NCBI GenBank assembly: GCA_029225085.1
Contig: JAQXVU010000085.1
Coordinates: 1 to 64,000, forward strand
Length of the DNA: 64,000 bases
Reading direction: 5' to 3'
From: Eggerthellales bacterium
GTDB taxonomy: Bacteria > Actinomycetota > Coriobacteriia > Coriobacteriales > Eggerthellaceae
Shown here: piece after piece, positions 1 to 64,000 of the stretch
Position numbering within the stretch: the first letter of the stretch is position 1
Layout: each line of letters starts with the position of its first letter
Made by a program: the position numbers and the translations under genes
Notes under the pieces: generated by a model
Seen by the model: only the letters and a program-made list of their open reading frames with translations
Databases searched by the model: none
Told to the model about the DNA's origin: nothing

Positions 1-254
1 GCAGCCGAGTCGTGCAGGTGTTCCCCTCGGAGAAGTCCCTGCTCAGGCTGGCGGGTGCTGTGATGTGCGACCAGGACGAGGCCTGGTCGGAGGCCAGGTA
101 CTTCTCGGCGGCCAAGATGGCGGAGCTGCACGATGAGCAAAGGCCCGGGCCAGCGGAGCCGCCATCGGCAGAGCGGCGGGAGCAGGTTCTCGCCTTCGCG
201 CGCCAGGCCATCGAGGCGAGCCTCGAGCTTGCCGACAGGATGGAGGCCGCGTAG
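1..254 (+). CDS. IS256-family transposase, C-terminal fragment (cut by window edge)
   Basis: Open frame from the left edge to a TAG at 252-254. The residues VVQVFPSEKSLLRLAGAVMC followed by DQDEAWSEARYFSAAKMAEL match the C-terminal end of IS256/Mutator-type transposases, where a VxVFPSxxSxxRLVGAV segment is typical. The DDE catalytic core lies upstream of the window, so activity cannot be judged. The apparent GTG at position 12 is internal and is not the true start. An IS256-like terminal sequence follows about 55 bp downstream, consistent with the end of an intact element. Confidence 0.75.
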   Translation, partial: SRVVQVFPSEKSLLRLAGAVMCDQDEAWSEARYFSAAKMAELHDEQRPGPAEPPSAERREQVLAFARQAIEASLELADRMEAA

Positions 255-335
255 AATAGGCGCCGATCTCAGGTTCCGGGCAGGGCCGCACCGTTCGACC
301 AAGACGCCCTTACACCAACTTTCTCGACACTACCC
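1..335 (+). mobile_element. IS256-type insertion sequence, right part
   Basis: The transposase C-terminus is followed by a short non-coding stretch and then, at about 309-335, a TTACACC...CTTTCTCGACACTACC sequence. This resembles the terminal inverted repeats of actinobacterial IS256 elements (TTACAC near the inside, GACAxxxCC at the outer tip). The left end is outside the window, so neither the partner repeat nor a target duplication can be checked. The outer boundary is an estimate. Confidence 0.6.
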
Positions 336-356
336 TAAGCCCGTCCCCACACACGA

Positions 357-389
357 AAGGGGCTCAGACCGTGATGGTCTGAGCCCCTT
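357..389 (-). terminator. Hairpin, probable terminator of the LysR gene
   Basis: A perfect 14-bp inverted repeat (357-370 with 376-389; arm AAGGGGCTCAGACC) with a 5-nt loop lies downstream of the minus-strand LysR gene. The T-tract is weak on both strands, so it may simply be a strong intergenic hairpin. Between it and the gene, two near-identical TTCGGAAACGGG-type direct repeats occur (about 419-437 and 459-477). Confidence 0.5.
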
Positions 390-498
390 GCTCATTCAAA
401 TATATAGAACCCCCGCTTGTTCGGAAACGGGCGAGCCCATGTTTCGAACCCACGCATTCGGAAACGGGAGAACCCTACTTTAGATAGAGAAGAGGTCC

Positions 499-1464
499 CT
501 ACTCCTCGGCGCCTTCCTCGTCCTGCTTCTCTTCTACCGCCTCATCATCGATAGGAACCATGAACCTAGTCTCAGAGAACTTAAACTCCTTCACGAAGTT
601 GATGAAGTTCTCGACGGCGCGAGGCTGGAAGACGTTCTTACGGTACACCATGTACACCGGGTGGAATCCGCCAGGGGCTTCCTTCAGGGGAACGGTCTTC
701 AGACCGGTGAAGGGCAGCAGGCCCAGCGTTTCGAGGGTGATACCCACGGCAGAAGGATCGGAATCGACCATAGAGCCCAGGGTAATCTCATCGTCGCAAG
801 TTCCGTAGATATCAAGACCTGCCTCGATATGTGGCTTCAGCAGCGCATCTACCTCATCACCCAAAATGGTGCCAGGAGTATACGTAATGACCTTGGCGTG
901 GGAAAGATCGTCGATGGTCACCTCTTCGCAGTTTGCGAAGGGGCTGTAATCATGCACCACGGCAACCAAGCGCTGCTTAAATACAGGCACGAATTCCAAA
1001 CCAGCGATATCCTTGCCCTTTGCGCAGAACACCACGTCGTAGCGGCCGCACTGAATGTCCTCGATCAGGGGACCGGAAAGACCCTGATTAATGCTGATGC
1101 GGGTATTCTGACCATATTTCAGCTGGAAGGCCCTCATGAGACTTGGCAGGTAGTCAGCCTGAATGGTGTAGACCACGCCCAGGTCGAAAGAAGCAGAAAG
1201 GGAGCCAGCGTGCTCATGGGCGATATCGACGCCCTTGTCGATAAGATTCAGAGCCTGGGTCACGTACTCGTTGAACTCCTTGCCCTGCTTCGTAAGGCGC
1301 ACGTTCCTTCCCTCGCGCTCGAACAAGGCGATTCCCAGCTCCTTCTCGAGCTGAGACACTGCATTGGAAAGAGTTGGCTGCGTAATGAACAGCTGCTCAG
1401 CGGCGTGCGTATAGTGCTGCACCTCCGCGAGCTTGCGGAAGTAATACAAATGAGAGAGATTCAT
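499..1464 (-). CDS. LysR-family transcriptional regulator
   Basis: A 321-residue protein with an N-terminal winged HTH (about residues 1-60; HAAEQLFITQPTLSNAVSQL is the recognition region) followed by a periplasmic-binding-protein-like effector domain (about 90-300), the usual LysR plan and length. The C-terminus ends in an acidic tail (EEKQDEEGAEE). It lies downstream of the MFS transporter on the same strand but after that gene's terminator, so it probably has its own promoter. By position it may regulate the transporter or the divergent SDR gene. The effector is unknown. Confidence 0.85.
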   Translation of the reverse strand: MNLSHLYYFRKLAEVQHYTHAAEQLFITQPTLSNAVSQLEKELGIALFEREGRNVRLTKQGKEFNEYVTQALNLIDKGVDIAHEHAGSLSASFDLGVVYTIQADYLPSLMRAFQLKYGQNTRISINQGLSGPLIEDIQCGRYDVVFCAKGKDIAGLEFVPVFKQRLVAVVHDYSPFANCEEVTIDDLSHAKVITYTPGTILGDEVDALLKPHIEAGLDIYGTCDDEITLGSMVDSDPSAVGITLETLGLLPFTGLKTVPLKEAPGGFHPVYMVYRKNVFQPRAVENFINFVKEFKFSETRFMVPIDDEAVEEKQDEEGAEE

Positions 1465-1555
1465 GTGCTCGTCCTAAACCATAGCTTTTGCATGAGAATC
1501 ATTGATGGAAACTATAGCACAGACCACGGTTGCCTTCGTTTCATCTATTGAATGT

Positions 1556-1591
1556 AAAGAAACAGGCGCAGCATCTCACAGATGCTGCGCC
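1556..1591 (-). terminator. Rho-independent terminator after the MFS gene
   Basis: An 11-bp perfect stem (1565-1575 with 1581-1591, arm GGCGCAGCATC) with a 5-nt loop. Read on the minus strand it is followed by TGTTTCTTT. It sits between the transporter stop and the LysR start. Confidence 0.75.
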
Positions 1592-1635
1592 CATTCATAT
1601 CGCGTTTTCGGCTCGATGCCAACCAAGTTCTCGAA

Positions 1636-2916
1636 CTAGTCGACCTTATCATTCATGGTCATGTTCATCTGAGCCTTCATGCGCTTGTTCAGATACAAGC
1701 AGAAGACGATACCGATGACGCAGAAGATCAGCATCGAAATCATCATGAAGTACAGAGCGGTGGTCTCACCCACAGAACCGGTAAGGGCAGCCACGAAGAA
1801 AGGCAGACCCACGGAGCCAACGCCCATGAAGGTCATGTACATTCCGGTGTTACGACCCTTAGGACCGGGGCACAGAGTCTGACGGACAACCAGACCGGTC
1901 TGCAGACAGCCACCTGCGATGCAGAAGCCCAGGATAGCGATGGCGATGTATACGCCGATGACGTTAGGAATGACGAGAACCATTGCCAGAGCTACAGCGG
2001 AGCCCACAAAGTCGATGAAGATAACCTTCAGAGGGTTCCAGCGCAGCTTGCCCATCATGAATGCCCAGAAGAGTACGGCGCAAAGAGAGCCAACGGTGTA
2101 CACAGAGGTCAGCACGGCAGCGGACATCTCGTCGAGGCCCAGATATGCCATACCGTATGCCTTGGTGTACTGCTGAGCGCCATACATGACGTACATGGTG
2201 ACGAAGGCGATAAAGAGGGTTACCAGCTGAGTCAGCATGTTGGGCTGCTCGCGCATAGCGTCCTTCTGAGCCTGAATCTCGGCCTGAGCAGCGTTCTGAG
2301 CGGAACCATCGTCGATCTTGGTCTTCTTCTCGTCATCAAAGCGGAAGGGAACTACCGCAGAAATGATGACGCAGAGTACAGACAGGGCGATTGGCAGATA
2401 GATGTTGATGTGCCATACGTCGGGAGCGGCGTTTGCAGCAACGAAGATTGGGTAAGCGATACCCATGAGGGAAACGGCAGCCTTGATGCCGATTACACCG
2501 GAAGCGGCGTAACGGGGGTTTGCCTCCTGGGCAGCAGGGTACAGAGCGGCATCCCAGAAACCAGAAGTGGCCACACCAGAGAGGAATGCTGCAACACAGC
2601 AAACGGTGGCATCGGTGGTCACCAACATGATAGAGAAGCAGATGACGTACAGAACGCTGCCTGCGATAGCGAAAGGCTTGCGACCAACACGGTCAGACAG
2701 CTCGCCGCCAATCCATACGGACACCAGCTTGCCTACGCCCAGCCAGGTGATAGCCATAGAAACTGCAGCTGCACCTGCGGTGGGATCGGTGATGCCCCAC
2801 TGGGTATAGAAGTTCACCTTGTTCTGGCTCAGAACGAGAGCCTGGATTCCATGAGTGAAATAGCACATGTACACGCACACCAGAGCGAGCGAGTACTTCT
2901 TTACTTTCTCAGCCAT
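1636..2916 (-). CDS. Major facilitator superfamily transporter
   Basis: A 426-residue polytopic protein with about 12 predicted membrane segments, a central cytoplasmic loop (about residues 205-250) and the MFS loop 2-3 motif GGELSDRVGRKP. The start is supported by an AGGAGG Shine-Dalgarno just upstream of the ATG. The substrate cannot be read from sequence. Neighbours are a LysR regulator and a divergent SDR dehydrogenase; with the CoA-transferases near 45 kb this suggests uptake or efflux of an organic acid or steroid-like substrate, but that is inference. Confidence 0.85.
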   Translation of the reverse strand: MAEKVKKYSLALVCVYMCYFTHGIQALVLSQNKVNFYTQWGITDPTAGAAAVSMAITWLGVGKLVSVWIGGELSDRVGRKPFAIAGSVLYVICFSIMLVTTDATVCCVAAFLSGVATSGFWDAALYPAAQEANPRYAASGVIGIKAAVSLMGIAYPIFVAANAAPDVWHINIYLPIALSVLCVIISAVVPFRFDDEKKTKIDDGSAQNAAQAEIQAQKDAMREQPNMLTQLVTLFIAFVTMYVMYGAQQYTKAYGMAYLGLDEMSAAVLTSVYTVGSLCAVLFWAFMMGKLRWNPLKVIFIDFVGSAVALAMVLVIPNVIGVYIAIAILGFCIAGGCLQTGLVVRQTLCPGPKGRNTGMYMTFMGVGSVGLPFFVAALTGSVGETTALYFMMISMLIFCVIGIVFCLYLNKRMKAQMNMTMNDKVD

Positions 2917-3290
2917 GCATCCTCCTTACAACGACAAAATCGGTTCGGGACCCCCACAAAAAGGGTCCCCCTTACGGAGTTACATGAATGACGGTACTAC
3001 TTTACGTGCTTTTTTATTAGCAAAATTAATTATATGACATTTGCATAATTATAGTTCATCTCTAGAAATCATTTTCATACTCTATATATGCAGACCAGAG
3101 TTGGCGGAAAACAGACGCTCGGGAAGGACGACATCTTATTACGGAGCCAAGAATACCGAGCGCGCTATCGAGCATTTTCCGAATTTTGGGAAATTCAGGC
3201 CCAAGGTGTGTGCATCTCATAAACAAACAGACTATTTTGTCTAAATGGAAGAGCGCAGACGGAACCGAATGCGACAGATCCGATAAGCAA

Positions 3291-3362
3291 GACGGCCGCG
3301 TCTCGCGGCGAAAGCCATCGCATCCGGCAAATGAGACGGCCGCATCACGCGGCGGCGAAAGG
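3291..3362. repeat. Pair of direct repeats, each a GC hairpin
   Basis: Two copies, at 3291-3316 and 3335-3362, of GACGGCCGC(G/A)TC(T/A)CGCGGCG followed by GAAAG. Each copy can fold by itself (GCCGC with GCGGC). They are 44 bp apart. Confidence 0.7.
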
Positions 3363-3408
3363 CTCGTCCAACCAAAAGTCGACAGACCCAACCAACGAAC
3401 GCAAGGAA

Positions 3409-3502
3409 CCTCCCTCAAAGGGCGACGAGATCTTTCCCTCAACGGACAGGGAATCCCCTCTTCGGCGGACAACGGAGTCTCCCCTCGAAGGGTGACGAGC
3501 CC
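3409..3502. repeat. Second pair of direct repeats
   Basis: CCTCCCTCAAAGGGCGACGA at about 3409 and CTCCCCTCGAAGGGTGACGA at about 3478 are imperfect copies roughly 69 bp apart. Between them lies another small CCCT/AGGG hairpin. Function unknown. Confidence 0.6.
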
Positions 3503-3707
3503 CAGATCCTAAAGGGAAAGGGGCCCTGACCGAGCCCTCAAAACTAAACAGAACTATGGTTATGTAAAAGAAAATCGGCCCATCATTAGTTACGCTGATG
3601 GAATTCAAGGCTTACTTATGCGTGAAGTTAATCAGTTTTCCAAATTTCGGCCTGTAATTTTTCAATACTTTCTATAAATAGGCCTGTTTCTACTGGTTTA
3701 CCTAATT

Positions 3708-3823
3708 ACCCCGATTCGCAAAAGACTATAATGACTCTCGTGCAGTGATTCCCGTACTCGCGGGATTCAGGCCGATCTCAGCACAGCGAAGATCGGTTAG
3801 GTTTTGAGAAAGGAATGATTCCT
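3708..3823 (+). promoter_or_regulatory. SDR promoter and leader hairpin
   Basis: A consensus -10 TATAAT at 3727-3732 has a weak -35 (ATTACC-like) about 16 bp upstream. The roughly 85-nt leader contains a hairpin, CCGATCT with AGATCGG (about 3772-3796), directly before the AGAAAGGA ribosome binding site at 3807-3814. Confidence 0.65.
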
Positions 3824-4615
3824 ATGGCAAATTGGTTTGACAAGGCTCCAAAGGAGCACTTGGCTGGCAAGACCGCAATCGTAGTTGGCGGTTCCTCCGG
3901 TATCGGCGAGGGCGCTGCTCACACTCTGGCTGCTGCTGGTGCAAACGTTGTTGTTTCCGGCGTTCCTGCTGAGGGCTGCGAGAAGGTTGCTGCTGACATC
4001 GTAGCTGAGGGCGGCGAGGCCATCGGCATCTTCTGCGACGCTACTTCTCAGGAGTCCATCGATGCTCTGTACGCTTCCGCTAAGGAGAAGTACGGCTCCA
4101 TCGACATCATGGTTACCACCTGCGGTATCGCACTTCCTCGTCAGGACGTTCTCACCCTCGAGCGCGAGAAGTGGGACAAGATCATGCTCCTGAACGTAAC
4201 CGCTAACTTCCTGCTGACCCAGACCGCTGGTCGTTACATGAAGGACAACGAGGACGGTGGCCGCATCGTTATCGTTTCCTCCGCTCGTGGCCTGACCCCA
4301 ATGAAGGATGCTGGCCCTTACGGCATCACCAAGGCTGCAGTTATGGGTATGGTTCGCTCCTTCTGCATCGACTTCGCTCAGTACGGCATCACCGTTAACG
4401 GCCTTGCACCTGGATACGTATTCACCCCAATGGTTGCAAAGGTATTCGAGGAGCTTCCTCAGCAGCGTGACTTCGTTATGTCCCGTACTCCTCTTAAGAA
4501 CCTCGGCTCCATCGACGACATGGCTGCTACCATCCTGTACCTCTGCCTCCCACAGGCCGAGTACACCTCTGGTCAGACCTTCATCGTTGACGGTGGTTGG
4601 TACTGCAACGCTTAA
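3824..4615 (+). CDS. Short-chain dehydrogenase/reductase (SDR)
   Basis: A 263-residue classical SDR. The Rossmann motif is GGSSGIG (residues 22-28) and the catalytic tetrad is N124, S152 or S153, Y166 and K170 (YGITK). The usual NNAG motif is replaced by TTCG (98-101), which is unusual. The start is set at the ATG at 3824 rather than 3815, because GAAAGGA lies 9 nt upstream of 3824 but directly abuts 3815. Codon use is strongly biased (GCT, GTT, CGT), unlike many neighbours and suggesting high expression. It probably oxidises or reduces a hydroxy or keto substrate with NAD(P)(H); the substrate is unknown. Confidence 0.88.
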   Translation: MANWFDKAPKEHLAGKTAIVVGGSSGIGEGAAHTLAAAGANVVVSGVPAEGCEKVAADIVAEGGEAIGIFCDATSQESIDALYASAKEKYGSIDIMVTTCGIALPRQDVLTLEREKWDKIMLLNVTANFLLTQTAGRYMKDNEDGGRIVIVSSARGLTPMKDAGPYGITKAAVMGMVRSFCIDFAQYGITVNGLAPGYVFTPMVAKVFEELPQQRDFVMSRTPLKNLGSIDDMAATILYLCLPQAEYTSGQTFIVDGGWYCNA

Positions 4616-4654
4616 TGCTTCCTTTGCATTAGAGCCTGCTGCGTAAACGGCATA

Positions 4655-4687
4655 GAACGCGGACCGAACGGTCCGCGTTCTTTTTTC
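4655..4687 (+). terminator. Rho-independent terminator of the SDR gene
   Basis: An 11-bp stem GAACGCGGACC (4655-4665) with 4670-4680, tetraloop GAAC, followed by TTTTTT. Confidence 0.9.
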
Positions 4688-4864
4688 TTCTAAAAAATTC
4701 ACCGCAGTAGAGGGCCATAATGAACAAGATGGAATCATAGTTCCAACCCCTCTAACCTGGGCTTATTCATTTGGATTATCGATTCAAAAACAATGCATGG
4801 TCAGGTTCATTCAATACAGGCCCCCATTCGGCCCATCCTCGCCTTGCACCCGTTCCGAAGGGCA

Positions 4865-5105
4865 TATAGTAGTCCCTGTCAGCAAGCAGTTCGGATACAC
4901 CTCAAATATCCGAGCGAACCAAAGCAGCCATAGCTTTTGCAACCTGATACCGACCACGGCGTTTTCTCTGGGCGCTTGCCGGAACGGAATGCTAACAACA
5001 TCCGGCGGAAGAGATGATTGACCTGCACTAGATCGTTTCTTTTAAGTGGTCACCTTCTTTTTAAGAGGCCTACCTTGATCCCCGGTAAGGCCTCTTCTTT
5101 TTTTG
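4865..5105 (+). ncRNA. Candidate small RNA ending in a strong terminator
   Basis: Between the SDR terminator and the convergent dgt gene there is no good ORF, yet a strong plus-strand terminator lies at 5063-5105 (AAGAGGCCTACC pairing with GGTAAGGCCTCTT, one bulge, then CTTTTTTT). A possible promoter upstream is TTGCAC (4844-4849), 15 bp, TATAGT (4865-4870). The interval folds locally, for example GTTCGGATA with TATCCGAGCGAAC. I do not recognise it as tmRNA, RNase P RNA or 6S RNA. The 5' end is an estimate. Confidence 0.4.
5063..5105 (+). terminator. Strong plus-strand terminator
   Basis: A 12-bp stem (5063-5074 with 5084-5096, one bulged A) followed by CTTTTTTT. It cannot serve the minus-strand dgt gene, because the minus side is followed by A residues. 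Confidence 0.85.
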
Positions 5106-5264
5106 CCTAAAATCGGTTTTCACCTGGGAAGACTCCGCATTAAGCTCGGCCCATGAAGGGAATACCCCATATTACGCTCGGCTCATGAACGAGCCTGCCT
5201 AAGCAAAATGCATTTGCCAAACCCAGCGTTGCCCCGACTTCCAGGGCAGCAACGGGGCACCCTC

Positions 5265-6479
5265 TTAAGAAATGTAGGGGTGATAGAGGCTTTCCACATC
5301 TACCCGCTCGTCGGGGTACAAGTAGTTGAAGACGTCGATGAAATAGCGATCGGTCATAGAGGCGATGTAGTCGACTACGATATCGTCGGGGGAGCTGTTC
5401 TGCACATAGCCCTCGTTGAATTCCATCACCCAGGCATGCACATGATGGCGGAAGATGGGCGAGCTCTCATCGCCAGCCAGCAAATCCTCCCTGAAGCGCT
5501 CATACAGACGCTGCATCATGGGCGCAATGAGGGAGTCGAGCTTCTCGTGAGCCTCTGGGGACGTGTAGATCTGCTGGGAGTTCAGAGCTTTGGCCTGGTT
5601 CAGGCCCTCGAGCACTTCGGGGTCCATGGCGATATAGGGCTTCCCGATACTGTTCTTCAGCAGGTTGGTGGTGACATTGGCGATGATAGAGGAGTTGTTG
5701 GTGCCAATGACGTTGTTGGGCAGGTTGTACTGCTCCTTGCCCAGCACCTTCAAGGTCAGGGCGTCCTGACGATCCTTGCCCAGATACGCCAAGATATCGC
5801 AAATGCGGACCACGCAGCCTTCCAGCGTACAGGGGCGCAAATTCTGGCTCTCACCTGGGTTTTCGTAGCAGCGGGTCATCATGGCATCAAGGTCGTCGAA
5901 GCTCTCGCAAGCGGAGGGCTCGTAGCGCACGAAGGCCTTCTCGCCGCAATGGCACAGCACGCCGTTCAGCATCTGCAGGCTGAAGCTCTGATTAGACACG
6001 GTGCGCAATACCCGCACGCTGTGCACGTTATGGTTGAAGTACCGACCCGTATGCTCGTGATACAAGTTCGACAGCATGCGCTCTCCCCCATGACCGAAGG
6101 GGGTGTGGCCAATGTCGTGACCCAGGGCAATCGCTTCAGCCAACGCCGTGTTCAGCCGCAAGGCGCCGGCGATCTTGCGGGACAGGGACGACACGATCTG
6201 CAGATGATAGGAGCGCCTGGTCACATCATCATTCTGATAGAAGGGAAAGACCTGGGTCTTGTCCATACAACGGTTGAAGAAAGCGTTGTTCAGCACACGG
6301 TCGACATCCCGTACATAGGCAGGACGCAATGGGTCGGGGAACTCCGGCGTGCTGCCTTCATAGATGGCATCCTCATGGCGCGAGGCGTAGGGGGACATGC
6401 CAGCCTCAGCCAAAGCGCGGCTCTCCTTCAGGTACGCCAACTCTTCAGGGGTGTACACAAACCGAGGATCCTTCGCCAT
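5265..6479 (-). CDS. dgt: HD-domain dGTPase-like dNTP triphosphohydrolase
   Basis: A 404-residue HD-superfamily protein. The metal-binding motif is in LGHDIGHTPFGHGGE (about residues 118-132), with R(R)SYHLQIVSS before it, as in dGTP triphosphohydrolase-like proteins that hydrolyse dNTPs to nucleoside and triphosphate. AAGGAG lies 6 nt before the ATG. It starts 18 bp after recR, forming a likely dnaX-ybaB-recR-dgt unit for DNA maintenance. Exact nucleotide specificity is not visible. Confidence 0.82.
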   Translation of the reverse strand: MAKDPRFVYTPEELAYLKESRALAEAGMSPYASRHEDAIYEGSTPEFPDPLRPAYVRDVDRVLNNAFFNRCMDKTQVFPFYQNDDVTRRSYHLQIVSSLSRKIAGALRLNTALAEAIALGHDIGHTPFGHGGERMLSNLYHEHTGRYFNHNVHSVRVLRTVSNQSFSLQMLNGVLCHCGEKAFVRYEPSACESFDDLDAMMTRCYENPGESQNLRPCTLEGCVVRICDILAYLGKDRQDALTLKVLGKEQYNLPNNVIGTNNSSIIANVTTNLLKNSIGKPYIAMDPEVLEGLNQAKALNSQQIYTSPEAHEKLDSLIAPMMQRLYERFREDLLAGDESSPIFRHHVHAWVMEFNEGYVQNSSPDDIVVDYIASMTDRYFIDVFNYLYPDERVDVESLYHPYIS

Positions 6480-6497
6480 GAGAATCTCCTTGTTCTC

Positions 6498-7094
6498 CTA
6501 CAGCACGCGCCTGCTTTCGATAGCGCGGGCCAATGTGACCTCATCGATGAATTCCAAATCGCCGCCCACAGGCATACCACTGGCCAAACGCGTGACCTTA
6601 ATGCCCAGAGGCTTGATGAGACGAGCGAGGTAGCTGGCCGTAGTCTCCCCTTCCACATTAGGGTTGGTGGCGAGAAGCACTTCGGTGACCTCGTCAGAGG
6701 CCAACCGGGCCATGAGCTCGGCAATATGCAGGTCGTCGGGGCCGATTCCGTCCATAGGGGAAAGAGCGCCGCCCAAGACGTGATAAGTGCCGAAGAAGGT
6801 TGCGGTGCGCTCGATAGGAGGGATGTCCTGAGGCTCGCTGACCACGCAGATGACCCGATGATCGCGCTTAGTAGAGGCGCAGATCTCGCACTGGTCATCC
6901 TGGGCGTAGTTGAAGCACACACTGCAGAAATGCACGGTGTCCTTCACCTGCACGATGGCGTCGGACAAGCGCAGGGCCGTCTCCCTGTCGGCGTTCAGCA
7001 ACCAATAGGCGATGCGCTGGGCGGACTTAGGACCAATGCCCGGAAGTCGGCCCAGCTCATCGAGAAGGGTTTGAATTGCAGGAGCTGCATCCAT
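6498..7094 (-). CDS. recR: Recombination protein RecR
   Basis: A 198-residue protein of standard RecR length: an N-terminal helix-hairpin-helix (LGRLPGIGPKSAQRIAYWLL), a C4 zinc finger (CSVC...CEIC, about residues 57-72) and a Toprim domain (VVSEPQDI, with LATNPNVEGE). It loads RecA at gaps together with RecO and RecF. It lies in the conserved dnaX-ybaB-recR order, 18 bp from ybaB. Confidence 0.95.
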   Translation of the reverse strand: MDAAPAIQTLLDELGRLPGIGPKSAQRIAYWLLNADRETALRLSDAIVQVKDTVHFCSVCFNYAQDDQCEICASTKRDHRVICVVSEPQDIPPIERTATFFGTYHVLGGALSPMDGIGPDDLHIAELMARLASDEVTEVLLATNPNVEGETTASYLARLIKPLGIKVTRLASGMPVGGDLEFIDEVTLARAIESRRVL

Positions 7095-7112
7095 AAAGGG
7101 GCTGCTCCCAGA

Positions 7113-7427
7113 TTACATACCGGGGATCTTCATGCCGCCGGTGATCTCAGCCATCTTTGCGCTGCCGATAGAGCTGATCTCGTCGAAACCGCTGTTGATG
7201 GCGGTAACCACCAGGTCCTGCAGCATCTCGACGTCAGAAGGATCTACCACGATAGGGTTGATCTCGACGCCCAGCACGCGACCATTGCCCTGCACGGTTG
7301 CCTTCACCATGCCGCCGCCAGCAGAAGACTCATAGGTCATAGACTGAATCTCCTCCTGCACCTTCTGCATCTTCATCTGCATCTGCTGAGCCTGACGCAT
7401 CATGTTCTTCATATTGTTAGCTGCCAT
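7113..7427 (-). CDS. YbaB/EbfC nucleoid-associated protein
   Basis: A 104-residue protein. The N-terminal MRQAQQMQMKMQKVQEEI helix and the VKATVQGNGRVLGVEINP core are characteristic of YbaB/EbfC, a dimeric DNA-binding protein. It sits between dnaX and recR, the near-universal arrangement. AAAGGA lies upstream of the ATG. Confidence 0.95.
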   Translation of the reverse strand: MAANNMKNMMRQAQQMQMKMQKVQEEIQSMTYESSAGGGMVKATVQGNGRVLGVEINPIVVDPSDVEMLQDLVVTAINSGFDEISSIGSAKMAEITGGMKIPGM

Positions 7428-7482
7428 GAGGCTTCCTTTCGGTTCATATCTGAGGGGCGGGAAAGCCCCGGCTTCACGTGGT

Positions 7483-9912
7483 CTATATCTCCTCGAAGAT
7501 TATCTCATTACCAAAACTGGAAGAGAGGAGATTCTGAATATCCTGCAAGCTCTCCTCCTCAGCGGGGGCTCCACCAGGTGCGGAAACGGGCGCAGCGGAA
7601 ACGGTGGAAGGAGCCGCGGGTGCCGCTGGCGTAGCGGGAGCCGTTGGAGCAACGGGCGCTGGCGCCGTTGGGGCGGCGGGCTGGGAGGGCGCGACAGCAG
7701 GCCGAGTTGGCGCTGCAGGTACGGGCTCATAAGCATCGTAGTCGTCATAGCTGCCTGCACCCATGGAATCATAGGCATCGAGCGGAACCTCGTCGTAGTC
7801 GTCGTAAGGGCTTGGAGCCACAGGACGAGGCGCAGGCGCGCGAAGCACCACGTCATCAGCGGGAGCAGGCGCGGGCGCAACTGGCGCCGCGGAAGCCGCG
7901 GGCTGAGACGCCGGGCTTGAAGGACGCAGAGTGGGCACCACCGGAGTTGGGGTCGCAGGCTGGGGTGCGGAAGCTGGTGCCACAGGCTGGGGTGCGGGAG
8001 TTGGTGCCACGGGAGCAGGGGCCGCCGTCACCTTGGGAGCAGCAGGGGTTACGGGAGCGGGAGCCGCAACGTTAGGCACCGGAACTGCCACCGAAGGGGC
8101 GGCAGAGGAGCCATCCATAACGCACTGCACGGGAATAGGCGCATTGAAAACGCGCTGTACGCAACCAGCCAGAGCTTCCTGCACATCGGGCTTGCGGACG
8201 GCGTCGAAGGCGAAGGTACTGCCGATAGGGTAAGTCACCACAATCTGGTCGCCGCCAGCAGATGCCGTCACCACCGTATTCAGGAAGAAGACGCCGTAAG
8301 CCGCCTTCTCTTTCTTCATGAGAGCGATCACCTGCTGCCAGGCGCGCTGCAGAGATGCAGGGTTGCGTAGATCGACCGCGGCGCCACCAACCTGGGGCTG
8401 AGCTGCAGCGGGTGCCGCAGGAGCGGAGGCGGGAGCCGCTGGGGCAGGCGCTGCCGCTGCGGGAGTTGGAGCCGCTGGGGCAGGGGCCGGCGCTGCAGGA
8501 GCCGGAGCTGGTGCTGCCGGGCGAGGTGCAGGGGCCGAAACGGGCTTGGGAATCGGAGGCACAACCGGTGCCGCAGGAGCTGGAGCCGGTGCTGTCGGAC
8601 GAGGTGCAGGCTGAGGCGCCCTCGCAGGTGCCGCAGGCGCAACAGGTGCAGAGGCCGCGGGAACCGAAGCGGCTGCACCGGACGGAACAGGCGCAGGAGC
8701 GGGAGCAGGAGCCGCGCTGGCAACAGCACCAGTTGCCACACCCTGCTCGGCAGCGTACAGCTGCTTGCCGGCAAGGGCCTTTTCCAACGTGGCAACGCGC
8801 TCAGCAAGCGCCTCGAGAGTGATATCGCTATCAGGTCGAATCATGCGCGTCAGAGCAATCTCGAAGCTCAGACGAGGATTGTTCGAGAATCGCAGCTCCT
8901 TCTGCAGCTCTCCCAGAATCCCCATGAGCCTGCTCAGGCGATCGACGGAGAAGAGAGGCAGCTCGAGCTCGCAGCGCTTGCGCTCCTCAGCGGCCAATTC
9001 CACCGGAGCATCCTCCCCCACCACGGCGAGCACATACAGATCACGCACGTGGTTCGTGAGGTCACGAGTGAATTGCGCCAGGTCAGCGCCGGAATCTACG
9101 TAGTCGGACACCCAGGAGAAGCACTCCTTGGCATCGCGACGGCCAATGGCCTCAACCACGCGGGCCATATCGCCGGCATCAAGCGAACCAAGCAGGCTCT
9201 CGGCGCTGGCCAAGGACACCGTGCCCTCGCCGAACACCATGAGCTGCTCGAGGGTGGTCAGAGCGTTTCGCATGCCGCCATCAGAGCGAGCGGCGATAAG
9301 GTCGAGGGCCTCAGGTTCAAAAGTCACGTCTTCTTCCACACAGATAGCGCCAAGACGGGCCACAATCTCATCGTTAGAGATACGGTGGAAGTCGAAGCGC
9401 TGGCAGCGAGAGTGAATGGTAGCAGGCACCTTCTGAGGATCGGTGGTGCACAGGATGAATACCACGTGAGATGGTGGCTCCTCGAGGGTCTTCAGCAATG
9501 CGTTGAAGGCCGCAGTGGAAAGCATGTGAACCTCGTCGATGATGTACACCTTCGAACGGCCCCTGGTAGGAGCGAAGTTCACGCGACCGATGATCTCCTC
9601 GCGAACGTTCTCGACGCCGGTGCGACTTGCCGCATCGAGCTCATAGACGTCGGGGTGAGCACCCTCGGCGATGAGCTGGCACTCGGCGCAGGTTCCGTCA
9701 GGGTCGGGCGTAGGGCCGTTCTCGCAGAGCAGGGCCTTAGCCATGAGGCGCGCCGTGGTGGTCTTGCCCGTACCGCGAGGACCGCAGAACAGGTACGCAT
9801 GACTCACCTTGTCCTGGGCGATGGCATTGCGCAGGGTACGCTCGATGGCGTCCTGACCCACCACCTCGGCAAAGGTCTGAGGACGGTACTTGCGATACAA
9901 GGATGCAGTCAT
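7483..9912 (-). CDS. dnaX: DNA polymerase III subunits gamma and tau
   Basis: An 809-residue clamp-loader ATPase. Walker A is GPRGTGKTTTARLM (about residues 44-57), followed by a zinc module including CAEC, the DEVHMLS Walker B and SRCQRFDF sensor. After the collar (to about 370) comes a very long Ala/Pro-rich linker (about 390-520 and 620-790) flanking a small folded domain near 525-620. Such low-complexity tau tails are common in Actinomycetota. I see no obvious slippery heptamer for a gamma frameshift. TAGGAG lies upstream of the start. Confidence 0.95.
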   Translation of the reverse strand: MTASLYRKYRPQTFAEVVGQDAIERTLRNAIAQDKVSHAYLFCGPRGTGKTTTARLMAKALLCENGPTPDPDGTCAECQLIAEGAHPDVYELDAASRTGVENVREEIIGRVNFAPTRGRSKVYIIDEVHMLSTAAFNALLKTLEEPPSHVVFILCTTDPQKVPATIHSRCQRFDFHRISNDEIVARLGAICVEEDVTFEPEALDLIAARSDGGMRNALTTLEQLMVFGEGTVSLASAESLLGSLDAGDMARVVEAIGRRDAKECFSWVSDYVDSGADLAQFTRDLTNHVRDLYVLAVVGEDAPVELAAEERKRCELELPLFSVDRLSRLMGILGELQKELRFSNNPRLSFEIALTRMIRPDSDITLEALAERVATLEKALAGKQLYAAEQGVATGAVASAAPAPAPAPVPSGAAASVPAASAPVAPAAPARAPQPAPRPTAPAPAPAAPVVPPIPKPVSAPAPRPAAPAPAPAAPAPAPAAPTPAAAAPAPAAPASAPAAPAAAQPQVGGAAVDLRNPASLQRAWQQVIALMKKEKAAYGVFFLNTVVTASAGGDQIVVTYPIGSTFAFDAVRKPDVQEALAGCVQRVFNAPIPVQCVMDGSSAAPSVAVPVPNVAAPAPVTPAAPKVTAAPAPVAPTPAPQPVAPASAPQPATPTPVVPTLRPSSPASQPAASAAPVAPAPAPADDVVLRAPAPRPVAPSPYDDYDEVPLDAYDSMGAGSYDDYDAYEPVPAAPTRPAVAPSQPAAPTAPAPVAPTAPATPAAPAAPSTVSAAPVSAPGGAPAEEESLQDIQNLLSSSFGNEIIFEEI

Positions 9913-9921
9913 AGGAAACTC

Positions 9922-10584
9922 CTACTCCGACTTATTCTTTCGTGCGGAAAGGGCGCCCTTAACCGCACCGATAACAGCAGGGGCCACGGAAACCGCAACG
10001 ATTCCCAGGACAATCACCTCGAAGTGGTCCTGCACGAAGGGAACCCCACCAAAGAAGTATCCCACGAGTACGAACAAACTCACCCAAGATACGCCGCCAA
10101 TAACGTTGAAAAGGGTGAACTTGCCGAAGTTCATGTGACCCGTACCGGCGATGAAGGGGGCGAAGGTACGGAAGAAGGGCATGAAGCGGGTGATGACGAT
10201 GGTCAGACCACCGTACTTATCGAAGAAGTAGTCGAGCTTCGCCATACGCTCGGGAGTCAGGGCCTTCACCTTGCCCGAGTCGATGATGCGCTTGCCGAAG
10301 AAGCGGGCTATCCAGTAGTTAGAGGTGTTGCCCAAGATGGCCGCCGCATAGAACACCAGCAGCGTGGCGATGAGGTTCAGACCGCCGCCATCAGCGGAGA
10401 AGACGCCGGATGCGAAGAGCAGGGAGTCACCGGGCAGGAAGGGGAACACCACCACGCCGGTCTCGATGAACACCACCAGGAACAGCGGGGAATACACCAT
10501 GACAGGGCCCAAGGCCACGATCCAGGCGGCGAGAAACGTGCGAGGGTCATGCAGGAAGCTAATGATGAAATTGATGAATTCCAT
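9922..10584 (-). CDS. DedA-family membrane protein
   Basis: A 220-residue multi-pass protein with the DedA/SNARE-associated motifs FVIETGVVVFPFLPGDS-like and ITRFMPFFRTFAPFIAGTGHM. DedA proteins are putative lipid-carrier or small-molecule transporters in the inner membrane. I place the start at the ATG at 10584 (MEFINFIIS). A longer frame from a TTG at 10635 would begin inside the SRP RNA 3' end and its T-rich tail, so it is unlikely. The gene is transcribed away from the SRP RNA toward dnaX. Confidence 0.85.
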   Translation of the reverse strand: MEFINFIISFLHDPRTFLAAWIVALGPVMVYSPLFLVVFIETGVVVFPFLPGDSLLFASGVFSADGGGLNLIATLLVFYAAAILGNTSNYWIARFFGKRIIDSGKVKALTPERMAKLDYFFDKYGGLTIVITRFMPFFRTFAPFIAGTGHMNFGKFTLFNVIGGVSWVSLFVLVGYFFGGVPFVQDHFEVIVLGIVAVSVAPAVIGAVKGALSARKNKSE

Positions 10585-10630
10585 ATGACCGAAAGAAACC
10601 TTCCCAAGAAACAAAAAAGTATCCCGAATA

Positions 10631-10713
10631 GGCAAGGGCGCTCGTCAGCGGTCCCTTATGGCTGCTTCCTCCCGGACCTGACCAGGTTCGGAACATGTCG
10701 CCGCCCATGCCCA
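10631..10713 (-). ncRNA. ffs: Signal recognition particle RNA (4.5S-type, small bacterial)
   Basis: On the minus strand the conserved apical domain GGTCAGGTCCGGGAGGAAGC is present (about 10660-10684). It is flanked by arms that pair at the ends: GGGCATGGGCG on the 5' side (from about 10712) with CGCCCTTGCC on the 3' side (to about 10631). A run of six T residues follows at about 10613-10618. The RNA binds Ffh and guides membrane protein targeting. The ends are approximate. Confidence 0.88.
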
Positions 10714-10972
10714 TTCGAGATACTCGAAATACAACGGGTGAAAGTATACCCCATACCAGGGCCGCTGTCGCATTTAGGGAGAAATTGAGTCATGATTCCA
10801 CAGTTTTTCTACCGCCTGCATAGGCACCTTCCACATCAGGTATATTCAGACTACGCAGTTCAGCCTGGCAATGCGACTGACCCCGGACGGCACGATGCGG
10901 ATTGGCTTTCGTTTCGCACGAGAACCCCCAGGGCACAGGCGTTGCGAGGCATTCACCACGAAAGGGGTTTAC

Positions 10973-12346
10973 ATGGGCCTCATCAAAGCGCTGACCGGTG
11001 CAGCAGGAAGCGTTCTGGCAGATCAGTGGAAGGAGTTCTTCTACTGCGACGCCATAGACAAGGACGTCCTGGTCGTTAAGGGCCAGAAGCGCATCAGCGA
11101 TCGCAGCTCGAACACCAAGGGAAGCGACAACATCATCACCAACGGTTCCGGCATCGCCGTGGCCGACGGACAGGCCATGATCATCGTCGACAACGGCAAG
11201 ATTGTGGAATTCTCTGCAGAGCCTGGCCAATACACCTACGACACCTCTACCGAGCCCACCATCTTCACCGGCGATCTGGGTCAGGGCATCCTCGATTCCT
11301 TCGCACGAGTTGGCTACCGTTTCACGTACGGTGCTGATACCGGCCATGACCAGCGCGTGTATTACTTCAACCTGAAGGAGATCATGGGGAACAAGTACGG
11401 CACCGCCACCCCCATCCCCTTCCGCGTGGTAGACGCCAACATCGGCCTGGACATCGACATCAGCGTTCGCTGCAACGGTGAGTACTCCTACAAGATCGTC
11501 GACCCCATCATGTTCTACACCAACGTCTGCGGTAACGTGAGCAGCCCCTATAAGCGCTCGGAGATCGATTCCCAGCTGAAGGCCGAGCTCCTCACCGCCC
11601 TGCAGCCTGCCTTTGGCAAGATCAGCGCCATGGGCATTCGTTACAGTGCCATACCCAACCACACCACCGAAGTTGCCGACGCCCTGAACGAGGTTCTTTC
11701 TGAGAAGTGGACACAGCTCCGCGGCATTAAGGTGGTCAGCTTCGGCGTGAACACCATCGCAGCCTCCGAGGAGGACGAGCAGCTCATTAAGGACATGCAG
11801 AAGGCTGGCGCCCTGCGCGACCCCAATATGCGTGTTGCTGTCACCACTGCCGCTTCCGCCGACGCCATGCGCGCCGCCGCCGCAAACGAGGCTGGCGCCA
11901 TGAATGGTTTCGTGGGCATGGGCATGGCTGGCTTCGCCGGCAACCAGTTCGCCAACGTAGGCGCTCAGGTTCCCCAGGGCGAATTCCCCCAGTATCCCAA
12001 TCAGTATCCTGTGGCTGAAGGCGGCGGCTTCACCCAGCCCGCTCCTGCAGCCAGTGCCGCTGCTGCTCCCTCTGGCAGCTGGACATGCTCCTGCGGCAAG
12101 GAGAACACCGGCAAGTTCTGCCCCGAGTGCGGATCGCCTAAGCCCCAGGCTCCCGAGGGTTGGGTCTGCTCCTGCGGTTCGGTGAACCAGGGCAAGTTCT
12201 GCCCTGAGTGCGGTGCCCCCAAACCCGCTGGCGCTCCGCTGTATCGCTGCGACAAGTGCGGTTGGCAGCCTGAGGATCCCACCAATCCTCCTAAGTTCTG
12301 CCCCGAGTGCGGCGACCCCTTCAACGACGCGGACATCCAGAGCTAA
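10973..12346 (+). CDS. SPFH-domain protein with C-terminal zinc ribbons (YdjI-like)
   Basis: A 457-residue protein. The N-terminal SPFH-like region (about 20-300) contains TPIPFRVVDANIGLDIDISV, similar to the B. subtilis YdjI type, which is known to act in membrane-stress complexes. A glycine/alanine-rich linker follows (about 325-375), then three Cys modules: CSCGKENTGKFCPECG, CSCGSVNQGKFCPECG and CDKCGW...FCPECGDPF. The start is the ATG at 10973, because AAAGGGG lies 5 nt upstream; the longer frame from 10871 lacks such a site. It stands alone on the plus strand. A cytosolic membrane-scaffold role is inferred from the family. Confidence 0.85.
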   Translation: MGLIKALTGAAGSVLADQWKEFFYCDAIDKDVLVVKGQKRISDRSSNTKGSDNIITNGSGIAVADGQAMIIVDNGKIVEFSAEPGQYTYDTSTEPTIFTGDLGQGILDSFARVGYRFTYGADTGHDQRVYYFNLKEIMGNKYGTATPIPFRVVDANIGLDIDISVRCNGEYSYKIVDPIMFYTNVCGNVSSPYKRSEIDSQLKAELLTALQPAFGKISAMGIRYSAIPNHTTEVADALNEVLSEKWTQLRGIKVVSFGVNTIAASEEDEQLIKDMQKAGALRDPNMRVAVTTAASADAMRAAAANEAGAMNGFVGMGMAGFAGNQFANVGAQVPQGEFPQYPNQYPVAEGGGFTQPAPAASAAAAPSGSWTCSCGKENTGKFCPECGSPKPQAPEGWVCSCGSVNQGKFCPECGAPKPAGAPLYRCDKCGWQPEDPTNPPKFCPECGDPFNDADIQS

Positions 12347-12351
12347 TTGAG

Positions 12352-12376
12352 CGGGCCCGCTTCGTGCGGGTCCGGT
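12352..12376 (+). terminator. Hairpin directly after the SPFH gene
   Basis: CGGGCCCGC pairs with GCGGGTCCG around a TTCG-containing loop immediately downstream of the stop. No clear T-tract follows, so it may act with the next hairpin. Confidence 0.5.
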
Positions 12377-12624
12377 GTCGGCCAAGCGGTGCCGGCTGGG
12401 CGAAACTGGCCCCCTATGGCGCGTATCGGCGTTACTGGATTACGGATGGCGCGGACCGCCCTTATTGATGAGTGATGGGCCGGATCGGGCCCCGATTGGC
12501 AAGCAGGGCCCTTATTGGCAGAGCGAGGTCCGCGCCCGCTATCTTCTGAAGGGCTCTTACTAGTGCTCGGCGTATCTGCTCGGGCAGATACGCCGCACTT
12601 TCATACAGAATGGGTATTTACTCG
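12377..12624. other. GC-rich spacer with a second hairpin
   Basis: No convincing ORF. Short repeats of the form GGGCCCTTATTGGC and GACCGCCCTTATTGATG occur. A perfect 12-bp hairpin lies at 12568-12595 (arm CGGCGTATCTGC, loop TCGG) and is followed by CACTTTC; it could be the real terminator of the SPFH gene. Confidence 0.6.
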
Positions 12625-13665
12625 CACCCCGTCTCGCATGGCGAGGCGGGGTGCTGCCATTCTGCTAATCCATTAAGCGGGTTAGTTGCCAGATGCCCCC
12701 GATTTCCCCCGATCGGGAATCCAATAGGCGGGTTGCGAGCCAGGGCCCTGCCATTAAGGCATGAGCGAGCCATCCTCGGTCGGGTCTTTGCCCGTCGCTC
12801 TTGGGGTGCCATCAGAGCGGGCTGGCGAGAAACGGACTATGTGCCAATCAGAGGGCCGGAAAGGGCAGCATTCTGGCTGGGAACCGAACATATGCGCACT
12901 TCTGGCCCCTCGACCCGGTCCGCCCTCCCTCGCCGAGCCCTCTCGACGCCCGTCGCATCCCCCGTTTCGCCCGTTCCGCCTGAAAGCGGGGCGCAATTCC
13001 GGTTCGAGGCGATGAGGGCCCGCCCCATGCCCGCTTCGAAGTGCGCATATGGTTCGTTCGTCGCCAATTCGCCCCCGAAACGGGGGGCAGGATTGGCACA
13101 TAGTCGATTTCCATCCGGGAAGTGGCATATGTTCCGTTCCCGGCCATCTGAGAAGATCGCCCAGCCCTCGATCGGGGAGGGCTGGCGACTTTCCCCATAT
13201 ATGACCTCCGGGATCCTGGCCTCGCGAGGTTTTGGGCGGATTCCCCGGTAAATGACCTGCGGCAAGGGGCCCCTTTCGACGCTCGGCGAAGAACGGGCCC
13301 CGCCAATGCCCGTTCGAGGCGGAAACGGGGCGCGACTTCAGCGAAAGCGCGTCGCCGACCATGCTCCACCCCTCCCGGACGAGGTCGCCCGAGGCATCCA
13401 TGGGTCATTTACCGGGGAATCCGGCAGAGGAGCCCGATTCAGCGCGATCGGGAGGTCATTTACCGGGAAAGTCGCCCTGGGCAGATGCGGGGGGAGCACT
13501 TCGCCACCGCCCTGGCAGGCGCCGGGAGCCCTCAGCGGGCGAGCGCATGAGAGCTTTTCGGCGGGTCTCCGCGCAGGCAACGCGGTCAGGGCGTCGGAGG
13601 ACCGATCCTGGCCTTCGCAGAGCGAAGCAGGTGCGGCCAGGACTCCGTTCCCCCGACGGCCCCGG
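12625..13665. repeat. Intergenic repeat element A, homologous to element B at 60.9 kb
   Basis: About 1,040 bp without a convincing gene, colinear with 60911-61612. The left tip is a hairpin built on GCACCCCG and CGGGGTGC; the right end is near TTCCCCCGAC. A motif resembling CGAACATATGCGCACTTC or CGGACTATGTGCCAATC occurs five times: plus strand at 12833 and 12885, minus strand at 13038, 13091 and 13119. A second motif, GGTCATTTACCGGG-like, occurs at about 13192 and 13243 (minus) and 13402 and 13452 (plus). Open frames exist on both strands, but the conservation follows the repeats rather than one frame. Confidence 0.8.
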
Positions 13666-13769
13666 CGGGTGACGGCTTCGCGCGAAACTTGGCACTTCGA
13701 GCGGACGACGGCTTCGCGCGAGCTCCAGTGCCCCAGCGCCGCCTTCCACAAAAGAGCGCAGATTCGCTG
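13666..13769. other. Spacer between element A and folC
   Basis: Two copies of GACGGCTTCGCGCGA (about 13671 and 13708) with partly similar flanks. No gene seen. Confidence 0.5.
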
Positions 13770-15077
13770 CTACAGGCCCATGTTCGCGATAGATTCCTTA
13801 ATCTCGCCGATGCTGTACAGGCTGCCAAAGGCCACGATAAGTCCAGACTTGCCCGCCATCTGCATAGCCACTCGCAAACCCTCGTCAATGCTTCCGGCCA
13901 TGTAGGGATCCATCAGGTCGTAGCCCAGGTGATCCATCTGCAGCTCTCGCAGCTCCTTGGCAAGTTCAACCACAGGAAGAGCGCGAGGATTAGGAGGCTG
14001 CACGCACACCAAGTTGCGCACCATGCCCGACTGCAGCACGGCGTTCAGCATCTCGTGATAATCCTTGTCAGCAAGAACGCCGATAACGAACACCGGCATC
14101 TGACCAGGGAATACGCGATAAATAGATTCCATCAGGGACTCAGCGCCCTGAGGATTATGGGCACCGTCTACCACCACCGTGGGCTTCTTGCACAGCACCT
14201 CGAAGCGACCAGGCCACGTTGCGTTGGCAACGCCCGCCCGCATATGCTCCTCGGTGATCTCCCATCCGCGGCCCACAAGCACCCGCGCAGTTTGCAGAGC
14301 GAGAGCGGCGTTGTGGGGCTGATAACTTCCCAACAGCGTTGTGCGCAGACCCTTCAGGTCCTTCCAGCTGAAGGACACGTAATCCGTGAACACCGTCAGC
14401 TCGTCGGCAATGTCCTCGCGGCGAGTGAACTGCAAGCTGCAGCCCTTCTCCTTGGCAACCGCCGTGATGACCTCGGCGGCCTCAGGCTCCTGAAATGCGG
14501 AGATGACAGGGCTTCCCTCCTTGATGATGCCCGCCTTCTCCCCTGCGATCTGAGCGATGGTGTCACCCAAGATCTCGCAGTGATCAAGCGCGATGGGGGC
14601 GATGACGCAAGCCTCGGGAGCGGGAATCACATTGGTGGAATCGAGGCGTCCGCCCATGCCAACTTCCATAATGCAGATATCGCAGGCAACGGAAGCGAAG
14701 TGCACCAACGCCACCGCGGTCATGAGCTCGAACTCCGTGGGGTGGTCGCTCATAGCGTCTGCGGCTTCTTTCACCGTGAGGGTGGCCTGGCGCAGTTCGT
14801 CGTCAGAAATGTTCTCGCCGTTCACACGGATGCGCTCGTTGAACTCCTGAATGTAGGGGCTGGTGAACAGACCGGTCTTGTAGCCCGCCTCTTTCAGTAT
14901 GGAAGACAGATATGCGCAGGTAGAGCCCTTACCGTTGGTGCCAGCCACATGCACGAACTTCAACTTCTCCTGAGGATTTCCCAGTCGCTGCATGAGCTCA
15001 CGGATGCGATCCATCCCCAAGCGGGACTCCTGCCAATGAGGGGTGTTTATATACTCGACGGCGTTGAACTCAGGCAT
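13770..15077 (-). CDS. folC: Folylpolyglutamate synthase / dihydrofolate synthase
   Basis: A 435-residue Mur-ligase-fold enzyme. The P-loop is HVAGTNGKGSTCAYL (about 43-57), with MEVGMGGRLDSTNV and VVDGAHNPQGAESL as further family signatures. It adds glutamate to folates, and possibly to dihydropteroate, in the cytosol. Its start overlaps the end of the UDG gene by 8 bp, indicating an alr-UDG-folC operon. Other folate genes (folP-folK, fhs, fchA, folD) occur elsewhere in the window. Confidence 0.93.
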   Translation of the reverse strand: MPEFNAVEYINTPHWQESRLGMDRIRELMQRLGNPQEKLKFVHVAGTNGKGSTCAYLSSILKEAGYKTGLFTSPYIQEFNERIRVNGENISDDELRQATLTVKEAADAMSDHPTEFELMTAVALVHFASVACDICIMEVGMGGRLDSTNVIPAPEACVIAPIALDHCEILGDTIAQIAGEKAGIIKEGSPVISAFQEPEAAEVITAVAKEKGCSLQFTRREDIADELTVFTDYVSFSWKDLKGLRTTLLGSYQPHNAALALQTARVLVGRGWEITEEHMRAGVANATWPGRFEVLCKKPTVVVDGAHNPQGAESLMESIYRVFPGQMPVFVIGVLADKDYHEMLNAVLQSGMVRNLVCVQPPNPRALPVVELAKELRELQMDHLGYDLMDPYMAGSIDEGLRVAMQMAGKSGLIVAFGSLYSIGEIKESIANMGL

Positions 15078-15681
15078 CCGCGTCGCTCCTTTGCTTCAGC
15101 ATTTCTCCGAGGAGGGCAAAGTCCTGTGCCAGAACCTCCCGCTTCGAACGGTCATAGATAGCAGCTGCCGGGTGGAACACAGGGAACACCATGAACCTGC
15201 CCGCAAACTGCACGGTACCCCGAAGACTGGTGATGCCCTCATCGGTCTTCAGGATGAACTTGGTGGCGAAATTGCCTAGGGTGACGATGATATTGGGGTT
15301 CACGGCCCGTACCTGGGCACGCAGGTAATCGGCGCATGCCAGTATCTCGTCGGCCTTGGGGTCGCGGTTGGAAGGAGGTCGGCATTTCAGCACGTTGGCG
15401 ATGTACACCTCATCGCGGGTGAGACCAGCGTAACCGAGCAGTTCGCTCAGGTACTTGCCCGCTGCGCCCACAAAGGGCATGCCCTGCTGGTCCTCGTTCT
15501 TTCCCGGGGCCTCGCCGATGATGAACACCTTGGCGTCAGGATTTCCGGACCCGAAGACTATCTTGGTGCGACCATCGCAGAGAGGGCACTTGCGGCATTG
15601 CTCCGTCTGGGCCCGAATCTCTTCAAGAGACAGCACATGGCGCTCCTCGCCCAGTCCTCCCAGGTCCTTTATCTTCACCAT
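15070..15681 (-). CDS. Uracil-DNA glycosylase, family 4/5-like iron-sulfur type
   Basis: A 203-residue protein. The [17 protein letters not shown] motif (family 4 GEAPG), the FHPAA motif near residue 170 and an N-terminal CRKCPLC suggest a 4Fe-4S uracil-DNA glycosylase that removes uracil from DNA. Further cysteines (LKCRPP, ACADYL) can complete the cluster. It starts 4 bp after alr, and its end overlaps folC by 8 bp. Confidence 0.9.
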
Positions 15682-15684
15682 GCG

Positions 15685-16950
15685 CTACACCCAGTAGCGA
15701 GGCATGCGATGGGAGAACCCGATGGCAACCTCATGCTGAATGGTGCCGCCGATCTCGGCATGCTCATCGATGGTGATCTGGTTCTCACCCTGGCGACCAA
15801 TGATGACCACCTCGTCGCCGATCTTGGGGTCGAGGCGCGGACGGTTAGCGCGCAGACGCTGGTCGACCTCGAACATGCACTGATCCATGCAGATGTTGCC
15901 CACCTGGTGACAACGCTGTCCTTCCAGAAGAACGTCAACGCGGCCCGACAGACAGCGCATGAAGCCATCGGCATAGCCCAGAGGCAAGGTGCAGATCTTC
16001 ACGCTGCCAGGGCTGCGGTAATGCATGCCGTAGCTGACGCCCTCGCTCATAGGAACGCTGCGCACGTCGGTAATGCGCGCATGCACGCTCATGGCAGGCT
16101 GCAGATCGATGGTGCCCACCGTCTGAGGGCAGGGGTGGAAGCCATACAGGGAAATGCCCAGACGCACCATGTCGAAGTGGGTGTTGGGGTAGCGCAGAAT
16201 CGCAGCGGAGTTGGCGCAATGCACGATGCCCAAGTCGAGGCCCGCCTCATGCATAGCGGTCAGCGCGTCGACGAAGTGGCGGAACTGAATCTGGAAGTCG
16301 AGGGTCTCCTCGCAATCCGACGTGGCAAAGTGCGTGAAGGTGCCCGTATGCTCGAGAGCACGATGGAAGGCGATGCGGCTCATGAAGGAGACCACCTCAT
16401 CGTAGCGCACGCCGATGCGGTTCATGCCGGTATTGATGGCCAGGTGGTAAGGGGCCTTCATACCGTGAGCGTCCGCCACTTCCGCATAGGCGATGGCGAA
16501 GTCAGGTGTGTAGACCGAAGGGGTGATGCGATACTGCAGCAGCAGGGGAATAGCCTGCAGAGGAGGCTCACCGAAGATGAGGATAGGTGCGGTAATGCCG
16601 GCCTGACGAAGCTCGATGCCCTCGTCTACCGTGGCAACGCCCAGAGTCTCAGCGCCAGAAGTCAGCGCAGCCTTGGCGCATTCCACCGCGCCGTGACCAT
16701 AGGCATCGGCCTTCACCACAGCCATGAGCTTAGTGCCGGGCTTCAGACGACGCTTCACTTCCATCACGTTGTGACGAATGGCACCCAGGTCTACCTCCAC
16801 CCAGGACCAGCGCCTATCGCGAGAGGCAATGGCCTGTAACTTCTCCGGATCGAAGGGAACCTCAGCCCCCGGCGTATCGCCGCTCTTGTAGTAGCGGAAA
16901 TCGGGCTCCATGTTCTTGAATCCCGTGAAACCGTTGGGAATGTCCTTCAC
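15685..16950 (-). CDS. alr: Alanine racemase
   Basis: A 421-residue PLP enzyme. The PLP lysine lies in [18 protein letters not shown] and the second catalytic base, a tyrosine, in [10 protein letters not shown]. It makes D-alanine for peptidoglycan. I choose the GTG at 16950, where AGAAGG lies 6 nt upstream; a longer frame from 17007 lacks such a site. An N-terminal extension of about 45 residues before the barrel ([15 protein letters not shown]) is longer than usual. Confidence 0.92.
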
Positions 16951-17098
16951 GCCCTGCCTTCTTTCTCGCGACGAGCAATCGCTTCCTTGCCCCGATGAGC
17001 CGCTCACGCTTACGCTGACATGTTGAGCGCCAAGCGACGCATCGGGATTCTTCCCTTAGCGCCCGCCGCAAACTCGTTAGTAGTTATCCGTAGGTCAT

Positions 17099-17232
17099 TA
17101 TAGCGCTACCGACGCGGGCCTACCGAGCCTTGCCATCTGCGGCACGCCAGCATCGTCACGATGCGTTCGTATAGCGCTACCGACGCGAGACTTCTGCCGC
17201 AAAAGCGATGCTACCGACGCGGGCCTTTTGCC
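17099..17232. repeat. Three imperfect repeats, the last containing the HAD stop codon
   Basis: The core GCTACCGACGCG occurs at 17105-17116, 17176-17187 and 17210-17221, each with similar flanks (TATAGC before, GGGCCT or GAGACT after). The last copy includes the minus-strand stop codon of the HAD gene (17211-17213). The other two lie in the gap toward alr. Confidence 0.85.
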
Positions 17233-17888
17233 ACCTGCTGCAGCCTACCCACCGTAACGTCTTCCAGGCCCAAAGCCCAGTCGCAGGCAAGATCCTGCAG
17301 CTGAGCGATGGTGGCCGACTCATCCATGTCATACACTCCGAAGGAGCCGAAGCCCGCCTGGTTAGCAGTGCACACCGCGTAGGCGGAATCTTCCACCACC
17401 ACCGTATTGGCCGCCGTCGCCCCCAACAGCTCCGCCGCGCGCAAAAACGCATGGGGCTCTCGCTTAGAGTGGCCCACGTCGTCCACCGACACCACAGCGC
17501 CGATGAATTCAGCCATGCCCAGAGCCTCAAGGCCGATATCCAGCAAATGGTGAGGTGTGGAAGAAGCCACTGCCATAGGCACGCCAGCTGCATGCAGAGC
17601 CCGCACCAGAGCAAGCGCACCAGGCTTCGCTTCAACATCTTGGGCGTAGCGCTGGCACATGATCTCGTTCATGAGCTGCACGACCTCTTCGTTCGAAGCT
17701 TTCAGGCCATAGCCTTCGTGGAAGTAGGCCGCAACTTCGGGAATGGTCAGCGAGCAGAGATCACGCATGACCTGAGGCGTGTCCTCGATGCCGCTCATGC
17801 GACACAAGTCGGCCTCCAAACCGCGCCATGCACCCATGGAATCTGCCAACGTGCCATCGAAATCGAATACCACTGCAAAATCAGTCAT
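17211..17888 (-). CDS. HAD-superfamily phosphatase / phosphoglucomutase-like hydrolase
   Basis: A 225-residue HAD subfamily I protein. Motif I is FDFDGTLADS, motif II contains VASSTPHH, the conserved lysine is in KREPHAF and motif IV is VVVEDSAYAV. The cap domain lies between residues 15 and 85. The substrate is unknown (a small phosphorylated metabolite). The ATG at 17888 overlaps the ecfT stop as ATGA, implying translational coupling; the longer frame from 17942 is rejected. Its 3' end is part of a repeat array. Confidence 0.85.
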   Translation of the reverse strand: MTDFAVVFDFDGTLADSMGAWRGLEADLCRMSGIEDTPQVMRDLCSLTIPEVAAYFHEGYGLKASNEEVVQLMNEIMCQRYAQDVEAKPGALALVRALHAAGVPMAVASSTPHHLLDIGLEALGMAEFIGAVVSVDDVGHSKREPHAFLRAAELLGATAANTVVVEDSAYAVCTANQAGFGSFGVYDMDESATIAQLQDLACDWALGLEDVTVGRLQQVAKGPRR

Positions 17889-18724
17889 AACAACACCGCC
17901 ATTACCAGGCAAAACGCCAAACCGAATACAAGCACCGCCCAATCGCGCCCTTGCAGGCGCGTCTCATACAGAGACGTTTGACTTGCTTCCGCGCCATAGC
18001 AGCGGCATTCCAAAGCTTCCGCCAGAGTGCCCGCACGTCTGAAAAGATTCACGAACAGGGGAACCATCACCGGACCCCAAGCTTTCACGCGAGCAACGGG
18101 ACCGCCCGTTTCGAAAGAGGCGTACCGCGCCATCTGGGCCAAGCGTACCTGCTGCAGCTCTTCCACCGAAAGGGGAATGAAGCGCAGCGCAACGGTAAGC
18201 ATCATGGCAAGATCGTCTACCGGAACACGCAGCTTGCGCAGGGGGCTCATAAGGCTCGCCAGGCCACGAGTCAGATTCTCGGCCTGCGTGGTATAGGAAA
18301 TCACCAGACCACCCATAGCCAACAAGGCGATGCGCACCACGTAGAAGAAGCCTCGCTCAAGGCCCGCAGCGGTGAAGTACAGATTGCCCGCCACCAATAC
18401 GGGCGCTGCCGAGGTGAAGTAGCCGCCTTGCAGCGTTCCCACTGAGAACGTTTCCGCGGCGCTGCCGAAATAGAACGCGTTGAACAGCAGCGTGAAGAAC
18501 AGGATGAGATACAGCGGGATGAGAATCTTCGCCAGACGCCCCAAGGAAAGACCAGAGCACGCCACCACTGCGAAGAACACCGCGGCGCACAGAACGATGC
18601 CCGCCCAAGTACCCACCAGGAACAGCGTCACGGAGTACGCCAGGAGCAGAATCAGCTTCACCCGCGGGTCGGTCCGATGCACCAGCGAGGTGCCCGGTAC
18701 ATATGTCTTCGGTACGGAAATCAC
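17885..18724 (-). CDS. ecfT: ECF transporter transmembrane component EcfT
   Basis: A 279-residue protein with about six membrane segments and the coupling motifs of EcfT near LAQMARY and AEALECRCYG (related to the Ala-Arg-Gly signature). EcfT joins two ATPases (EcfA1/A2) and a substrate-binding S component for vitamin uptake. In many Gram-positives ecfA1-ecfA2-ecfT follows rplQ; here ecfT follows rplQ without the ATPase genes, and a terminator lies just upstream. A BioY S component occurs at 49 kb and may use this EcfT. Confidence 0.85.
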   Translation of the reverse strand: MISVPKTYVPGTSLVHRTDPRVKLILLLAYSVTLFLVGTWAGIVLCAAVFFAVVACSGLSLGRLAKILIPLYLILFFTLLFNAFYFGSAAETFSVGTLQGGYFTSAAPVLVAGNLYFTAAGLERGFFYVVRIALLAMGGLVISYTTQAENLTRGLASLMSPLRKLRVPVDDLAMMLTVALRFIPLSVEELQQVRLAQMARYASFETGGPVARVKAWGPVMVPLFVNLFRRAGTLAEALECRCYGAEASQTSLYETRLQGRDWAVLVFGLAFCLVMAVLL

Positions 18725-18742
18725 TCAAGCATTATCCCACGC

Positions 18743-18774
18743 AAAAACAAAACGAGGACCCCGAAGGGTCCTCG
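18743..18774 (-). terminator. Terminator of the ribosomal protein-rpoA operon
   Basis: Stem 18753-18761 with 18766-18774 (CGAGGACCC), CGAA on the plus strand as loop, followed on the minus strand by GTTTTGTTTTT. It lies between rplQ and ecfT, about 20 bp before the ecfT start. Confidence 0.85.
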
Positions 18775-18799
18775 CGTACGTTAAAAGTTGGAAAAGGGC

Positions 18800-19336
18800 T
18801 TACTCAGCCTTCTTCTCCTCCTCAGCAGCCTCCTCTGCAGGAGCCTCAGCCTCGGCGGTCTCCTCAGCAGGAGCCTCGGCAGTCTCCTCGACTACCTCCT
18901 CAGCCTTCTCCTCTGCAGGAGCAGCAACAGCCTTAGGAGCCTCAGCAGGCTTCTCAGCCTTCTCCTTCTTTACGACAGGCTCCTGAACGAGCTCCATGAT
19001 AACCATAGGAGCGTTGTCGCCCTTACGGTTGCCAAGCTTCATGATGCGGGTGTAGCCACCGTTGCGGTCAGCATACATGCCCTGATCAACCTTGGCGAAG
19101 ATCTCGTATACCAGCTCCTTGTCGCCCAGGGCGGCAATGGCCAGACGACGGGAGTGCAAGTCGCCGCGCTTTGCCCAAGTGATGACCTTGTCAACCAGTG
19201 GGCGAATCTCCTTGGCGCGAGCCTCAACCGTCTTAATGCGGTCGTGAGTGAACAGTGCGCAAGCAAGGCTCTTCTTCATAGCCTTAGTGTGGCTATAGTC
19301 GGTACCGAGCTTACGGCCCTTCTTGTAATGCCTCAT
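18800..19336 (-). CDS. rplQ: 50S ribosomal protein L17 with acidic tail
   Basis: A 178-residue protein. The first about 115 residues match L17 (MRHYKKGRKLGTDYSHTKAM; LFTHDRIKTVEARAKEIRP). After that an Ala/Glu-rich tail of about 50 residues, with repeated EEAEAPAEE-type units, extends the usual bacterial length of around 120. It is the last gene of the operon. Confidence 0.95.
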   Translation of the reverse strand: MRHYKKGRKLGTDYSHTKAMKKSLACALFTHDRIKTVEARAKEIRPLVDKVITWAKRGDLHSRRLAIAALGDKELVYEIFAKVDQGMYADRNGGYTRIMKLGNRKGDNAPMVIMELVQEPVVKKEKAEKPAEAPKAVAAPAEEKAEEVVEETAEAPAEETAEAEAPAEEAAEEEKKAE

Positions 19337-19351
19337 GATTCAAATCTCCTA

Positions 19352-20308
19352 TTATTGCTTCAAATTGAGGTCCATAGAGATCAACTTATCCTTGACCTCC
19401 TCAATGGACTTCGCACCAAAGTTCCTGATGTTCAGCAGGTCGTTCTCAGAGTACTCAACCAGCTGACGTACAGAGTGAATGCCTGCACGCTTCAGGCAGT
19501 TGTAGGAACGGACGGAAAGGTCCAGATCCTCAATCTGCTTGTCGAGCTCGGCGTTGGTCTTCTGACCCTCAGGAGCGAAGATGGAAGGAGCCTCAGCGCC
19601 CTCCTCGTCACCCTCACCGGTCTCGATAAGGTTCAGGAATGCACCCATGTACTGGTTGATGATGTTGGCTGCCTGGCATACCGCATCCGTAGGAGTGGTA
19701 GAGCCATCAGTCTCAACTTCAAGAACAAGCTTGTCGTAATCAGTACGCTGACCAACACGAGTGTCGGAGACGTTCAGAGTGCAACGACGTACGGGCGAGA
19801 ACAGGGAGTCGACATGAATGATGCCGATGGGGTCCTCAGTACGCTTGTTGCGATCTGCAGAAACGTAGCCGCGACCAACGCCGATGCGGATGGTCATGTC
19901 AAGCTGACCACCGTCGGCTACGGTTGCGATAACGTGCTCGGGGTTGATGAGCTCGAACTCAGTGGGGACCTCAAGATCCGCACCGGTCACCGTGCATGGG
20001 CCCTCTGCGAACACATGTGCAGTGGCCTCGGTCACGTCGCTGTTAAGAGCGGAGAAGACAAGACCCTTCACGTTCAGAACGATATCGGTGATGTCCTCGA
20101 TTACACCCTCAGCAGTGGTGAACTCATGCTGCACTCCCTGAATCTGGATGGCGGTAGCCTTAGCGCCATCCAGAGAAGAGAGCAGAACACGACGAATGCT
20201 ATTGCCCAGCGTAGTACCATATCCGCGCTCGAGAGGTTCAACTATGAAACGAGCAACCGTGCTGTTTACTTCCTCAGCGGTTACCGTCGGCCTCATGAAT
20301 TCAGTCAT
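19352..20308 (-). CDS. rpoA: DNA-directed RNA polymerase subunit alpha
   Basis: A 318-residue alpha subunit. The N-terminal dimerisation domain contains EPLERGYGTTLGNSIRRVLL; the C-terminal domain (about 250-318) contains LDLSVRSYNCLKRAGIHSV and NLLNIRNFG, which contact UP elements and activators. It lies between rpsD and rplQ as is typical. Confidence 0.97.
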   Translation of the reverse strand: MTEFMRPTVTAEEVNSTVARFIVEPLERGYGTTLGNSIRRVLLSSLDGAKATAIQIQGVQHEFTTAEGVIEDITDIVLNVKGLVFSALNSDVTEATAHVFAEGPCTVTGADLEVPTEFELINPEHVIATVADGGQLDMTIRIGVGRGYVSADRNKRTEDPIGIIHVDSLFSPVRRCTLNVSDTRVGQRTDYDKLVLEVETDGSTTPTDAVCQAANIINQYMGAFLNLIETGEGDEEGAEAPSIFAPEGQKTNAELDKQIEDLDLSVRSYNCLKRAGIHSVRQLVEYSENDLLNIRNFGAKSIEEVKDKLISMDLNLKQ

Positions 20309-20339
20309 GTTTTTAGCCTCCTAATAGTGCGCGAAACGA

Positions 20340-20933
20340 TTACTTAGAGTAGAGCTCAACGATCAGCTGCTCGCGGATGTCCAGATCAATCTGGTCGCGG
20401 GTAGGCAGGCTCAGCACGCTGCCCTGCAGCTTCTCGATGTCAACCTCCAACCAAGCTGGAACCTGAACACGCTCGTTGGAAACGAGAGCGCTCTTAATCA
20501 CGAGCAGATCCTTGGCCTTAGGAGCAACAGCTACCAGGTCGCCAGGACGAACGCGATAGGAAGGGATGTCAACACGCTTGCCGTTCACGGTGATGTGACC
20601 GTGGGAAACAGTCTGGCGAGCCTCCTTACGGGTGGAAGCGAAGCCCAGACGGAAAACCACGTTGTCGAGACGAGACTCGAGGATGGTCATCAGATTCTCA
20701 CCGGTTACGCCAGGCATAGCCTTGGCCTTCTCGAAGTAGGTGTGGAACTGCTTCTCAAGAACGCCGTATACGAACTTAGCCTTCTGCTTCTCGCGAAGCT
20801 GCATGCCGTACTCGCTCTCGGAGCGACGACGACGCTGAGGCTGTCGATTAGACTTCTTGGAATATCCCAAAACGACCGGATCCAAACCAAGCTGACGACA
20901 ACGCTTGAGAACCGGAGTCCTGTTAATTGCCAT
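20340..20933 (-). CDS. rpsD: 30S ribosomal protein S4
   Basis: A 197-residue S4 with an S4 RNA-binding domain (ESRLDNVVFRLGFASTRKEA, HGHITVNGKRV). It begins MAINRTPVLKRCRQLGLDP and lacks the zinc-type cysteine cluster of some S4 paralogues. Primary 16S rRNA binder. It lies 19 bp after rpsK. Confidence 0.96.
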   Translation of the reverse strand: MAINRTPVLKRCRQLGLDPVVLGYSKKSNRQPQRRRRSESEYGMQLREKQKAKFVYGVLEKQFHTYFEKAKAMPGVTGENLMTILESRLDNVVFRLGFASTRKEARQTVSHGHITVNGKRVDIPSYRVRPGDLVAVAPKAKDLLVIKSALVSNERVQVPAWLEVDIEKLQGSVLSLPTRDQIDLDIREQLIVELYSK

Positions 20934-20952
20934 AATTTATCGGTCCTTTCGA

Positions 20953-21351
20953 TTAAACACGACGACGCTTGCGCTGACGGCAACCGTTGTGTGGAATAGG
21001 GGTGCAATCCTGGATGCTGGATACTTCAAGACCAGCAGCCTGCAGGGAGCGGATAGCGGTCTCACGGCCGGAGCCGGGGCCCTTTACGTAAACCGCAACC
21101 TTGCGCAGGCCATGCTCCATAGCGGTCTTTGCTGCAGCCTCAGCTGCCATCTGTGCAGCGAATGGAGTGGACTTACGGGAGCCCTTGAAACCAACGGTGC
21201 CAGCAGACTGCCAAGAGATCACATTGCCCTGAGGATCGGTGATGCTCACGATGGTGTTGTTGAACGTAGACTTGATATGAGCTGCGCCTACGGTAATGTT
21301 CTTGCGATCCGCACGCTTGATGCGCGTACGTACATTCTTCTTAGCTGCCAT
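20953..21351 (-). CDS. rpsK: 30S ribosomal protein S11
   Basis: A 132-residue S11 with [20 protein letters not shown] and the C-terminal [18 protein letters not shown]. It lies 3 bp after rpsM. Confidence 0.97.
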
Positions 21352-21354
21352 ATG

Positions 21355-21723
21355 TTACTTCTTCTTTCCGCCGACTTGACGCTTAGGACCCTTGCGCGTA
21401 CGAGCATTGGTGTGAGTACGCTGGCCACGAACAGGGAGGCCACGACGATGGCGAAGGCCACGATAGCAGCCGATCTCCATCAGGCGCTTGATGTTCTGAG
21501 TGCGCTCGCGATGCAGGTCACCCTCAACAAGCAGGTTGTTGTTGATGTAGTCACGCAGCTTTGCGAGATCCTCTTCACCGAGGTCGCGAACACGGATGTC
21601 TGGGTCTACGCCAGTCTCAGCGAGAATCTTCTTAGAAGTGGTCAGGCCGATGCCATAGATATAAGTCAAGCCAATTTCAATGCGCTTGTCACGAGGAAGG
21701 TCAACACCTACAAGACGTGCCAT
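21355..21723 (-). CDS. rpsM: 30S ribosomal protein S13
   Basis: A 122-residue S13. [25 protein letters not shown] and the C-terminal [19 protein letters not shown] are diagnostic. It is located between rpmJ and rpsK. Confidence 0.97.
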
Positions 21724-21743
21724 TTTTACTGTTCCTTTCCTCT

Positions 21744-21857
21744 TTAACCCTGACGCTGCTTATGACGAGGGTTCTCGCAGATTACGAGGACCTTGCCATG
21801 GCGTCGAATGATCTTGCACTTGTCGCACATTTTCTTGACAGAAGGACGTACCTTCAT
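21744..21857 (-). CDS. rpmJ: 50S ribosomal protein L36
   Basis: A short frame of 37 codons read on the minus strand: it begins [20 protein letters not shown] and ends NPRHKQRQG. The four zinc ligands (C-x2-C...C...H) make it the zinc-containing form of L36. It lies between infA and rpsM, as usual. Confidence 0.95.
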
Positions 21858-22000
21858 TCTCAATTTCCTTTCGGTTATGCGTCTATATATGTTCACACCC
21901 AGCCGCAGGTGATTGATGCCATAGAAATTCCTTCAGACGGCTTTCTGAAGACCCTCTGCTGTCGCCTTCGCCTCGAGGGCAGAACGAAGGAGCGCTTTTG

Positions 22001-22219
22001 TTACTTGAAACGGTAGGTGATACGACCGCGTTCAAGGTCGTACACGGAGAGCTCTACGGTCACGCGGTCACCGGGAAGAATCTTGATATAGTGCATACGC
22101 ATCTTTCCGGAGATGTGAGCAAGAATGGTATGACCATTTTCAAGCTCAACCCTAAACATGGCGTTGGGCAGGGCTTCTACAACCTTACCCTCAAGCTCAA
22201 TTACGTCGTCTTTAGCCAA
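22001..22219 (-). CDS. infA: Translation initiation factor IF-1
   Basis: A 72-residue OB-fold protein ([40 protein letters not shown]). The start codon is TTG at 22217-22219, with AAGGGA 6 nt upstream; non-ATG starts for an initiation factor gene are noteworthy. It heads the rpmJ-rpsM-rpsK-rpsD-rpoA-rplQ unit. Confidence 0.96.
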
Positions 22220-22501
22220 CGAAATCCCTTACCTCGAGTTTATTCCATAAAGCGACTTGATATTTTAGCGCATAAAACCAAGCCTACACAAGTAGGCACA
22301 CAAAATGAGCACACTCTCCCCAAAGGAGGTGTGCGATCATCTCTTGGCCGGAGACTAAGCCCTCATACAGTGATTTGGACATAGAACTCCTGCGCTAATT
22401 GTTCAACCTTATTTATTATGCACGGAGACGCACTTTGCGCAATAAGCAACCGGTCTCCCCACATTTTCTACGCAGGTCATAGCCGCCTAAAGAGGTAGGG
22501 C
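22220..22501. other. Non-coding region upstream of infA
   Basis: About 280 bp without an ORF I trust. It contains a small hairpin (GCCTAC, 22282-22287, with GTAGGC, 22292-22297) and an imperfect CACAC...GTGTG hairpin near 22310-22333. The infA promoter should lie here on the minus strand, but I cannot assign it confidently. Confidence 0.5.
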
Positions 22502-22527
22502 AAAAAGAAAGCTCCCGAAGAGGGAGC
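22502..22527 (-). terminator. Terminator after tRNA-Lys
   Basis: GCTCCC (22511-22516) pairs with GGGAGC (22522-22527); on the minus strand it is followed by TTTCTTTTTG. Confidence 0.85.
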
Positions 22528-22539
22528 GAATAGGCGAAC

Positions 22540-22615
22540 TGGTGGGCCGTCAGGGACTCGAACCCTGGACCTTGGGATTAAAAGTCCCCTGCTCTACCAA
22601 CTGAGCTAACGGCCC
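22540..22615 (-). tRNA. tRNA-Lys (UUU)
   Basis: The minus strand gives a full cloverleaf: acceptor GGGCCGT with ACGGCCC, D-arm TAGCTCAGTTGGTAGAGCA, anticodon stem GGGAC with loop TTTTTAA-type and anticodon TTT, T-arm GGTTCGAGTCC. Discriminator A and an encoded CCA are present (22540-22542). Confidence 0.95.
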
Positions 22616-22819
22616 CTGTGCATTAGATTATAGCGTCTGAATTATACCAGCCTTACTTTTACGGTCAATTGAGCCCCACGCATTCTCTTTGGTTAAACAC
22701 ATTCCCTGTGGCAACCTGTGGTATCATTCCTTGCGTATTGCTGCAGCATACGTCGTTTTTCCTGCAAGAGAACCCTATTCAGCATTTCGTTTTCGCAGGA
22801 GATCGCGCAGCACATGCAC

Positions 22820-22893
22820 TGGCCCATCGTCCAACGGCAGGACCCTGGTTTTTGGTACCAGTTATGTAGGTTCGAATCCTGCTGGGCCAGCCA
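22820..22893 (+). tRNA. tRNA-Gln (UUG)
   Basis: Acceptor TGGCCCA (22820-22826) pairs with TGGGCCA (22883-22889). The anticodon arm is CTGGT-TTTTGGT-ACCAG with anticodon TTG, and the T-loop is GGTTCGAATCC. Discriminator G and CCA (22891-22893) are encoded. Confidence 0.95.
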
Positions 22894-22905
22894 GCTTTCA
22901 CAGTC

Positions 22906-22934
22906 AGCGAGCCCTCGTGGCTCGCTTTTCTTTT
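22906..22934 (+). terminator. Terminator after tRNA-Gln
   Basis: AGCGAGCC (22906-22913) pairs with GGCTCGCT (22919-22926), followed by TTTTCTTTT. Confidence 0.9.
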
Positions 22935-23229
22935 GCTGGCAACGCCTCGCTCGCCGCCTACCGCGATCGACCTCGGCATAGCCGCCATGCGCACCTCGCT
23001 CGCCCACGGCATAGATGCTGTCTGCCGCCTCACTCGCCGCGCCACTCATGGAACCGCGCTAAAGGTGAACTTCCCGCAGGTTTTCCGCCAACTTCCACAT
23101 TGCTTTGATAAAGGATTGCAGCAACTTTCGGCGTACTTTCATGAAGGATCGCAGCAACATTCCTCGCACTTTCGCAGAGGTTTCATCGAGCTAAGAACTC
23201 ACGGCTCGTGAGAACCCCTCAGTAACGTT
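22935..23229. other. Intergenic region before the adhesin gene
   Basis: No gene seen. Imperfect direct repeats of AAGGATTGCAGCAACTTTCG and GAAGGATCGCAGCAACATTC type lie near 23115 and 23145. A promoter was not identified with confidence. Confidence 0.5.
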
Positions 23230-23253
23230 TCTCCTATCTAGATAGTTAGGAGA
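23230..23253 (+). promoter_or_regulatory. Hairpin that masks the adhesin ribosome binding site
   Basis: TCTCCTA (23230-23236) pairs perfectly with TAGGAGA (23247-23253), which contains the AGGAG Shine-Dalgarno. An extra C-G pair follows beyond one mismatch. The adhesin ATG is at 23259. Such a stem can limit translation until it melts or is remodelled. Confidence 0.6.
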
Positions 23254-23258
23254 ACGCC

Positions 23259-25877
23259 ATGAGAATCAACCCGCCACCATCACACACAGCCCAAAAACGA
23301 GCTCAGACAGTCGGACTCTGCATCCTGCTGATTGCCGCGCTGGTCTTCAGCCTCGTGCCCATCGGGCTCTTCAGCCTCAGCTCGCCTCAAAACGCCTATG
23401 CCGCCACCACAGCCAAATTTAACACGGTCATGGTCACCGCTTCGGGCAAGGATTACCAGATGTACCAGCGCAGCGATGGCGCCTTAGCCTACTGCTATGA
23501 CCCAGGAAACGAGCCCCCTACCACAGCGGCAACCTACACTCTCACCAGCAAGAAAGACCCCATTGCCGCCTACATCGTGGCAAAGGGCTATCCCTTCACC
23601 CGCGACATCGCTGGCGAGACCTGGAACAAGGGCCAAGCACAATGCATCACCCAGATCGCTCTCTGGTTCTATCGCAGCTACGGTTCAGACCCTGACAACT
23701 ATTACACAGGGTGCGACTCATACATGAAGACCCTCTTCCACGATGCGAGCCTGGTAGATGCCGCCCTCTCCCTTTGCAAGAAGGCACTGAAGTACGACGG
23801 ATCCGATGCCAGCATCAACGGGTGCATTACCATCTGGAAGAGCTCTGACAGCTCTATGCAGGACACCGTTCTCGTTGGCGACATGACCGGCACCTGCTCC
23901 GTGAAGAAGACCTCTTCCGATACCACCATCACCGGAAAGAACGATTGCTACAGCCTGACAGGAGCAACCTTCGGCGTGTACTCCGACAGCGCTTGCAAGA
24001 CCCAGGTAGACACTCTGACCACCAAGGCCGACGGAACAACCGCCAACAGCAAGAAACTCGCTGAGGGTACCTACTATCTGAAGGAGACGAAGGCGCCTGA
24101 AGGCTTCATCGCCGACGACACCGTGCATAAGGTGACGGTATCCGCTGGCGAGAATAAGGCCGTTGCCATTTCCGATAAGCCCGCCTTCGCCAAAGCTGAC
24201 CTCCTCCTGCAGAAGCTCGACGCGGAAACAGGGCAGGCAAGCCCCCTTGCCGCAGCCACCCTAGCAAACGCTCAGTTCAGCGTCACTCACTATGGCGGCT
24301 ACTTCAGCAGCGCTGCCGATGCCCAGAAAGCAGGCACCAAGCTACGTTCGTGGGTGTTCGCCACCGATAAAACGGGGAAGGTGAGCATCGCCGATGCCGA
24401 CGCGAAGGTCTCTGGCGACAACCTCTATACATTCGGCGGAGCCGTTGGTCTGCCCCTTGGCACCTACGTGATCGCCGAAACCCAAGCCCCTGAGGGATAC
24501 GTCACCACTGAAGAACCCATCCTGTTGGTAGTGAAGCCCGACGGCAAAAGCTCTTGCACCGTGCAAAACGGCGACGGCATCACGGTCAGCACCTGCAGCA
24601 ACCTGAAAAGCTGCACCATTCCCGAGCAGCTCATCCGAGGCAACCTGGCCTTTACGAAGGCACATCTCACCGAGGAAGACCCCCTTGCCAACTGCGCATT
24701 CCTGCTGACCTCGGTCACCACAGGTGAAACCCACGTACTGGTGACCAATGAAGAAGGCCGCTTCGACAGCTCCACGCTCCCTGCCGCCCAAAACACCAAC
24801 GCAAACGATGCGGCAGTTACCGGCTACGCCATCTCCCCTGACGATGAAGGGCTCTTCACCAGCGTCGACATCTCTGCGGTGGAAGTGCAAGACGAGCTTC
24901 TGACCAGCGATTGCGGACTCTGGTTCGGCAGAGATGCTCAGGGTGGGGCGCTTGCACCCCAGGAGAGCCTTGCCTCCTTGCCCTACGACCGCTACCTGCT
25001 CACAGAGCTGCCGTGCCAAGCCAACAGCCGCAAGGCACTAGGACGAGACGTGATTCTCTACGCATCCGACGAGGCCATTTTCATCTCTCAAAATAACGTC
25101 ACCGTCGATGCGGGAACCATCGTGAATGACTCCCTGCCCCTGCCCACGTTAAAGACCCTCCTCCTGCAAACGGGATCCGACGCAAAGGAAACGGCTCTGA
25201 AAACCTCTGGAGAAACCCGCCTGACCGACGTGGTTTCCTATCAGGACCTCAGAAACGGCGTCACCTACCGCTTCACGTCCCTGCTCTTCGATACCCAGGC
25301 CAATCTGCCCTTGCTGAAGCCCGAGGTGACCAAGGCCCTCACCGCCAAAAAGCTGCAAACCGAGATTACCAAGGTGTACCAGGCCTTAGGCATCACAACC
25401 CCCGTTCCCGAAATCGTCTACAAAACCAAGTCTGACGGAACAAAGGAGATCGCCGTGAAGAACGAATCTGAGGTGAGAGACGTGGTCCTCATCTGCACGG
25501 GAGAACCCGACTACCAGCTGCTTACTACCCTGTTGGAAAAAGATTCCCTTCTCGCCCCTTACCTGATTGCCGCGACCACGGATTACACCGGTGAGACCAG
25601 CGAGGGAACCTTGGGCATCAACCTCCCCGCCTTCAACAGCGATCAGTTGGCCGGCAAGTCCGTCGTCTGCTTCGAGGCCCTGACCGTCGCCTCTACCGAA
25701 ACTGTCGATGCGGTGGAAGTAAACGAAGGCAACAAGGACCAGCAAATTGCCTTCGATGAGGACGAACCCGAGCCAGGTCTTCCCAAGACAGGCGTCGCCT
25801 TTGCCGGAGCCATCGTCCTAGCGCTTGGCGCCCTCGTTGTCGGCAGCACCCTCATCGCCCGATCCCGCAGACGCTAA
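23259..25877 (+). CDS. LPXTG-anchored thioester-domain surface adhesin with SpaA and VaFE-like domains
   Basis: An 872-residue secreted protein. A signal peptide runs to about 48 (NAYAA). The thioester domain has Cys79 in LAYCYDPG and Gln132 in TQIALW, the pair that forms an internal Cys-Gln thioester able to bind host proteins covalently. Then come SpaA-like repeats (SLTGATFGVYS...EGTYYLKETKAPEGF; LPLGTYVIAETQAPEGY; a third near 460-620) and a VaFE/ester-bond-like domain (about 640-830; VVCFEAL). The sorting signal LPKTG is at 841-845, followed by a membrane helix and RSRRR. The sortase gene follows 12 bp later. Role: cell-surface attachment. Confidence 0.88.
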   Translation: MRINPPPSHTAQKRAQTVGLCILLIAALVFSLVPIGLFSLSSPQNAYAATTAKFNTVMVTASGKDYQMYQRSDGALAYCYDPGNEPPTTAATYTLTSKKDPIAAYIVAKGYPFTRDIAGETWNKGQAQCITQIALWFYRSYGSDPDNYYTGCDSYMKTLFHDASLVDAALSLCKKALKYDGSDASINGCITIWKSSDSSMQDTVLVGDMTGTCSVKKTSSDTTITGKNDCYSLTGATFGVYSDSACKTQVDTLTTKADGTTANSKKLAEGTYYLKETKAPEGFIADDTVHKVTVSAGENKAVAISDKPAFAKADLLLQKLDAETGQASPLAAATLANAQFSVTHYGGYFSSAADAQKAGTKLRSWVFATDKTGKVSIADADAKVSGDNLYTFGGAVGLPLGTYVIAETQAPEGYVTTEEPILLVVKPDGKSSCTVQNGDGITVSTCSNLKSCTIPEQLIRGNLAFTKAHLTEEDPLANCAFLLTSVTTGETHVLVTNEEGRFDSSTLPAAQNTNANDAAVTGYAISPDDEGLFTSVDISAVEVQDELLTSDCGLWFGRDAQGGALAPQESLASLPYDRYLLTELPCQANSRKALGRDVILYASDEAIFISQNNVTVDAGTIVNDSLPLPTLKTLLLQTGSDAKETALKTSGETRLTDVVSYQDLRNGVTYRFTSLLFDTQANLPLLKPEVTKALTAKKLQTEITKVYQALGITTPVPEIVYKTKSDGTKEIAVKNESEVRDVVLICTGEPDYQLLTTLLEKDSLLAPYLIAATTDYTGETSEGTLGINLPAFNSDQLAGKSVVCFEALTVASTETVDAVEVNEGNKDQQIAFDEDEPEPGLPKTGVAFAGAIVLALGALVVGSTLIARSRRR

Positions 25878-25889
25878 CAGCGGCATGGC

Positions 25890-26714
25890 ATGAAGGGCAG
25901 AAAGCCATTGAGTGAAAAGCCGCTGGGGAGTAACCCGCTGCGTAAGAACATGCGAAACAACTCTCCCGCAAAACATGCACGCCGCGAAAAGAAGAGATCC
26001 GCCGCTGCCCTCGCCCTGGGGATTGCCTTTGTCAGCATCGCACTGACAATCCTCGGGGCAATTGCCTTCCTAACTTTGCAACCCGCTGAGGAACAAGATG
26101 CCATCTCCCCACCCAAACTCAGCGAGGAATCCTCGACGTTTCCCCAGGTTAATTGGAAGAAGCTACAGAAGCTGAACCCCGACGTGGTCGCCTGGGTCTA
26201 CATCCCTGGCACCGGCATCAGCCAACCAGTGGTGCAAGCCCATTCCGATACCGCCGAGTTCTACCTCTCCCACAACCTGAAAGGTGAATACAGCGTATAC
26301 GGGTGCCCCTATCTTTCCCCCGAGAACGAAGAGCGGGGACTAGAGAGCGACCATTGCCTGATCTACGGGCACCACCTAGACATCGGCGGCGCTTTTTCCG
26401 ATCTCACCAAGTACCAGGAAGAGTCTTGGGCAAAAAACCACCAGGAAATCCTACTGCTGACGCCTGAAGAGAACATGTGCTTGCAAGTCGCCTTCGTGCA
26501 GCGTGTACGAGCAAGCGAATACCCCATTCAGGCGAACTTCCCCACGCAAAGCGCATACGAGACCTGGCTTCTCGGTGAATATCAAAGCGCTTTCGTGACG
26601 CTTTCGCCACCGAACCCAGAGGCACGAAGCTATTCATTGGTGACCTGCGATGCCGGCTACGACACTGACTGGCGCATCATCGTCACCGCACAAGAAAAGG
26701 CCGAGCCCCTATAG
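25890..26714 (+). CDS. Class B sortase
   Basis: A 274-residue transpeptidase. A basic N-terminus and one membrane helix (about 37-62) precede the sortase domain: NPDVVAWVYIPGTGISQPVV (class B style), His161 in IYGHH, Cys253 in SLVTCD and Arg262 in DWRIIV. It probably anchors the adjacent LPKTG protein to the wall or polymerises it. The start at 25890 has no clear ribosome binding site; translation is probably coupled to the adhesin, whose stop is 12 bp upstream. An alternative ATG at 25950 is possible. Confidence 0.9.
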   Translation: MKGRKPLSEKPLGSNPLRKNMRNNSPAKHARREKKRSAAALALGIAFVSIALTILGAIAFLTLQPAEEQDAISPPKLSEESSTFPQVNWKKLQKLNPDVVAWVYIPGTGISQPVVQAHSDTAEFYLSHNLKGEYSVYGCPYLSPENEERGLESDHCLIYGHHLDIGGAFSDLTKYQEESWAKNHQEILLLTPEENMCLQVAFVQRVRASEYPIQANFPTQSAYETWLLGEYQSAFVTLSPPNPEARSYSLVTCDAGYDTDWRIIVTAQEKAEPL

Positions 26715-26727
26715 GGACTCGGCCTTA
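26697..26727. terminator. Terminator between convergent sortase and permease genes
   Basis: AAGGCCGAG-CCCC pairs with GGG-A-CTCGGCCTT (26697-26709 with 26713-26726). T residues are richer on the minus strand (TTTTCTT). It overlaps the last codons of the sortase. Confidence 0.75.
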
Positions 26728-26753
26728 CTGAAAACCCAGAGAACTTCCGTGCG

Positions 26754-27617
26754 TTAGAACGTAATGCCAGCGAACTGGAAGATCAGACCCCAAGTAACAC
26801 CGATGATGAAGAGAACGCCAGTAATGATGAGGTTGTTGCGCAGGGGTCTGTTCGACCTGAACAGAACCAGCAGGCCTACGCCGGCGCCAACCAGCAGGCC
26901 GCCCATCATAGCACCCGTGCTCAGCACGCCTTCCAGATACAGTTCGACGATGATGACGCTTGCAGCGCAGTTGGGGATAAGGCCCACCAGACCTGCGGCA
27001 ATCACAGACAGGAAGGTGCTGCCAGAGAGGAAGGAAGCCAAGGTCTCCTCGCCTACCACCTCGATGGTTCCGGTCAGGGCCAAGGACACCAGGAAGATGA
27101 ACACGGAAACGTTCACGGTGTGACGAAGAGCGCTCTTAAGAGGGCCGTCCTCACAGGCGCAGTGCTCGCGTTCGCACAGCTCGTGAATGTGCAGGCGCTT
27201 ATCGGTAGCCTTGCTGATGATGCGCGCAACGAAATCTATGAGCAGGCCCATAACCAAGCCGATAACGAGCTTGCACAGCAAGATCTTCGCGATGATGGCA
27301 GGGTCTACCTGCTCGGCGATGAAGATGGGCAGCATCTCATCGGAGGTTGCCAGGAACACGGCAATGAGGGTTCCCAGAGTGATGACACGTCCCGCATACA
27401 GAGTAGAGGCCGCCGTAGAGAAGCCGCACTGAGGCAGGATGCCCACCAAGGCGCCAACAACAGGGCCGGCTTTCTGGGACTTAGCAACCCAGCCTTCCAC
27501 CTTGTCGCCCGTGGCCTTCTCGAGGTATTCCATTGCCAAATAGGTGATGAAAAGGAAGGGAATCAACTTCAGGGTGTCGATGCCCGCGTCCTTAAGTATG
27601 TCAATTATCAGATCCAT
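26754..27617 (-). CDS. Putative heavy-metal / manganese efflux permease (ArsP_2-type)
   Basis: A 287-residue membrane protein with about 8-10 segments. Paired motifs ILPQCGFSTAASTLYAGR (about 61-78) and LIPNCAASVIIVELYLEG in the second half mark an internal duplication typical of the putative 10-TM heavy-metal exporter family. A His/Cys-rich loop (HIHELCEREHCACED, about 143-157) may bind metal. It is a single gene with its own terminator. Substrate not determined. Confidence 0.75.
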   Translation of the reverse strand: MDLIIDILKDAGIDTLKLIPFLFITYLAMEYLEKATGDKVEGWVAKSQKAGPVVGALVGILPQCGFSTAASTLYAGRVITLGTLIAVFLATSDEMLPIFIAEQVDPAIIAKILLCKLVIGLVMGLLIDFVARIISKATDKRLHIHELCEREHCACEDGPLKSALRHTVNVSVFIFLVSLALTGTIEVVGEETLASFLSGSTFLSVIAAGLVGLIPNCAASVIIVELYLEGVLSTGAMMGGLLVGAGVGLLVLFRSNRPLRNNLIITGVLFIIGVTWGLIFQFAGITF

Positions 27618-27785
27618 AGTGTAGGGATTCTAGCAAATAGCCTTCCTCTGCGTAGGCAGAACCAACGCAACGGGAACATTACACGAAAAAAGGAGCGAGC
27701 CGACAGCGAAGCGGAATCGGGTCGCAGGTGAAACCGATTCGGGTCGCAGGTGAAACCGATAAGCAGTAAGGAGCCTCTATACGCA
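27618..27785. other. Spacer with a two-copy 22-bp tandem repeat
   Basis: CGGGTCGCAGGTGAAACCGAT occurs at 27719-27739 and 27741-27761 (period 22). Flanking ATCGG and CCGAT make each copy a possible hairpin. No gene. Confidence 0.7.
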
Positions 27786-27814
27786 CGAAAAAGGGGTCGG
27801 CGAACCGACCCCTT
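27786..27814 (-). terminator. Terminator of groES-groEL
   Basis: AAGGGGTCGG (27791-27800) pairs with CCGACCCCTT (27805-27814), loop CGAA; on the minus strand CCCCTTTTTCG follows. Confidence 0.9.
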
Positions 27815-27905
27815 TGCAAGCTCTGACGATAGCGCGCTGCCGCAATCCCAGCGGCGTCTCGTAGCCGTTGGGCGCCACAGCTTCGCGCCCTTCGAGCAGT
27901 GCGGC

Positions 27906-29537
27906 TTAGTACATGCCAGGTGCACCTGCGCCAGCACCAGCCAGTGCGGACAGGTCTGGGCCTTCAGCAGGAATCTCGTTAACGGAAGCCTCGGTGATGA
28001 GGATCAGACCGGCAACGGAAGCAGCTGCCTGCAGAGCGGTACGGGTAACCTTCACAGGATCGTTTACGCCCATGGCGATCATGTCGCCATACTCGCCGGT
28101 AGCGGAGTTCAGGCCGTGACCCTTAGGCATGCCCTTGATCTTCTCTACAACAACGCCGCCCTCGTAGCCAGCGTTAGAAGCGATCTTGCGCATAGGAGCC
28201 TCAGCAGCGCGACGGACGATGTCGACGCCTACCTTCTCGTCGTCGTTGTCGCACTCAACGGTGTCGAGAGCGCAAACAGCGTCGAGCAGAGCTACGCCGC
28301 CGCCAGCAACAATGCCCTCTTCAACAGCTGCGCGAGTTGCCTGCAGAGCGTCCTCGATGCGGGACTTCTTCTCCTTCAGCTCGGACTCGGTAGCAGCGCC
28401 AACCTTCAGAACGGCAACGCCACCGGAAAGCTTAGCCAGGCGCTCCTGCAGCTTCTCACGGTCGAAGTCAGAGTCGCAGCGGTCGATCTCAGAACGGATC
28501 ATAGAGATGCGCTCGTCGATAGCCTGCTTCTCGCCGGCGCCGTCAACAATCAGGGTGTTGTCCTTGGTGACCTTGACGGTCTTAGCGGTACCCAGCATTG
28601 CAGGGGTAGCGTCGGACAGGGACAGACCGAAGTCCTTGTCGATAACGGTTGCGCCGGTAACAGCAGCGATGTCCTCGAGGATACGCTTGCGGCGATCGCC
28701 GAAGCCAGGAGCCTTGATGGCAACGCAGGTGAAGGTACCACGGAGCTTGTTCAGCAGCAGAGTAGCCAGAGCCTCGCCGTCAACGTCCTCAGCAACGATC
28801 AGCAGAGCACGGCCGGACTTCATAACGCCCTCGAGCAGAGGCAGGATCTCCTGGATGTTGGAAATCTTCTGGTCGGTCAGCAGGATGAATGGGTCCTTCA
28901 GGTCAGCCTCCATACGATCCATGTCGGTGGCCATGTAAGGGGAGATGTAGCCGCGGTCATACTGCATGCCCTCTACAACCTCGACGTCGAAGCCGAAGGT
29001 CTGGGACTCCTCGACGGAGATTGCGCCGTCGCGACCCACAGCGTCCATAGCCTCAGCGATCTTCTCGCCGATCTCCTTGTCGCCTGCGGAAATGGTGCCA
29101 ACGTTAGCGATCTGCTCCTTAGACTCAACAGCGATAGCGTCAGACTTGATCTGCTCGACGATGGCGTGAACAGCCTTGTCGATGCCGCGACGAACGGACA
29201 GAGCGTCTGCACCAGCGGTAACGTTGCGCAGGCCCTCGTTAGCGATCTCGGAAGCCATCAGGGTTGCGGTGGTGGTGCCGTCGCCAGCGACGTCGTTGGC
29301 CTTAACAGCAGCCTCCTTCACCAGCTGAGCACCCATGTTCTCGATGGGATCCTCCAGCTCGATCTCGCGAGCAACGGTAACGCCATCGTTGGTTACGTTA
29401 GGAGCGCCGAAGGAGCTCTCGAGGGCAACGTAGCGGCCCTTGGGTCCGAGAGTGACGCTAACTGCATCGGAAAGCTTCTTAGCACCAGCGGCCATACCGC
29501 TGCGTGCCTCCTCCTTGAACTTAATGTCCTTAGCCAT
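27906..29537 (-). CDS. groEL: Chaperonin GroEL (60 kDa)
   Basis: A 543-residue Hsp60. [19 protein letters not shown] and [18 protein letters not shown] hold the ATP site; [19 protein letters not shown] is the class signature. The C-terminus ends [10 protein letters not shown] rather than a long GGM tail. It folds cytosolic proteins with GroES and lies 92 bp after groES in one operon controlled by CIRCE. Codon use is strongly biased. Confidence 0.97.
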
Positions 29538-29629
29538 GATCTAAGGTCCCCTTTCAAACGAATCCCGAAACCTCGTTCCGGGAAGCGGGCCTCGCGCCCG
29601 CCGTAGTAATACCTAAGTAAGTGAAAGAA

Positions 29630-29920
29630 CTAGTCGGTGTACTTTGCGTACATATCCTCAGCGCGCATGAGCATGAGGGTCTCGCCGTCTACCTCTACCT
29701 CGGTAGCGCCGTACTTTGCGAACACCACGTGATCGCCCACCTCTACAGGCATGGGGATGATGTTGCCGTTCTTGTCATACTTGCCAGGGCCTACAGCGAC
29801 AACAACGCCGCTCTGGGGCTTCTCCTGGGAATCGGAAGCGATGTACAGGCCGCCAGCGGTGGTCTCCTCAGCCTCGTCCTGACGAATAAGAATGCGATCG
29901 CTCAGTGGAGCCAGTGCCAT
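29630..29920 (-). CDS. groES: Co-chaperonin GroES (10 kDa)
   Basis: A 96-residue protein with LAPLSDRILIRQDEAEE and the mobile loop ETTAGGLYIASDSQEKPQSG. It caps GroEL. AAAGGA lies 9 nt upstream of the ATG. First gene of groES-groEL. Confidence 0.97.
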   Translation of the reverse strand: MALAPLSDRILIRQDEAEETTAGGLYIASDSQEKPQSGVVVAVGPGKYDKNGNIIPMPVEVGDHVVFAKYGATEVEVDGETLMLMRAEDMYAKYTD

Positions 29921-29985
29921 GATTGACCATCCTTTCTTTAAATCGCTCGCATTGCGAGCTCTCTTATAAACGATTCATTATGCGG

Positions 29986-30012
29986 TTAGCACTTGAAACG
30001 GACGAGTGCTAA
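29986..30012 (-). promoter_or_regulatory. CIRCE operator (HrcA site) of groES-groEL
   Basis: TTAGCACTT, 9 bp, GAGTGCTAA: 17 of 18 arm positions match the CIRCE consensus TTAGCACTC-N9-GAGTGCTAA. It lies 66 bp upstream of groES, just after the predicted promoter. HrcA repression relieved by heat is the established function. Confidence 0.95.
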
Positions 30013-30023
30013 AACCATTGCCT

Positions 30024-30051
30024 ATGCTAACACATAGTTTTCCCGATGCAA
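30024..30051 (-). promoter_or_regulatory. groES-groEL promoter
   Basis: On the minus strand TTGCAT (30046-30051), 16 bp, TAGCAT (30024-30029). The CIRCE operator begins near the expected transcription start. Confidence 0.6.
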
Positions 30052-30244
30052 GACAAATAAGAAAATATGAGTGAAGTACACTTAGATTTCAAATTTCCCC
30101 AATAACCCCAGGTCAGCAATGGGTCTTACCGTGGAAGATGGCACACAATTCCCTCACAAGAAGCAGATTTTGGGCCATGCCTATTGGTTTCCCCGTTTCC
30201 ATTGGAAACAGAAATGATGGCAGCCCCGTTTGAAAGTCCCGCAT
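30052..30244. other. Divergent spacer between groES and the ABC-F leader
   Basis: No ORF, RNA gene or repeat recognised. Confidence 0.5.
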
Positions 30245-30603
30245 CTGACAAACGCCCGCCGCGTTGCTATACTGAGACCCGTTCATCCGCTAGCGCCCAT
30301 ATGCCAAGCGCTGGCTCGCGAAAGGATCGGTGCATGAAGCTGTAACGATGCCCTTAGGGCCCACAAACGAAGATATTGCCACCCAGGCCATGCTTCGCCG
30401 GGCATTGCATCGTATGCGCACCGCACGCCTCCCGCCTTCCACAACGTTCCTACCGTCGCAAAGGATCTATCGGACGTCTCGTTGTTTTGGAAGCACCGCA
30501 ACCTCATCCGCTTTTGGAAGCATCGGGCGCCTTCATTTCACCTTAGAAGCGCTGCACACGGTATCACCCCAGCTCATGGCCCTATACCGAATACGGAGAA
30601 CCC
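30245..30603 (+). promoter_or_regulatory. Promoter and about 325-nt structured leader of the ABC-F gene
   Basis: The promoter is CTGACA (30245-30250), 17 bp, TATACT (30268-30273). The leader contains AAAGGA (30321-30326) 7 nt before a three-codon ORF ATG-AAG-CTG-TAA (30334-30345, Met-Lys-Leu). Just after it, ACGAT and GCCC can pair with GGGC and ATCGT (about 30346-30412). This layout resembles ribosome-stalling attenuation leaders of antibiotic-resistance ABC-F genes, but a clear terminator T-tract is not visible. Confidence 0.55.
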
Positions 30604-32091
30604 ATGCAGCTGAACATTTCCTCCCTGCACTACACCTACCCCGAATCTGCCGAACCCGCTCTTTGCGGCCTTTCCGCCACTCTCCCCTGCGGCTGGACAG
30701 GCATCGTAGGCGACAACGGCAGCGGCAAGAGCACCCTCGCCAAAATACTCTGCGGCCAGCTGAAACAGGACGGCGGCTCCTTCGCCCCCGCGTTGCGCGC
30801 GGCTTACTGCCAGCAAGATGCCTCTACACCTTCCGAGAATCTGCAGGACTTCATCTGCTCCTACGACAAGGAAGCCCTCATGCTCCGCAACGCCTTCGGC
30901 ATAGAGGAGGACTGGGGCTGGCGCTTCGACACCCTCTCCTGCGGCCAGCAGAAGCGCATGCAGATTGCCTGCGCACTTTGGGCCGAACCGCAGCTCCTGA
31001 TCATGGACGAGCCCACCAACCACGTCGATGCCCCTACCAGGGAAATCATCGCCAACGCACTGACACGATTCCGCGGCATCGGCATCCTCATCTCCCACGA
31101 CCGAACGCTCCTCGACGAGCTCTGCACCCAATGCCTCTTCATGGAAAACGGAACCGGCGTCATGCGTCCCGGAGGATTCTCCCAAGGCCAAGATCAGGCG
31201 GGGTTAGAACGTGCCACCACCTTACGTGAAAAAGAGAAGGCAAAAAACGAGCTGCAGCGTCTGAAGAAAGAGGCTCAGAGCCGAAGCGAGCAAGCATCCC
31301 GCACAGCATCCCGCCGAAGCGCCCGCAATGTGGCAAAGCACGATAGCGACGCCCGCGAGAAGATCCGCCTAGCCGTGTATTCAGGCCAGGATGGCAAAGC
31401 AGGTAAGCTTTCCGCTCGCATGGATTCCCGAGTGCAGCAAGCCAGCGCGACCCTGAGCGACCTGCACGTGCAGAAACGTTACGAGGGCAACTTCCACACC
31501 AACGCGGAAGCCAGCAGGCGGCCCGTGGTGCTCCACGTTCCCGAGATGTCCCTGCCCCTCGGTGAGGAGAGGACGCTGCAAATCCCCCAGCTCTTCGTAG
31601 AAAATCACGACCACATTGGCCTTGCGGGACCCAACGGCTGGGGCAAAACCACCCTGGTGAAGCAGCTTATGGGCATGGTAGATGACGGGGTTCGGGTCCT
31701 GTATCTACCCCAGGAACCCACTGCTGACCAGCGAAAATCTGCCCTGCGAAGCCTTCAAGAGCTAAACAACAAGGATAGGGGCGAGGTACTGAAGACCGTT
31801 GCCCGCCTGAACTCTCAGCCAGAGCGCTTTATGGAAGGCGACGAGCTGAGCCCTGGCGAACTGCGCAAGCTCATGCTGGCTCTGGGCATGCTGGAAAACC
31901 CAGAGCTCATGATTCTCGACGAGCCAACCAACCATCTTGATATCGGATCCGTGCTGGCCTTGGAACGGTTCCTGGCAAATTTCCCCGGAGCCTTCCTGCT
32001 CGTCACCCACGACCAGGCGCTTCTAGAAGGAACCACTTCAAGAATCTGGGAGATTACGCAGGAAGACGAAGCCACGCTCAGACTTATTTAA
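30604..32091 (+). CDS. ABC-F family ATPase (ribosome protection type)
   Basis: A 495-residue protein with two ABC cassettes and no membrane segments. Walker A motifs are GDNGSGKST (about 36-44) and GPNGWGKTT; signature motifs LSCGQ and LSPGE; Walker B motifs LLIMDEPTNH and LMILDEPTNH. A charged linker (about 205-260) with a coiled-coil pattern joins them. ABC-F proteins act on the ribosome, and several confer resistance to PTC-binding antibiotics. GGAG lies 6 nt before the ATG. The long leader suggests induction by translation inhibitors. Whether it is a resistance or housekeeping factor cannot be decided. Confidence 0.88.
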   Translation: MQLNISSLHYTYPESAEPALCGLSATLPCGWTGIVGDNGSGKSTLAKILCGQLKQDGGSFAPALRAAYCQQDASTPSENLQDFICSYDKEALMLRNAFGIEEDWGWRFDTLSCGQQKRMQIACALWAEPQLLIMDEPTNHVDAPTREIIANALTRFRGIGILISHDRTLLDELCTQCLFMENGTGVMRPGGFSQGQDQAGLERATTLREKEKAKNELQRLKKEAQSRSEQASRTASRRSARNVAKHDSDAREKIRLAVYSGQDGKAGKLSARMDSRVQQASATLSDLHVQKRYEGNFHTNAEASRRPVVLHVPEMSLPLGEERTLQIPQLFVENHDHIGLAGPNGWGKTTLVKQLMGMVDDGVRVLYLPQEPTADQRKSALRSLQELNNKDRGEVLKTVARLNSQPERFMEGDELSPGELRKLMLALGMLENPELMILDEPTNHLDIGSVLALERFLANFPGAFLLVTHDQALLEGTTSRIWEITQEDEATLRLI

Positions 32092-32259
32092 AAAATAAAA
32101 ACAGCATGCGCAGCGTAGTCTCTCCAGAAGGAAGCAAGAATGACAAATTGAAACAGACGCAAACCGTGAAAACAGGTGCGTCTTTGATGACAAACCAACA
32201 GCCCCGAACTACGCCTTCCGGAAGACGCTGAACAACCTGAGCAAAAAAGGAGGAACGCT

Positions 32260-32830
32260 ATGCCACATCCACCATCGCTGGACTCTACAATCGCGTGCGA
32301 ACAGTTTTTCCCGTTAACAATTGAGTTTGGAACCCAGCACGATCTCTGCAGGTTCGCCGAGTACTCCTTTGGAGATTCGGACGTCCTAGACTTTAGCCTC
32401 AACTGGGAAACACGCTTCCCAGAGAAAATGACCCTCGTCATCTGCGGCCATTACCGCATCGTCGATGCCTCCGCTCCGGAGACGATATTGAGTGAAGCCA
32501 ATTCAACCTTCCCCGATCTGAGAACGACCGAATGCAAAACGTTCAATCTCTCCATCTTTAAAGATGGAGTAGCTCTTAAGCTCTTAAGCTCTTAAGCTCT
32601 CAAACGTTCAAGCATCGAATCATTGCAGAATCGGCCAAGCCATTTTTGAATTCTCCCCAGACCAAGAACTCGTTCAAATCTGGATAACGAAGATGAGCGA
32701 AAAAGAAATCGAGCACCTTAAGGGGGAGATTACCGAATAGCAAGAAGGATAGCTAGCTGTTCACCAGGCAAAGAAACCAGGGTGCAAAAACTTTGACGCT
32801 TGGGTCCATTTCTTTGAGGATGACTCCTAA
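32260..32830 (+). pseudogene. Decayed small gene of unknown function, broken by 8-bp repeat expansion
   Basis: A strong AGGAGG site precedes the ATG at 32260. The frame runs 111 codons (MPHPPSLDSTIACEQFFPLT...) and stops at 32593-32595 inside three tandem GCTCTTAA units (32572-32595; a fourth, degenerate copy ends at 32603). If only one unit were present, the frame would continue without interruption as ...VALKLSNVQASNHCRIGQ to FEFSPDQELVQIWITKM and a TAG at 32738. The same frame then goes on, with two TAG codons, to DAWVHFFEDDS and TAA at 32828-32830. I do not recognise the family. Confidence 0.55.
32572..32603 (+). repeat. 8-bp tandem repeat (GCTCTTAA x3 plus one degenerate copy)
   Basis: Units at 32572, 32580 and 32588 are identical; the fourth (32596-32603) is GCTCTCAA. 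Because 8 is not a multiple of 3, each gain or loss of a unit changes the reading frame of the gene at 32260. Confidence 0.9.
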
Positions 32831-32952
32831 AATTAAATTCTAGCTACTTCAAAAGCATGGAAGAACGATGGCCTGGCATCTAGTCGATGCCAGGCCATCC
32901 CACAGTTACATCGCAATAAAGCGAGCCATAATAAACACCAGAGCCCAAGCCC

Positions 32953-33606
32953 CTACTGAATGGCGCGGATGCGGTCAGCCAGCCACTCGGCCCATGCTTC
33001 CACACCCTGATTCTTGGTGGCGGAAATCTCGAAGACCGGAGCAGCAGGGTTCAGGTCGCCCACCGCACCATAGAACGCGTCGCGGTCGAAGTTGAACACG
33101 GGCATGGTATCGACCTTGTTCAGGATGATGGCCTCTGCAGCCTGGAACACGCCAGGGTACTTCAGAGGCTTATCGTCGCCCTCGGGAACGGAGAGAATCA
33201 TAATCTTGGCGTTCTCGCCCAGGTCGAAATCGGTGGGGCACACCAGATTGCCCACGTTTTCGATGATGATGAGGTCGAGGTTGTCCAGGTCGAGGACATC
33301 ATAGGCGCGGCGAATCATATCGCTCTCGAGGTGGCAGGCGCCGCCGGTGTTAATCTGCACCGCAGCAATGCCCTGAGCCTTAATCTTCTCGGAGTCTACC
33401 GAGGAAGCGATGTCGCCCTCGATAACCGCGATGTTGAACTCATCGCGAAGAGCCTCGATGGTTGCCAGGATGGTAGAGGTTTTGCCAGAGCCGGGGCTCG
33501 CCAGGACATCGAGGGCGAAGACCTTCTTCTCGGCCAGCAGCGCGCGATTCGAAGCGGCCAGCTCGTCGTTCTTAGCCAGAATGGGCTGATTGATTTCTAC
33601 CTGCAT
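32953..33606 (-). CDS. hypB: Hydrogenase nickel incorporation GTPase HypB
   Basis: A 217-residue SIMIBI GTPase. P-loop VLASPGSGKTS (about 34-44), EGDIASSVDSEKI, IENVGNLVCP and LNKVD. No histidine-rich N-terminal stretch or extra CxxCGC motif is seen, so nickel storage is unlikely. It inserts Ni into [NiFe]-hydrogenase with HypA. It lies 64 bp downstream of hypA with a hairpin between. Confidence 0.94.
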   Translation of the reverse strand: MQVEINQPILAKNDELAASNRALLAEKKVFALDVLASPGSGKTSTILATIEALRDEFNIAVIEGDIASSVDSEKIKAQGIAAVQINTGGACHLESDMIRRAYDVLDLDNLDLIIIENVGNLVCPTDFDLGENAKIMILSVPEGDDKPLKYPGVFQAAEAIILNKVDTMPVFNFDRDAFYGAVGDLNPAAPVFEISATKNQGVEAWAEWLADRIRAIQ

Positions 33607-33620
33607 GAGAGTTCCTCTCT

Positions 33621-33652
33621 CGTAAAACGGCCCGAGTAACCGGGCCGCGTTT
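33621..33652 (-). terminator. Intercistronic hairpin between hypA and hypB
   Basis: CGGCCCG (33628-33634) pairs with CGGGCCG (33641-33647), loop AGTAAC; the minus side is followed by TTTTACG. It may attenuate hypB or stabilise the upstream mRNA. Confidence 0.55.
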
Positions 33653-33670
33653 CATGTCGTGATATGAGGA

Positions 33671-34033
33671 TTATTCCTCATCTTCGTCGGGGATATCCAC
33701 CTCGATAGACTCAATGGCTAGTTCCTTGCCCTCAACGAGGGTGGTGAGCATGTTGCCGCATTCCGGGCAGCCCCTATGGAAGCGATCGTGCACGAACACA
33801 TTGCCGCATTCCGGGCAGCTGCTCTTCGGGGGAATCATGCGAATCTGCAGCTCGGCGTTCTCCGCAATGGTGCCTTCCTTCAGGGCGTCGAAAGCGAAGA
33901 CCAGGGCGTCCTCGATGGCTTCGGTCATCTCACCCACCATCAACGAGACCTTGGTTACCGCCGTGGCATTGTTCTGCTCGGCGGTCTGCTGCACCACGCT
34001 CATGACGCTAGTCATGATGCCAAGTTCGTGCAT
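33671..34033 (-). CDS. hypA: Hydrogenase nickel metallochaperone HypA
   Basis: A 120-residue protein. The N-terminal MHELGI carries the Ni-binding His2, and the zinc site has CPECG and CPECG about 20 residues apart (72-96). Its ATG overlaps the tatC stop by one base (TAATG), so hypA is translationally coupled to tatC. Confidence 0.95.
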   Translation of the reverse strand: MHELGIMTSVMSVVQQTAEQNNATAVTKVSLMVGEMTEAIEDALVFAFDALKEGTIAENAELQIRMIPPKSSCPECGNVFVHDRFHRGCPECGNMLTTLVEGKELAIESIEVDIPDEDEE

Positions 34034-34896
34034 TACTCGTCCTCGTCTTCCTCTTCGGCCTTCTTAGCGGCGCGACGAGCCTTGATTTCGGCCCATTCCT
34101 TCTCCCACTCCTCATCGGCACGGGCCTGCTCTTCGAGCTCAGCCTTCTGCTCGGCAATGCGCTTGCCCAGCACCAAGCGGGCCATAAGCAAGCTCAGCTC
34201 GTAGAGGGTGATCATGGCAGCGAACATGAGGCCCATGGTCACAGGGGATGCATCGGGGGTGATCATAGCGGAGATGACCAGCAGCACCACGTAGATGACA
34301 CGCCAGCTCTCGCGAAGCTTCACGTAGGGGATGATCTCGAAGACCGTCAGGTAGAACACCACCAGAGGCAGCTCGAAGGCGACGCCGAAGCCAAGCTCGA
34401 ACTTCAGGATGATATCTATCCAGAGCTCGGCCTGAGCCGCAATGGTGGCAAAGCCCTCCGCCTGTCCGGTGAGGAACTCGAAGGCGGGGTTCAGGATGAT
34501 CAGGTAGCAGAAGATAGCGCCGAAGAAGAACAGTGCCACGCCCACGAAGAAGGTAGGCAGGAACCACCTGCGCTCCCTGGGCTTCAGCGCTGGCAGGAAA
34601 AATGCCAGGATCTGCCAGATGATAAAGGGCGCGCAAGCGACGAACGCTGTCCAGAGGGCAACCTTCAAGCGCACACCGAAGGCCTCGAAGGCACCCAGGG
34701 TGATGAGCTTCACGTTGCCACTGGCGTCGAGCTCCATGTACTGCTTAATGGGCTCAAAGAGGAACTGGGTGATGGTAGGTGCACCGAAGTAGAAGAACAC
34801 CATGCCGATGATCAGCACCACCACGATGCGCACCAAGCGCATGCGCAGCTCACCCAGGTGATCCATGAGGGGCATGCGGGAAGGACCGATAGGCAT
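34033..34896 (-). CDS. tatC: Sec-independent protein translocase TatC
   Basis: A 287-residue, six-helix membrane protein: MPLMDHLGELRMRLVRIVVV near the N-terminus, FELGFGVAFELPLVVF in the periplasmic/TM4 region, SAMITPDASPVTM. A highly charged C-terminal tail (about 245-287) extends past the last helix. It is the twin-arginine signal receptor. The start overlaps the tatA/B stop by one base. Folded exoenzymes such as hydrogenases are typical substrates, matching the hyp genes next door. Confidence 0.95.
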   Translation of the reverse strand: MPIGPSRMPLMDHLGELRMRLVRIVVVLIIGMVFFYFGAPTITQFLFEPIKQYMELDASGNVKLITLGAFEAFGVRLKVALWTAFVACAPFIIWQILAFFLPALKPRERRWFLPTFFVGVALFFFGAIFCYLIILNPAFEFLTGQAEGFATIAAQAELWIDIILKFELGFGVAFELPLVVFYLTVFEIIPYVKLRESWRVIYVVLLVISAMITPDASPVTMGLMFAAMITLYELSLLMARLVLGKRIAEQKAELEEQARADEEWEKEWAEIKARRAAKKAEEEDEDE

Positions 34897-35474
34897 TAGC
34901 GCTCGCCTCCCTCAGCATCAGATGTGGAAGAACCGGCGGCAGACGCACCAGCACCTTCCACTGCGGCACCCGCTACGCCAGGGGCGTTATCGGCGGGAAC
35001 CATGGTTGAAGCCCCAGCGCCAGGACCATCAGACTTTGGGGCAGGCTTGGAAACCAAACCGTACAGCTCTTCAGCGGAAACGGCGGGCTTGTTTGCTACG
35101 GGAGCGTCATCGGAGGATGCACCGTCGGCAGATGCCGCGGCGGAATCCTGGCCCTGTTGCTCCTGAGCACGCTGGGCAGCCAGGCGCTCCTCCCGCATCT
35201 TGTCATAGCGGGCCTTGCGCTCGGCGAAAGACTCCGTGGGGGCTTCCTTTGCTGCAGCAGCCTGAGGAGCGGGCTTCTTGGCAGGCTCCTTCTTTTCGGT
35301 GGTTGCGTTGTTAACCTCCCGCTTCACCACCTCGTTCACCTCATCCTGCACATCGCGGAACTTCGCGATGGCACGACCAACGGTCTTAGCGAACTGAGGG
35401 AGCTTGTCGGGACCTAAGATGAGAAACGCGAAGAGCAGGATGATTGCCAGCTCGGTGCTTCCGATTCCAAACAT
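34896..35474 (-). CDS. Twin-arginine translocase subunit TatA/TatB
   Basis: A 192-residue protein: an N-terminal membrane helix (MFGIGSTELAIILLFAFLIL), the hinge GPDKLP, an amphipathic helix (QFAKTVGRAIAKFRDVQ) and a long Ala/Pro/Ser-rich tail. The length and the GxxELAIIL-GPDKLP pattern fit TatB or a dual TatA/B component; no second TatA is next to it. It lies upstream of tatC with a one-base overlap. Confidence 0.88.
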   Translation of the reverse strand: MFGIGSTELAIILLFAFLILGPDKLPQFAKTVGRAIAKFRDVQDEVNEVVKREVNNATTEKKEPAKKPAPQAAAAKEAPTESFAERKARYDKMREERLAAQRAQEQQGQDSAAASADGASSDDAPVANKPAVSAEELYGLVSKPAPKSDGPGAGASTMVPADNAPGVAGAAVEGAGASAAGSSTSDAEGGER

Positions 35475-35494
35475 TACGACCTATTCCCGTAAGA

Positions 35495-35692
35495 CTACTG
35501 ACCGCCGCCCATGACGACGAGGGCCATGGTGGGGAAGGACAGGCCGATGATGAGGATAGCCACGATGACGATGGTGAAGATGCGCTTGTTGCGATCCTTG
35601 CGAGCCTGTGCTGCCTTAGCGCGCTCATCGCGAGCACGAGCGGCCTCTTCGCGGGCCTCCATCTGCTTCTTGGTCATCTTCTGCTTAGCCAT
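35495..35692 (-). CDS. Small basic membrane protein of unknown function
   Basis: A 65-residue protein starting MAKQKMTKKQMEAREEAAR. The N-terminal half is a charged helix rich in Lys/Arg/Ala/Glu, followed by one membrane helix (IFTIVIVAILIIGLSFPTMAL). The start is the ATG at 35692, with AGAAGG 5 nt before it; the upstream ATG at 35719 contains that site. It precedes the tat genes by 21 bp on the same strand and may belong to the operon. I do not recognise the family. Confidence 0.65.
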   Translation of the reverse strand: MAKQKMTKKQMEAREEAARARDERAKAAQARKDRNKRIFTIVIVAILIIGLSFPTMALVVMGGGQ

Positions 35693-35842
35693 ATGAGCCT
35701 TCTTCATGTCATGCAGCACTGCTGCAGGGTTCGTATTTCACTTCGCTTCAATATACCAACAAAACGCATGCAGGGGAAAAGAATCGGGGTCTGCGGGCAA
35801 TTGCGTTCGCGGCTGCACAGCGAGTGCAAAAAGGCAGCGACC

Positions 35843-35878
35843 CTACTTGCAGGTGACGCGCATTACTTGCGGGCGATG
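35843..35878. repeat. 20-bp repeat spanning the menG stop codon (two copies)
   Basis: TTACTTGCGGGCGATG (35863-35878, containing the stop at 35863-35865) and CTACTTGCAGGTGACG (35843-35858) are imperfect copies with a period of 20 bp. Confidence 0.65.
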
Positions 35879-36687
35879 TACACCGCAGCCACGCCGAAGG
35901 TGCAATTGGTATATTCCACCCGAGAGAAACCGGCATCGTAGAGCATCTTCGAGAAATGCTCCTGGTCAGGGAAGGCCTTAATAGAGCTAGACAGGTACAC
36001 AAAGCCCTCTTTCTGGCCCGTGGTGATCTTGCCCCACTCGGGGATGCCGTACTTCAGGTAGGCGGAGTACATGCGACGCATGACGGGGTTGGGAGGCGTG
36101 CTGAATTCTAGAATGCAAGCTGAACCGCCAGGGGTCAGCACGCGATAGATCTCGGAGAGCGCCGTCTCACGCTTGGGCATGTTGCGAATGCCGTAGGCCA
36201 TGGTCACGATGTCGAAGGACTCGGAGGCGTAGGGGATATCCTGGGCATCCATCACCGCGAGCTCTATGGGCACGCCGTTTGCCTCGCCCTTGGTCAGACG
36301 TTCCTTGGCCACGTCGAGCATGGCAGGAGTCAGATCCGTCAGGAGGATAGAGCCGGGGCGCTTCTGCTTGCAGGCCTGAAAAGCCACATCACCGGTGCCA
36401 CCAGCAACGTCGAGCATGCGGCTGCGAGAGTTGATGGGAGCCTTATCGATCAGCGTGTGCAGCCAGGCGCGATACCTGCCGAAACTGGACATAGCGTTGA
36501 AGCGATCGTAGCGGGTTGCGATATCCGTGAAAATCTGGGTTACGCGCTCAGAGCTGATCTCTGGGGGTGCTTCCTCACCAGTGGCAGTATCGATGCTGTG
36601 CTCGGTTCGCTCGTACCCAACTTCGTCGTACGCTGCGTCGAACGGCATCCGGGCCTTGCGATCTTGCTGATTCTGCCCAGTGGTCAT
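35863..36687 (-). CDS. Demethylmenaquinone methyltransferase (UbiE/MenG family)
   Basis: A 274-residue class I SAM methyltransferase. LDVAGGTGDVAFQA is motif I; DAQDIPYASESFDIVTMAYG and RNMPKRETALSEIYRVLTPG are UbiE/MenG signatures, and FDIATRYDRFNAMSSFG-like sequence precedes them. An N-terminal extension of about 45 residues is present. It completes menaquinone synthesis at the membrane, in keeping with anaerobic respiration. GGGGGAG lies 6 nt upstream of the ATG. Confidence 0.9.
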   Translation of the reverse strand: MTTGQNQQDRKARMPFDAAYDEVGYERTEHSIDTATGEEAPPEISSERVTQIFTDIATRYDRFNAMSSFGRYRAWLHTLIDKAPINSRSRMLDVAGGTGDVAFQACKQKRPGSILLTDLTPAMLDVAKERLTKGEANGVPIELAVMDAQDIPYASESFDIVTMAYGIRNMPKRETALSEIYRVLTPGGSACILEFSTPPNPVMRRMYSAYLKYGIPEWGKITTGQKEGFVYLSSSIKAFPDQEHFSKMLYDAGFSRVEYTNCTFGVAAVYIARK

Positions 36688-37060
36688 CGCTCCCCCTTCT
36701 CTGAAATCGTCTGCTGATATCGTTAGGAAATCTTATGCCTAGAAAGTATGCTTCCCCTGGGTATTTGGAAGAAACACACTAAATGCCAATATCTCCACAA
36801 CTCTAGACACCATTGTCCCAGATGTTGCCCATAACAGAGCAGGAAGAGCTGGGCTGTTTCATAAGAAACCCCAGCTCTTCCACAATGATTCTCTATGTGC
36901 TCATTTGGAACGCCACACCGTACAGTGATCCCGCCTAGGGAGCACGCCATCGCTCACCCCACCAGAGCACGTTGGGAAACTGCCTGGCAAAAACCAGCAT
37001 GATCCCGCACACCTATCGGCAAGAAAAGCGCAAAGCCTGAGCACAGCCTATCGAAGGAGA
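36688..37060. other. Non-coding gap with a long hairpin
   Basis: About 370 bp. GGAAGAGCTGGG (36842-36853) pairs perfectly with CCCAGCTCTTCC (36870-36881), and GTTTC (36856-36860) with GAAAC (36865-36869), loop ATAA. No T-tract follows on either side. I trust no ORF here. Confidence 0.7.
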
Positions 37061-37140
37061 TTCCCAAACCCTAGTAGGGCTCGTCGGGAGATGTTCCGAA
37101 AAGAATTCCCCAAACCCCTAGTAGGATTCGTCGAGGGATG
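37061..37140. repeat. Duplicated 3' end of tsaD (two copies)
   Basis: TTCCCCAAACCCCTAGTAGG continuing ATTCGTCGAGGGATG (37106-37140, with the stop at 37118-37120) is matched by TTCCCAAACCCTAGTAGG continuing GCTCGTCGGGAGATG at 37061-37093. The second copy lies wholly downstream of the gene. Confidence 0.85.
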
Positions 37141-39508
37141 CATGGGCCTTCGCGTCAGCATCGAGGCCGAAGAACAGCCCCTTCTCGTAACGATCATGGG
37201 CGACCAGCGCGATCATGCCGGCATTGTCCGTACAAGACGACAGCGGAGGCATGGTAAGGCGAACGCCGATGCCGGCGCACATCTTCTCGTAGGCAGCACG
37301 GAGCGCAGGGTTTGCCGCCACGCCGCCGCCCAGGCAGAACTCCTTGGCGCCGGTATCTAGCAGAGCCGTCTTGGCCTTCGCCACCTGCACGTCTACCACC
37401 GCAGCCTGGAAGCTGGCGGCAATATCCGCCGCATTCAGCTCATGGCCAGCTTCCTGCTCCTTTTGAATGTAGGTGACCACCGCCGTCTTCAGGCCGGACA
37501 GGCTGAAACGCAGGTCGCCGGAGTGCAGCATGGCGCGAGGGAACCTGACGGCCTTGGGGTCGCCTTGCTCTGCCAGCTTCGAGATGATGGGGCCGCCGGG
37601 ATAGCCCAGGCCCAGAGCCTTCGCCACCTTGTCGAAGGCCTCACCCACCGCATCGTCGATGGTGGAACCCAAAGTCTCGTAATCGCCCCAGTCCTTCACG
37701 TGCACCAGCATGGTGTGGCCACCAGAAACCAAGGACACCACCATGGGAGGCTGAATGTCGGGGGTGGCCACCTTGTTGGCGAAGAGGTGGCCTTCCAGAT
37801 GGTTCACGCCGATGAAAGGCACGTCCGCCGCCCAGGCAGCACCCTTGGCGAAGGCAACGCCCACCACCAGAGCGCCCACCAGGCCGGGCGCATAGGTCAC
37901 CGCAATGGCGGACAGGTCCTTGTACCGCAGCTTGCTGACGCCCAAAGTGCGAGCTGCCACCTCAAGACTCTCGGCAGCGACACCGCAGATGGCCTCGATG
38001 TGCTTACGACTGGCGATCTCAGGCACCACGCCGCCAAAGCGCGAGTGGAAGTCGATCTGAGAGGCTACCACGTCGCTGAGCAGACGACCGGAGCCGTCTA
38101 CAACGGAGCCTGCGGTCTCATCACAGGAGGACTCGATAGCCAAAATCAGAGGCTGACCTGCTGCGATTGCCGCAGCATCATCCTGGGCCTCGCCGTTGGG
38201 GGCAACCGTTGCCGCCTCATGCACCTGCAGCTGCATACCAGCCACATCGCTTTCAGGCAAAGGAAGGGGGCCCTGCAGGATGAGGGCATCCTCCTTGTCG
38301 GAGTAATACTTGGGGCGAATGCCCAGGCTCTTGTAGCCCAGAGTGTCGTAGAAGCGCTGGGCGCCCACGTTAGAAACGCGAACTTCCAGAGAGGACGTGG
38401 TGGCGCCTAGGTCGCGAGCATCGAGAGCGATCCTGCCAATGAGCTCACGGGCGATGCCATGGCGCTGCCACTGGCGCAGAGTGGCGATCTTCAGGATTTC
38501 CACATCGCCATCTACCACCAAGCCGCCAGCGTAGCCAATAAGCGTGGCGTCATCTGCAGCGGAATCATAGGCCGCCCACCAGATGCGGTTGCTTTGGGCC
38601 AGGTCATCGGCCACCATAGCGGCATTCCAGGCGTCGGAGCCCATGAGGTCAGACTCCATGGCGGCGACCTCAGCGGCACGAGACGCGTCGAGGGGCTTGT
38701 ACACGATGCCGGAGTCGGCCTTCATGCGCTGTACGTCTTGCACGCCAGTGACCAGGTTCTTCGCCTCGGAAGAGGCAAGGCGCAGGCGCTCGTTCTCCTC
38801 GGCATCGGAAAGGCGGGTGTACACCGGCAGCACCAGACCAGGGTCATGGCGCAGGGCATCGGACGGATCGAACTCACCAGCCTGCCAAGCGGCGGCAGCA
38901 GCCAACAGCAAACCCTCACCCGTAGGTGCCCAGCGGTCCTCGGGGGCGAAGGGGGCCAGAGGCGCGAACAGGTCGGCGTACTTAGTCAGAGCATCGCCGC
39001 AGACCAGCGTGGGCTGATAGCCGCCCAGAAAGTCGACTGCGGCGGCGGCCTTCATGACCACGTCGGTATTCAGACGGGAAATTCCCTGGTCAGAGATATC
39101 GAATGCAACGGGATACACCTCTTTGCGCATGGCGTCAGCAGCTACGGCAACCCGTCCGCGCACGCCGTCGGCCCACAGCTGCCAGGCAATGACCTCAGGG
39201 GTGGAAAGACCGAAGAGCCCTACCTCCGCCGCACTGGAAATGCCCTTAGCGGTGGCCATGCAGATGCGTACGCCGGTGAAGGATCCCGGTCCCCTACCGC
39301 AAGCCACGGCGACGATCTGGTCCTTGGCAACGCCAGCCTGCACGCACAGCTCATCGATGCGCGGTAACAGCTGAGTGTTAGAAGCCCGTCGCGCCGCCAC
39401 CTGGCAGCAGGCAACCGGCACGATGGTCTTGTCCTGGTCCTGCAGTTGGCCCAGACCGATGGCGATAACCTCGTTAGAGGTGTCGAAAGAAAGCAGATAG
39501 CCCGTCAT
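37118..39508 (-). CDS. TsaB-RimI-TsaD fusion for tRNA t6A synthesis and N-terminal acetylation
   Basis: A 796-residue, three-domain protein. Residues 1-225 are TsaB-like ([31 protein letters not shown]). Residues 265-415 are a RimI/GNAT acetyltransferase ([32 protein letters not shown]). Residues 450-796 are TsaD ([17 protein letters not shown]; metal motif H570-LEG-H574; [20 protein letters not shown]). With TsaE and TsaC it makes t6A37 on ANN-decoding tRNAs. The start overlaps the tsaE end region (GAGGAG site inside tsaE, ATG 1 bp before its stop boundary). Three genes that are separate in most bacteria are joined here. Confidence 0.95.
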
Positions 39509-39509
39509 G

Positions 39510-40088
39510 TTAGCGCTCCTCGGACGTGCCTAAAGTGTCGAAAGATTCTGGGTCGGGCATCGCAGGGAACGCGGCAACGCCCGCTTCGGCAGAGCCGCAA
39601 ACCCCGTTCGCAAGCTCCTGGCCCCATGCTTCCAAAAGCTCCTGACCGCGAGAGCCGACACCCCGCACCTCCCAGGCGCGCAGGCCATCGGATTGCACGG
39701 AAATCTGCACTTCCAGATACTCATCAGGCATGTCGTCAGGGAATTTGTCGCCCCATTCTATGACGCATACACCGCCGGATTCTAGCGTCTCGTAGAAGCC
39801 GATGTCCTCGAGCTGCAGAGGGTCGTCGAGGCGATACAGATCGAAGTGGAAGAGGGGAAGGCGGCCCTCGTAGCCCACCATGATGTTGAAGGTGGGGCTC
39901 GTAGGCACCTCAGAAATGTCCAGGCCCACAGCCAGGCCCTGGGTGAACTGGGTCTTTCCCGCGCCTAGGTCTCCTGTGAGCAGAATGACGTCATCAGGAC
40001 ACAGCAGCGGCCCAAGGGCCGCTGCCAGATTGTGTGTTTCCTCCTGGGAATGGGAGGCGATATGCATTGGTTCTCTCATGGTTGCCAT
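39510..40088 (-). CDS. tsaE: tRNA t6A ATPase TsaE
   Basis: About 192 residues. P-loop [20 protein letters not shown], then [20 protein letters not shown] and [13 protein letters not shown] as in TsaE, the ATPase of the t6A complex. The C-terminus is about 40 residues longer than usual and low in complexity. The start is uncertain: ATGs at 40103, 40088, 40079 and 40067 are all in frame, and the closest GAGGAG is part of the duplicated folD 3' sequence. The family alignment favours 40088 or 40067. It runs directly into tsaBD. Confidence 0.88.
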
Positions 40089-40106
40089 GGTAACGCAAAC
40101 CATGGC

Positions 40107-40195
40107 TCCTCGCCTACAGGCCAGCTGCCAGGCGGCGATTGCCCGCCGCAAACCAGCCAACCCGCTCGGCGTCAGATCCTCGCCTACAGGCCAGC
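40107..40195. repeat. Duplicated 3' end of folD (two identical 19-bp copies)
   Basis: TCCTCGCCTACAGGCCAGC occurs at 40177-40195, containing the folD stop (40184-40186), and again at 40107-40125, 70 bp away, just upstream of tsaE. The second copy supplies the GAGGA sequence ahead of tsaE. Confidence 0.9.
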
Positions 40196-41035
40196 GGCGC
40201 GCTCGGCGGCGGTCACCACGTGTTCCATAGTGGTAGAAGTGGTCACAGAACCAATTCCGCCGGGAACCGGGGTGATGTTTGCCACGATGGGCTCTACCGC
40301 GTCGTAGTCTACGTCGCCGCAGATCTTGCCATCGGCAAAATTGATGCCCACGTCTACCACGGTCTGACCAGCGCTGAAGCAATCGGCGCCGTAGGCCTTA
40401 GCGCGACCAGTGGCGCAGATAACCACCTCGGCATCACGCATGGTGCCAGGCAGGTCGACGGTGCGGGAATGGCATACGGTCACCGTGGCGTTGCGAGCCA
40501 TGAGCAACATAGCAACGGGCTTGCCGATGACCAAGCTGCGACCGGCAACCACCACGCGCTTGCCCGACAGCTCGATACCGTAGTGGTCGAGCATCTTAAT
40601 GCAAGCCTCGGCGGTGCAGGGAGCGAAGCACTCGGCACCGGAGTACACGCCAGCCATAGAAGCGGCGGAGATGCCATCCACGTCCTTTTCCACAGCCAGA
40701 GCGTCGCAGATCTCCTGCTCGTTCAGATGCTTGGGCAGAGGGCGAAACATAAGGCAACCGTGAATGGTGTCGTCCTCGTTGATAGCCTGAATCTGGCTGA
40801 GCATGGCCTCCTGGGACACATCCTCGGGCATCTCGATGATGCGAGTGGTGATGCCCAGAGTGTCAGCGCGCTTGCAAGCAGTGCGCTCATAGCTCAGGTC
40901 GTCAGGTCGGGCGCCAACGCGAAGGATGGCCAAGGTGGGCTCAACGCCCTTGTTCTTCAGAGCCTCGATACGACCGGCCATGTCCTGTGCCATGGCGTCG
41001 GTAACGGGCTTCGACTTCATTACGATCTCGCTCAT
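40184..41035 (-). CDS. folD: Bifunctional methylene-THF dehydrogenase / methenyl-THF cyclohydrolase
   Basis: A 283-residue FolD. The active-site region is SYERTACKRADTLGI (Tyr...Lys); RPLPKHLNEQEI, EKDVDGI and the Rossmann motif VVAGRSLVIGKPVAM follow; GGIGSVTTSTTMEH (usually GGVGPMT) near the end is a variant. It acts in cytosolic one-carbon metabolism. It lies 6 bp after fchA, so fhs-fchA-folD form one operon for formate activation and reduction to methylene-THF. Confidence 0.94.
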   Translation of the reverse strand: MSEIVMKSKPVTDAMAQDMAGRIEALKNKGVEPTLAILRVGARPDDLSYERTACKRADTLGITTRIIEMPEDVSQEAMLSQIQAINEDDTIHGCLMFRPLPKHLNEQEICDALAVEKDVDGISAASMAGVYSGAECFAPCTAEACIKMLDHYGIELSGKRVVVAGRSLVIGKPVAMLLMARNATVTVCHSRTVDLPGTMRDAEVVICATGRAKAYGADCFSAGQTVVDVGINFADGKICGDVDYDAVEPIVANITPVPGGIGSVTTSTTMEHVVTAAERAAGL

Positions 41036-41041
41036 AGGACC

Positions 41042-41662
41042 CTACTCGTACTTAACCTTCCAGAACACGTACTCGATGATGGCCTCGGCCTTGGGAAGAT
41101 AGATGGCCAGCAGCTCCTCGGCCTCGCGGGTGTACTTGCGAGAGAGCTCGTGATCCTCAATGTCCTTGGCGTTGATCAGCGCGTTCAGAGACGCACCCTG
41201 CATAGCGGCGCGACCGAAGACGGCAGCAGCGCCAGCATCGGAAATGGCCAGGCCAGAGCCCTTCTGGGCCATGACCTCAGTGAGCTGAATGACCCGAGCG
41301 CAAGTGCGCATGATTGCCAGAGGCGCTTCGGTAGCTGCCACCAGGGCATTCTGCATAGCCTCATGCTTTGCGGCCTGCTCCTCAGGGGTGCTCTTAGGCA
41401 GCTTGTATGCAGCAGCCAGTGGAAGGAATGCCTGCGCATCGGCGTCGATCTCGTCGATGAGCTCGTCCTGCAGCCAACCAAGCTCTTCGATGGTGGCGTG
41501 CATGAGGTCTTCCACATCCGCATAGCGTTTCTTGCCAACCGTCAGGTTGCCCACCATGGTGGCAAGGGCTGCGGCAAGAGCGCCGCAGTAAGCGGAGGCT
41601 CCTCCGCCACCAGGGGTTGGGGCGGAGGATGCGAGTTCTTCGATAAAGGTGGTATCTACCAT
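41042..41662 (-). CDS. fchA: Formimidoyl-THF cyclodeaminase / methenyl-THF cyclohydrolase-like (FchA)
   Basis: A 206-residue, all-helical protein of the FTCD cyclodeaminase family: APTPGGGGASAYCGALAAAL near the N-terminus, and DAQAFLPLAAAYKLPK. Placed between fhs and folD it most likely supplies methenyl-THF, as FchA does in purine and amino-acid fermenters. AGGAGG lies 11 nt before the ATG. Confidence 0.9.
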   Translation of the reverse strand: MVDTTFIEELASSAPTPGGGGASAYCGALAAALATMVGNLTVGKKRYADVEDLMHATIEELGWLQDELIDEIDADAQAFLPLAAAYKLPKSTPEEQAAKHEAMQNALVAATEAPLAIMRTCARVIQLTEVMAQKGSGLAISDAGAAAVFGRAAMQGASLNALINAKDIEDHELSRKYTREAEELLAIYLPKAEAIIEYVFWKVKYE

Positions 41663-41683
41663 GTGAGGGAGCCTCCTAAATTC

Positions 41684-43351
41684 CTAGAAGAGGCCGGAGA
41701 TCTTACCGGTCTCGTCAACGTCGATGCGGAATGCAGCAGGGTTCTTGCCCAGGCCAGGCATGGTCATGACGTTGCCGGTAAGAGCAACGATGAAGCCCGC
41801 ACCTGCGGAAACCTTGATGTCGCGAACGGTGATAGTGAAGTCGCGAGGAGCACCCAGCTTCGAAGCGTCGTCGGAGAAGCTGTACTGGGTCTTAGCCATG
41901 CAGACAGGCATGTTGCCGAAGCCCAGCTTCTCGAGCTTAGCGATTTCCTTCACAACCTTAGGATCGAAGTTCACGCCGTCAGCACGGTAGATGCGCTTAG
42001 CGATGGTCTCGATCTTGGTCTTAATGTCCAGGTCAGCGTCATAGGCGAACTCGAAGTCATTGGGCTGCTCTACCAGACGCAGAACCTCCTCGGCCAGAGC
42101 GATGCCGCCCTCGCCGCCCTTTGCCCAAACCTCGGACAGGGCTACGTTCACGCCCAGCTCCTTGCACTTCTCTTCGATAAGGGCCAGCTCAGCCTCGGTA
42201 TCAGTTGGGAAGCGGTTAATGGCCACCACGCAAGGAAGCTTGAAGACCTTGGTGATGTTCTCAACGTGCTGCAGCAGGTTAGGCAGGCCGGCTTCCAGAG
42301 CCTCGAGGTTCTCCTCGTTCAGATCGGCCTTGGCCACGCCGCCGTGATTCTTCAGAGCGCGAGCGGTTGCCACCACGACAACAGCGTCAGGCTGAATGCC
42401 GGTGAGGCGACACTTGATGTCCAGGAACTTCTCTGCACCCAGGTCAGCGCCGAAGCCCGCCTCGGTAACAGCGTAGTCACCCAGAGCCATGGCCATGCGA
42501 GTAGCCATGATGGAGTTGCAGCCGTGAGCGATGTTGGCGAAGGGGCCGCCGTGGATGAAGGCAGGGGTGCCTTCCAAAGTCTGCACCAGGTTTGGCTTCA
42601 GGGCGTCCTTCAGCAGGGCAGCCATAGCGCCCTCTGCGTGCAGGTCATGAGCGGTAACGGGCTGGTCATCGTAGGTGTAGCCAACCACGATGCGGCCCAA
42701 ACGCTCCTTCAGGTCGGTGATGGAAGTTGCCAGGCAGAAGATGGCCATGATCTCGGAGGCAACGGTGATGTCGAAGCCGTCCTCACGAGGAACGCCGTTG
42801 GCCTTGCCGCCCAGGCCGCAGACGATGTTGCGGAGCTGGCGATCGTTCATGTCGACAACGCGCTTCCAGGTGATCTTGCGAACGTCGATGTTCAGCTCAT
42901 TGCCGTTGTGAATGTGGGCGTCGAGCAGAGCAGCCAACAGGTTGTTGGCAGCGCCAATAGCGTGGAAGTCGCCGGTGAAGTGCAGGTTGATGTCTTCCAT
43001 AGGAACAACCTGAGCATAGCCGCCGCCTGCAGCGCCGCCCTTGATGCCGAACACAGGGCCCAGGGAAGGCTCGCGCAGAGCAACCACGGTCTTCTTGCCC
43101 AGACGGGACAGAGCGTCGGACAGACCGACGGTCGTGGTGGTCTTGCCCTCACCAGCAGGGGTAGGGTTGATGGCGGTAACCAGAATCAGCTTGCCAGGAG
43201 TGTGCTCCTGATCAGTCAGCAGGTTGTAGTCGACCTTGGCCTTGTTGCGGCCGTACTGCTCGAGATACTGCTCGGGAATGCCCGCCTTCTCGGCAATCTC
43301 TACGATGGGCTGCGTCTGGGCAGCCTGGGCGATTTCGATATCGGACAGCAT
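41684..43351 (-). CDS. fhs: Formate--tetrahydrofolate ligase
   Basis: A 555-residue FTHFS. The ATP loop is [14 protein letters not shown] (about 62-75); [21 protein letters not shown] and [16 protein letters not shown] are signatures. It converts formate, ATP and THF to 10-formyl-THF. First gene of fhs-fchA-folD, with a roughly 200-nt structured leader. Confidence 0.97.
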
Positions 43352-43589
43352 ATCTGCTCTCTTTCCCCTCTTCCGCTCGGCTTAAGTTCGCAAGCGCCGA
43401 GCTTGGTAATTTTGGGGCCAAAGCCCCACCTTCTCCCGGACCACGCTCCGCCTTTCAGAAGCATTGGCCCTTCTCTTTTGGGGCGAAAGCCCCACTTTCT
43501 TTTGGCGTCAAACCTCGCCGAAGCCATACGGCGATAGTTACGCCACGTGTGTCATTCCCCCATTCTAGGACGAAGGCGCACCAGACAAA
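43352..43589 (-). promoter_or_regulatory. Structured leader and promoter of fhs
   Basis: A candidate promoter reads TTTGTC (43584-43589), 16 bp, TAGAAT (43562-43567) on the minus strand. The leader contains four hairpins: CGCCG/CGGCG (about 43516-43533), two nearly identical TGGGGC/GCCCCA hairpins (43479-43494 and 43413-43428) and GCTCGGC/GCCGAGC (43375-43381 with 43396-43402). It does not match the known THF riboswitch as far as I can judge. Confidence 0.5.
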
Positions 43590-43629
43590 TAGTACGGGTG
43601 ATTTCGGTCAAACAAAAGGGTATTCGGCA

Positions 43630-43677
43630 TAAAGAAACGAGCTGGCAATGTGGAATATAAATGCCACATGACCAGCC
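43630..43677 (-). terminator. Terminator of coaX
   Basis: GCTGG-CA-ATGTGG (43641-43653) pairs with CCACAT-GA-CCAGC (43664-43676) around an internal loop; the minus side is followed by GTTTCTTT. Confidence 0.8.
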
Positions 43678-43777
43678 CATTTATCGTAGGGTTATGTAAG
43701 GCTTTTCGCCTTGACCTACAAAGCCTGCCTCACCGAACTTTGCCGGTTTACCCAGACTCAGCAGCCACGCTGACGAC

Positions 43778-44557
43778 TTAACCCTGACCCTTCTGGTTGT
43801 TCTCGAAGATGATGCGGATTCCGTGCAGGGTCAGCTCGGTGTTCACCTCGGAGATGGTGGAGGACAGCACGGACATGTTGCCGGCCAAGCCACCGGTAGA
43901 GATGACCTTGGTCTCATATCCCAGCTGCTTCCACACCCGATGCACCAGGCCATCGACACGGTCGATCTCGCCGTACACGATGCCCACCTGCATGGCCTTC
44001 ACGGTGTTACGGCCGATGGCAACCTTAGGGTCTACCAGCTCTACCTGGGGCAACAATGCCGCACGGGAGAACAAGGCGTTCATAGAGGACTGCACGCCAG
44101 GAGCGATGATGCCGCCAGCGAAAGCGCCGTCCTTATCGATGATTTCCATATTGGTAGCGGTACCGAAGTCGACCACGATAACCGGAGATCCGTACAGTTC
44201 CCGAGCAGCCACCGCGTCAGCCACGCGGTCCGCGCCTAAGTCACTGCGACGATAGGCGGACATGTCGATCATGCTGCCTGCGGTCTTCACGTTAATCATG
44301 AGGGCGTCGAGACCGAACATCTCGCGACAGACCTTCTTCCACATGTGGGTGGCGGCAGGCACAACCGTTGCAAGGGCAGCCCCGTCTACGGCGTCGTGAG
44401 GGACACCTGCGATATCGAAGAGACCGTGAAGCTGAATGTGCAGCTCGTCGGTGGATGACTGGGGATTGGTGTGGAGGCGCCAGAGATTGCGCACTTCCGA
44501 CCCGTCAAACAGGCCAATGGTGGTCTGGGTGTTTCCCACGTCAATGGCAAGAAGCAT
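43778..44557 (-). CDS. coaX: Type III pantothenate kinase
   Basis: A 259-residue ASKHA kinase. MLLAIDVGNTQTTIGLFDG is the phosphate-1 motif; GADRVADAVAARELYG and VVDFGTATNMEIID are CoaX signatures. It phosphorylates pantothenate, the first step of CoA synthesis. Single gene with its own terminator; it lies next to CoA-transferase genes. Confidence 0.94.
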   Translation of the reverse strand: MLLAIDVGNTQTTIGLFDGSEVRNLWRLHTNPQSSTDELHIQLHGLFDIAGVPHDAVDGAALATVVPAATHMWKKVCREMFGLDALMINVKTAGSMIDMSAYRRSDLGADRVADAVAARELYGSPVIVVDFGTATNMEIIDKDGAFAGGIIAPGVQSSMNALFSRAALLPQVELVDPKVAIGRNTVKAMQVGIVYGEIDRVDGLVHRVWKQLGYETKVISTGGLAGNMSVLSSTISEVNTELTLHGIRIIFENNQKGQG

Positions 44558-44662
44558 GGGTGCACCTTTCCTTCGTTCCGGATAATTTCAGAAATCATAG
44601 CCCATAGGCAGCCCATCGACCACAACATAGGATCGTTTTAGGCAACCAAGTAGATTACGGCG

Positions 44663-44692
44663 AAAAAAGGGAGGTTGCCGGAGCAACCTCCC
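44663..44692 (-). terminator. Terminator after CoA-transferase I
   Basis: GGGAGGTTGC (44669-44678) pairs with GCAACCTCCC (44683-44692), tetraloop, then TTTTTT on the minus strand. Confidence 0.95.
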
Positions 44693-44721
44693 AGGTAAAG
44701 CACATGTGCCTGCTAAGAGGC

Positions 44722-45975
44722 TTAGTACAGAGCGCCCAGCTCCTTGTTTACGAAGCCATCGGGAGCGATAGGAGCACGGTCCTCCTCCATGGGGAAGTCC
44801 TCGGCGAACTTGATGCCGCCCTCCTCGTGCAGACGAGCGATGTCCTCGTCGGAGTAGCCAACCTTGCGCAGCTCGTCGGCGGTGTCAGCACCCAGATCGG
44901 AAACAGCCTTGAACTCGGAGATAGGAGTTGGGATGTTGGACAGGTGATGAGGCAGACCAGTCTGCAGAACCTTGCCGACGCGTGGGAACTCAACGTAAGC
45001 GAGAGCCTCAGGGTTCTCCTCGATGAGCTGAGCAACAGCCTCGGTCTTGGTGTTTACGCGGCCAACGCACATATCCTTGTCGGAGAAGTACTCGTCCCAC
45101 TCAGCGGTGGTCTTAGACTTCATGATCTGGCGTACGGTCTCGAAGGCCTCAGGATCCTCCCACTCACGCAGCAGACCCTTGCCGATGAGCTCCTCGTGGC
45201 CGGTAGCCTCGCAGAACTGCTTCCAGAACTTGGCCTCTACCATGCCCAGGGAGTAACGGCCGCCGTCCTTGGTCTCGTATACGTTGTAAGCAACGGAAGG
45301 ATACTCAAGGTCGGTGCGCTTGCAGACGCCGTCGTTGAAGGACCAACGAGAGTCGAGCAGGGAGTTCCACCATACGAAGCAGTCGAACATGGAGGTGTCG
45401 ATGTAGCAGCCCTCACCGGTGGTGTTGCGCTCATACAGAGCAGCCAGCAGAGCCTGGCCAACAACCATTGCGGTGGAAAGGTCGCACAAGTGCAGAGGAG
45501 ACATAGAGCCATGGTTCACAGCCAGGTAACCAGCAGTTGCCTGCATGTTCAGGTCGTGCATTGGCTTCAGGGAGCGAGGATCGTTTGCACCATAAGCGGA
45601 GATGGAGCAGTAGATGATCCTGGGGTTGATCTCCTTGATGGTATCGTAGTCGATGCCCAGCTTCTTGGTTACGCCAGGACGGAAGGACTCAACGATGATG
45701 TCAGCCTCGGCAGCCATCTTCTTGAAGGCCTCAACAACCTCAGGGTTCTTCAGGTTGAAGGAGACAGACTTCTTGTTGCGGCCCAGAGCGTTTACGTAGT
45801 AGGAAACTCCGCCGCCCTTGGTTGGGTAGTCGTGACGCATGAAGTCGCCCAGACCGGTATCCTCGCACTTGATGACGTTAGCGCCCATGTCGGCGAGAAC
45901 CTGGGTTGCATAGCCACCAGGAAGGTAACGGGAGAAGTCGAGTACCGTTACGTCATTGAAAGAAGACTTTGGCAT
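44722..45975 (-). CDS. Class III CoA-transferase (CaiB/BaiF family) I
   Basis: A 417-residue family III CoA-transferase. N-terminal VLDFSRYLPGGYATQVLADM, then FRPGVTKKLGIDYDTIKEIN, and the catalytic aspartate D141 in MHDLNMQATAGY. It moves CoA between carboxylic acids through a covalent Asp intermediate. The acid is unknown; the HDLNMQA context is shared with the racemase/BaiF-like branch. A terminator separates it from CoA-transferase II. No clear ribosome site precedes the ATG. Codon use is highly biased. Confidence 0.9.
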   Translation of the reverse strand: MPKSSFNDVTVLDFSRYLPGGYATQVLADMGANVIKCEDTGLGDFMRHDYPTKGGGVSYYVNALGRNKKSVSFNLKNPEVVEAFKKMAAEADIIVESFRPGVTKKLGIDYDTIKEINPRIIYCSISAYGANDPRSLKPMHDLNMQATAGYLAVNHGSMSPLHLCDLSTAMVVGQALLAALYERNTTGEGCYIDTSMFDCFVWWNSLLDSRWSFNDGVCKRTDLEYPSVAYNVYETKDGGRYSLGMVEAKFWKQFCEATGHEELIGKGLLREWEDPEAFETVRQIMKSKTTAEWDEYFSDKDMCVGRVNTKTEAVAQLIEENPEALAYVEFPRVGKVLQTGLPHHLSNIPTPISEFKAVSDLGADTADELRKVGYSDEDIARLHEEGGIKFAEDFPMEEDRAPIAPDGFVNKELGALY

Positions 45976-46040
45976 TATTCGAATCCAATCTATAGGAGGT
46001 CACAGGCTTACTTGGAAGCTCTGCGAGCCTCGTTCCTTGC

Positions 46041-46069
46041 AAAAAGCGCCCGCCCCGAAGGCGGGCGCC
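46041..46069 (-). terminator. Terminator between the two CoA-transferase genes
   Basis: GCGCCCGCC (46046-46054) pairs with GGCGGGCGC (46060-46068), then TTTTT on the minus strand (46041-46045). Confidence 0.9.
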
Positions 46070-46093
46070 GTGAATTCCGCGCGTTACGCCGGT

Positions 46094-47422
46094 TTACTTA
46101 ACCTTGCGCTCCTCAGGAGTGTGAGGACCGTAGGAGGGCTGCAGTACCAGATCAGGCACAGGATCGCCCTTGTAGCACATAACTGCACCGGACTCGTCGA
46201 GAGCGGTGATCTGCTCGTCGGTGTAGCCGAAGTCCTTCAGGATGCGACGGGTGTCGTAGCCGGTAGGACGGGAACGACGGAGAACAGGATCGCCCAGGGA
46301 TGCCAGACGGAAAGGCATGGTGGTAACGGTGTAGGTGCCGTCATCGGGGAAGCCGGTCTTGTCATAGCCCTGCTCAGCGTAAGGAATCTTACGCAGCTGG
46401 TCGTTTGCGAAAGCCTCGTCGTCGTTCAGAACGTCGGTAACGGTCTGAATCTTCTCGAAAGGAATGTCGTTCTCGCGGAAGCGCTTCTCGAGCTCGGCGA
46501 AGGTGAACTTCTGGCAAGCCTTGTGCATCTCAGCAACAACGTCAACATACTTGCCGTTGTCTGCGAGAGCCTCGAGGGTGTTGGTCTCAGGATCGGTGTA
46601 CCACTTAGGATCCATCTCGAGGGTGTCGAAGACGAGCTGGCAGTACTTGTTGTAGTTACCGAAGCACATGAGGAACCAGATGCCGTCGGAAGACTTGTAG
46701 GAGTTGTTGGTGGGGCACTTGGCGTCCATGCGGTCCTTAGGATAATCGCAACCCTGCTGCTGAGCGATGATTGCGGAGGTCATACCCCAAGTACCAACGT
46801 GGTACAGAGAACCAGTAACCTTATCGCCGATGCCGGTCTTCAGAGCGCCAGCATAAGCGCCCAGGATACCAGCGGCCAGTGCGCAACCGGTGTTCCAGTC
46901 GCCGAAGGCGATTGGGGAGTTGCCTGGCTCGTAAGTAGCGTTGTTCTGAGGAATAGCGGAAACGAAGCCGGAACGTGCTGCGAATGCGGTAGCGTCGAAG
47001 CCCTTAGCATCCTTCAGAGGACCGTACTCGCCGTAACCACGGTTCTGAGCCCAAACCAGACGAGGGAACTTCTCGTGCAGGGTCTCATAGTCGAGGCCCA
47101 GACGCTTCAGAGCGCCGGAACGCAGAGAGGTAACGAAGATGTCGGCCTTAGAGAGCAGGTTAAGCATAACCTCCTTGCCCTCTGGGTTCTTGCAGTCGAT
47201 TGCCGTCCACTCCTTGTTGAAGGAGCCGCAGTCGTATGCAACGTCGTCGAACTCAGTGCGGAAGCGCATGCCCCAAGCCATGCCCTGGGTGCGCTGCTCG
47301 TCGCCAGTGAATGGCTCAACCTTAATTACGGTTGCGCCCATCTCAGCCAGAGCACGAGATGCTGCAGGACCAGCTGCATACTGAGTCAGGTCGATAACAA
47401 TAGTACCTTCCAAACCTGCCAT
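46094..47422 (-). CDS. Class III CoA-transferase (FldA/HadA-like) II
   Basis: A 442-residue family III CoA-transferase, clearly different from its neighbour. Catalytic D143 lies in KGFDATAFAARSGF, the pattern seen in phenyllactate and hydroxyisocaproate CoA-transferases; TSLRSGALKRLGLDYETLHE precedes it. It likely activates a hydroxy or enoic acid. TTGGAG lies 10 nt upstream of the ATG. Terminator-like hairpins flank it on both sides. No 2-hydroxyacyl-CoA dehydratase is in the window. Confidence 0.88.
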   Translation of the reverse strand: MAGLEGTIVIDLTQYAAGPAASRALAEMGATVIKVEPFTGDEQRTQGMAWGMRFRTEFDDVAYDCGSFNKEWTAIDCKNPEGKEVMLNLLSKADIFVTSLRSGALKRLGLDYETLHEKFPRLVWAQNRGYGEYGPLKDAKGFDATAFAARSGFVSAIPQNNATYEPGNSPIAFGDWNTGCALAAGILGAYAGALKTGIGDKVTGSLYHVGTWGMTSAIIAQQQGCDYPKDRMDAKCPTNNSYKSSDGIWFLMCFGNYNKYCQLVFDTLEMDPKWYTDPETNTLEALADNGKYVDVVAEMHKACQKFTFAELEKRFRENDIPFEKIQTVTDVLNDDEAFANDQLRKIPYAEQGYDKTGFPDDGTYTVTTMPFRLASLGDPVLRRSRPTGYDTRRILKDFGYTDEQITALDESGAVMCYKGDPVPDLVLQPSYGPHTPEERKVK

Positions 47423-47453
47423 TGTAGTTTCTCCAATCAGTGGAAGTGCTTGC

Positions 47454-47493
47454 TAGAGAAGGAGGGCCCACGGCACTAGGGTCGGGGCCCTCC
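47454..47493 (-). terminator. Hairpin between the alcohol dehydrogenase and CoA-transferase II
   Basis: GGAGGGCCC (47461-47469) pairs with GGGCCCTCC (47485-47493); the minus side is followed by TTCTCTA. The T-tract is weak, so it could be a processing or attenuation element. Confidence 0.6.
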
Positions 47494-47543
47494 GCAGCAG
47501 CAAACAGAAAGAATGTTGCGTTAGATGAGTGTCCTACGAGGGA

Positions 47544-48599
47544 TTAAGGCTCGAGGATGACGCGCAGGCCGTCGCCGGAGTCGATGAGGTCCATGCCCTT
47601 CTTGAACTCAGACAGAGGCAGAACGTGAGAGGAGATCAGGGAGACGTCCAGACCGTTTGCCAGCAGGGCCAGAGCCTGACGCCAGTTCTTGCGGGTGTAA
47701 GCACGAGAACCGATGATGGAGATCTGACGCATAGCGATTGGGTTCATGTGAATCTCGGATGGGCGAGCGGGCAGACCGGTGATGCCGATGCGGCCGTTCT
47801 TAGCAACCATCTCTACAGCCTGCTGTACAACGGTGAAGTGACCAGCAGCGTCGAAGATCATCTCGGGGCCCTTGCCGCCGGTGAGCTCCTTAACGGTGGC
47901 AACAACGTCGCACTCGGAACCGTTGATGGTGATAGCGCCCAGCTGCTCAGCAACCTTCAGACGCTTAACGTCGTTTGCGAGGCCAGAAACCAGAACCTTC
48001 TTGATGCCGCAAGCCTGCTTCAGCAGAGCAACCATGAGCAGACCGATAGCGCCAGGACCCATAACCAGAGCGGTCTCGCCCATCTGTGGGTGGCAACGCT
48101 CAACAGCGTTCATGGCAACGCAGAGAGGCTCGAGCAGAGCGCCCTGAACGAAGGAAACCTCGTCTGGCATTGGGATAACGTTGGTTGCGCGGATCTTCAT
48201 GTACTTAGCGAATGCGCCAGGCATGTCGGTGCCGTAGAAGGGGCGGTCGTCGCAGATGTTTACCTCGCCCCTGTCGCAGTACTCGCAAGAGTTGCAGTAC
48301 AGAACAGGGTTAGCGGTTACGCGCTGGCCAACATACAGGTTCTTAGGAGCGTTCTCGCCGAGCTCAGCGATAACGCCGGAGAACTCGTGACCGAAGATAG
48401 CAGGGAACTGGATGTCGTAAGACTTGAACAGTGCCTCCTGAGCGTAGTACAGGGAGTGGTCAGTGCCGCAGATGCCGCATGCCTTGATCTCGAGCAGTAC
48501 CTCGTCAGGACCGATCTGAGGGATTGGAGCATCCTCAACGTACTCCCAAGCGCCCTTCTCCTGAGCGGTCATGTAGATGGCGTTCATCTTACCTTCCAT
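47544..48599 (-). CDS. Zinc-dependent alcohol dehydrogenase (MDR family)
   Basis: A 351-residue medium-chain dehydrogenase. The catalytic zinc site has CGICGTDH and GHEFSG; the structural zinc has four cysteines in CNSCEYCDRGEVNIC; the nucleotide fold is VMGPGAIGLLMVALLKQ. I use the ATG at 48599 (MEGKMNAIYM), 9 nt after GGAAAGGA. It resembles threonine, butanediol and sorbitol dehydrogenases; the substrate is unknown. It heads the ADH-CoA-transferase module, suggesting oxidation of an alcohol or 2-hydroxyacid linked to CoA exchange. Confidence 0.88.
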   Translation of the reverse strand: MEGKMNAIYMTAQEKGAWEYVEDAPIPQIGPDEVLLEIKACGICGTDHSLYYAQEALFKSYDIQFPAIFGHEFSGVIAELGENAPKNLYVGQRVTANPVLYCNSCEYCDRGEVNICDDRPFYGTDMPGAFAKYMKIRATNVIPMPDEVSFVQGALLEPLCVAMNAVERCHPQMGETALVMGPGAIGLLMVALLKQACGIKKVLVSGLANDVKRLKVAEQLGAITINGSECDVVATVKELTGGKGPEMIFDAAGHFTVVQQAVEMVAKNGRIGITGLPARPSEIHMNPIAMRQISIIGSRAYTRKNWRQALALLANGLDVSLISSHVLPLSEFKKGMDLIDSGDGLRVILEP

Positions 48600-48943
48600 T
48601 GTCATCATTCCTTTCCGTGATGATCTCTGTCCCGCCTGGCCGGGTTTTTTCACTGCACATTTCCTAGCCGGCGGCCAACATCGGAGTTGGTTGATGTTTA
48701 GGATTCTATGTCATCCGCGGTTTTATATTGGCTCCGTTGCTTCTATTATTACCGTTTCCGATGAACCCATAGACTTCATCAAATCCGCTTATTATTATGC
48801 CCACATTTCCATTCATTTTCACTATGGTTTCACAGTATCTACACGTGCTGCACGGCACTGAACGGTGAGCGGTTACATGGGCTCACGCGTAAACCAGACG
48901 CATGCGGCTAAGCTGTCTGAATGTATCTAAGCTGTCTTAATGC
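48600..48943. other. Upstream region of the ADH/CoA-transferase module
   Basis: About 340 bp without an ORF. The ADH promoter should lie here on the minus strand; TATAAA-like sequence occurs around 48728-48735. Small hairpins are CCAAC/GTTGG near 48674-48690 and GTGAGC/GCTCAC near 48866-48887. CTAAGCTGTCT is directly repeated near 48909 and 48928. Confidence 0.5.
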
Positions 48944-48988
48944 GGCAAAACAAATGGGCAGTATCCGACTTTGCAGATACTGCCCATC
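48944..48988 (-). terminator. Terminator of bioY
   Basis: ATGGGCAGTATC (48954-48965) pairs with GATACTGCCCAT (48976-48987), followed on the minus strand by TTGTTTTG. Confidence 0.9.
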
Positions 48989-49044
48989 AGGCAATTACTC
49001 TATTAATGAAGCAGGGCCTAAACCCGCTCGCTGAGCCTTGCGCC

Positions 49045-49629
49045 CTACTCCTCTTTGCCAAGAGCCAGGTTCACGGCGCTGGCGATCACCACAGCAGCCA
49101 CAGTCTTGGCGGTCTCGGTCACCAGGAAGGGAACAACGCCCACAGCCAGGGCCTCGGGGATGGTAAGGCTTGCCACAACAGAGAGCTGAGCCACGCCGCA
49201 GGTGTACACCACCAGCAGGAACAGCAGAACGGTCACGATGTTAATGGCCAATGCGCCCTTACCACCAGCAGTGGCGAGAGAGGTCTTTGCGAAAGCGGTC
49301 CTCACAACGGCAGCAACTACCGCACCCAGGATGAAGCCCCAGATAAAGCCACCGGTTGCGCCCATGATAGAGCCAACGCCGCCAGACATGCCGGCAAAGA
49401 CGGGGACGCCGATAGCGCCCAGCAGCACATAGCCAACAACGGCGATGATGCTCTGCTTGGGAGTCAGAACCAAAACCGCAAGCATGATCACGAAGGTCTG
49501 AAGGGTGAAGGGAACGGGACCCAAAGGAACCGTCACCCAAGCGCCTACTGCCATAAGGGCGATAGACAAACCGCAGAACGCGATGTCAGACACACGAGAA
49601 GAAGTCCTTTGCTGCACAGCAGATACCAT
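49045..49629 (-). CDS. bioY: Biotin ECF transporter S component BioY
   Basis: A 194-residue protein with about six membrane helices. VTVPLGPVPFTLQTFVIMLA and LLGAIGVPVFAGMSGG are BioY signatures. It binds biotin and works with EcfT and the Ecf ATPases, or alone. The ATG at 49629 has AAAGG 7 nt upstream; a GTG at 49644 includes that site. A palindrome lies between the start and the promoter region. Birds of a feather: birA is two genes upstream. Confidence 0.92.
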   Translation of the reverse strand: MVSAVQQRTSSRVSDIAFCGLSIALMAVGAWVTVPLGPVPFTLQTFVIMLAVLVLTPKQSIIAVVGYVLLGAIGVPVFAGMSGGVGSIMGATGGFIWGFILGAVVAAVVRTAFAKTSLATAGGKGALAINIVTVLLFLLVVYTCGVAQLSVVASLTIPEALAVGVVPFLVTETAKTVAAVVIASAVNLALGKEE

Positions 49630-49646
49630 GGAAAAACCTTTCACTT

Positions 49647-49687
49647 TGAGAACTATTTCGTTCTCAGCATACCTTTTGAATTCAAAA
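49647..49687 (-). promoter_or_regulatory. Candidate operator palindromes upstream of bioY
   Basis: TGAGAAC-N6-GTTCTCA (49647-49666) and a perfect 14-bp palindrome TTTTGAATTCAAAA (49674-49687). BirA here has no HTH domain, so another repressor would be needed. The first differs from known BirA and BioQ boxes. Confidence 0.5.
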
Positions 49688-49798
49688 TTCTACGGCAGTT
49701 TGTCTAAAATCCAGGACTTCTTCCATGGATGTTAACCATAGAAGGGTAAGCGAACCGAAAGGGGTTTCACATAGAGGCAGAGGGTGTCGGTTTACCAC

Positions 49799-51007
49799 CT
49801 ACGCCGTAACCTCGGGCTGCTCGCCATGCAGACGGTTGTCGTTATGCTCCCGATCATGGCCCTTGAACAAGGTGTAGGACGTGTAGCCCGTCAGGTAAGC
49901 CAAGCACAGCACCCACAGCACGATGTTCACGTAAGGGATCTGAGAAAGCAGCGACAGAACCACCGAACCCAAGATGGCCTTCTGGTACGAACCCAGCTTT
50001 CCCGGAATCAGCAGGCCCAGCGAAGCGCCCGTGAAGGGCACTGCCACTACCAGTGCCAAGAAGAACAGGAACAGCAGGGCAATAGAGACAGGCAGGGTGA
50101 ACATCAGCACCAGGCAGAAGACGATGAGCACCGGAATGCCCACAACGCAGGCAATGCCGCATACCGCCAACTTGCCGGGCATGGTCCTCCACATTCTGTT
50201 GGCCTCGCGGATCTTATGACCGAATGCCCAGTTGGCAATGGCTGCCATAATCGCAAATCCCACCAGGGTGAACAAAGCGCCACCAATCTGGAAGAAGGGC
50301 GCCACGAAGGAGCGCAAAGCGTCCAGCTGCTCGATAGTGCCGCCGTTTTCCTGGGTGGTGTCAATTGCAGCAACCGAAGCGGTAGAAGGAATGTCCACAT
50401 TCTGGCCGGAGCGCACCTTCAGCGTGCCAGTAATCACCGCATGAGGGCCCACCGTGATGCTTTGAGCACTCACCACCGCATCGCCATTCACCACGCCATC
50501 GATGACCAAGCTCTGGCCATACAGATACACATAATCCGCCGTACCCTGGTAGGTAAGGCTGTCACCGCTGTAGCAGTACACGCCCTTGGCCTGGGTCATA
50601 GCGCCAACGGTCACGTCATAGCCAATCAGGGAGGCCATGCCCCCGATCTCGGCATTCTGCAAATTCAGGCGCCCAGCAGCGCAACGCAGATCACCTGAAA
50701 CCTGGGAGTCTTCCAGATCGAGATTGCTGCCGCCACCAAGGAGATCGTTCTGCACCAGGCAATTCTTCATAGAGGAGCTGCCGAAGACCCAGAGCAGGTC
50801 GCCCTTCACCAAAGCGTTGGTAAGGGTCTGGTCGAAAGACATCACCGAACCTGCGCTGTCCCCCTTCACTTCAAGAAGCTTATCCTCTTGCAAATCGAGA
50901 GAGGCAGCCTGGGCAGACAAGGGCAGGGAAAGAGGCATCAACGCGAGAACAAGGCTCAACAGAACAGCGGCCACCCGGCCCCAGCGTCCCATACATGCGT
51001 CAGTCAT
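49799..51007 (-). CDS. Secreted/membrane bactofilin-like (polymer-forming) protein
   Basis: A 402-residue protein. A signal peptide (GRWGRVAAVLLSLVLALMPL, cleavage near AQAAS) leads into a right-handed beta-helix-like repeat domain (about 40-215; repeated LDLEDSQVSGDLRC, LSIDGVVNGDAVV-type units) followed by four to five membrane helices (about 240-380). Bactofilin-like domains plus a membrane tail are widespread, with unknown function, perhaps in envelope organisation. The ATG at 51007 is preferred because GAGGGGG lies 5 nt upstream. Confidence 0.7.
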   Translation of the reverse strand: MTDACMGRWGRVAAVLLSLVLALMPLSLPLSAQAASLDLQEDKLLEVKGDSAGSVMSFDQTLTNALVKGDLLWVFGSSSMKNCLVQNDLLGGGSNLDLEDSQVSGDLRCAAGRLNLQNAEIGGMASLIGYDVTVGAMTQAKGVYCYSGDSLTYQGTADYVYLYGQSLVIDGVVNGDAVVSAQSITVGPHAVITGTLKVRSGQNVDIPSTASVAAIDTTQENGGTIEQLDALRSFVAPFFQIGGALFTLVGFAIMAAIANWAFGHKIREANRMWRTMPGKLAVCGIACVVGIPVLIVFCLVLMFTLPVSIALLFLFFLALVVAVPFTGASLGLLIPGKLGSYQKAILGSVVLSLLSQIPYVNIVLWVLCLAYLTGYTSYTLFKGHDREHNDNRLHGEQPEVTA

Positions 51008-51121
51008 ACATGCCCCCTCTAGCACGGTAAAAGCTTCGCGACCCGACTGCTGTAGGCGCGAGTCCGGAACGGTTGCGCCTGCCAACCCGACCAGGTCACT
51101 GTGGAAGTTACGTCAGGCTCA

Positions 51122-51979
51122 TCATACCTGATGCCCGCTGACGATGTGCACCTCGCCCCAGGACACGGGCTGCACCACCTCTGATGAGGTGCGCAGCAAA
51201 AGACGCGCCTGGTCATCGAAGCCTTCCACCACACCAGCGGAAAGCTGATCATCGACGGTGTTGCGCAGGGAAATCTCCTTCCCCACCAGCGAAGAGCGCC
51301 CCTCGTAGGCTTGCCGCAAGGCACCGAAGCCCTCTTCGGCCCAAATGTCGTAGATCTGGAAGAAGTTGCGCAGCAGCGCCTGCAACATGGCGGTGGCAAG
51401 CTCGCGCTGAGCAGCCGTCAGATCGGTGCCGGCGATGCGGTCGTCGCGCAGCAACAGGTCAGCCACATATGCAGGGGTGTTCTTGCCCCCAACCTCCATT
51501 GCGCCAGCTGGCTGAAAGAGATTAATGCCGATGCCCACGCAAAGGCTCGTGCCCACCGCCTCGACGGTCATGCCGCACAGCTTGCCCTGAGCGCAAACCA
51601 CATCGTTGGGCCACTTAATAAGCGGGGCGCAAGGCATGGTCTGGCAGGAGAGCCCCGAAGCCATAAGTACGTCATCGATGGCCCGCGCCACCGCAAGGCC
51701 CGTCGCGGGGGCAAGGCTGGGCATCTGGGCCAGGTCCTTTCCCGGCTTCACGAACAGCGAGGTGTACAGACCGCCCACCGGGCTTACCCATACACGGCCC
51801 TGCCTGCCATAACCACCCTCCTGCTTCAGGGCGGAAATCACCAGCCCCGGCTCCTCACCAGCGCGAATGGCCTCCTTAACAAGGAGGTTCGTAGAGGAGA
51901 CGGAACCGCGGCAGGATACACGAAGCCCCTTGCGGGGCACGGCGGACAAAACCGCTTCTTCACACAAGGGGCTGATCAT
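51122..51979 (-). CDS. birA: Biotin--[acetyl-CoA-carboxylase] ligase, monofunctional
   Basis: A 285-residue ligase. SVSSTNLLVKEAI, the ATP/biotin loop EGGYGRQGRVWVSP, LIKWPNDVVC and the C-terminal SH3-like domain (about 230-285) are present. The N-terminal HTH of bifunctional BirA is missing, so it should not act as a repressor. The ATG at 51979 follows GGGAAG. It forms a likely operon with folP-folK upstream and lies near bioY. Confidence 0.92.
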   Translation of the reverse strand: MISPLCEEAVLSAVPRKGLRVSCRGSVSSTNLLVKEAIRAGEEPGLVISALKQEGGYGRQGRVWVSPVGGLYTSLFVKPGKDLAQMPSLAPATGLAVARAIDDVLMASGLSCQTMPCAPLIKWPNDVVCAQGKLCGMTVEAVGTSLCVGIGINLFQPAGAMEVGGKNTPAYVADLLLRDDRIAGTDLTAAQRELATAMLQALLRNFFQIYDIWAEEGFGALRQAYEGRSSLVGKEISLRNTVDDQLSAGVVEGFDDQARLLLRTSSEVVQPVSWGEVHIVSGHQV

Positions 51980-52147
51980 GTTCTTCCCTTTCTGGGGATA
52001 TCGCGACTGCGGGCAAGTCTTGGCATCTAGCGCCGCAAACGGATCCCGGCACAACTACGGCAGACAGGCCTTCGCGAACGCGAGACATAAACCCGTCATG
52101 CCAACGCAAGGCCGCGAACCCGCCTTGCAAATGCAAGGCCAAACTCG
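51980..52147. other. folP-birA gap with weak repeats
   Basis: About 170 bp. ACGCAAGGCCGCGAAC and ATGCAAGGCCAAACTC are imperfect copies about 32 bp apart, and CGTCATGCC resembles the CGCTATGCC of the folP stop region. The similarity is too low to call a stop-codon repeat with confidence. Confidence 0.4.
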
Positions 52148-53473
52148 CTATGCCTGCTGAGCGCTCTTATAGGGATGGGCCTCGCCAACAGCGACGTTGT
52201 CAGCGGTTACTTCCACATTGTTAGCCAGGATGTGACCGGGCAGGATATCGTTCAGGGGGCTCACCACGAAATCGCGCTCGAGCATGAGAGGGTGAGGCAG
52301 CTTCAGGATATCAAGGTCGGAGACATAGCCCTGGTAATCGAGGATATCGAGGTCACAGGTGCGAGGGCCATTGGCCTTCTCGCGGACGCGGCCCAGGCTG
52401 TCCTCGATGGTATGCAGGTAGTTCAGCAGCTCCTGAGGAGGCAGACCCGTGCGCAGCAGCACCACGGCGTTGATGAAGGGGTCCTGGTTCTCCTCATAGG
52501 CAGGGGCAGACACGTAGAAGGGGGAGATATCGATGAGCAAGGTGTCGGGCATGACGCACATGTCGCCGATGGCCTTGTTCAGCTGGGCGATGATGCCCTC
52601 CTGCTCCTCGCCTTCGTTAGCCACCAGAGCAAGGTTGCCGCCAATGCCGATGAGGGCATAGGGGCGCAGGTCGTTCAGAGCTTCGCGGGTGACCTTCACG
52701 TTGTGGGTGCGCACGATAGAAGCGCCCAGCTCGCAGCCCAGCAGGGCCTCGGCGGCGGAAGCAGCATCGCGTTTCAGAGGATCCTCGATGTCGTACACGT
52801 AGCCCACGTAGCTCTTGCGGGATGCAGCCACCATGACGGGATAGCCCATATGGCGGAACTCGTGCAGGTTGCGCATGAGCTCGACGGTCTGCTTCTTGGT
52901 CTTGCCAAAGCCGGGACCCGGGTCGATGCAGATGCGGTTGTGAGCGATACCGGCTTCTTCCAGCTCAGCGCAGCGAGCCTTCAGCGCATCGTAGACGTCG
53001 TTTACCACGTCGTTGTACTGAGGGTCGTCCTGCATGGTGGCAGGCTCACCCTGCATGTGCATGACCACCAGGCCAGCATCGCAGTTCTTGGCGACCTCTA
53101 CCATGGCGGGGTCACGGAAGCCGGACACGTCGTTGATGATGAGAGCGCCAGCCTCTACCGCGGCCTGAGCCACGGGAGCATGTCGGGTGTCGATGCTGAC
53201 GCACACACCCTCCTCGGCAAGAGCGCGCACCACGTCGATGACACGGGAGATCTCCTCCTCGCAGGAAACGGGTGCGGAGCCGGAACGGGTAGACTCGCCT
53301 CCCACGTCGATGATGAGAGCGCCGTCTTCAATCATCTCGTGGGCGTGGTCCATTGCCTTCTGGAAGGAATTGAAGGTTCCTCCGTCAGAGAAGGAATCGG
53401 GGGTCATGTTGAGGATGCCCATGATGATGGGCATCCTGGTATCGAAAGCGTACTGAGAGCACTTCCAGATCAT
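52148..53473 (-). CDS. Dihydropteroate synthase - HPPK fusion
   Basis: A 441-residue bifunctional folate enzyme. Residues 1-275: FolP (IMGILNMTPDSFSDGG; IIDVGGESTRSGS; NDVSGF; IDPGPGFGKTKKQ). Residues 276-441: FolK/HPPK (IGIGGNLA; ENQDPFINAVV; GPRTCDLDILDYQG; PHPLMLERDFVVSPLNDI). HPPK pyrophosphorylates hydroxymethyl-dihydropterin and DHPS couples it to pABA. The order is FolP first, then FolK; FolB is not attached. It lies 39 bp after ftsH. Confidence 0.94.
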   Translation of the reverse strand: MIWKCSQYAFDTRMPIIMGILNMTPDSFSDGGTFNSFQKAMDHAHEMIEDGALIIDVGGESTRSGSAPVSCEEEISRVIDVVRALAEEGVCVSIDTRHAPVAQAAVEAGALIINDVSGFRDPAMVEVAKNCDAGLVVMHMQGEPATMQDDPQYNDVVNDVYDALKARCAELEEAGIAHNRICIDPGPGFGKTKKQTVELMRNLHEFRHMGYPVMVAASRKSYVGYVYDIEDPLKRDAASAAEALLGCELGASIVRTHNVKVTREALNDLRPYALIGIGGNLALVANEGEEQEGIIAQLNKAIGDMCVMPDTLLIDISPFYVSAPAYEENQDPFINAVVLLRTGLPPQELLNYLHTIEDSLGRVREKANGPRTCDLDILDYQGYVSDLDILKLPHPLMLERDFVVSPLNDILPGHILANNVEVTADNVAVGEAHPYKSAQQA

Positions 53474-53511
53474 TACGCTGGGTCCTTACTCTATAAACGT
53501 ATCGTTCTTGT

Positions 53512-55878
53512 TTACTTGTCGCTCTTGGAAGCATCGTCGGCAGCGGGAGCTGCAGCGGCTTCGTCAGCCACAGGAGCTTCGGTGGAAGCTGGGGCAGCAG
53601 GGGCCTGGTCAGCTGCAGGGGCTACTGGCTGCTCGGCGGTTGCCACAGGCTGCTCGGCAGGGACCGCTGGCTGCTCGGCAGGGGCGGCAGCTTCAGGAGC
53701 GACGGCATCCTCGGGACGCTTGGCACCGCAGAAGCGGCAGAAGTTGCCAGCAGAGGTCATGCCGCAAGATGCGCACACCCACTCCTCAGCAGGAACAGCG
53801 GGAACCATAGCGGGAGCCTTCTGAGCCTCAACGTAATCGGGGTTGGCCACGGTGGTGGCAGCCTCATGGCGCTGACGCTGGCCCTCCTCGGACTGCTCGT
53901 GGGCGACGAACTCGTCCCAACGGTTGTCCAACAGAGCCTGGCAAGCCTCGCCATCGACAGTCTCGCGCTCAAGAAGCACCTTGGCCATGAGGTCCATCTG
54001 CTCCTTGTGGTTAACCAGGATCTCGTAAGCGCGGTCATGAGCAGTGCGCATGATCTTGGCCACCTCGTCGTCGATGCGACGGGCGGTGTCATCGGAGTAG
54101 TCCTGGGTGTTGCCATAGTCACGGCCCAGGAACACCTCATGGTTGGGCTGACCGAAGATCTGCACACCCATGTCGGTGCTGAAGCCGTACTGGGTCACCA
54201 TGGCACGAGCCATCTTGGTGGCGCGCTCCAGGTCGTTGGAAGCACCGGTGGTGATGTCGTCGCAGTAGATCTCCTCTGCAACGCGACCGCCCAGGAACAT
54301 AGCCAGATCGTCGAGCATCTCCTTGTAGCCGGAGAGCACCTTGTCCTCCTCGGGGATAGACAGGGTGTAGCCCAGGGCGCGACCGCGGCTGATGATAGAA
54401 ATCTTATGCACCGGATCGCCGTGCTCGAGCAAATGGCCAACCAGGGCATGACCGGACTCATGGTAGGCAATGGTGGTGCGGGTCTTCTCATCGAGCTTGC
54501 GACCCTTGCGCTCAGGACCGGCAATGACGCGTTCCATAGACTCAGTGACTTCGTCCATAGAGATAACGGTCTTGTTGCGACGAGCGGTCAGCAGAGCTGC
54601 CTCGTTCAGCAGGTTCATGAGGTCAGCGCCGGTGAAGCCAGGAGTCAGCTGGGCGATGGCCTTCAGATCGACGTCCTTTGCCAAAGGCTTGTTCTTGGCA
54701 TGAACGTTCAGAATCTTCTCACGGCCCTTCACGTCAGGAGCGTCTACCACGATCTGGCGATCGAAACGGCCAGGGCGCAGCAGTGCGGGGTCAAGGACAT
54801 CGGCACGGTTGGTTGCGGCAATGAGCACCACGGAGTCGGTGGCCTCGAAGCCGTCCATCTCTACCAGCAGCTGGTTCAGGGTCTGCTCACGCTCATCATG
54901 ACCGCCGCCGAGACCGGCACCGCGCTGACGACCAACAGCATCGATCTCGTCGATGAAAATGATGGCAGGGGAAGCTTCCTTGGCTTGGGCAAACAGGTCG
55001 CGAACGCGGGATGCGCCCACGCCAACGAACATCTCGACGAAGTCGGAGCCGGAGATGCTGAAGAAGGGCACGTTGGCCTCGCCGGCAACAGCGCGAGCCA
55101 GCAGGGTCTTACCAGTACCCGGAGGGCCCACCAGCAGAACGCCGCGAGGGATCTTCGCACCAATGGCCTGGTACTTTCCGGGGTTAGCCAAGAAGTCGCG
55201 GATCTCCTGCATCTCCTCTACTGCCTCATCGGCACCAGCGACATCGGAGAAGCGAACGTTGGGGCGCTCCTCGGCGGTCTTCTTTGCCTTGGCCTTGCCG
55301 AAGGACATCTGAGAGTTGTTGGCCTTGTTCATCTGGCTGAAGAACCAGACCATCAGCAGGATGAGGATCAGGAAGGGCAGCATAGAGAGCAACGCACTGA
55401 AGATACCGGAGTCTACCTTCACCTGATACTTGATCTCAGGGTGGGCATCCATAAGGGCCGTCATGGCGTCGGAGCCGCCGTAGGTGGTGGTGAAGTTGCG
55501 CTCCTCACCCAGATACTGAGGAGAGATCTCGGTGGTGTTCAGGGCGCCGGCATCGGAATCCTTGCTCTTCAGCAGGGAGTTCAGGGTGTCGAAAGCGTCA
55601 TTGAAGGCGCCGGAAGCCTCAGCACCAGCCGTTACGGCAGGATAGTACACGCCGGAAACGGAGTAATCGGAAGGATTGTAGGTCACCTCGCTGACGCGGC
55701 CCTGCTCTACTGCAGCGGTGAACTCGGAGGCAGCCAGAGCATCGGTCTGACGACCGCCGTTGCTGGGGTTGCCCAAGAGCATGAAGGCCAAAGCGGCAAG
55801 GATGACGCAGGAGCAGATGGCCGACACAATGGCCGAGCGGGTGTTCTGCTGCTTCTTCTTCTGGTCTTTATCTGCCAT
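53512..55878 (-). CDS. ftsH: ATP-dependent zinc metalloprotease FtsH with C-terminal zinc ribbon
   Basis: A 788-residue AAA+ membrane protease. Helices at about 17-36 and 161-182, Walker A GPPGTGKT (251-258), Walker B FIDEID (308-313), second region of homology [20 protein letters not shown], protease HESGH (473-477). Unusually, residues 702-717 form a C4 ribbon (C702, C705, C714, C717; CASCG...FCRFCG), followed by an Ala/Pro/Glu-rich tail of about 70 residues. Typical FtsH lacks this ribbon. It lies in the tilS-hpt-ftsH-folP order common in Gram-positives. Confidence 0.96.
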
Positions 55879-55902
55879 TAGGTGTTTCTTTTCCTGTCTC
55901 TA

Positions 55903-55930
55903 CAAAAAGCGAAAAGCCCTGAGGGGCTTT
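55903..55930 (-). terminator. Terminator between hpt and ftsH
   Basis: AAAGCCC (55913-55919) pairs with GGGCTTT (55924-55930), loop of 4, then TTTTCGCTTTTT on the minus strand. Confidence 0.8.
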
Positions 55931-55934
55931 CCAC

Positions 55935-56486
55935 TTACTCGTGCTTGTAAACGGATTCTTTTAGCGTACCAATATAGGGCAAGTTGCGATACCGCTCCGC
56001 ATAGTCCAGGCCATATCCCACGATAAATTCATCAGGGACCATGAAGCCGGTGTACTTGCAGTCGACATGGGCAGGAGTCGGCGTCTGCTTGTGCAGCAAG
56101 GTGGCCACCTCGATGCTCTTAGGATTGCGAGAAGCCAGCAGGTTCATGGTGTACTTCAGGGTCAGGCCGGAATCGAGGATGTCCTCAGCGATGATCACGT
56201 GGCGATCCTTGATGTCGGAATCGATGTCCTTCAGGATGCGCACCACGCCGGAGCTGCGGGTACCGCCACCGTAGGAGGAGATGGCCATGTAGTCCATCTC
56301 GACGTTCAGGTCGATCTCGCGCACCAGGTCGGCCATGAAGATGGCAGCGCCCCTGAGCACGGAGATCATGACGATCTGCTCGCCCTCGTAATCACGGGTG
56401 ATCTCCTTACCCATCTCGCGAACGCGCTCGGCGAGCTGAGCTTCGGTGATGAGGATTCTCTCTACATCGGGATGCAGGTTATGCAT
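55935..56486 (-). CDS. hpt: Hypoxanthine phosphoribosyltransferase
   Basis: A 183-residue PRTase. The PRPP loop is IIAEDILDSGLTLKYTM (about 97-113), with VSVLRGAAIFMADLVRE and VGYGLDYAERYRNLPYIG. It salvages hypoxanthine/guanine. AGAAGG lies 8 nt before the ATG. It is usually next to tilS and ftsH; here an aminotransferase, maf and an XRE gene intervene. Confidence 0.93.
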   Translation of the reverse strand: MHNLHPDVERILITEAQLAERVREMGKEITRDYEGEQIVMISVLRGAAIFMADLVREIDLNVEMDYMAISSYGGGTRSSGVVRILKDIDSDIKDRHVIIAEDILDSGLTLKYTMNLLASRNPKSIEVATLLHKQTPTPAHVDCKYTGFMVPDEFIVGYGLDYAERYRNLPYIGTLKESVYKHE

Positions 56487-56523
56487 GCTGGTACCTTCTT
56501 CGTTTCGTAATTGGCTCTACGGC

Positions 56524-56614
56524 ATTCGCGACTGACGCTATGCCCTTCGTGTTCGGTGTCGTATCCCTTCGCGGTTAGCGCCATGGCTTTCGCAACGAGC
56601 GCTATGCCCGCTGG
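56524..56614. repeat. Four tandem 21-22 bp repeats ending in the aminotransferase stop codon
   Basis: Copies start at 56525 (TTCGCGACTGACGCTATGCC), 56546 (TTCGTGTTCGGTGTCGTATC), 56568 (TTCGCGGTTAGCGCCATGGC) and 56589 (TTCGCAACGAGCGCTATGCC). The last contains the stop at 56602-56604. The array fills the gap to hpt. Confidence 0.8.
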
Positions 56615-57789
56615 TAGCTGTTCATGAGAGCAGCGAAAGCAGGCTTGGAATTCTTGATGGTCTCGGAGGACACGCAGTAGCTGATGCGCACCCAGCCCTC
56701 GGAACGGAAGCAGGTGGCGGGAACCAGCAGCAGCTCGTAGTCCTTGGCGCGCTCGCAGAAGGCCTCGGAATCTGCTTCCAGAGCCTTCGTCCAGAGGTAG
56801 AAGGCGCCTTGAGGGGCAATGTACTCGTAGCCGAGCTCGTCGAGGATGCCAGTGAGCAGCTCGCGGTTGGCTCGGTATGCTTCCACATCGCTGGGCTCAT
56901 CGACGCAGGCAACCACCATCTTCTGGAAGAGGGAGGAAGCGCAAACATAGCCCAGAGCACGACCAGCTCCCTGCACTGCCAGCGTCACCTCGGCGGCGTT
57001 TGCCATCTTATTGGAAACATAGATGTAGCCGATGCGCTCACCAGGAAGGGACAAGCTCTTGGAATAGGAGTAGCAGATGATGGTGTGCTCGTAGAAGTCA
57101 GGGACAAAGGGCACCTCATCGCCGTAGGTGATCTCGCGGTAGGGCTCATCGCTGATGAGGTAGATGGGGTGGCCGAGCTCCTGCTCCTTTGCAGCCAGCA
57201 TGTCGCAGAACTCAGTGAGGTTCTCGGCGCTGTAGATAGATCCCACGGGGTTGTTGGGGCTGTTGATGATCACCGCAGCGGTCTTCTCATTCACCGCTGC
57301 AGCCATAGCAGGGACATCGAGCTGGAAGTCGGAAGGACGGCAGGGAACCTCTACCATAGAGGCGCCGGCAGTTGCGGCCCACACACCGTATTCGGGGAAG
57401 TAAGGGGTAGGGACAATGACCTCGTCGCCTTCGGAGCAAACAGCGGACAAAGAGATCGCCAGGGCAGCAGCAGCGCCCGTGGTCATGTACACCTGGTCGG
57501 GCTTGGCGTCGATGCCGAAGCGACGAGCCAGGCTCTCAGCTACAGCAGCGCGAGTCTCGGCGGCACCAGCAGAAGGGGTGTAGCCGTGCAGGGCAACGGG
57601 ATCCTCTTCCCGAAGCAAGGTGGTCAGGGTCTCCGTCACCTTAGCAGGGGTGGGAACGCTGGGGTTTCCAATGCTGAAATCGAAAACCTTGTCAGCTCCT
57701 ATCTGGGCCTTTCGCTGCAACCCGTAGGCAAAGAGCTCCCTGATCTTATTGGGCTGATTGCCCAGTCCTAAGCTGCGCTGATTAAGCAT
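56602..57789 (-). CDS. PLP-dependent aminotransferase, class I/II
   Basis: A 395-residue fold-type I aminotransferase (AspB-like). TTGAAAALAISLSAVCSEGDEV, NSPNNPVGSIYSAENL, SDEPYREITYG and the PLP lysine in YSYSKSLSLPGERIGY are present. The amino-acid specificity is not readable. GAGGAA lies upstream of the ATG. It is transcribed toward hpt. Confidence 0.9.
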   Translation of the reverse strand: MLNQRSLGLGNQPNKIRELFAYGLQRKAQIGADKVFDFSIGNPSVPTPAKVTETLTTLLREEDPVALHGYTPSAGAAETRAAVAESLARRFGIDAKPDQVYMTTGAAAALAISLSAVCSEGDEVIVPTPYFPEYGVWAATAGASMVEVPCRPSDFQLDVPAMAAAVNEKTAAVIINSPNNPVGSIYSAENLTEFCDMLAAKEQELGHPIYLISDEPYREITYGDEVPFVPDFYEHTIICYSYSKSLSLPGERIGYIYVSNKMANAAEVTLAVQGAGRALGYVCASSLFQKMVVACVDEPSDVEAYRANRELLTGILDELGYEYIAPQGAFYLWTKALEADSEAFCERAKDYELLLVPATCFRSEGWVRISYCVSSETIKNSKPAFAALMNSYQRA

Positions 57790-58053
57790 GTCGTTCCTCG
57801 GTTCACTCGCGCTCGGTTCACTTTATTCCAGTGGAAGAGTACCACACCCAACGGTCAAGCGCGCGCCTTGCAACAAAGCGGTTACGACAAAACGATTATG
57901 GCTGCGCAACTAGACAGAGCAGCGGACACCTTGGCGACGCCGCCAAAATACGGACATCTAGGCGAATCTCGGGGCTACTAGTTAGCAACCAATCCCCGCA
58001 GTTGTTTCTCATTTCATACAACACTCCTCCTTTGTCGAAATAGGCTTTCCGAA
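57790..58053. other. Divergent promoter region of aminotransferase and XRE gene
   Basis: About 260 bp without ORF, RNA or repeats that I can identify. Confidence 0.5.
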
Positions 58054-58287
58054 ATGATTGACGAAGAAGCGAAATACGAAGTGAAGAATGAGGTCGGCGA
58101 CCGCATCAAAACGCTGCGCAAAGAGCAGGATCTGACGCAGAGCCGCTTCGCCCTCATGACCGGCATCAACCGCAGCTACCTTGCGGACATCGAGATGGGC
58201 AACCGCAACTTCGGCATCGATACTCTCACCAAAATCGTGAAGGGCTTCGGCCTCACCTTCGAGGAGTTCTTCCGCGGAGTTAAATAG
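58054..58287 (+). CDS. XRE-family transcriptional regulator (small)
   Basis: A 77-residue, one-domain HTH protein: GDRIKTLRKEQDLTQSRFAL followed by TGINRSYLADIEMGNRNFGI and IVKGFGLTFEEFF, the Cro/C1 type. There is no effector domain. It is the only plus-strand gene in the tilS-bioY block and is followed by a terminator. Its target is unknown. Confidence 0.88.
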   Translation: MIDEEAKYEVKNEVGDRIKTLRKEQDLTQSRFALMTGINRSYLADIEMGNRNFGIDTLTKIVKGFGLTFEEFFRGVK

Positions 58288-58290
58288 AAA

Positions 58291-58335
58291 ACGGCCGCAG
58301 CCTGTTCACCGCGGCCGAATCCTCTTGTTCTTCTT
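58291..58335 (+). terminator. Terminator of the XRE gene
   Basis: CGGCCGC (58292-58298) pairs with GCGGCCG (58311-58317), followed by CCTCTTGTTCTTCTT. Confidence 0.7.
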
Positions 58336-58341
58336 CCCCTG

Positions 58342-58521
58342 CGCGAGCTGAAGTTGGCTGCCGCTCTTCCACCTACGCGCGAGCTGGGGCAGCCCGCCGT
58401 CCTTCTGGCAACGCGCGAGCTGGGGGAACCTACTGCTCTTCCACCAACGCGTAAACTGAGGGAACCTACCGTTCTTCCGCCAACACGCGAGCTGGGGGAA
58501 CCTACCGCTCTTCCACCAAAT
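58342..58521. repeat. Five tandem 36-bp repeats ending in the maf stop codon
   Basis: Units start at 58342, 58378, 58414, 58450 and 58486, an exact period of 36. Each reads CGCGAGCTGGGGGAACCTAC then (C/T)GCTCTTCCACCAA with variation. The last unit contains the maf stop (58502-58504) and the codons for LVEER. Confidence 0.95.
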
Positions 58522-59122
58522 CCGGGAACAGCTGCAGCAGCTTCTCTACCGGCAGACCCACGATATTAGAGTAGCTGCCCTCGTAGTGGTCTACCAGCGC
58601 AGCGCCCTTGCCCTGAATGCCGTAGGCACCCGCCTTGTCGCGGCACTCACCGGTGGCGATGTACTCTTTTATCTCCTTGTCCGTCAGATCACGGAAGGTC
58701 ACCTGGGATACCTCGTGGAAGTTGCGCTTGCCCATGGTCACCTTATCGGGACCGGTGGCCAGAAGGCGCCACACGGACACGCCGGTGATCACCTGATGGG
58801 TGCGGCCCGATAGACGCTGCAGCATGCTGCGAGCTCCGTCGTAGCCGTGGGGCTTTCCGAAGATCTCGCCGTCAAGGACCACCATGGTGTCGGCGGCGAT
58901 GACCGTGGCCTGCCCCAGGTAGGCCTGAGCAAGGATGGCTTGAATGGCTGCGGCCGCCTTGCGCTCGGCCAAGGTCTCCGCAGCAGTGGCAGGGTTCGCA
59001 CGCTCCTCATCGGTAAGGGACTCGTCCCCTTCCACCGCGAAGACCGTGAACTTTACGCCAGCCTCCTGCAGCAGCTCCTTACGGCGGGGGCTGCCAGAGG
59101 CCAGGATGTTGTCGACAATCAC
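58502..59122 (-). CDS. maf: Maf-like nucleotide pyrophosphatase (septum formation family)
   Basis: A 206-residue protein. LASGSPRRKELLQEAGVKF near the N-terminus, VIAADTMVVLDGEIFGKP and DKAGAYGIQGKGA are Maf/YhdE signatures; the family hydrolyses non-canonical or specific NTPs. The start codon is GTG at 59120-59122; the weak GGAG nearby comes from the upstream tilS repeat. The 3' end carries a 36-bp repeat array. Confidence 0.92.
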   Translation of the reverse strand: MIVDNILASGSPRRKELLQEAGVKFTVFAVEGDESLTDEERANPATAAETLAERKAAAAIQAILAQAYLGQATVIAADTMVVLDGEIFGKPHGYDGARSMLQRLSGRTHQVITGVSVWRLLATGPDKVTMGKRNFHEVSQVTFRDLTDKEIKEYIATGECRDKAGAYGIQGKGAALVDHYEGSYSNIVGLPVEKLLQLFPDLVEER

Positions 59123-59132
59123 GCTTGTTACT

Positions 59133-59215
59133 CACTTTCTCCGGGCGCGATAGGCGCTATTTCCTCCGGGCGCGGTAGGCGCTTATTTCCTCCGAGCGCG
59201 GTAGGCGCTCATGGG
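59133..59215. repeat. Three tandem 25-26 bp repeats starting at the tilS stop codon
   Basis: TCCGGGCGCG(A/G)TAGGCGCT at 59140 and 59165 and TCCGAGCGCGGTAGGCGCT at 59191. The third lies in the tilS coding end (stop at 59183-59185); the other two fill the gap to maf. Confidence 0.9.
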
Positions 59216-60289
59216 CTCTATGCGCAGCCCGTACTTATTTGCGGACAGGGCAAGGTTACCCTGAATATTAGAAGTGAAGCCGCTGACCGGAGCACCGTCG
59301 CGGAATGCGTCGGTAATGGCCAGGATGGCGGCGTTTTCTACTCGAGCATCGGTACCCAGGATCAGCTGCAGCACCTGGAAGGCCACGCGACGCTGCATGG
59401 CAACGGGCTGCTGACCGAAGGCGGGGCGCAGCAAGCAGCCGGCTTCGTAATCAATGGTCTGATCGCCGTCGAAGTCCTCCCACACCACCAGCTTGCCCAT
59501 GAGCTCGGCAGTCTGGGCGTCGAGCATATCGTCCTCGTCGCCGATGAGGTTCATGGTGCGACACAAGGTGTCGAGCAGCTTGGGGTTACGCTGCTTGGCC
59601 ACGGGCACGATCTCATGACGCACGAAGGCGCGGAAGTGGTCGGTATGGGCGTTGGTGGCATCCTCGCGCCACAGCATGCCCTCGGGGTCCTTCACCACCG
59701 AGGCAGGATTCTGCTCGGCGCGCTCGTACAGGTACTGGCGCAGCTGGTCGCGGCTGATATCGAGGACCGGGCGCACGATGGGGCCGTTGGCGTACAGCAT
59801 AGAGCGGAAGCCGCCAGGACCCGTGCCAGTGATGGCTCGCATGAAGAAGTTTTCTACACGGTCATCCTGGGTATGGGCTACCAAGATGCGACCATCGCTG
59901 ATAGGGCACGACGTATGCAGGCACAGGCTCTTCAGCGCCTCGCGGGCAGCCGCGTAACGCTCACGACGACCTACGGCCTCGATATTGCCGCCTTCAGCCT
60001 CAGCAGCCTTAGCCACATCTACCTGGCAGCTGAACAGCGGGAACTGCAGATGCTCGGCAAGCTGAGCCACGAAGGCTTCATCGCCATCGGCAGCTTCCCC
60101 GCGCAGCATGTGGTTCACATGCAGCACCGCCACAGGGCCCACCAGCCCCTGATCGGACATTTCCTTAAGAAGGTAGGCCATAGCGGTGGAGTCAGAGCCT
60201 CCGGACACCATGAGCAGGACCGGGGAATCGGGATTGAACAGATTGCGAGAGGCAACAGTCTCTTTCATCTGGGAAAGCACATCTACCAT
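59183..60289 (-). CDS. tilS: tRNA(Ile)-lysidine synthetase
   Basis: A 368-residue N-type PP-loop enzyme: SGGSDSTAMAYLL (about 30-42), VLHVNHMLRGEAADGDE, RYAAAREAL, LVAHTQDDRVENFFMRAITG. It modifies C34 of tRNA-Ile2 to lysidine with ATP and lysine. The C-terminal domain is short compared with E. coli. AAAGGGGG lies 8 nt before the ATG. Confidence 0.93.
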   Translation of the reverse strand: MVDVLSQMKETVASRNLFNPDSPVLLMVSGGSDSTAMAYLLKEMSDQGLVGPVAVLHVNHMLRGEAADGDEAFVAQLAEHLQFPLFSCQVDVAKAAEAEGGNIEAVGRRERYAAAREALKSLCLHTSCPISDGRILVAHTQDDRVENFFMRAITGTGPGGFRSMLYANGPIVRPVLDISRDQLRQYLYERAEQNPASVVKDPEGMLWREDATNAHTDHFRAFVRHEIVPVAKQRNPKLLDTLCRTMNLIGDEDDMLDAQTAELMGKLVVWEDFDGDQTIDYEAGCLLRPAFGQQPVAMQRRVAFQVLQLILGTDARVENAAILAITDAFRDGAPVSGFTSNIQGNLALSANKYGLRIEPMSAYRARRK

Positions 60290-60388
60290 AGGTTGAGCCC
60301 CCTTTGCTTTACAATATGGCGAAGTACATCAATAGGACTATGGTAGTTCACTTGCCAACACCATCGTCTTGAAGGAGGAAGATTTCAC

Positions 60389-60766
60389 GTGACTTTCGTT
60401 CTGAGGTGGATCGTCACCACCATCGCCGTCAGCATCGGCGTGTTCCTGATCCCTGGCATCACCCTCCCTTCTGACCAGGACGCTTACATCAGCATCATGA
60501 TCTTCAGCATGTTCCTGGCACTGTGCAACATGGGCATCAAGCCTATCCTGAGCTTCTTCAGCCTACCCATCACCATCCTCACCTTCGGCCTGTTCTCCCT
60601 GGTGCTGAACACCGCCATGGTGTACTTGGCGGCCATGTTGGCCAGCGCCCTGTTCCTGGTGGACATCCACATCAGCGGGTTCTTCACCGCCCTGATCTTC
60701 GGCATCGTGGTCTCGGTGATCTCGGCCCTCATCAACCTGTTCATGGGCATCGAGGACGACAAGTAG
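60389..60766 (+). CDS. YvlD-like phage-holin-type membrane protein
   Basis: A 125-residue protein with four predicted membrane helices; GIKPILSFFSLPITILTFGLF and LVLNTAMVYLAAMLA are typical of the YvlD/mycobacterial family-4 holin-like group. Function is unknown, with links to membrane stress. The start is a GTG with AAGGAGG 11 nt upstream. Alone on the plus strand, divergent from tilS. Confidence 0.85.
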   Translation: MTFVLRWIVTTIAVSIGVFLIPGITLPSDQDAYISIMIFSMFLALCNMGIKPILSFFSLPITILTFGLFSLVLNTAMVYLAAMLASALFLVDIHISGFFTALIFGIVVSVISALINLFMGIEDDK

Positions 60767-60910
60767 GATTCCCTTAAAATCTGGGAGAGCAGGGCGATAG
60801 CGGTGTGGCAGCGGTTCGATAGCGATGCGGCAACTGCACAATAGCGTCGCAATAGCCGCAACAGCATCGCCAAATACCCCACTCTTTTCATGCGAACTAG
60901 ATTTTTGGAG
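60767..60910. other. Spacer after the YvlD gene
   Basis: Contains GCGATAGCGGTGTGGCAGCGG and similar TCGATAGCGATGCGGCAACTG direct repeats (about 60794 and 60817). No gene. Confidence 0.5.
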
Positions 60911-61612
60911 GCACCCCGTCTCGCATAGCGAGGCGGGGTGCTGCTCTTTTCCTAATCCATTAAGCGGGGTGATTGCCAGATGCCCTTTATCGAGCCTTTG
61001 CCCACCGCTTTTCGGACTCGGGCAAGGCGGGCTGGCGAGAATCGAACTATATGCCAATCGTAGAGTCGAAAAAGAGCCCCTTCTGGCGGGAAATCGAACA
61101 TATGCACACTTCAGGCCCCACGCCCTGGTCGCCCCTTCTTCACCGAGGTCTCTCGACACCCGTTTTGCCCTCCCGTCGTGCCCCATTCCACCTAAAAATA
61201 AGACGTATTTTGGGTGTAAAGCGGGAAAGGCCCGCCATAGGCCCAGCTCGCCGCAGCCTCATTCCTGACCTGGCCCCGCTCGAAGGCTGCCCGCCCGCCG
61301 CGAAGTGCGCATATGGTTCGTTCGTCGCCAATTCGCCCCCGAAACTGGGGGTCGAATTGGCACATAGTCGATTCCCATCCAGAAAGTGGCACATGTCCCG
61401 TTTCCGGCCATCTGAGAAGATCGCCCTGGGCAGATGCGGGGGGAGCACTTCGCCACCGCCCTGGCAGGCGCTGGGGCCCTCAGCGGGCGGGCGCATGAGG
61501 GCTTTCCCGGCGGGTTTCGACGACAGCGACGCGGTCAGGGCGTCGGGGGGCCGATCCTGGCCTTCGCAGAGCGAAGCGGGTGCGGCCAGGACTCGGTTCC
61601 CCCGACGACCCC
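60911..61612. repeat. Intergenic repeat element B, homologous to element A
   Basis: About 700 bp, colinear with 12625-13665 but lacking about 310 bp of it. The left tip is the same GCACCCCG/CGGGGTGC hairpin (here followed by CTCTTTTCC, so it could end YvlD transcription). Motif copies: plus at 61043 and 61095, minus at 61302, 61354 and 61382. The spacings (52, 52, 28) equal those in A. The right end near 61612 is followed at once by a truncated gene. Confidence 0.8.
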
Positions 61613-61831
61613 GCAACGGGTGGCGGCATCTTCCACCCCTTAGTAAGGGCAGGAGAAATCGTCAGTGGCGGAACGCTCCTTGCCGAAATCGTCTCTCCGA
61701 TGACTGGAGAGGTTATGGAAGAGATATCCGCACCTGTGGGAGGCGTGGTATTCTTCACTTGCAATAAGCCCATGGTCACCGAACACGCCCTGCTGTTCCG
61801 CATCGTGCCCCGGGGCTTGGCAAACGCGTAA
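61613..61831 (+). pseudogene. C-terminal remnant of a succinylglutamate desuccinylase/aspartoacylase (M14-type) gene
   Basis: The frame TGGGIFHPLVRAGEIVSGG then TLLAEIVSPMTGEVMEEISA and PVGGVVFFTCNKPMVTEH matches the C-terminal barrel-like domain of AstE/AspA-family deacylases, which end with a GGxFxPxVxAGxxVxxG...GEVxxxxxAPxxG pattern. Nothing corresponds to the catalytic N-terminal domain; element B abuts the break. The gene is therefore truncated, and the ATG at 61580 lies inside the element. Confidence 0.65.
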
Positions 61832-62034
61832 CGCCGAACCAGCGCTCGCCTGCGATGCCCGCGCATCGCGACGAACATGAAGCCCGCACCCACCCGTGGC
61901 GCCTCCCTGTCACAGCAAGTGCGAAGCCGCGCCGACGGCCACGATGTTCACACGTCGCGGCAAGATGACACCCGCGCCCTCGGCCTACGCTCATCTCACC
62001 TATCCGCAGGCATCCGCCTGCAGTAAGGACCATC
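61832..62034. other. Non-coding region before the NYN gene
   Basis: About 200 bp. A promoter is expected but not identified. No repeats seen. Confidence 0.4.
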
Positions 62035-63591
62035 ATGGATAAGCAATCGACCGAGAAGCGTTTCGCGCTGCTCATCGACGCGGACAACGTCTCCGCAAAG
62101 TACTTGCAGCCCATCCTCGATGAGCTGTCTAAATACGGCACCGTCACCTACAAGCGCATCTATGGCGACTGGACGCTGGCCAGCCATGTTAAGTGGAAGA
62201 AGGTGCTGCTGGAGAATTCCATCACGCCTATTCAGCAGTTCGGCTACACCCAGGGCAAAAACGCCACAGACTCTGCCATGATCATCGACGCCATGGATAT
62301 CCTCTACACCAATTCTGTGGAAGGATTCTGCATCGTCTCCTCCGACTCCGACTTCACCCGCCTGGCTGTGCGCCTGCGCGAGGGCGGCCTCACCGTCATC
62401 GGCATGGGCGAAAAGAAGACCCCGGTGCCTTTCCGCAAAGCCTGCGACATCTTCACCACCCTCGAGCTGCTGGTGCAGGGTAACCGTCAGAGCAGCGGTG
62501 ACTTCACCAGCAAGGAGCTCATCGAGAAAGCCGTGGTAGACATCATCGCCACCAACCAAAACAACGGCAAGGGCACGGGCCTGGGCGAGATCGGAAGCCG
62601 CCTGCAGAAGCGCTACCCCGACTTCGACGTTCGCAACTATGGCACCAACCTGCTGTCCCGCCTGCTCGACGAGTTCGAGAGCGTGAAGATCGTCCGCGAC
62701 CACAACAACGTAGCGGTCATGCTCACCGAAGATGCCGAGGTCATGGGCAGGACGGCCCTCGACCTGAAGGGCCGCAAGCCCTCTCATTCCAAAGCGGAGG
62801 AGAACGGCAAGAAGGACAAGGGCGCGGCAAGCGACAGCTCCTCCGACAACGGTTCTCCCGACAACGACGAAAGCACTTTCGCCGGCATGTCCGATGATGC
62901 TGACGCTTCGTCTGCCGCGACCGCCCCAGACGCAGATGCAGCAATCGCCGATGCAAACGCTGCTAACGCTGGCGCTACGGAGGGCGAGCAGGAGGAGAGC
63001 AAGAGCGCAAAGCGCCGCCGCAAGCGCCGCAACTCCCGTAAGACCAAGAAGGTGGAAGCGGAGACCAGCGAGCAGGCCGAGAGCGAAGCTGGTGCCGAGG
63101 CCGCAACTGACGAGCACGCCGAAGTTGCAGATGAAACCCCAGCCGACGAGCAAACCAGCACCGAAGCTGAAACCCCAGCTAACGAGCAGACCGAAGGCGA
63201 AGCACCCGCCGAGCCTGAGACCGCTGAGCAGGTTGAAGCAGTTGAATCCGCCGGGGCTGAAGTCGAGGAGACTTCTACCGAGAACGCCGAGCCGGCCGCT
63301 GCTGTCGAAGCCAAAGAGGTTGCCGCCGAGTCTGATCAGCCCGTCGAAAACGAGCTGCCCGCCGACCTGGCTGCCGAAGTTGCCCGCGCCAACGACTTCA
63401 TCATGACCCGCTTGGGCAATGCCGGCGACGAAGGCATCCCCATGGGCAACCTCTCTAAGATGGTTCGCAACCGCTTCAAGCGCTTCAAGGTTCGCGAGCT
63501 GGGATTCCAGCATCTGCGCGGTTACCTCGAGAGCCTTGGCACCATCGCCATCACCAAGGAAGGCAACGAGTTCATCGCCCGCCTGAAGTAA
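62035..63591 (+). CDS. NYN-domain (LabA/PIN-like) RNase with two OST-HTH/LOTUS domains
   Basis: A 518-residue protein. Residues 10-140 are a NYN domain: ALLIDADNVSAKYLQPI, GNATDSAMIIDAMDIL-type and IVSSDSDFTRLAVRLRE supply the aspartates of a PIN-like nuclease. Residues 155-240 form an OST-HTH (LEKAVVDII...GEIGSRLQKRYPDFDVRNYG). A long acidic Ala/Glu-rich linker (about 245-445) follows, with a basic KRRRKRRN patch, then a second OST-HTH (PMGNLSKMVRNRFKRFKVRE). It likely acts on RNA. TAAGGA lies upstream of the ATG. Confidence 0.85.
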   Translation: MDKQSTEKRFALLIDADNVSAKYLQPILDELSKYGTVTYKRIYGDWTLASHVKWKKVLLENSITPIQQFGYTQGKNATDSAMIIDAMDILYTNSVEGFCIVSSDSDFTRLAVRLREGGLTVIGMGEKKTPVPFRKACDIFTTLELLVQGNRQSSGDFTSKELIEKAVVDIIATNQNNGKGTGLGEIGSRLQKRYPDFDVRNYGTNLLSRLLDEFESVKIVRDHNNVAVMLTEDAEVMGRTALDLKGRKPSHSKAEENGKKDKGAASDSSSDNGSPDNDESTFAGMSDDADASSAATAPDADAAIADANAANAGATEGEQEESKSAKRRRKRRNSRKTKKVEAETSEQAESEAGAEAATDEHAEVADETPADEQTSTEAETPANEQTEGEAPAEPETAEQVEAVESAGAEVEETSTENAEPAAAVEAKEVAAESDQPVENELPADLAAEVARANDFIMTRLGNAGDEGIPMGNLSKMVRNRFKRFKVRELGFQHLRGYLESLGTIAITKEGNEFIARLK

Positions 63592-63608
63592 AGCTATCCT
63601 TCGCGACC

Positions 63609-64000
63609 CTACAGGTCCGTCTTCATGAGGTTGCCGATAGCTAGGATGTACACCCGCAGAGCCTGCTTCAGCTCCTCCTCGGAAACGCCCTCGTCAGGAC
63701 CGTGCATGTTGCCCGCCCAAGCAGGCTTCACGAAATGTTCCTCATCGAGAGGACCGAAGCTGGCTGCCTTGGGGAAGTGACGAGCGTAGGTTCCGCCGCC
63801 CATGGTGAAGGGCTCCCCGGTAAAGCCGGATGCCTGTACATAGGCATCGAGGAGCTGGGTGATTGCGGGACTCTTGGGGTCTACCAGGAAGGGAGGATTG
63901 CTGCCGTCCTCGGTGGCGGATCCGGAAACATTGGCCACCAGCATAGATGCAGCACGGAACAAAGTGTCGGCATCGGTGCAGGTAGGATAGCGAATATCGA
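63609..64000 (-). CDS. M20 family dipeptidase (PepV-like), C-terminal part
   Basis: The frame is open to the right edge; in-window residues begin DIRYPTCTDADTLFRAA and end AIGNLMKTDL. FTMGGGTYARHFPKAASFG and HGPDEGVSEEELKQALRVYI match the C-terminal catalytic domain of PepV-type zinc dipeptidases. The N-terminal metal-binding half is outside the window. It is convergent with the NYN gene; 17 bp separate the two stops. Confidence 0.85.
   Translation of the reverse strand, partial: DIRYPTCTDADTLFRAASMLVANVSGSATEDGSNPPFLVDPKSPAITQLLDAYVQASGFTGEPFTMGGGTYARHFPKAASFGPLDEEHFVKPAWAGNMHGPDEGVSEEELKQALRVYILAIGNLMKTDL

Follow-up and report, generated by a model that had tools for sequence, protein, structure and literature searches.

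Introduction

Repeats dispersed between bacterial genes include BIME and REPIN, which are built from palindromic REP units of 20–40 bp; pairs of REPs are spread by RAYT, a Y1 transposase. The IS21 family has istA and istB genes and a 5-bp target duplication beside a terminal CA, and the ends of Mu (MuA) and Tn7 (TnsB) carry unequal numbers of sites. IS21, Mu and Tn7 all use several direct repeats per end; each IS21 end has at least two, which are read by a tetramer, and in IS5376 the repeats are 23 bp apart (PMC10122671).

We describe here a repeat of an Eggerthellales bacterium (assembly GCA_029225085.1) in which inverted arrays of a 23-bp site are held at fixed distances. The stretch analysed, called the window throughout, comprised positions 1 to 64,000 of contig JAQXVU010000085.1. 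A sequence-only reading of this DNA had drawn attention to five related motifs in a mirrored arrangement, and had proposed a long structured RNA, an array of protein binding sites or a non-autonomous mobile unit. Most likely, though with no more than an even chance in our view, the units are mobile but non-autonomous, their ends being recognised by a DNA-binding protein that acts as a multimer, much as at the ends of IS21, Mu and Tn7. A literature search of open-licence papers found no description of the element.

Results and Discussion

The five motifs are part of a larger block of inverted site arrays

A position weight matrix was seeded with the five motifs and then refined over loci, with the start of a site defined as the first base T of TGGC. 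Every copy fits the 23-bp consensus TGGC-N14-RTG-N2, of which TGGCTAGAAnCCCGCTAAATGGC is the commonest form. The order and orientation first reported for the five motifs, two on the plus strand followed by three on the minus strand, were borne out by the matrix scan, but the spacings of 52, 53 and 28 bp had to be corrected to 51, 51 and 29 bp. The mirrored order of subtypes also held, with the ATGTGCCAAT type outermost and the CATATGCGCACTTC type innermost, and the same geometry was indeed found again in a second element of the window, element B (distances 51, 246, 51 and 29 bp). The scan found 21 sites above 12 bits and six same-strand pairs at exactly 51 bp in the window, versus means of 2.1 sites and 0.000 such pairs in 50 shuffles of it. 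Outside the elements, the window contained one site and no pair at 51 bp.

The five-motif element proved to be one third of a larger block, block A, in which two flanking units of like layout had been overlooked. Block A consists of three tandem units in the order 3, 1 and 2 (Table 1). Unit 3 has three sites per side, spaced 30 and 50/51 bp, with an inner T-to-T distance of 194, and unit 2 has two sites per side with a spacing of 51 bp. BLAST boundaries place the end of the composite block about 250 bp past its last arm. Element B is made up of unit 1 and a remnant of unit 3, without unit 2, and TCGCCC occurs at both junctions of this difference between A and B. Such junctions fit a short-repeat deletion as well as an insertion, and they were therefore not used to prove transposition. 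That the three tandem units of block A spread together is the best explanation; for that account as a whole our belief is evenly balanced.

Table 1. Positions of the repeat units and associated features within the window.
Feature	Position	Content	Basis and other occurrences
Unit 3, first in block A	12417..12772	sites + 12417, 12447, 12497; - 12691, 12742, 12772	matrix scan; also alone in C72
Hairpin 1, loop of unit 3	12568..12595	CGGCGTATCTGC tcgg GCAGATACGCCG	compensatory changes across 8 copies
Hairpin 2, loop of unit 3	12624..12654	GCACCCCGTCTCGC atg GCGAGGCGGGGTGC	compensatory changes across 8 copies
Unit 1, the five motifs first reported	12823..13146	sites + 12823, 12874; - 13066, 13117, 13146	matrix scan; repeated in element B, C10b, C35, C74, C45
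28-bp spacer, mid to inner site of 51-bp arm (unit 1, left)	12846..12873	such spacers often palindromic	folding z
Unit 2	13183..13477	sites + 13183, 13234; - 13426, 13477	matrix scan; absent from element B; alone in C22b, C71, C34b
Right tail common to several composite copies	13478..13726	contains mini-hairpin module 13577-13662	BLAST boundaries
Element B, inner right site left over from degenerate unit 3	60956..60978	-	matrix scan
Element B, unit 1	61033..61410	sites + 61033, 61084; - 61330, 61381, 61410	matrix scan

The mini-hairpin module of the right tail (GGCGTCGGGAGG...CTGGCCTTCGCAGAGCGAAGC...CTCCCGACG) is found again at about 61530–61610 of the window. More than 12 further loci of the genome have it by itself, often close to phased units. 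The stretch 61640–61830, between element B and an NYN/OST-HTH gene, may hold the remnant of a small gene.

Copies are dispersed between unrelated genes

The whole block gave 57 partial matches in its own 1.93-Mb genome. From a gap-free alignment of 41 arms, each taken as mid site, 28-bp spacer and inner site, a sequence-only profile was built; it detected 94 arms in this genome at E up to 1, with 74 at E <1e-3. These make up some 40 units distributed over some 30 loci, a unit being a head-to-head pair of arms, plus then minus, around a loop; both counts are approximate because several contigs end within the repeat and some contig ends are probably one locus. Units are about 300 to 380 bp long with 2 to 4 sites per arm, and several sub-types can be told apart: types 1, 2 and 3 are present in block A, and others have the site TGGCTAGAAnCCCGCTAAATGGC. 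Variable motif positions in other copies had been named beforehand as grounds for rejecting the element; the positions are conserved in those copies. Short tandem repeats of about 24–30 bp occur just beyond several units (L150 ~2050–2160 and ~6350–6420, L099 ~2080–2140) and are possibly decayed outer site arrays.

All of the roughly 30 loci are intergenic, and none of the predicted genes contains a unit (genes were called with a simple codon model and checked against Pfam). Block A is located between the 3' ends of convergent genes; one, for an SPFH/Band 7 protein, extends to 12346, and the other, for a Mur-ligase-domain protein, occupies the DNA from 13770 on. The possibility that the block belongs to a known protein gene was discarded, as Pfam was negative for its two largest ORFs and no gene is predicted in 12346–13770. 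The neighbours of the other loci are unrelated housekeeping genes, among them dnaK, rpoB, tsf, pheT, PEPCK, purD and nadA. Where both neighbours were predicted (24 loci), 12 loci had convergent, 10 co-directional and 2 divergent neighbours. The units found about 270–440 bp upstream of dnaK and rpoB (L148 ~2150–2490, L100 ~1770–2170) occupy the rarer 5' position.

The preponderance of convergent loci (12 of 24 versus 2 divergent) argues for the chief rival of the mobile-unit reading, a host element that organises the chromosome or bounds transcription in the manner of BIME in E. coli. Under this explanation a nucleoid-type protein would occupy phased sites at gene 3' ends and would bridge or wrap the DNA, handling supercoiling or read-through between convergent genes; the spread would be ancient and the copies would have been selected. 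We consider such a host role possible but rather unlikely. Promoter avoidance would yield an equal bias in location, and the P value of the convergent bias ranges from 0.001 to 3e-6 with the background used, for which gene-pair counts are small. Furthermore, composite blocks at unrelated loci are 76–92% alike, which suggests spread and not vertical upkeep.

Site spacing and loop length follow the DNA helix

Same-strand distances below 120 bp between sites, over all loci, took only the values 29–31, 50–52, 60–61, 79–82, 90–92, 103–104 and 109–112 bp. In the commonest unit, one arm contains two sites (51 bp) and the other three (51 and 30 bp). Outer 30-bp sites differ in number and fade outward, and the unit ends are not sharp. 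Inner-to-inner distances clustered at 150, 182, 193, 203, 233–236 and 246 bp, and the six loop classes (150, 182, 193, 203, 235 and 246) fit a period of 10.5 bp (R 0.94; P 0.009 relative to random lengths). For the same-strand classes 30, 31, 41 and 51, P for the same period was 0.04. The loop of unit 1 in block A is about 54 bp shorter than in other copies, or about five turns. A protein complex assembled on double-stranded DNA would need loop lengths that step with the helix in this way.

These distances suggest how the element might work. The 23-bp site would be read by one sequence-specific protein, bound as a multimer. The sites of an arm are separated by about 3 and 5 turns of the helix and the loop changes by whole turns, and this phasing would place the bound proteins on fixed faces of the DNA, where they could bring the two ends together in a single complex.

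The arms do not covary, and local hairpins occur in loops and spacers

The long inverted repeat had also been read as a long structured RNA. Here the block would be transcribed and the inverted arms would pair as long helices with side hairpins. Pairing of the arms as RNA would need matched changes in both arms. None were matched, and the long RNA helix was rejected on this basis. Left and right arms were no more alike within a unit than across units of one class (p 1.0, 0.56, 0.49 and 0.72 for types 1, 2, 3 and 4), and among arm mismatches G-U was not favoured over A-C (100 versus 97). Loop lengths that track the period of B-DNA count against an RNA as well, as do the three units of the block, which differ in sequence yet share the framework of sites. 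The sole match of the block in Rfam was weak and attributed to chance. What speaks for an RNA are the two loop hairpins of unit 3 and hairpin 2 of the 182-bp class, all with pairs altered on both sides; we nevertheless regard a structured non-coding RNA as very improbable. The lack of covariation between left and right arms marks the design as one of protein and DNA, and together with the geometry it gives good support to the proposed array of protein binding sites, with binding itself predicted from sequence.

Local structure is a separate matter. In the loop hairpins, 8 of 42 and 9 of 39 predicted pairs had changes on both sides, in a comparison of few sequences. The 28-bp spacers folded better than shuffled sequence (mean z -1.5 over 49 arms), in contrast to the sites themselves (0.06). 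Local single-strand structure formed by loop and spacer hairpins is possible, and the hairpins could act in DNA, RNA or single strands. Maintenance of hairpins through compensatory changes would also be in keeping with the host element considered above.

The core CCACATTnTTAAAnAAATGGGTATTTA was seen by eye to recur in otherwise differing loops. Arm sites around a hairpin core of this kind recall a site of recombination, transfer or replication, such as an origin of transfer or an integrase attachment region, at which the arm sites would load an accessory protein and a single-strand nuclease would act at the loop hairpin and conserved core. We think this improbable, as there are about 30 chromosomal copies and the plasmid and phage collections gave no match; the one match to a viral contig looks coding or due to chance.

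Sites have diverged less than loops and spacers

Divergence between copies was lower in the sites than in loops and spacers for type 1 (0.092 versus 0.21), type 2 (0.059 versus 0.20–0.215) and the 182-bp class (0.219 versus 0.29–0.43). The difference was clearest for types 1 and 2 and for the C72 comparison, and weak for type 3 (0.093 versus 0.104–0.142). The slow divergence suggests that the sites are still in use, or else that the copies have descended recently from sources that were under selection. It would also be expected of a host element with selected copies.

A second genus has a like design with a different site

The whole block had no match in 40 relatives, and a class-wide search of 400 genomes returned its own genome only. 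These many-genome searches used stricter filters that diverged types would escape, so absence elsewhere is not proven. Single or weak matches in Anaerolineales and in three further genomes (G021, G118 and G133) look coding or due to chance. One weak match of the arm profile (E 0.0016), in genome G053 of another genus, led to elements of like plan with a differing site, TGGCGCGCTAGGAGCTnAATGCG. G053 has eight such elements, six found by BLAST and two by an arm profile of its own; the latter two were outside the set from which that profile was built and keep the spacing 51-41-77-50 exactly. The full spacing is 51-41-77-50(-31-31). In most copies similarity begins no more than about 6 bp from a site edge, and the outer 31-bp sites accordingly vary by whole sites. 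The inter-site spacers are GGAAAA-rich at their centre in both genera (by eye). A tail, A/G-CGACGGAGG, follows the last site at three loci (L169, L171 and L172) and in two copies resembles a ribosome-binding site followed by ATG.

Exact geometry in two genera with differing site sequences indicates that the spacing is what is conserved. The G053 elements bear on two of the alternatives. Their inner distance of 77 bp leaves hardly any loop, which is difficult to reconcile with a recombination site centred on a loop hairpin. Several of their neighbouring genes also look convergent, consistent with a host element. The distribution is patchy, however: BLAST of the G053 elements was negative in four other species of the genus (one positive among five species sampled), and the remaining relatives gave no match, which argues against a host role.

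The element resembles transposon ends and dispersed repeats without matching any of them

Like IS21, the element has inverted ends, each with direct repeats of a site of about 20 bp (at least two in IS21, 2 to 4 per arm here), and TGGC-type repeats are seen at the ends of the IS21 copy of its own genome and of other family members. It differs from IS21 in having no istA or istB, in its site gaps of 28 and 7 bp instead of 23, in showing no terminal duplication, and in a site sequence and spacing unlike those of the genome's own IS21. With Mu and Tn7 it shares several spaced sites per end, in numbers unequal between ends, but its units of about 300–380 bp are gene-free, number about 40 and have variable outer arrays. 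It is short, non-coding and dispersed between genes with inverted ends, as MITEs are; its ends, however, are multi-site arrays, and neither a target duplication nor an autonomous parent was seen. BIME and REPIN likewise are intergenic, biased to 3' ends and mosaic, with inverted pairs around a variable core. In contrast to these, the element has a 23-bp non-palindromic site with no tendency to form hairpins and a spacing fixed by the helix.

Judged from sequence, the element is an interspersed non-autonomous repeat. It is not an IS21 element, because it has no genes and a different spacing; not a proven MITE, because duplication and parent were not found; and not REP/BIME, because its site is not palindromic.

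For the mobile-unit reading, the proposed mode of spread is mobilisation in trans of a non-autonomous unit by a transposase with multi-site ends, like those of IS21, Mu or Tn7. The earlier suggestion of a non-autonomous mobile unit stands in that this is the likely way for the copies to have spread; it is weakened in that no target-site duplication was visible by eye at the unit edges in either genome, where copies are old and edges uncertain. The outward fading of the outer sites, the stretch of the composite block beyond its last arm and the lack of a partner gene among those found also count against it. The unit edges TG...CA fit TGGC...GCCA. None of the transposons found in the genome carries these sites, and no autonomous transposon with matching ends was present among the arms found there, for the transposase families searched. 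The genome has one clear IstB, on contig C75, where one IS21 copy (L095) has three TGGC-type repeats 22–23 bp apart at its right end; this copy has no matching site cluster, and the idea that the element is one of its ends was rejected on the spacing. Contig C89 carries one IS3-like element (L053). The IS21 loci of relatives have various TGGC-type ends, none with matching spacing in the loci read.

Implications

Such exact geometry is unusual in an intergenic repeat of bacteria. We predict that each species has one protein that recognises the 23-bp site of that species and assembles on fixed faces of the helix. More speculatively, and in our view unlikely, the arrays could represent a novel class of chromosomal nucleoprotein element: phased inverted 23-bp arrays around hairpin loops, mostly at gene 3' ends, on which a putative multimeric protein would organise the chromosome or its supercoiling, with site and protein co-evolving new specificities across lineages. 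If the protein is a transposase, the copies, with their many variants of spacing, would offer a rich natural series of multi-site ends; should it instead be a host factor, they would represent a new kind of chromosome element.

Follow-up and report, generated by a model that had tools for sequence, protein, structure and literature searches.

Elements B and A of the window

The window analysed here is a stretch of 64,000 nucleotides from an Eggerthellales bacterium. Between the genes for a small membrane protein (Phage_holin_4_2 family) and an NYN/LOTUS protein lies element B, an array of five sites of about 25 bp (61033-61410) with a step of 51 bp, an inner distance of 246 bp, and then steps of 51 and 29 bp. 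Element A, which is flanked by a Band-7 protein and a Mur-ligase family protein, follows the same plan with a step of 51 bp, an inner distance of 192 bp, and then 51 and 29 bp. Sites were placed with a 25-bp weight matrix, and the position of a site is its 5' end on its own strand. The features are as follows.

12823..13146, + strand: array of element A, sites at 12823 and 12874 (+) and at 13066, 13117 and 13146 (-)
13183..13477, + strand: type Z array inside A, sites at 13183 and 13234 (+) and at 13426 and 13477 (-); the site at 13234 is below the scan threshold and was placed from the spacing and by eye
60911..60985, + strand: left dispersed module beside B, a terminator-like hairpin that elsewhere also occurs without an array
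61033..61057, + strand: site L1 of B, outer site of the two-site arm, starts TGGC, weight-matrix score 33.0
61084..61108, + strand: site L2 of B, 51 bp from L1, score 25.9
61190..61217, no strand: best internal imperfect palindrome of B, centre about 118.5 bp from L2, extent by eye
61306..61330, - strand: site R1 of B, inner site of the three-site arm, score 22.1
61357..61381, - strand: site R2 of B, 51 bp from R1, score 20.4
61386..61410, - strand: site R3 of B, 29 bp from R2, outer edge GCCA, score 17.5
61416..61630, + strand: right dispersed module beside B, to the right of the array; its inner hairpin (61531-61611) is the commonest part

A preliminary description of this DNA had given B and A common motif distances of 52, 52 and 28 bp, which agree within 1 bp with the measured 51, 51 and 29, and had called their spacing identical. 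The latter is true of the steps within the arms but not of the inner distance (246 versus 192 bp), the inner segment of A being about 55 bp shorter, through a gap, than those of its sister copies. A piece of about 310 bp said to be present in A and missing from B is indeed so distributed, and represents a second array, of type Z. A similar hairpin sequence of about 20 bp precedes both the array of A and type Z, so this place can be explained equally well by tandem duplication and by insertion. The interval 60911-61612 had been taken as one element, but its left part (60911-60985) is a separate dispersed hairpin. BLAST within the window matched B to A in separate pieces, with 89-91% identity in three of them and 75% over the two-site arm. 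Apart from A and B, the remaining 62.2 kb of the window contained one weight-matrix match with a score of at least 12. A single 12-mer of the motif occurred three times in the window against 3.9 expected, i.e. not above chance, and the case thus stands on arrays rather than on lone words. A small SRP RNA gene of the bacterial type is located at 10622-10717 of the window, on the minus strand.

A family of arrays in one genome

A search of the whole genome (1.93 Mb in 91 contigs) with B (741 bp) returned 48 places, mostly single modules, and the left hairpin module, the central array and the right module of the B region were all found dispersed. The terminator-like left module (60911-60985) occurs at about ten other places, with and without an array, and the hairpin CTGGCC...GGCCAG at 61531-61611 occurs at more than 15, more often in the genome than any other repeat of the B region. 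The central 383 bp has six close copies, namely A, B and four others, and none of the 137 other family genomes has it. Several contigs (C74, C35, C70, C42, C32, C13, C12 and C71) terminate within or close to type Z or hairpin modules, and identical copies of these modules may therefore have been collapsed in the assembly.

A motif search over 25 positions, with up to three mismatches, gave 95 matches in the whole genome, which were clustered, versus ten for the reversed pattern. The weight matrix was built from 57 of these matches, so the scores of sites in those arrays are not independent of it; with it, 19 complete arrays of one plan were found in the genome, together with partial arrays and the related type Z. 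The count of 19 leaves out type Z, one array that lacks a third site (C43) and three partial arrays (C42, C7 and C67), some copies being truncated. In this plan, two forward sites separated by 50-52 bp are followed by an inner segment and then by two reverse sites separated by 51-52 bp, with a third site outside these; each complete array thus has one two-site arm and one three-site arm. In 18 of the 19 arrays the third site lies 29-30 bp past R2 and scores above the 99% level of random positions, although it is weak in C10a (11.0) and in C24b (6.7, placed by the expected spacing), and the R2 of C57 is likewise weak (5.8, placed by spacing). The nineteenth array, C47b, has an extra 52-bp step and then 29 bp. 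With all arrays turned to one orientation, none of the 19 has a third site past L1. The outer edges of the arrays mostly read 5'-TGG...CCA-3', and the length from outermost site to outermost site is 306-380 bp, C47b and C41 being longer when their extra sites are counted. Exact paired sites at the array spacing numbered 11 in this genome and zero in the control, and this genome is the only one of 396 in the class to have them, no exact paired motif having been found in the 395 others.

The arrays that were inspected by eye sit between likely genes. Array neighbours elsewhere in the genome include Hsp70, Lgt, an epimerase, a DEAD helicase, a transporter and GARS, and the ten flanking proteins that were searched are ordinary cell proteins with no common theme. 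About 10 bp outside L1 the left flanks often carry AGCCC followed by purines and G, possibly an extra contact or a target preference. At one locus (L067, about 1530-1660, contig C61), the third site is immediately followed on its outer side by tandem repeats of about 43 bp. A tRNA gene occurs within 300 bp of the array in three of 18 loci (L146 1989-2061, L148 1535-1607 and L151 1557-1629), each on the side of the two-site arm and in minus orientation relative to the locus, which is above a rough expectation.

The sites fall into different kinds, alpha (CGAAC-TATATG), beta (CTAAATG) and type Z, which differ in letters and share the plan. Sites of the same array resemble one another more than they do those of other arrays (identity 0.685 versus 0.595 when permuted, 12 arrays; none of 2000 permutations was as high). 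Within classes this coherence is weak or missing (p=0.18 for beta only, six arrays; p=0.75 for alpha only, four arrays; p=0.027 for a wider beta set of ten arrays), so that a few recognising proteins are probable rather than one for each array. The pattern would suit a few trans-acting specificities with a common geometry.

Constraint on sites, distances and the core

The sequence between the motifs had been described as diverged. The six close copies, which were picked by whole-element similarity and not by motif, bear this out, with an identity of 0.915 at the sites, 0.768 in the spacers and 0.776 in the core. The corresponding values are 0.733, 0.522 and 0.710 for the five copies of group I, and 0.594, 0.420 and 0.448 for five singletons, compared without C47b; both of these sets were found via the motif, and the excess of sites over spacers in them is therefore partly due to case selection. 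In the left arm of group I, the spacer (0.42) is near the level of the flanks (0.37-0.43), and the sites are at 0.62-0.80. Sites diverge less than spacers in all three sets, and further genomic copies exist in the form of the 19 complete arrays, which supports the earlier proposal that the spacing is kept by selection or by a copying mechanism.

Seven of 11 families, with cores that mostly do not align with one another, share an inner length of 202-204 bp; the rest have 182, 192, 213 or about 247 bp. A 10.5-bp period fits the five distinct inner lengths with p~0.025, but 11.0 fits better and there are only five values, so the helical register of the inner lengths is only suggestive.

The inner segment contains, on average over the families, a palindrome-like core. 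The mean complementarity of 12 families is highest at 107 bp from L2, where 6.71 of 14 positions pair; the profile as a whole averages 3.70, and none of 200 shuffles exceeds 5.36. The orientation of C43 was picked after its core had been seen, and without C43 the peak is still, by arithmetic, about 6.3. The core spans 35 bp in a 14-7-14 layout, typically GATAATCCACA, 13 bases and TGTGGATTATC, or a degenerate version of it. The core centre (the middle 7 bp) varies between families and is fairly constant within them (identity 0.84-0.86). A separate identity comparison of the 35-mers covered seven families, each in its best register. B has only five of 14 pairs at the standard place (centre 107) and no good palindrome there; its best palindrome is about one turn further in, its core being shifted or decayed. 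In C62, and less clearly in C22, the palindrome is about one turn nearer, and a clear one is missing in C41/C47a, C24a and type Z. In a half array of two sites (L056 1450-1622, contig C7), a palindrome is still present at about 106.5 bp from the inner site and immediately precedes a gene.

In group I, a 24-bp palindrome and the 35-mer are conserved at 0.958 and 0.871, respectively, against 0.53-0.60 elsewhere, and these two parts look like the footprint that bound proteins might leave. No part of group I is better conserved than this palindrome, TACACATATC..GATATGTGTA (e.g. L156 1128-1151), which did not turn up in the other groups. For the group of B, the 35-mer (0.796) is barely above the core mean (0.773). 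Folded as single-stranded DNA, four of five cores form hairpins that beat nearly all shuffles, the exception being C57.

Possible mobile elements, recombination sites or chromosomal loops

From the directly observed sites, steps, arm asymmetry, average core position, site classes and dispersal, we tentatively favour, at a probability just short of even, the reading that the arrays are non-autonomous, transposon-like elements with multi-site ends in the style of Tn7 or IS21, folded by a central site. Each array would be one such short element (about 305-420 bp), and its ends would be asymmetric binding platforms, one with two sites about 51 bp apart, the other with three at steps of about 51 and 29-30 bp. 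A recombinase supplied in trans, presumably a transposase, would bind the 25-bp bipartite sites, and the core, located some 107 bp inward of the two-site arm, would bend or fold the element and serve synapsis, letting the ends pair. Pairing of the ends through a folded core would explain the fixed distances, and the elements would move or have moved. Similar copies are dispersed at unrelated places, and in two of them (C45 and C71) similarity to close relatives stops at the outermost site; that of C45 ends at ...GCCA, and in C71, which carries a copy of type Z, the flanks are unrelated on either side. The target-site duplications that the preliminary description proposed to seek at the boundaries did not appear in a convincing form. 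For 12 of the 19 arrays and 19 lengths, k=9 gave p=0.01 and k=15 gave p=0.0007 with no consistent length, and in a larger set (without C47b and C24b) and seven lengths, k=9 gave p=0.005, none being convincing. No two copies in the genome are nearly identical, so nothing points to movement in the recent past, although copies that were identical would have been merged in an assembly of 91 contigs. A minimal transposon would not require the conserved sub-sites found within the element, and a fixed inner length is not known from elements of this type.

Several known systems resemble the arrays in part. The ends of Tn7-like elements are asymmetric, with sites of about 20 bp at helical-pitch spacing and no cross-mobilisation of related elements (PMC10201428, PMC13370975). 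The TnsB sites of Tn7-like and CAST ends share with the arrays several sites per end, left/right asymmetry and a common plan with different sites (PMC10201428, PMC13370975), the asymmetry being present in 18 of 19 arrays and, with one more step, in the nineteenth. Unlike these elements, the arrays are only about 305-420 bp long, are geneless, and have a nearly fixed inner length and a palindrome-like core, and no TnsB or target duplication was found for them. IS21 requires two repeats per end and ends in CA (PMC10122671). Its ends (L1/L2 and R1/R2) likewise consist of direct repeats that are inverted between the ends, with an outer TG...CA, and the units of the one IS21 of this genome (contig C75, with the sole IstB above the cut-off) start with TGGC, as array sites do. 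However, the steps are about 51 and 29-30 bp in the arrays versus about 23 bp in IS21 (23 bp at the right end of the C75 copy, about 20-24 bp by eye in the IS21s of relatives), the sites are 2+3 versus 2+2, and istA and istB are absent from the arrays, which are too short for genes. The C75 contig has no site within three mismatches of the motif consensus, and IS21 ends were rejected as the parent, since they look alike by eye but score above column shuffles only through TGGC, the value without it being 1.62 versus 1.24 +- 0.82. Like bacterial MITEs, the arrays are short, non-coding, intergenic and dispersed, with inverted ends and no gene of their own; unlike them, they have a rigid internal layout, show no target duplication, comprise no identical copies and could be traced to no parent element. 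By analogy, the plan would work like the multi-site transposon ends of Tn7, Mu or IS21 with a central folding site added, and it also resembles lambda attP.

No matching transposase or linked gene was found for the arrays, and no parent element was recognised by its end pattern in the genome itself (91 contigs) or in 137 family genomes, the search giving four stray single matches. PF00665 had one match (C89), an rve-type transposase whose surroundings make it look IS3-type; PF05621 had one weak match in an 862-aa frame; PF09299 had none, its control being silent too. Other identities, among them RNA and a phage, plasmid or viral origin, were also rejected: no Rfam family was found at the arrays of the window and 18 loci, the central 383 bp had no match in plasmids or phages, neither an exact match of one 25-base site nor a paired motif was found in viral contigs, and no sigma-70-like site was found in 60760-62040 that would suggest a promoter array. 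Replication-oriented sites were set aside since array orientation has no evident relation to GC skew. The searches made of the literature yielded no title describing such arrays, a statement confined to those searches.

Three other readings compete with that of transposon-like elements. The arrays might be recombination sites like phage lambda attP, with an inverted-repeat core, a centre of about 7 bp for strand exchange, 2+3 arm sites bound by the protein of the core or by a partner, and loops in helical register. The 14-7-14 core at 107 bp from L2 (6.71 of 14 pairs over 12 families), with a centre that varies between families and is fairly constant within, has this form, as do the five arm sites and the proposed looping, and a tRNA gene lies within 300 bp of three arrays. 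The att site of lambda measures 240 bp and has five arm-type sites (PMC4880445). On the contrary, about twenty whole sites scattered over a chromosome would make no sense for ordinary integration, and no integrase is linked to them. The genome has three PF00589 recombinases (two Xer-like and one phage-type integrase, named by reading), and no array site lies within 1.5 kb of any of them. Lambda arm sites are shorter than 25 bp, and the 25-bp bipartite sites of the arrays thus exceed them; the core sequence is also variable. The att-like geometry of an inverted core with arms on both sides belongs to the family average, not to every array and not clearly to B, and several families, that of B among them, lack a good palindrome at the standard place. 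We therefore regard this reading as quite unlikely. That the arrays are ordinary intergenic repeats in decay, relics whose spacing is merely inherited, would agree with their occurrence among many other dispersed intergenic modules and with the truncated copies (C7, C42 and C67), but relics would decay evenly, whereas the sites here diverge less than the spacers and the inner length is kept within 2 bp even though the cores are near the level of unrelated sequence (0.448 in singletons), and we hold it to be highly improbable.

A function for the host is unlikely too, if less so. Two or three related host proteins would then form DNA loops at the arrays, for nucleoid organisation or regulation, and selection instead of movement would keep these sites at fixed places in the chromosome. 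Old, diverged copies do keep their sites, spacing and core position (group I spacer 0.42), the core sub-sites of group I stand at 0.96 and 0.87, seven of 11 families share an inner length of 202-204 bp, and the positions are intergenic, by eye, next to ordinary cell proteins (ten searched). Nonetheless, arm orientation in the 19 arrays has, by eye, no evident relation to local GC skew, the flanking genes have no theme, several distinct site classes are unexpected for one host protein, and the similar copies at dispersed places look mobile, the edges of two of them coinciding with outermost sites. A broader possibility, to which we give some weight while doubting it, is an undescribed class of chromosomal nucleoprotein site, restricted to one genome among those searched, that would have 2+3 arm sites in a fixed register, a palindrome-like core and two or three specificities, and would fold about 300 bp into a loop for recombination or chromosome folding by unlinked proteins.

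Bacterial repeats of the dispersed, non-coding sort tend to be simple. In these arrays, wide drift of the sequence between sites goes together with distances held to 1-2 bp, and, judging from this pattern, each array looks like a landing frame for a DNA-moving or DNA-folding protein. The distances that a protein-DNA complex tolerates can thus be read directly from one genome. As mobile elements, the arrays would form a natural series of minimal multi-site transposon ends in which synapsis spans a very short loop; otherwise, they would represent a new kind of chromosomal loop site.
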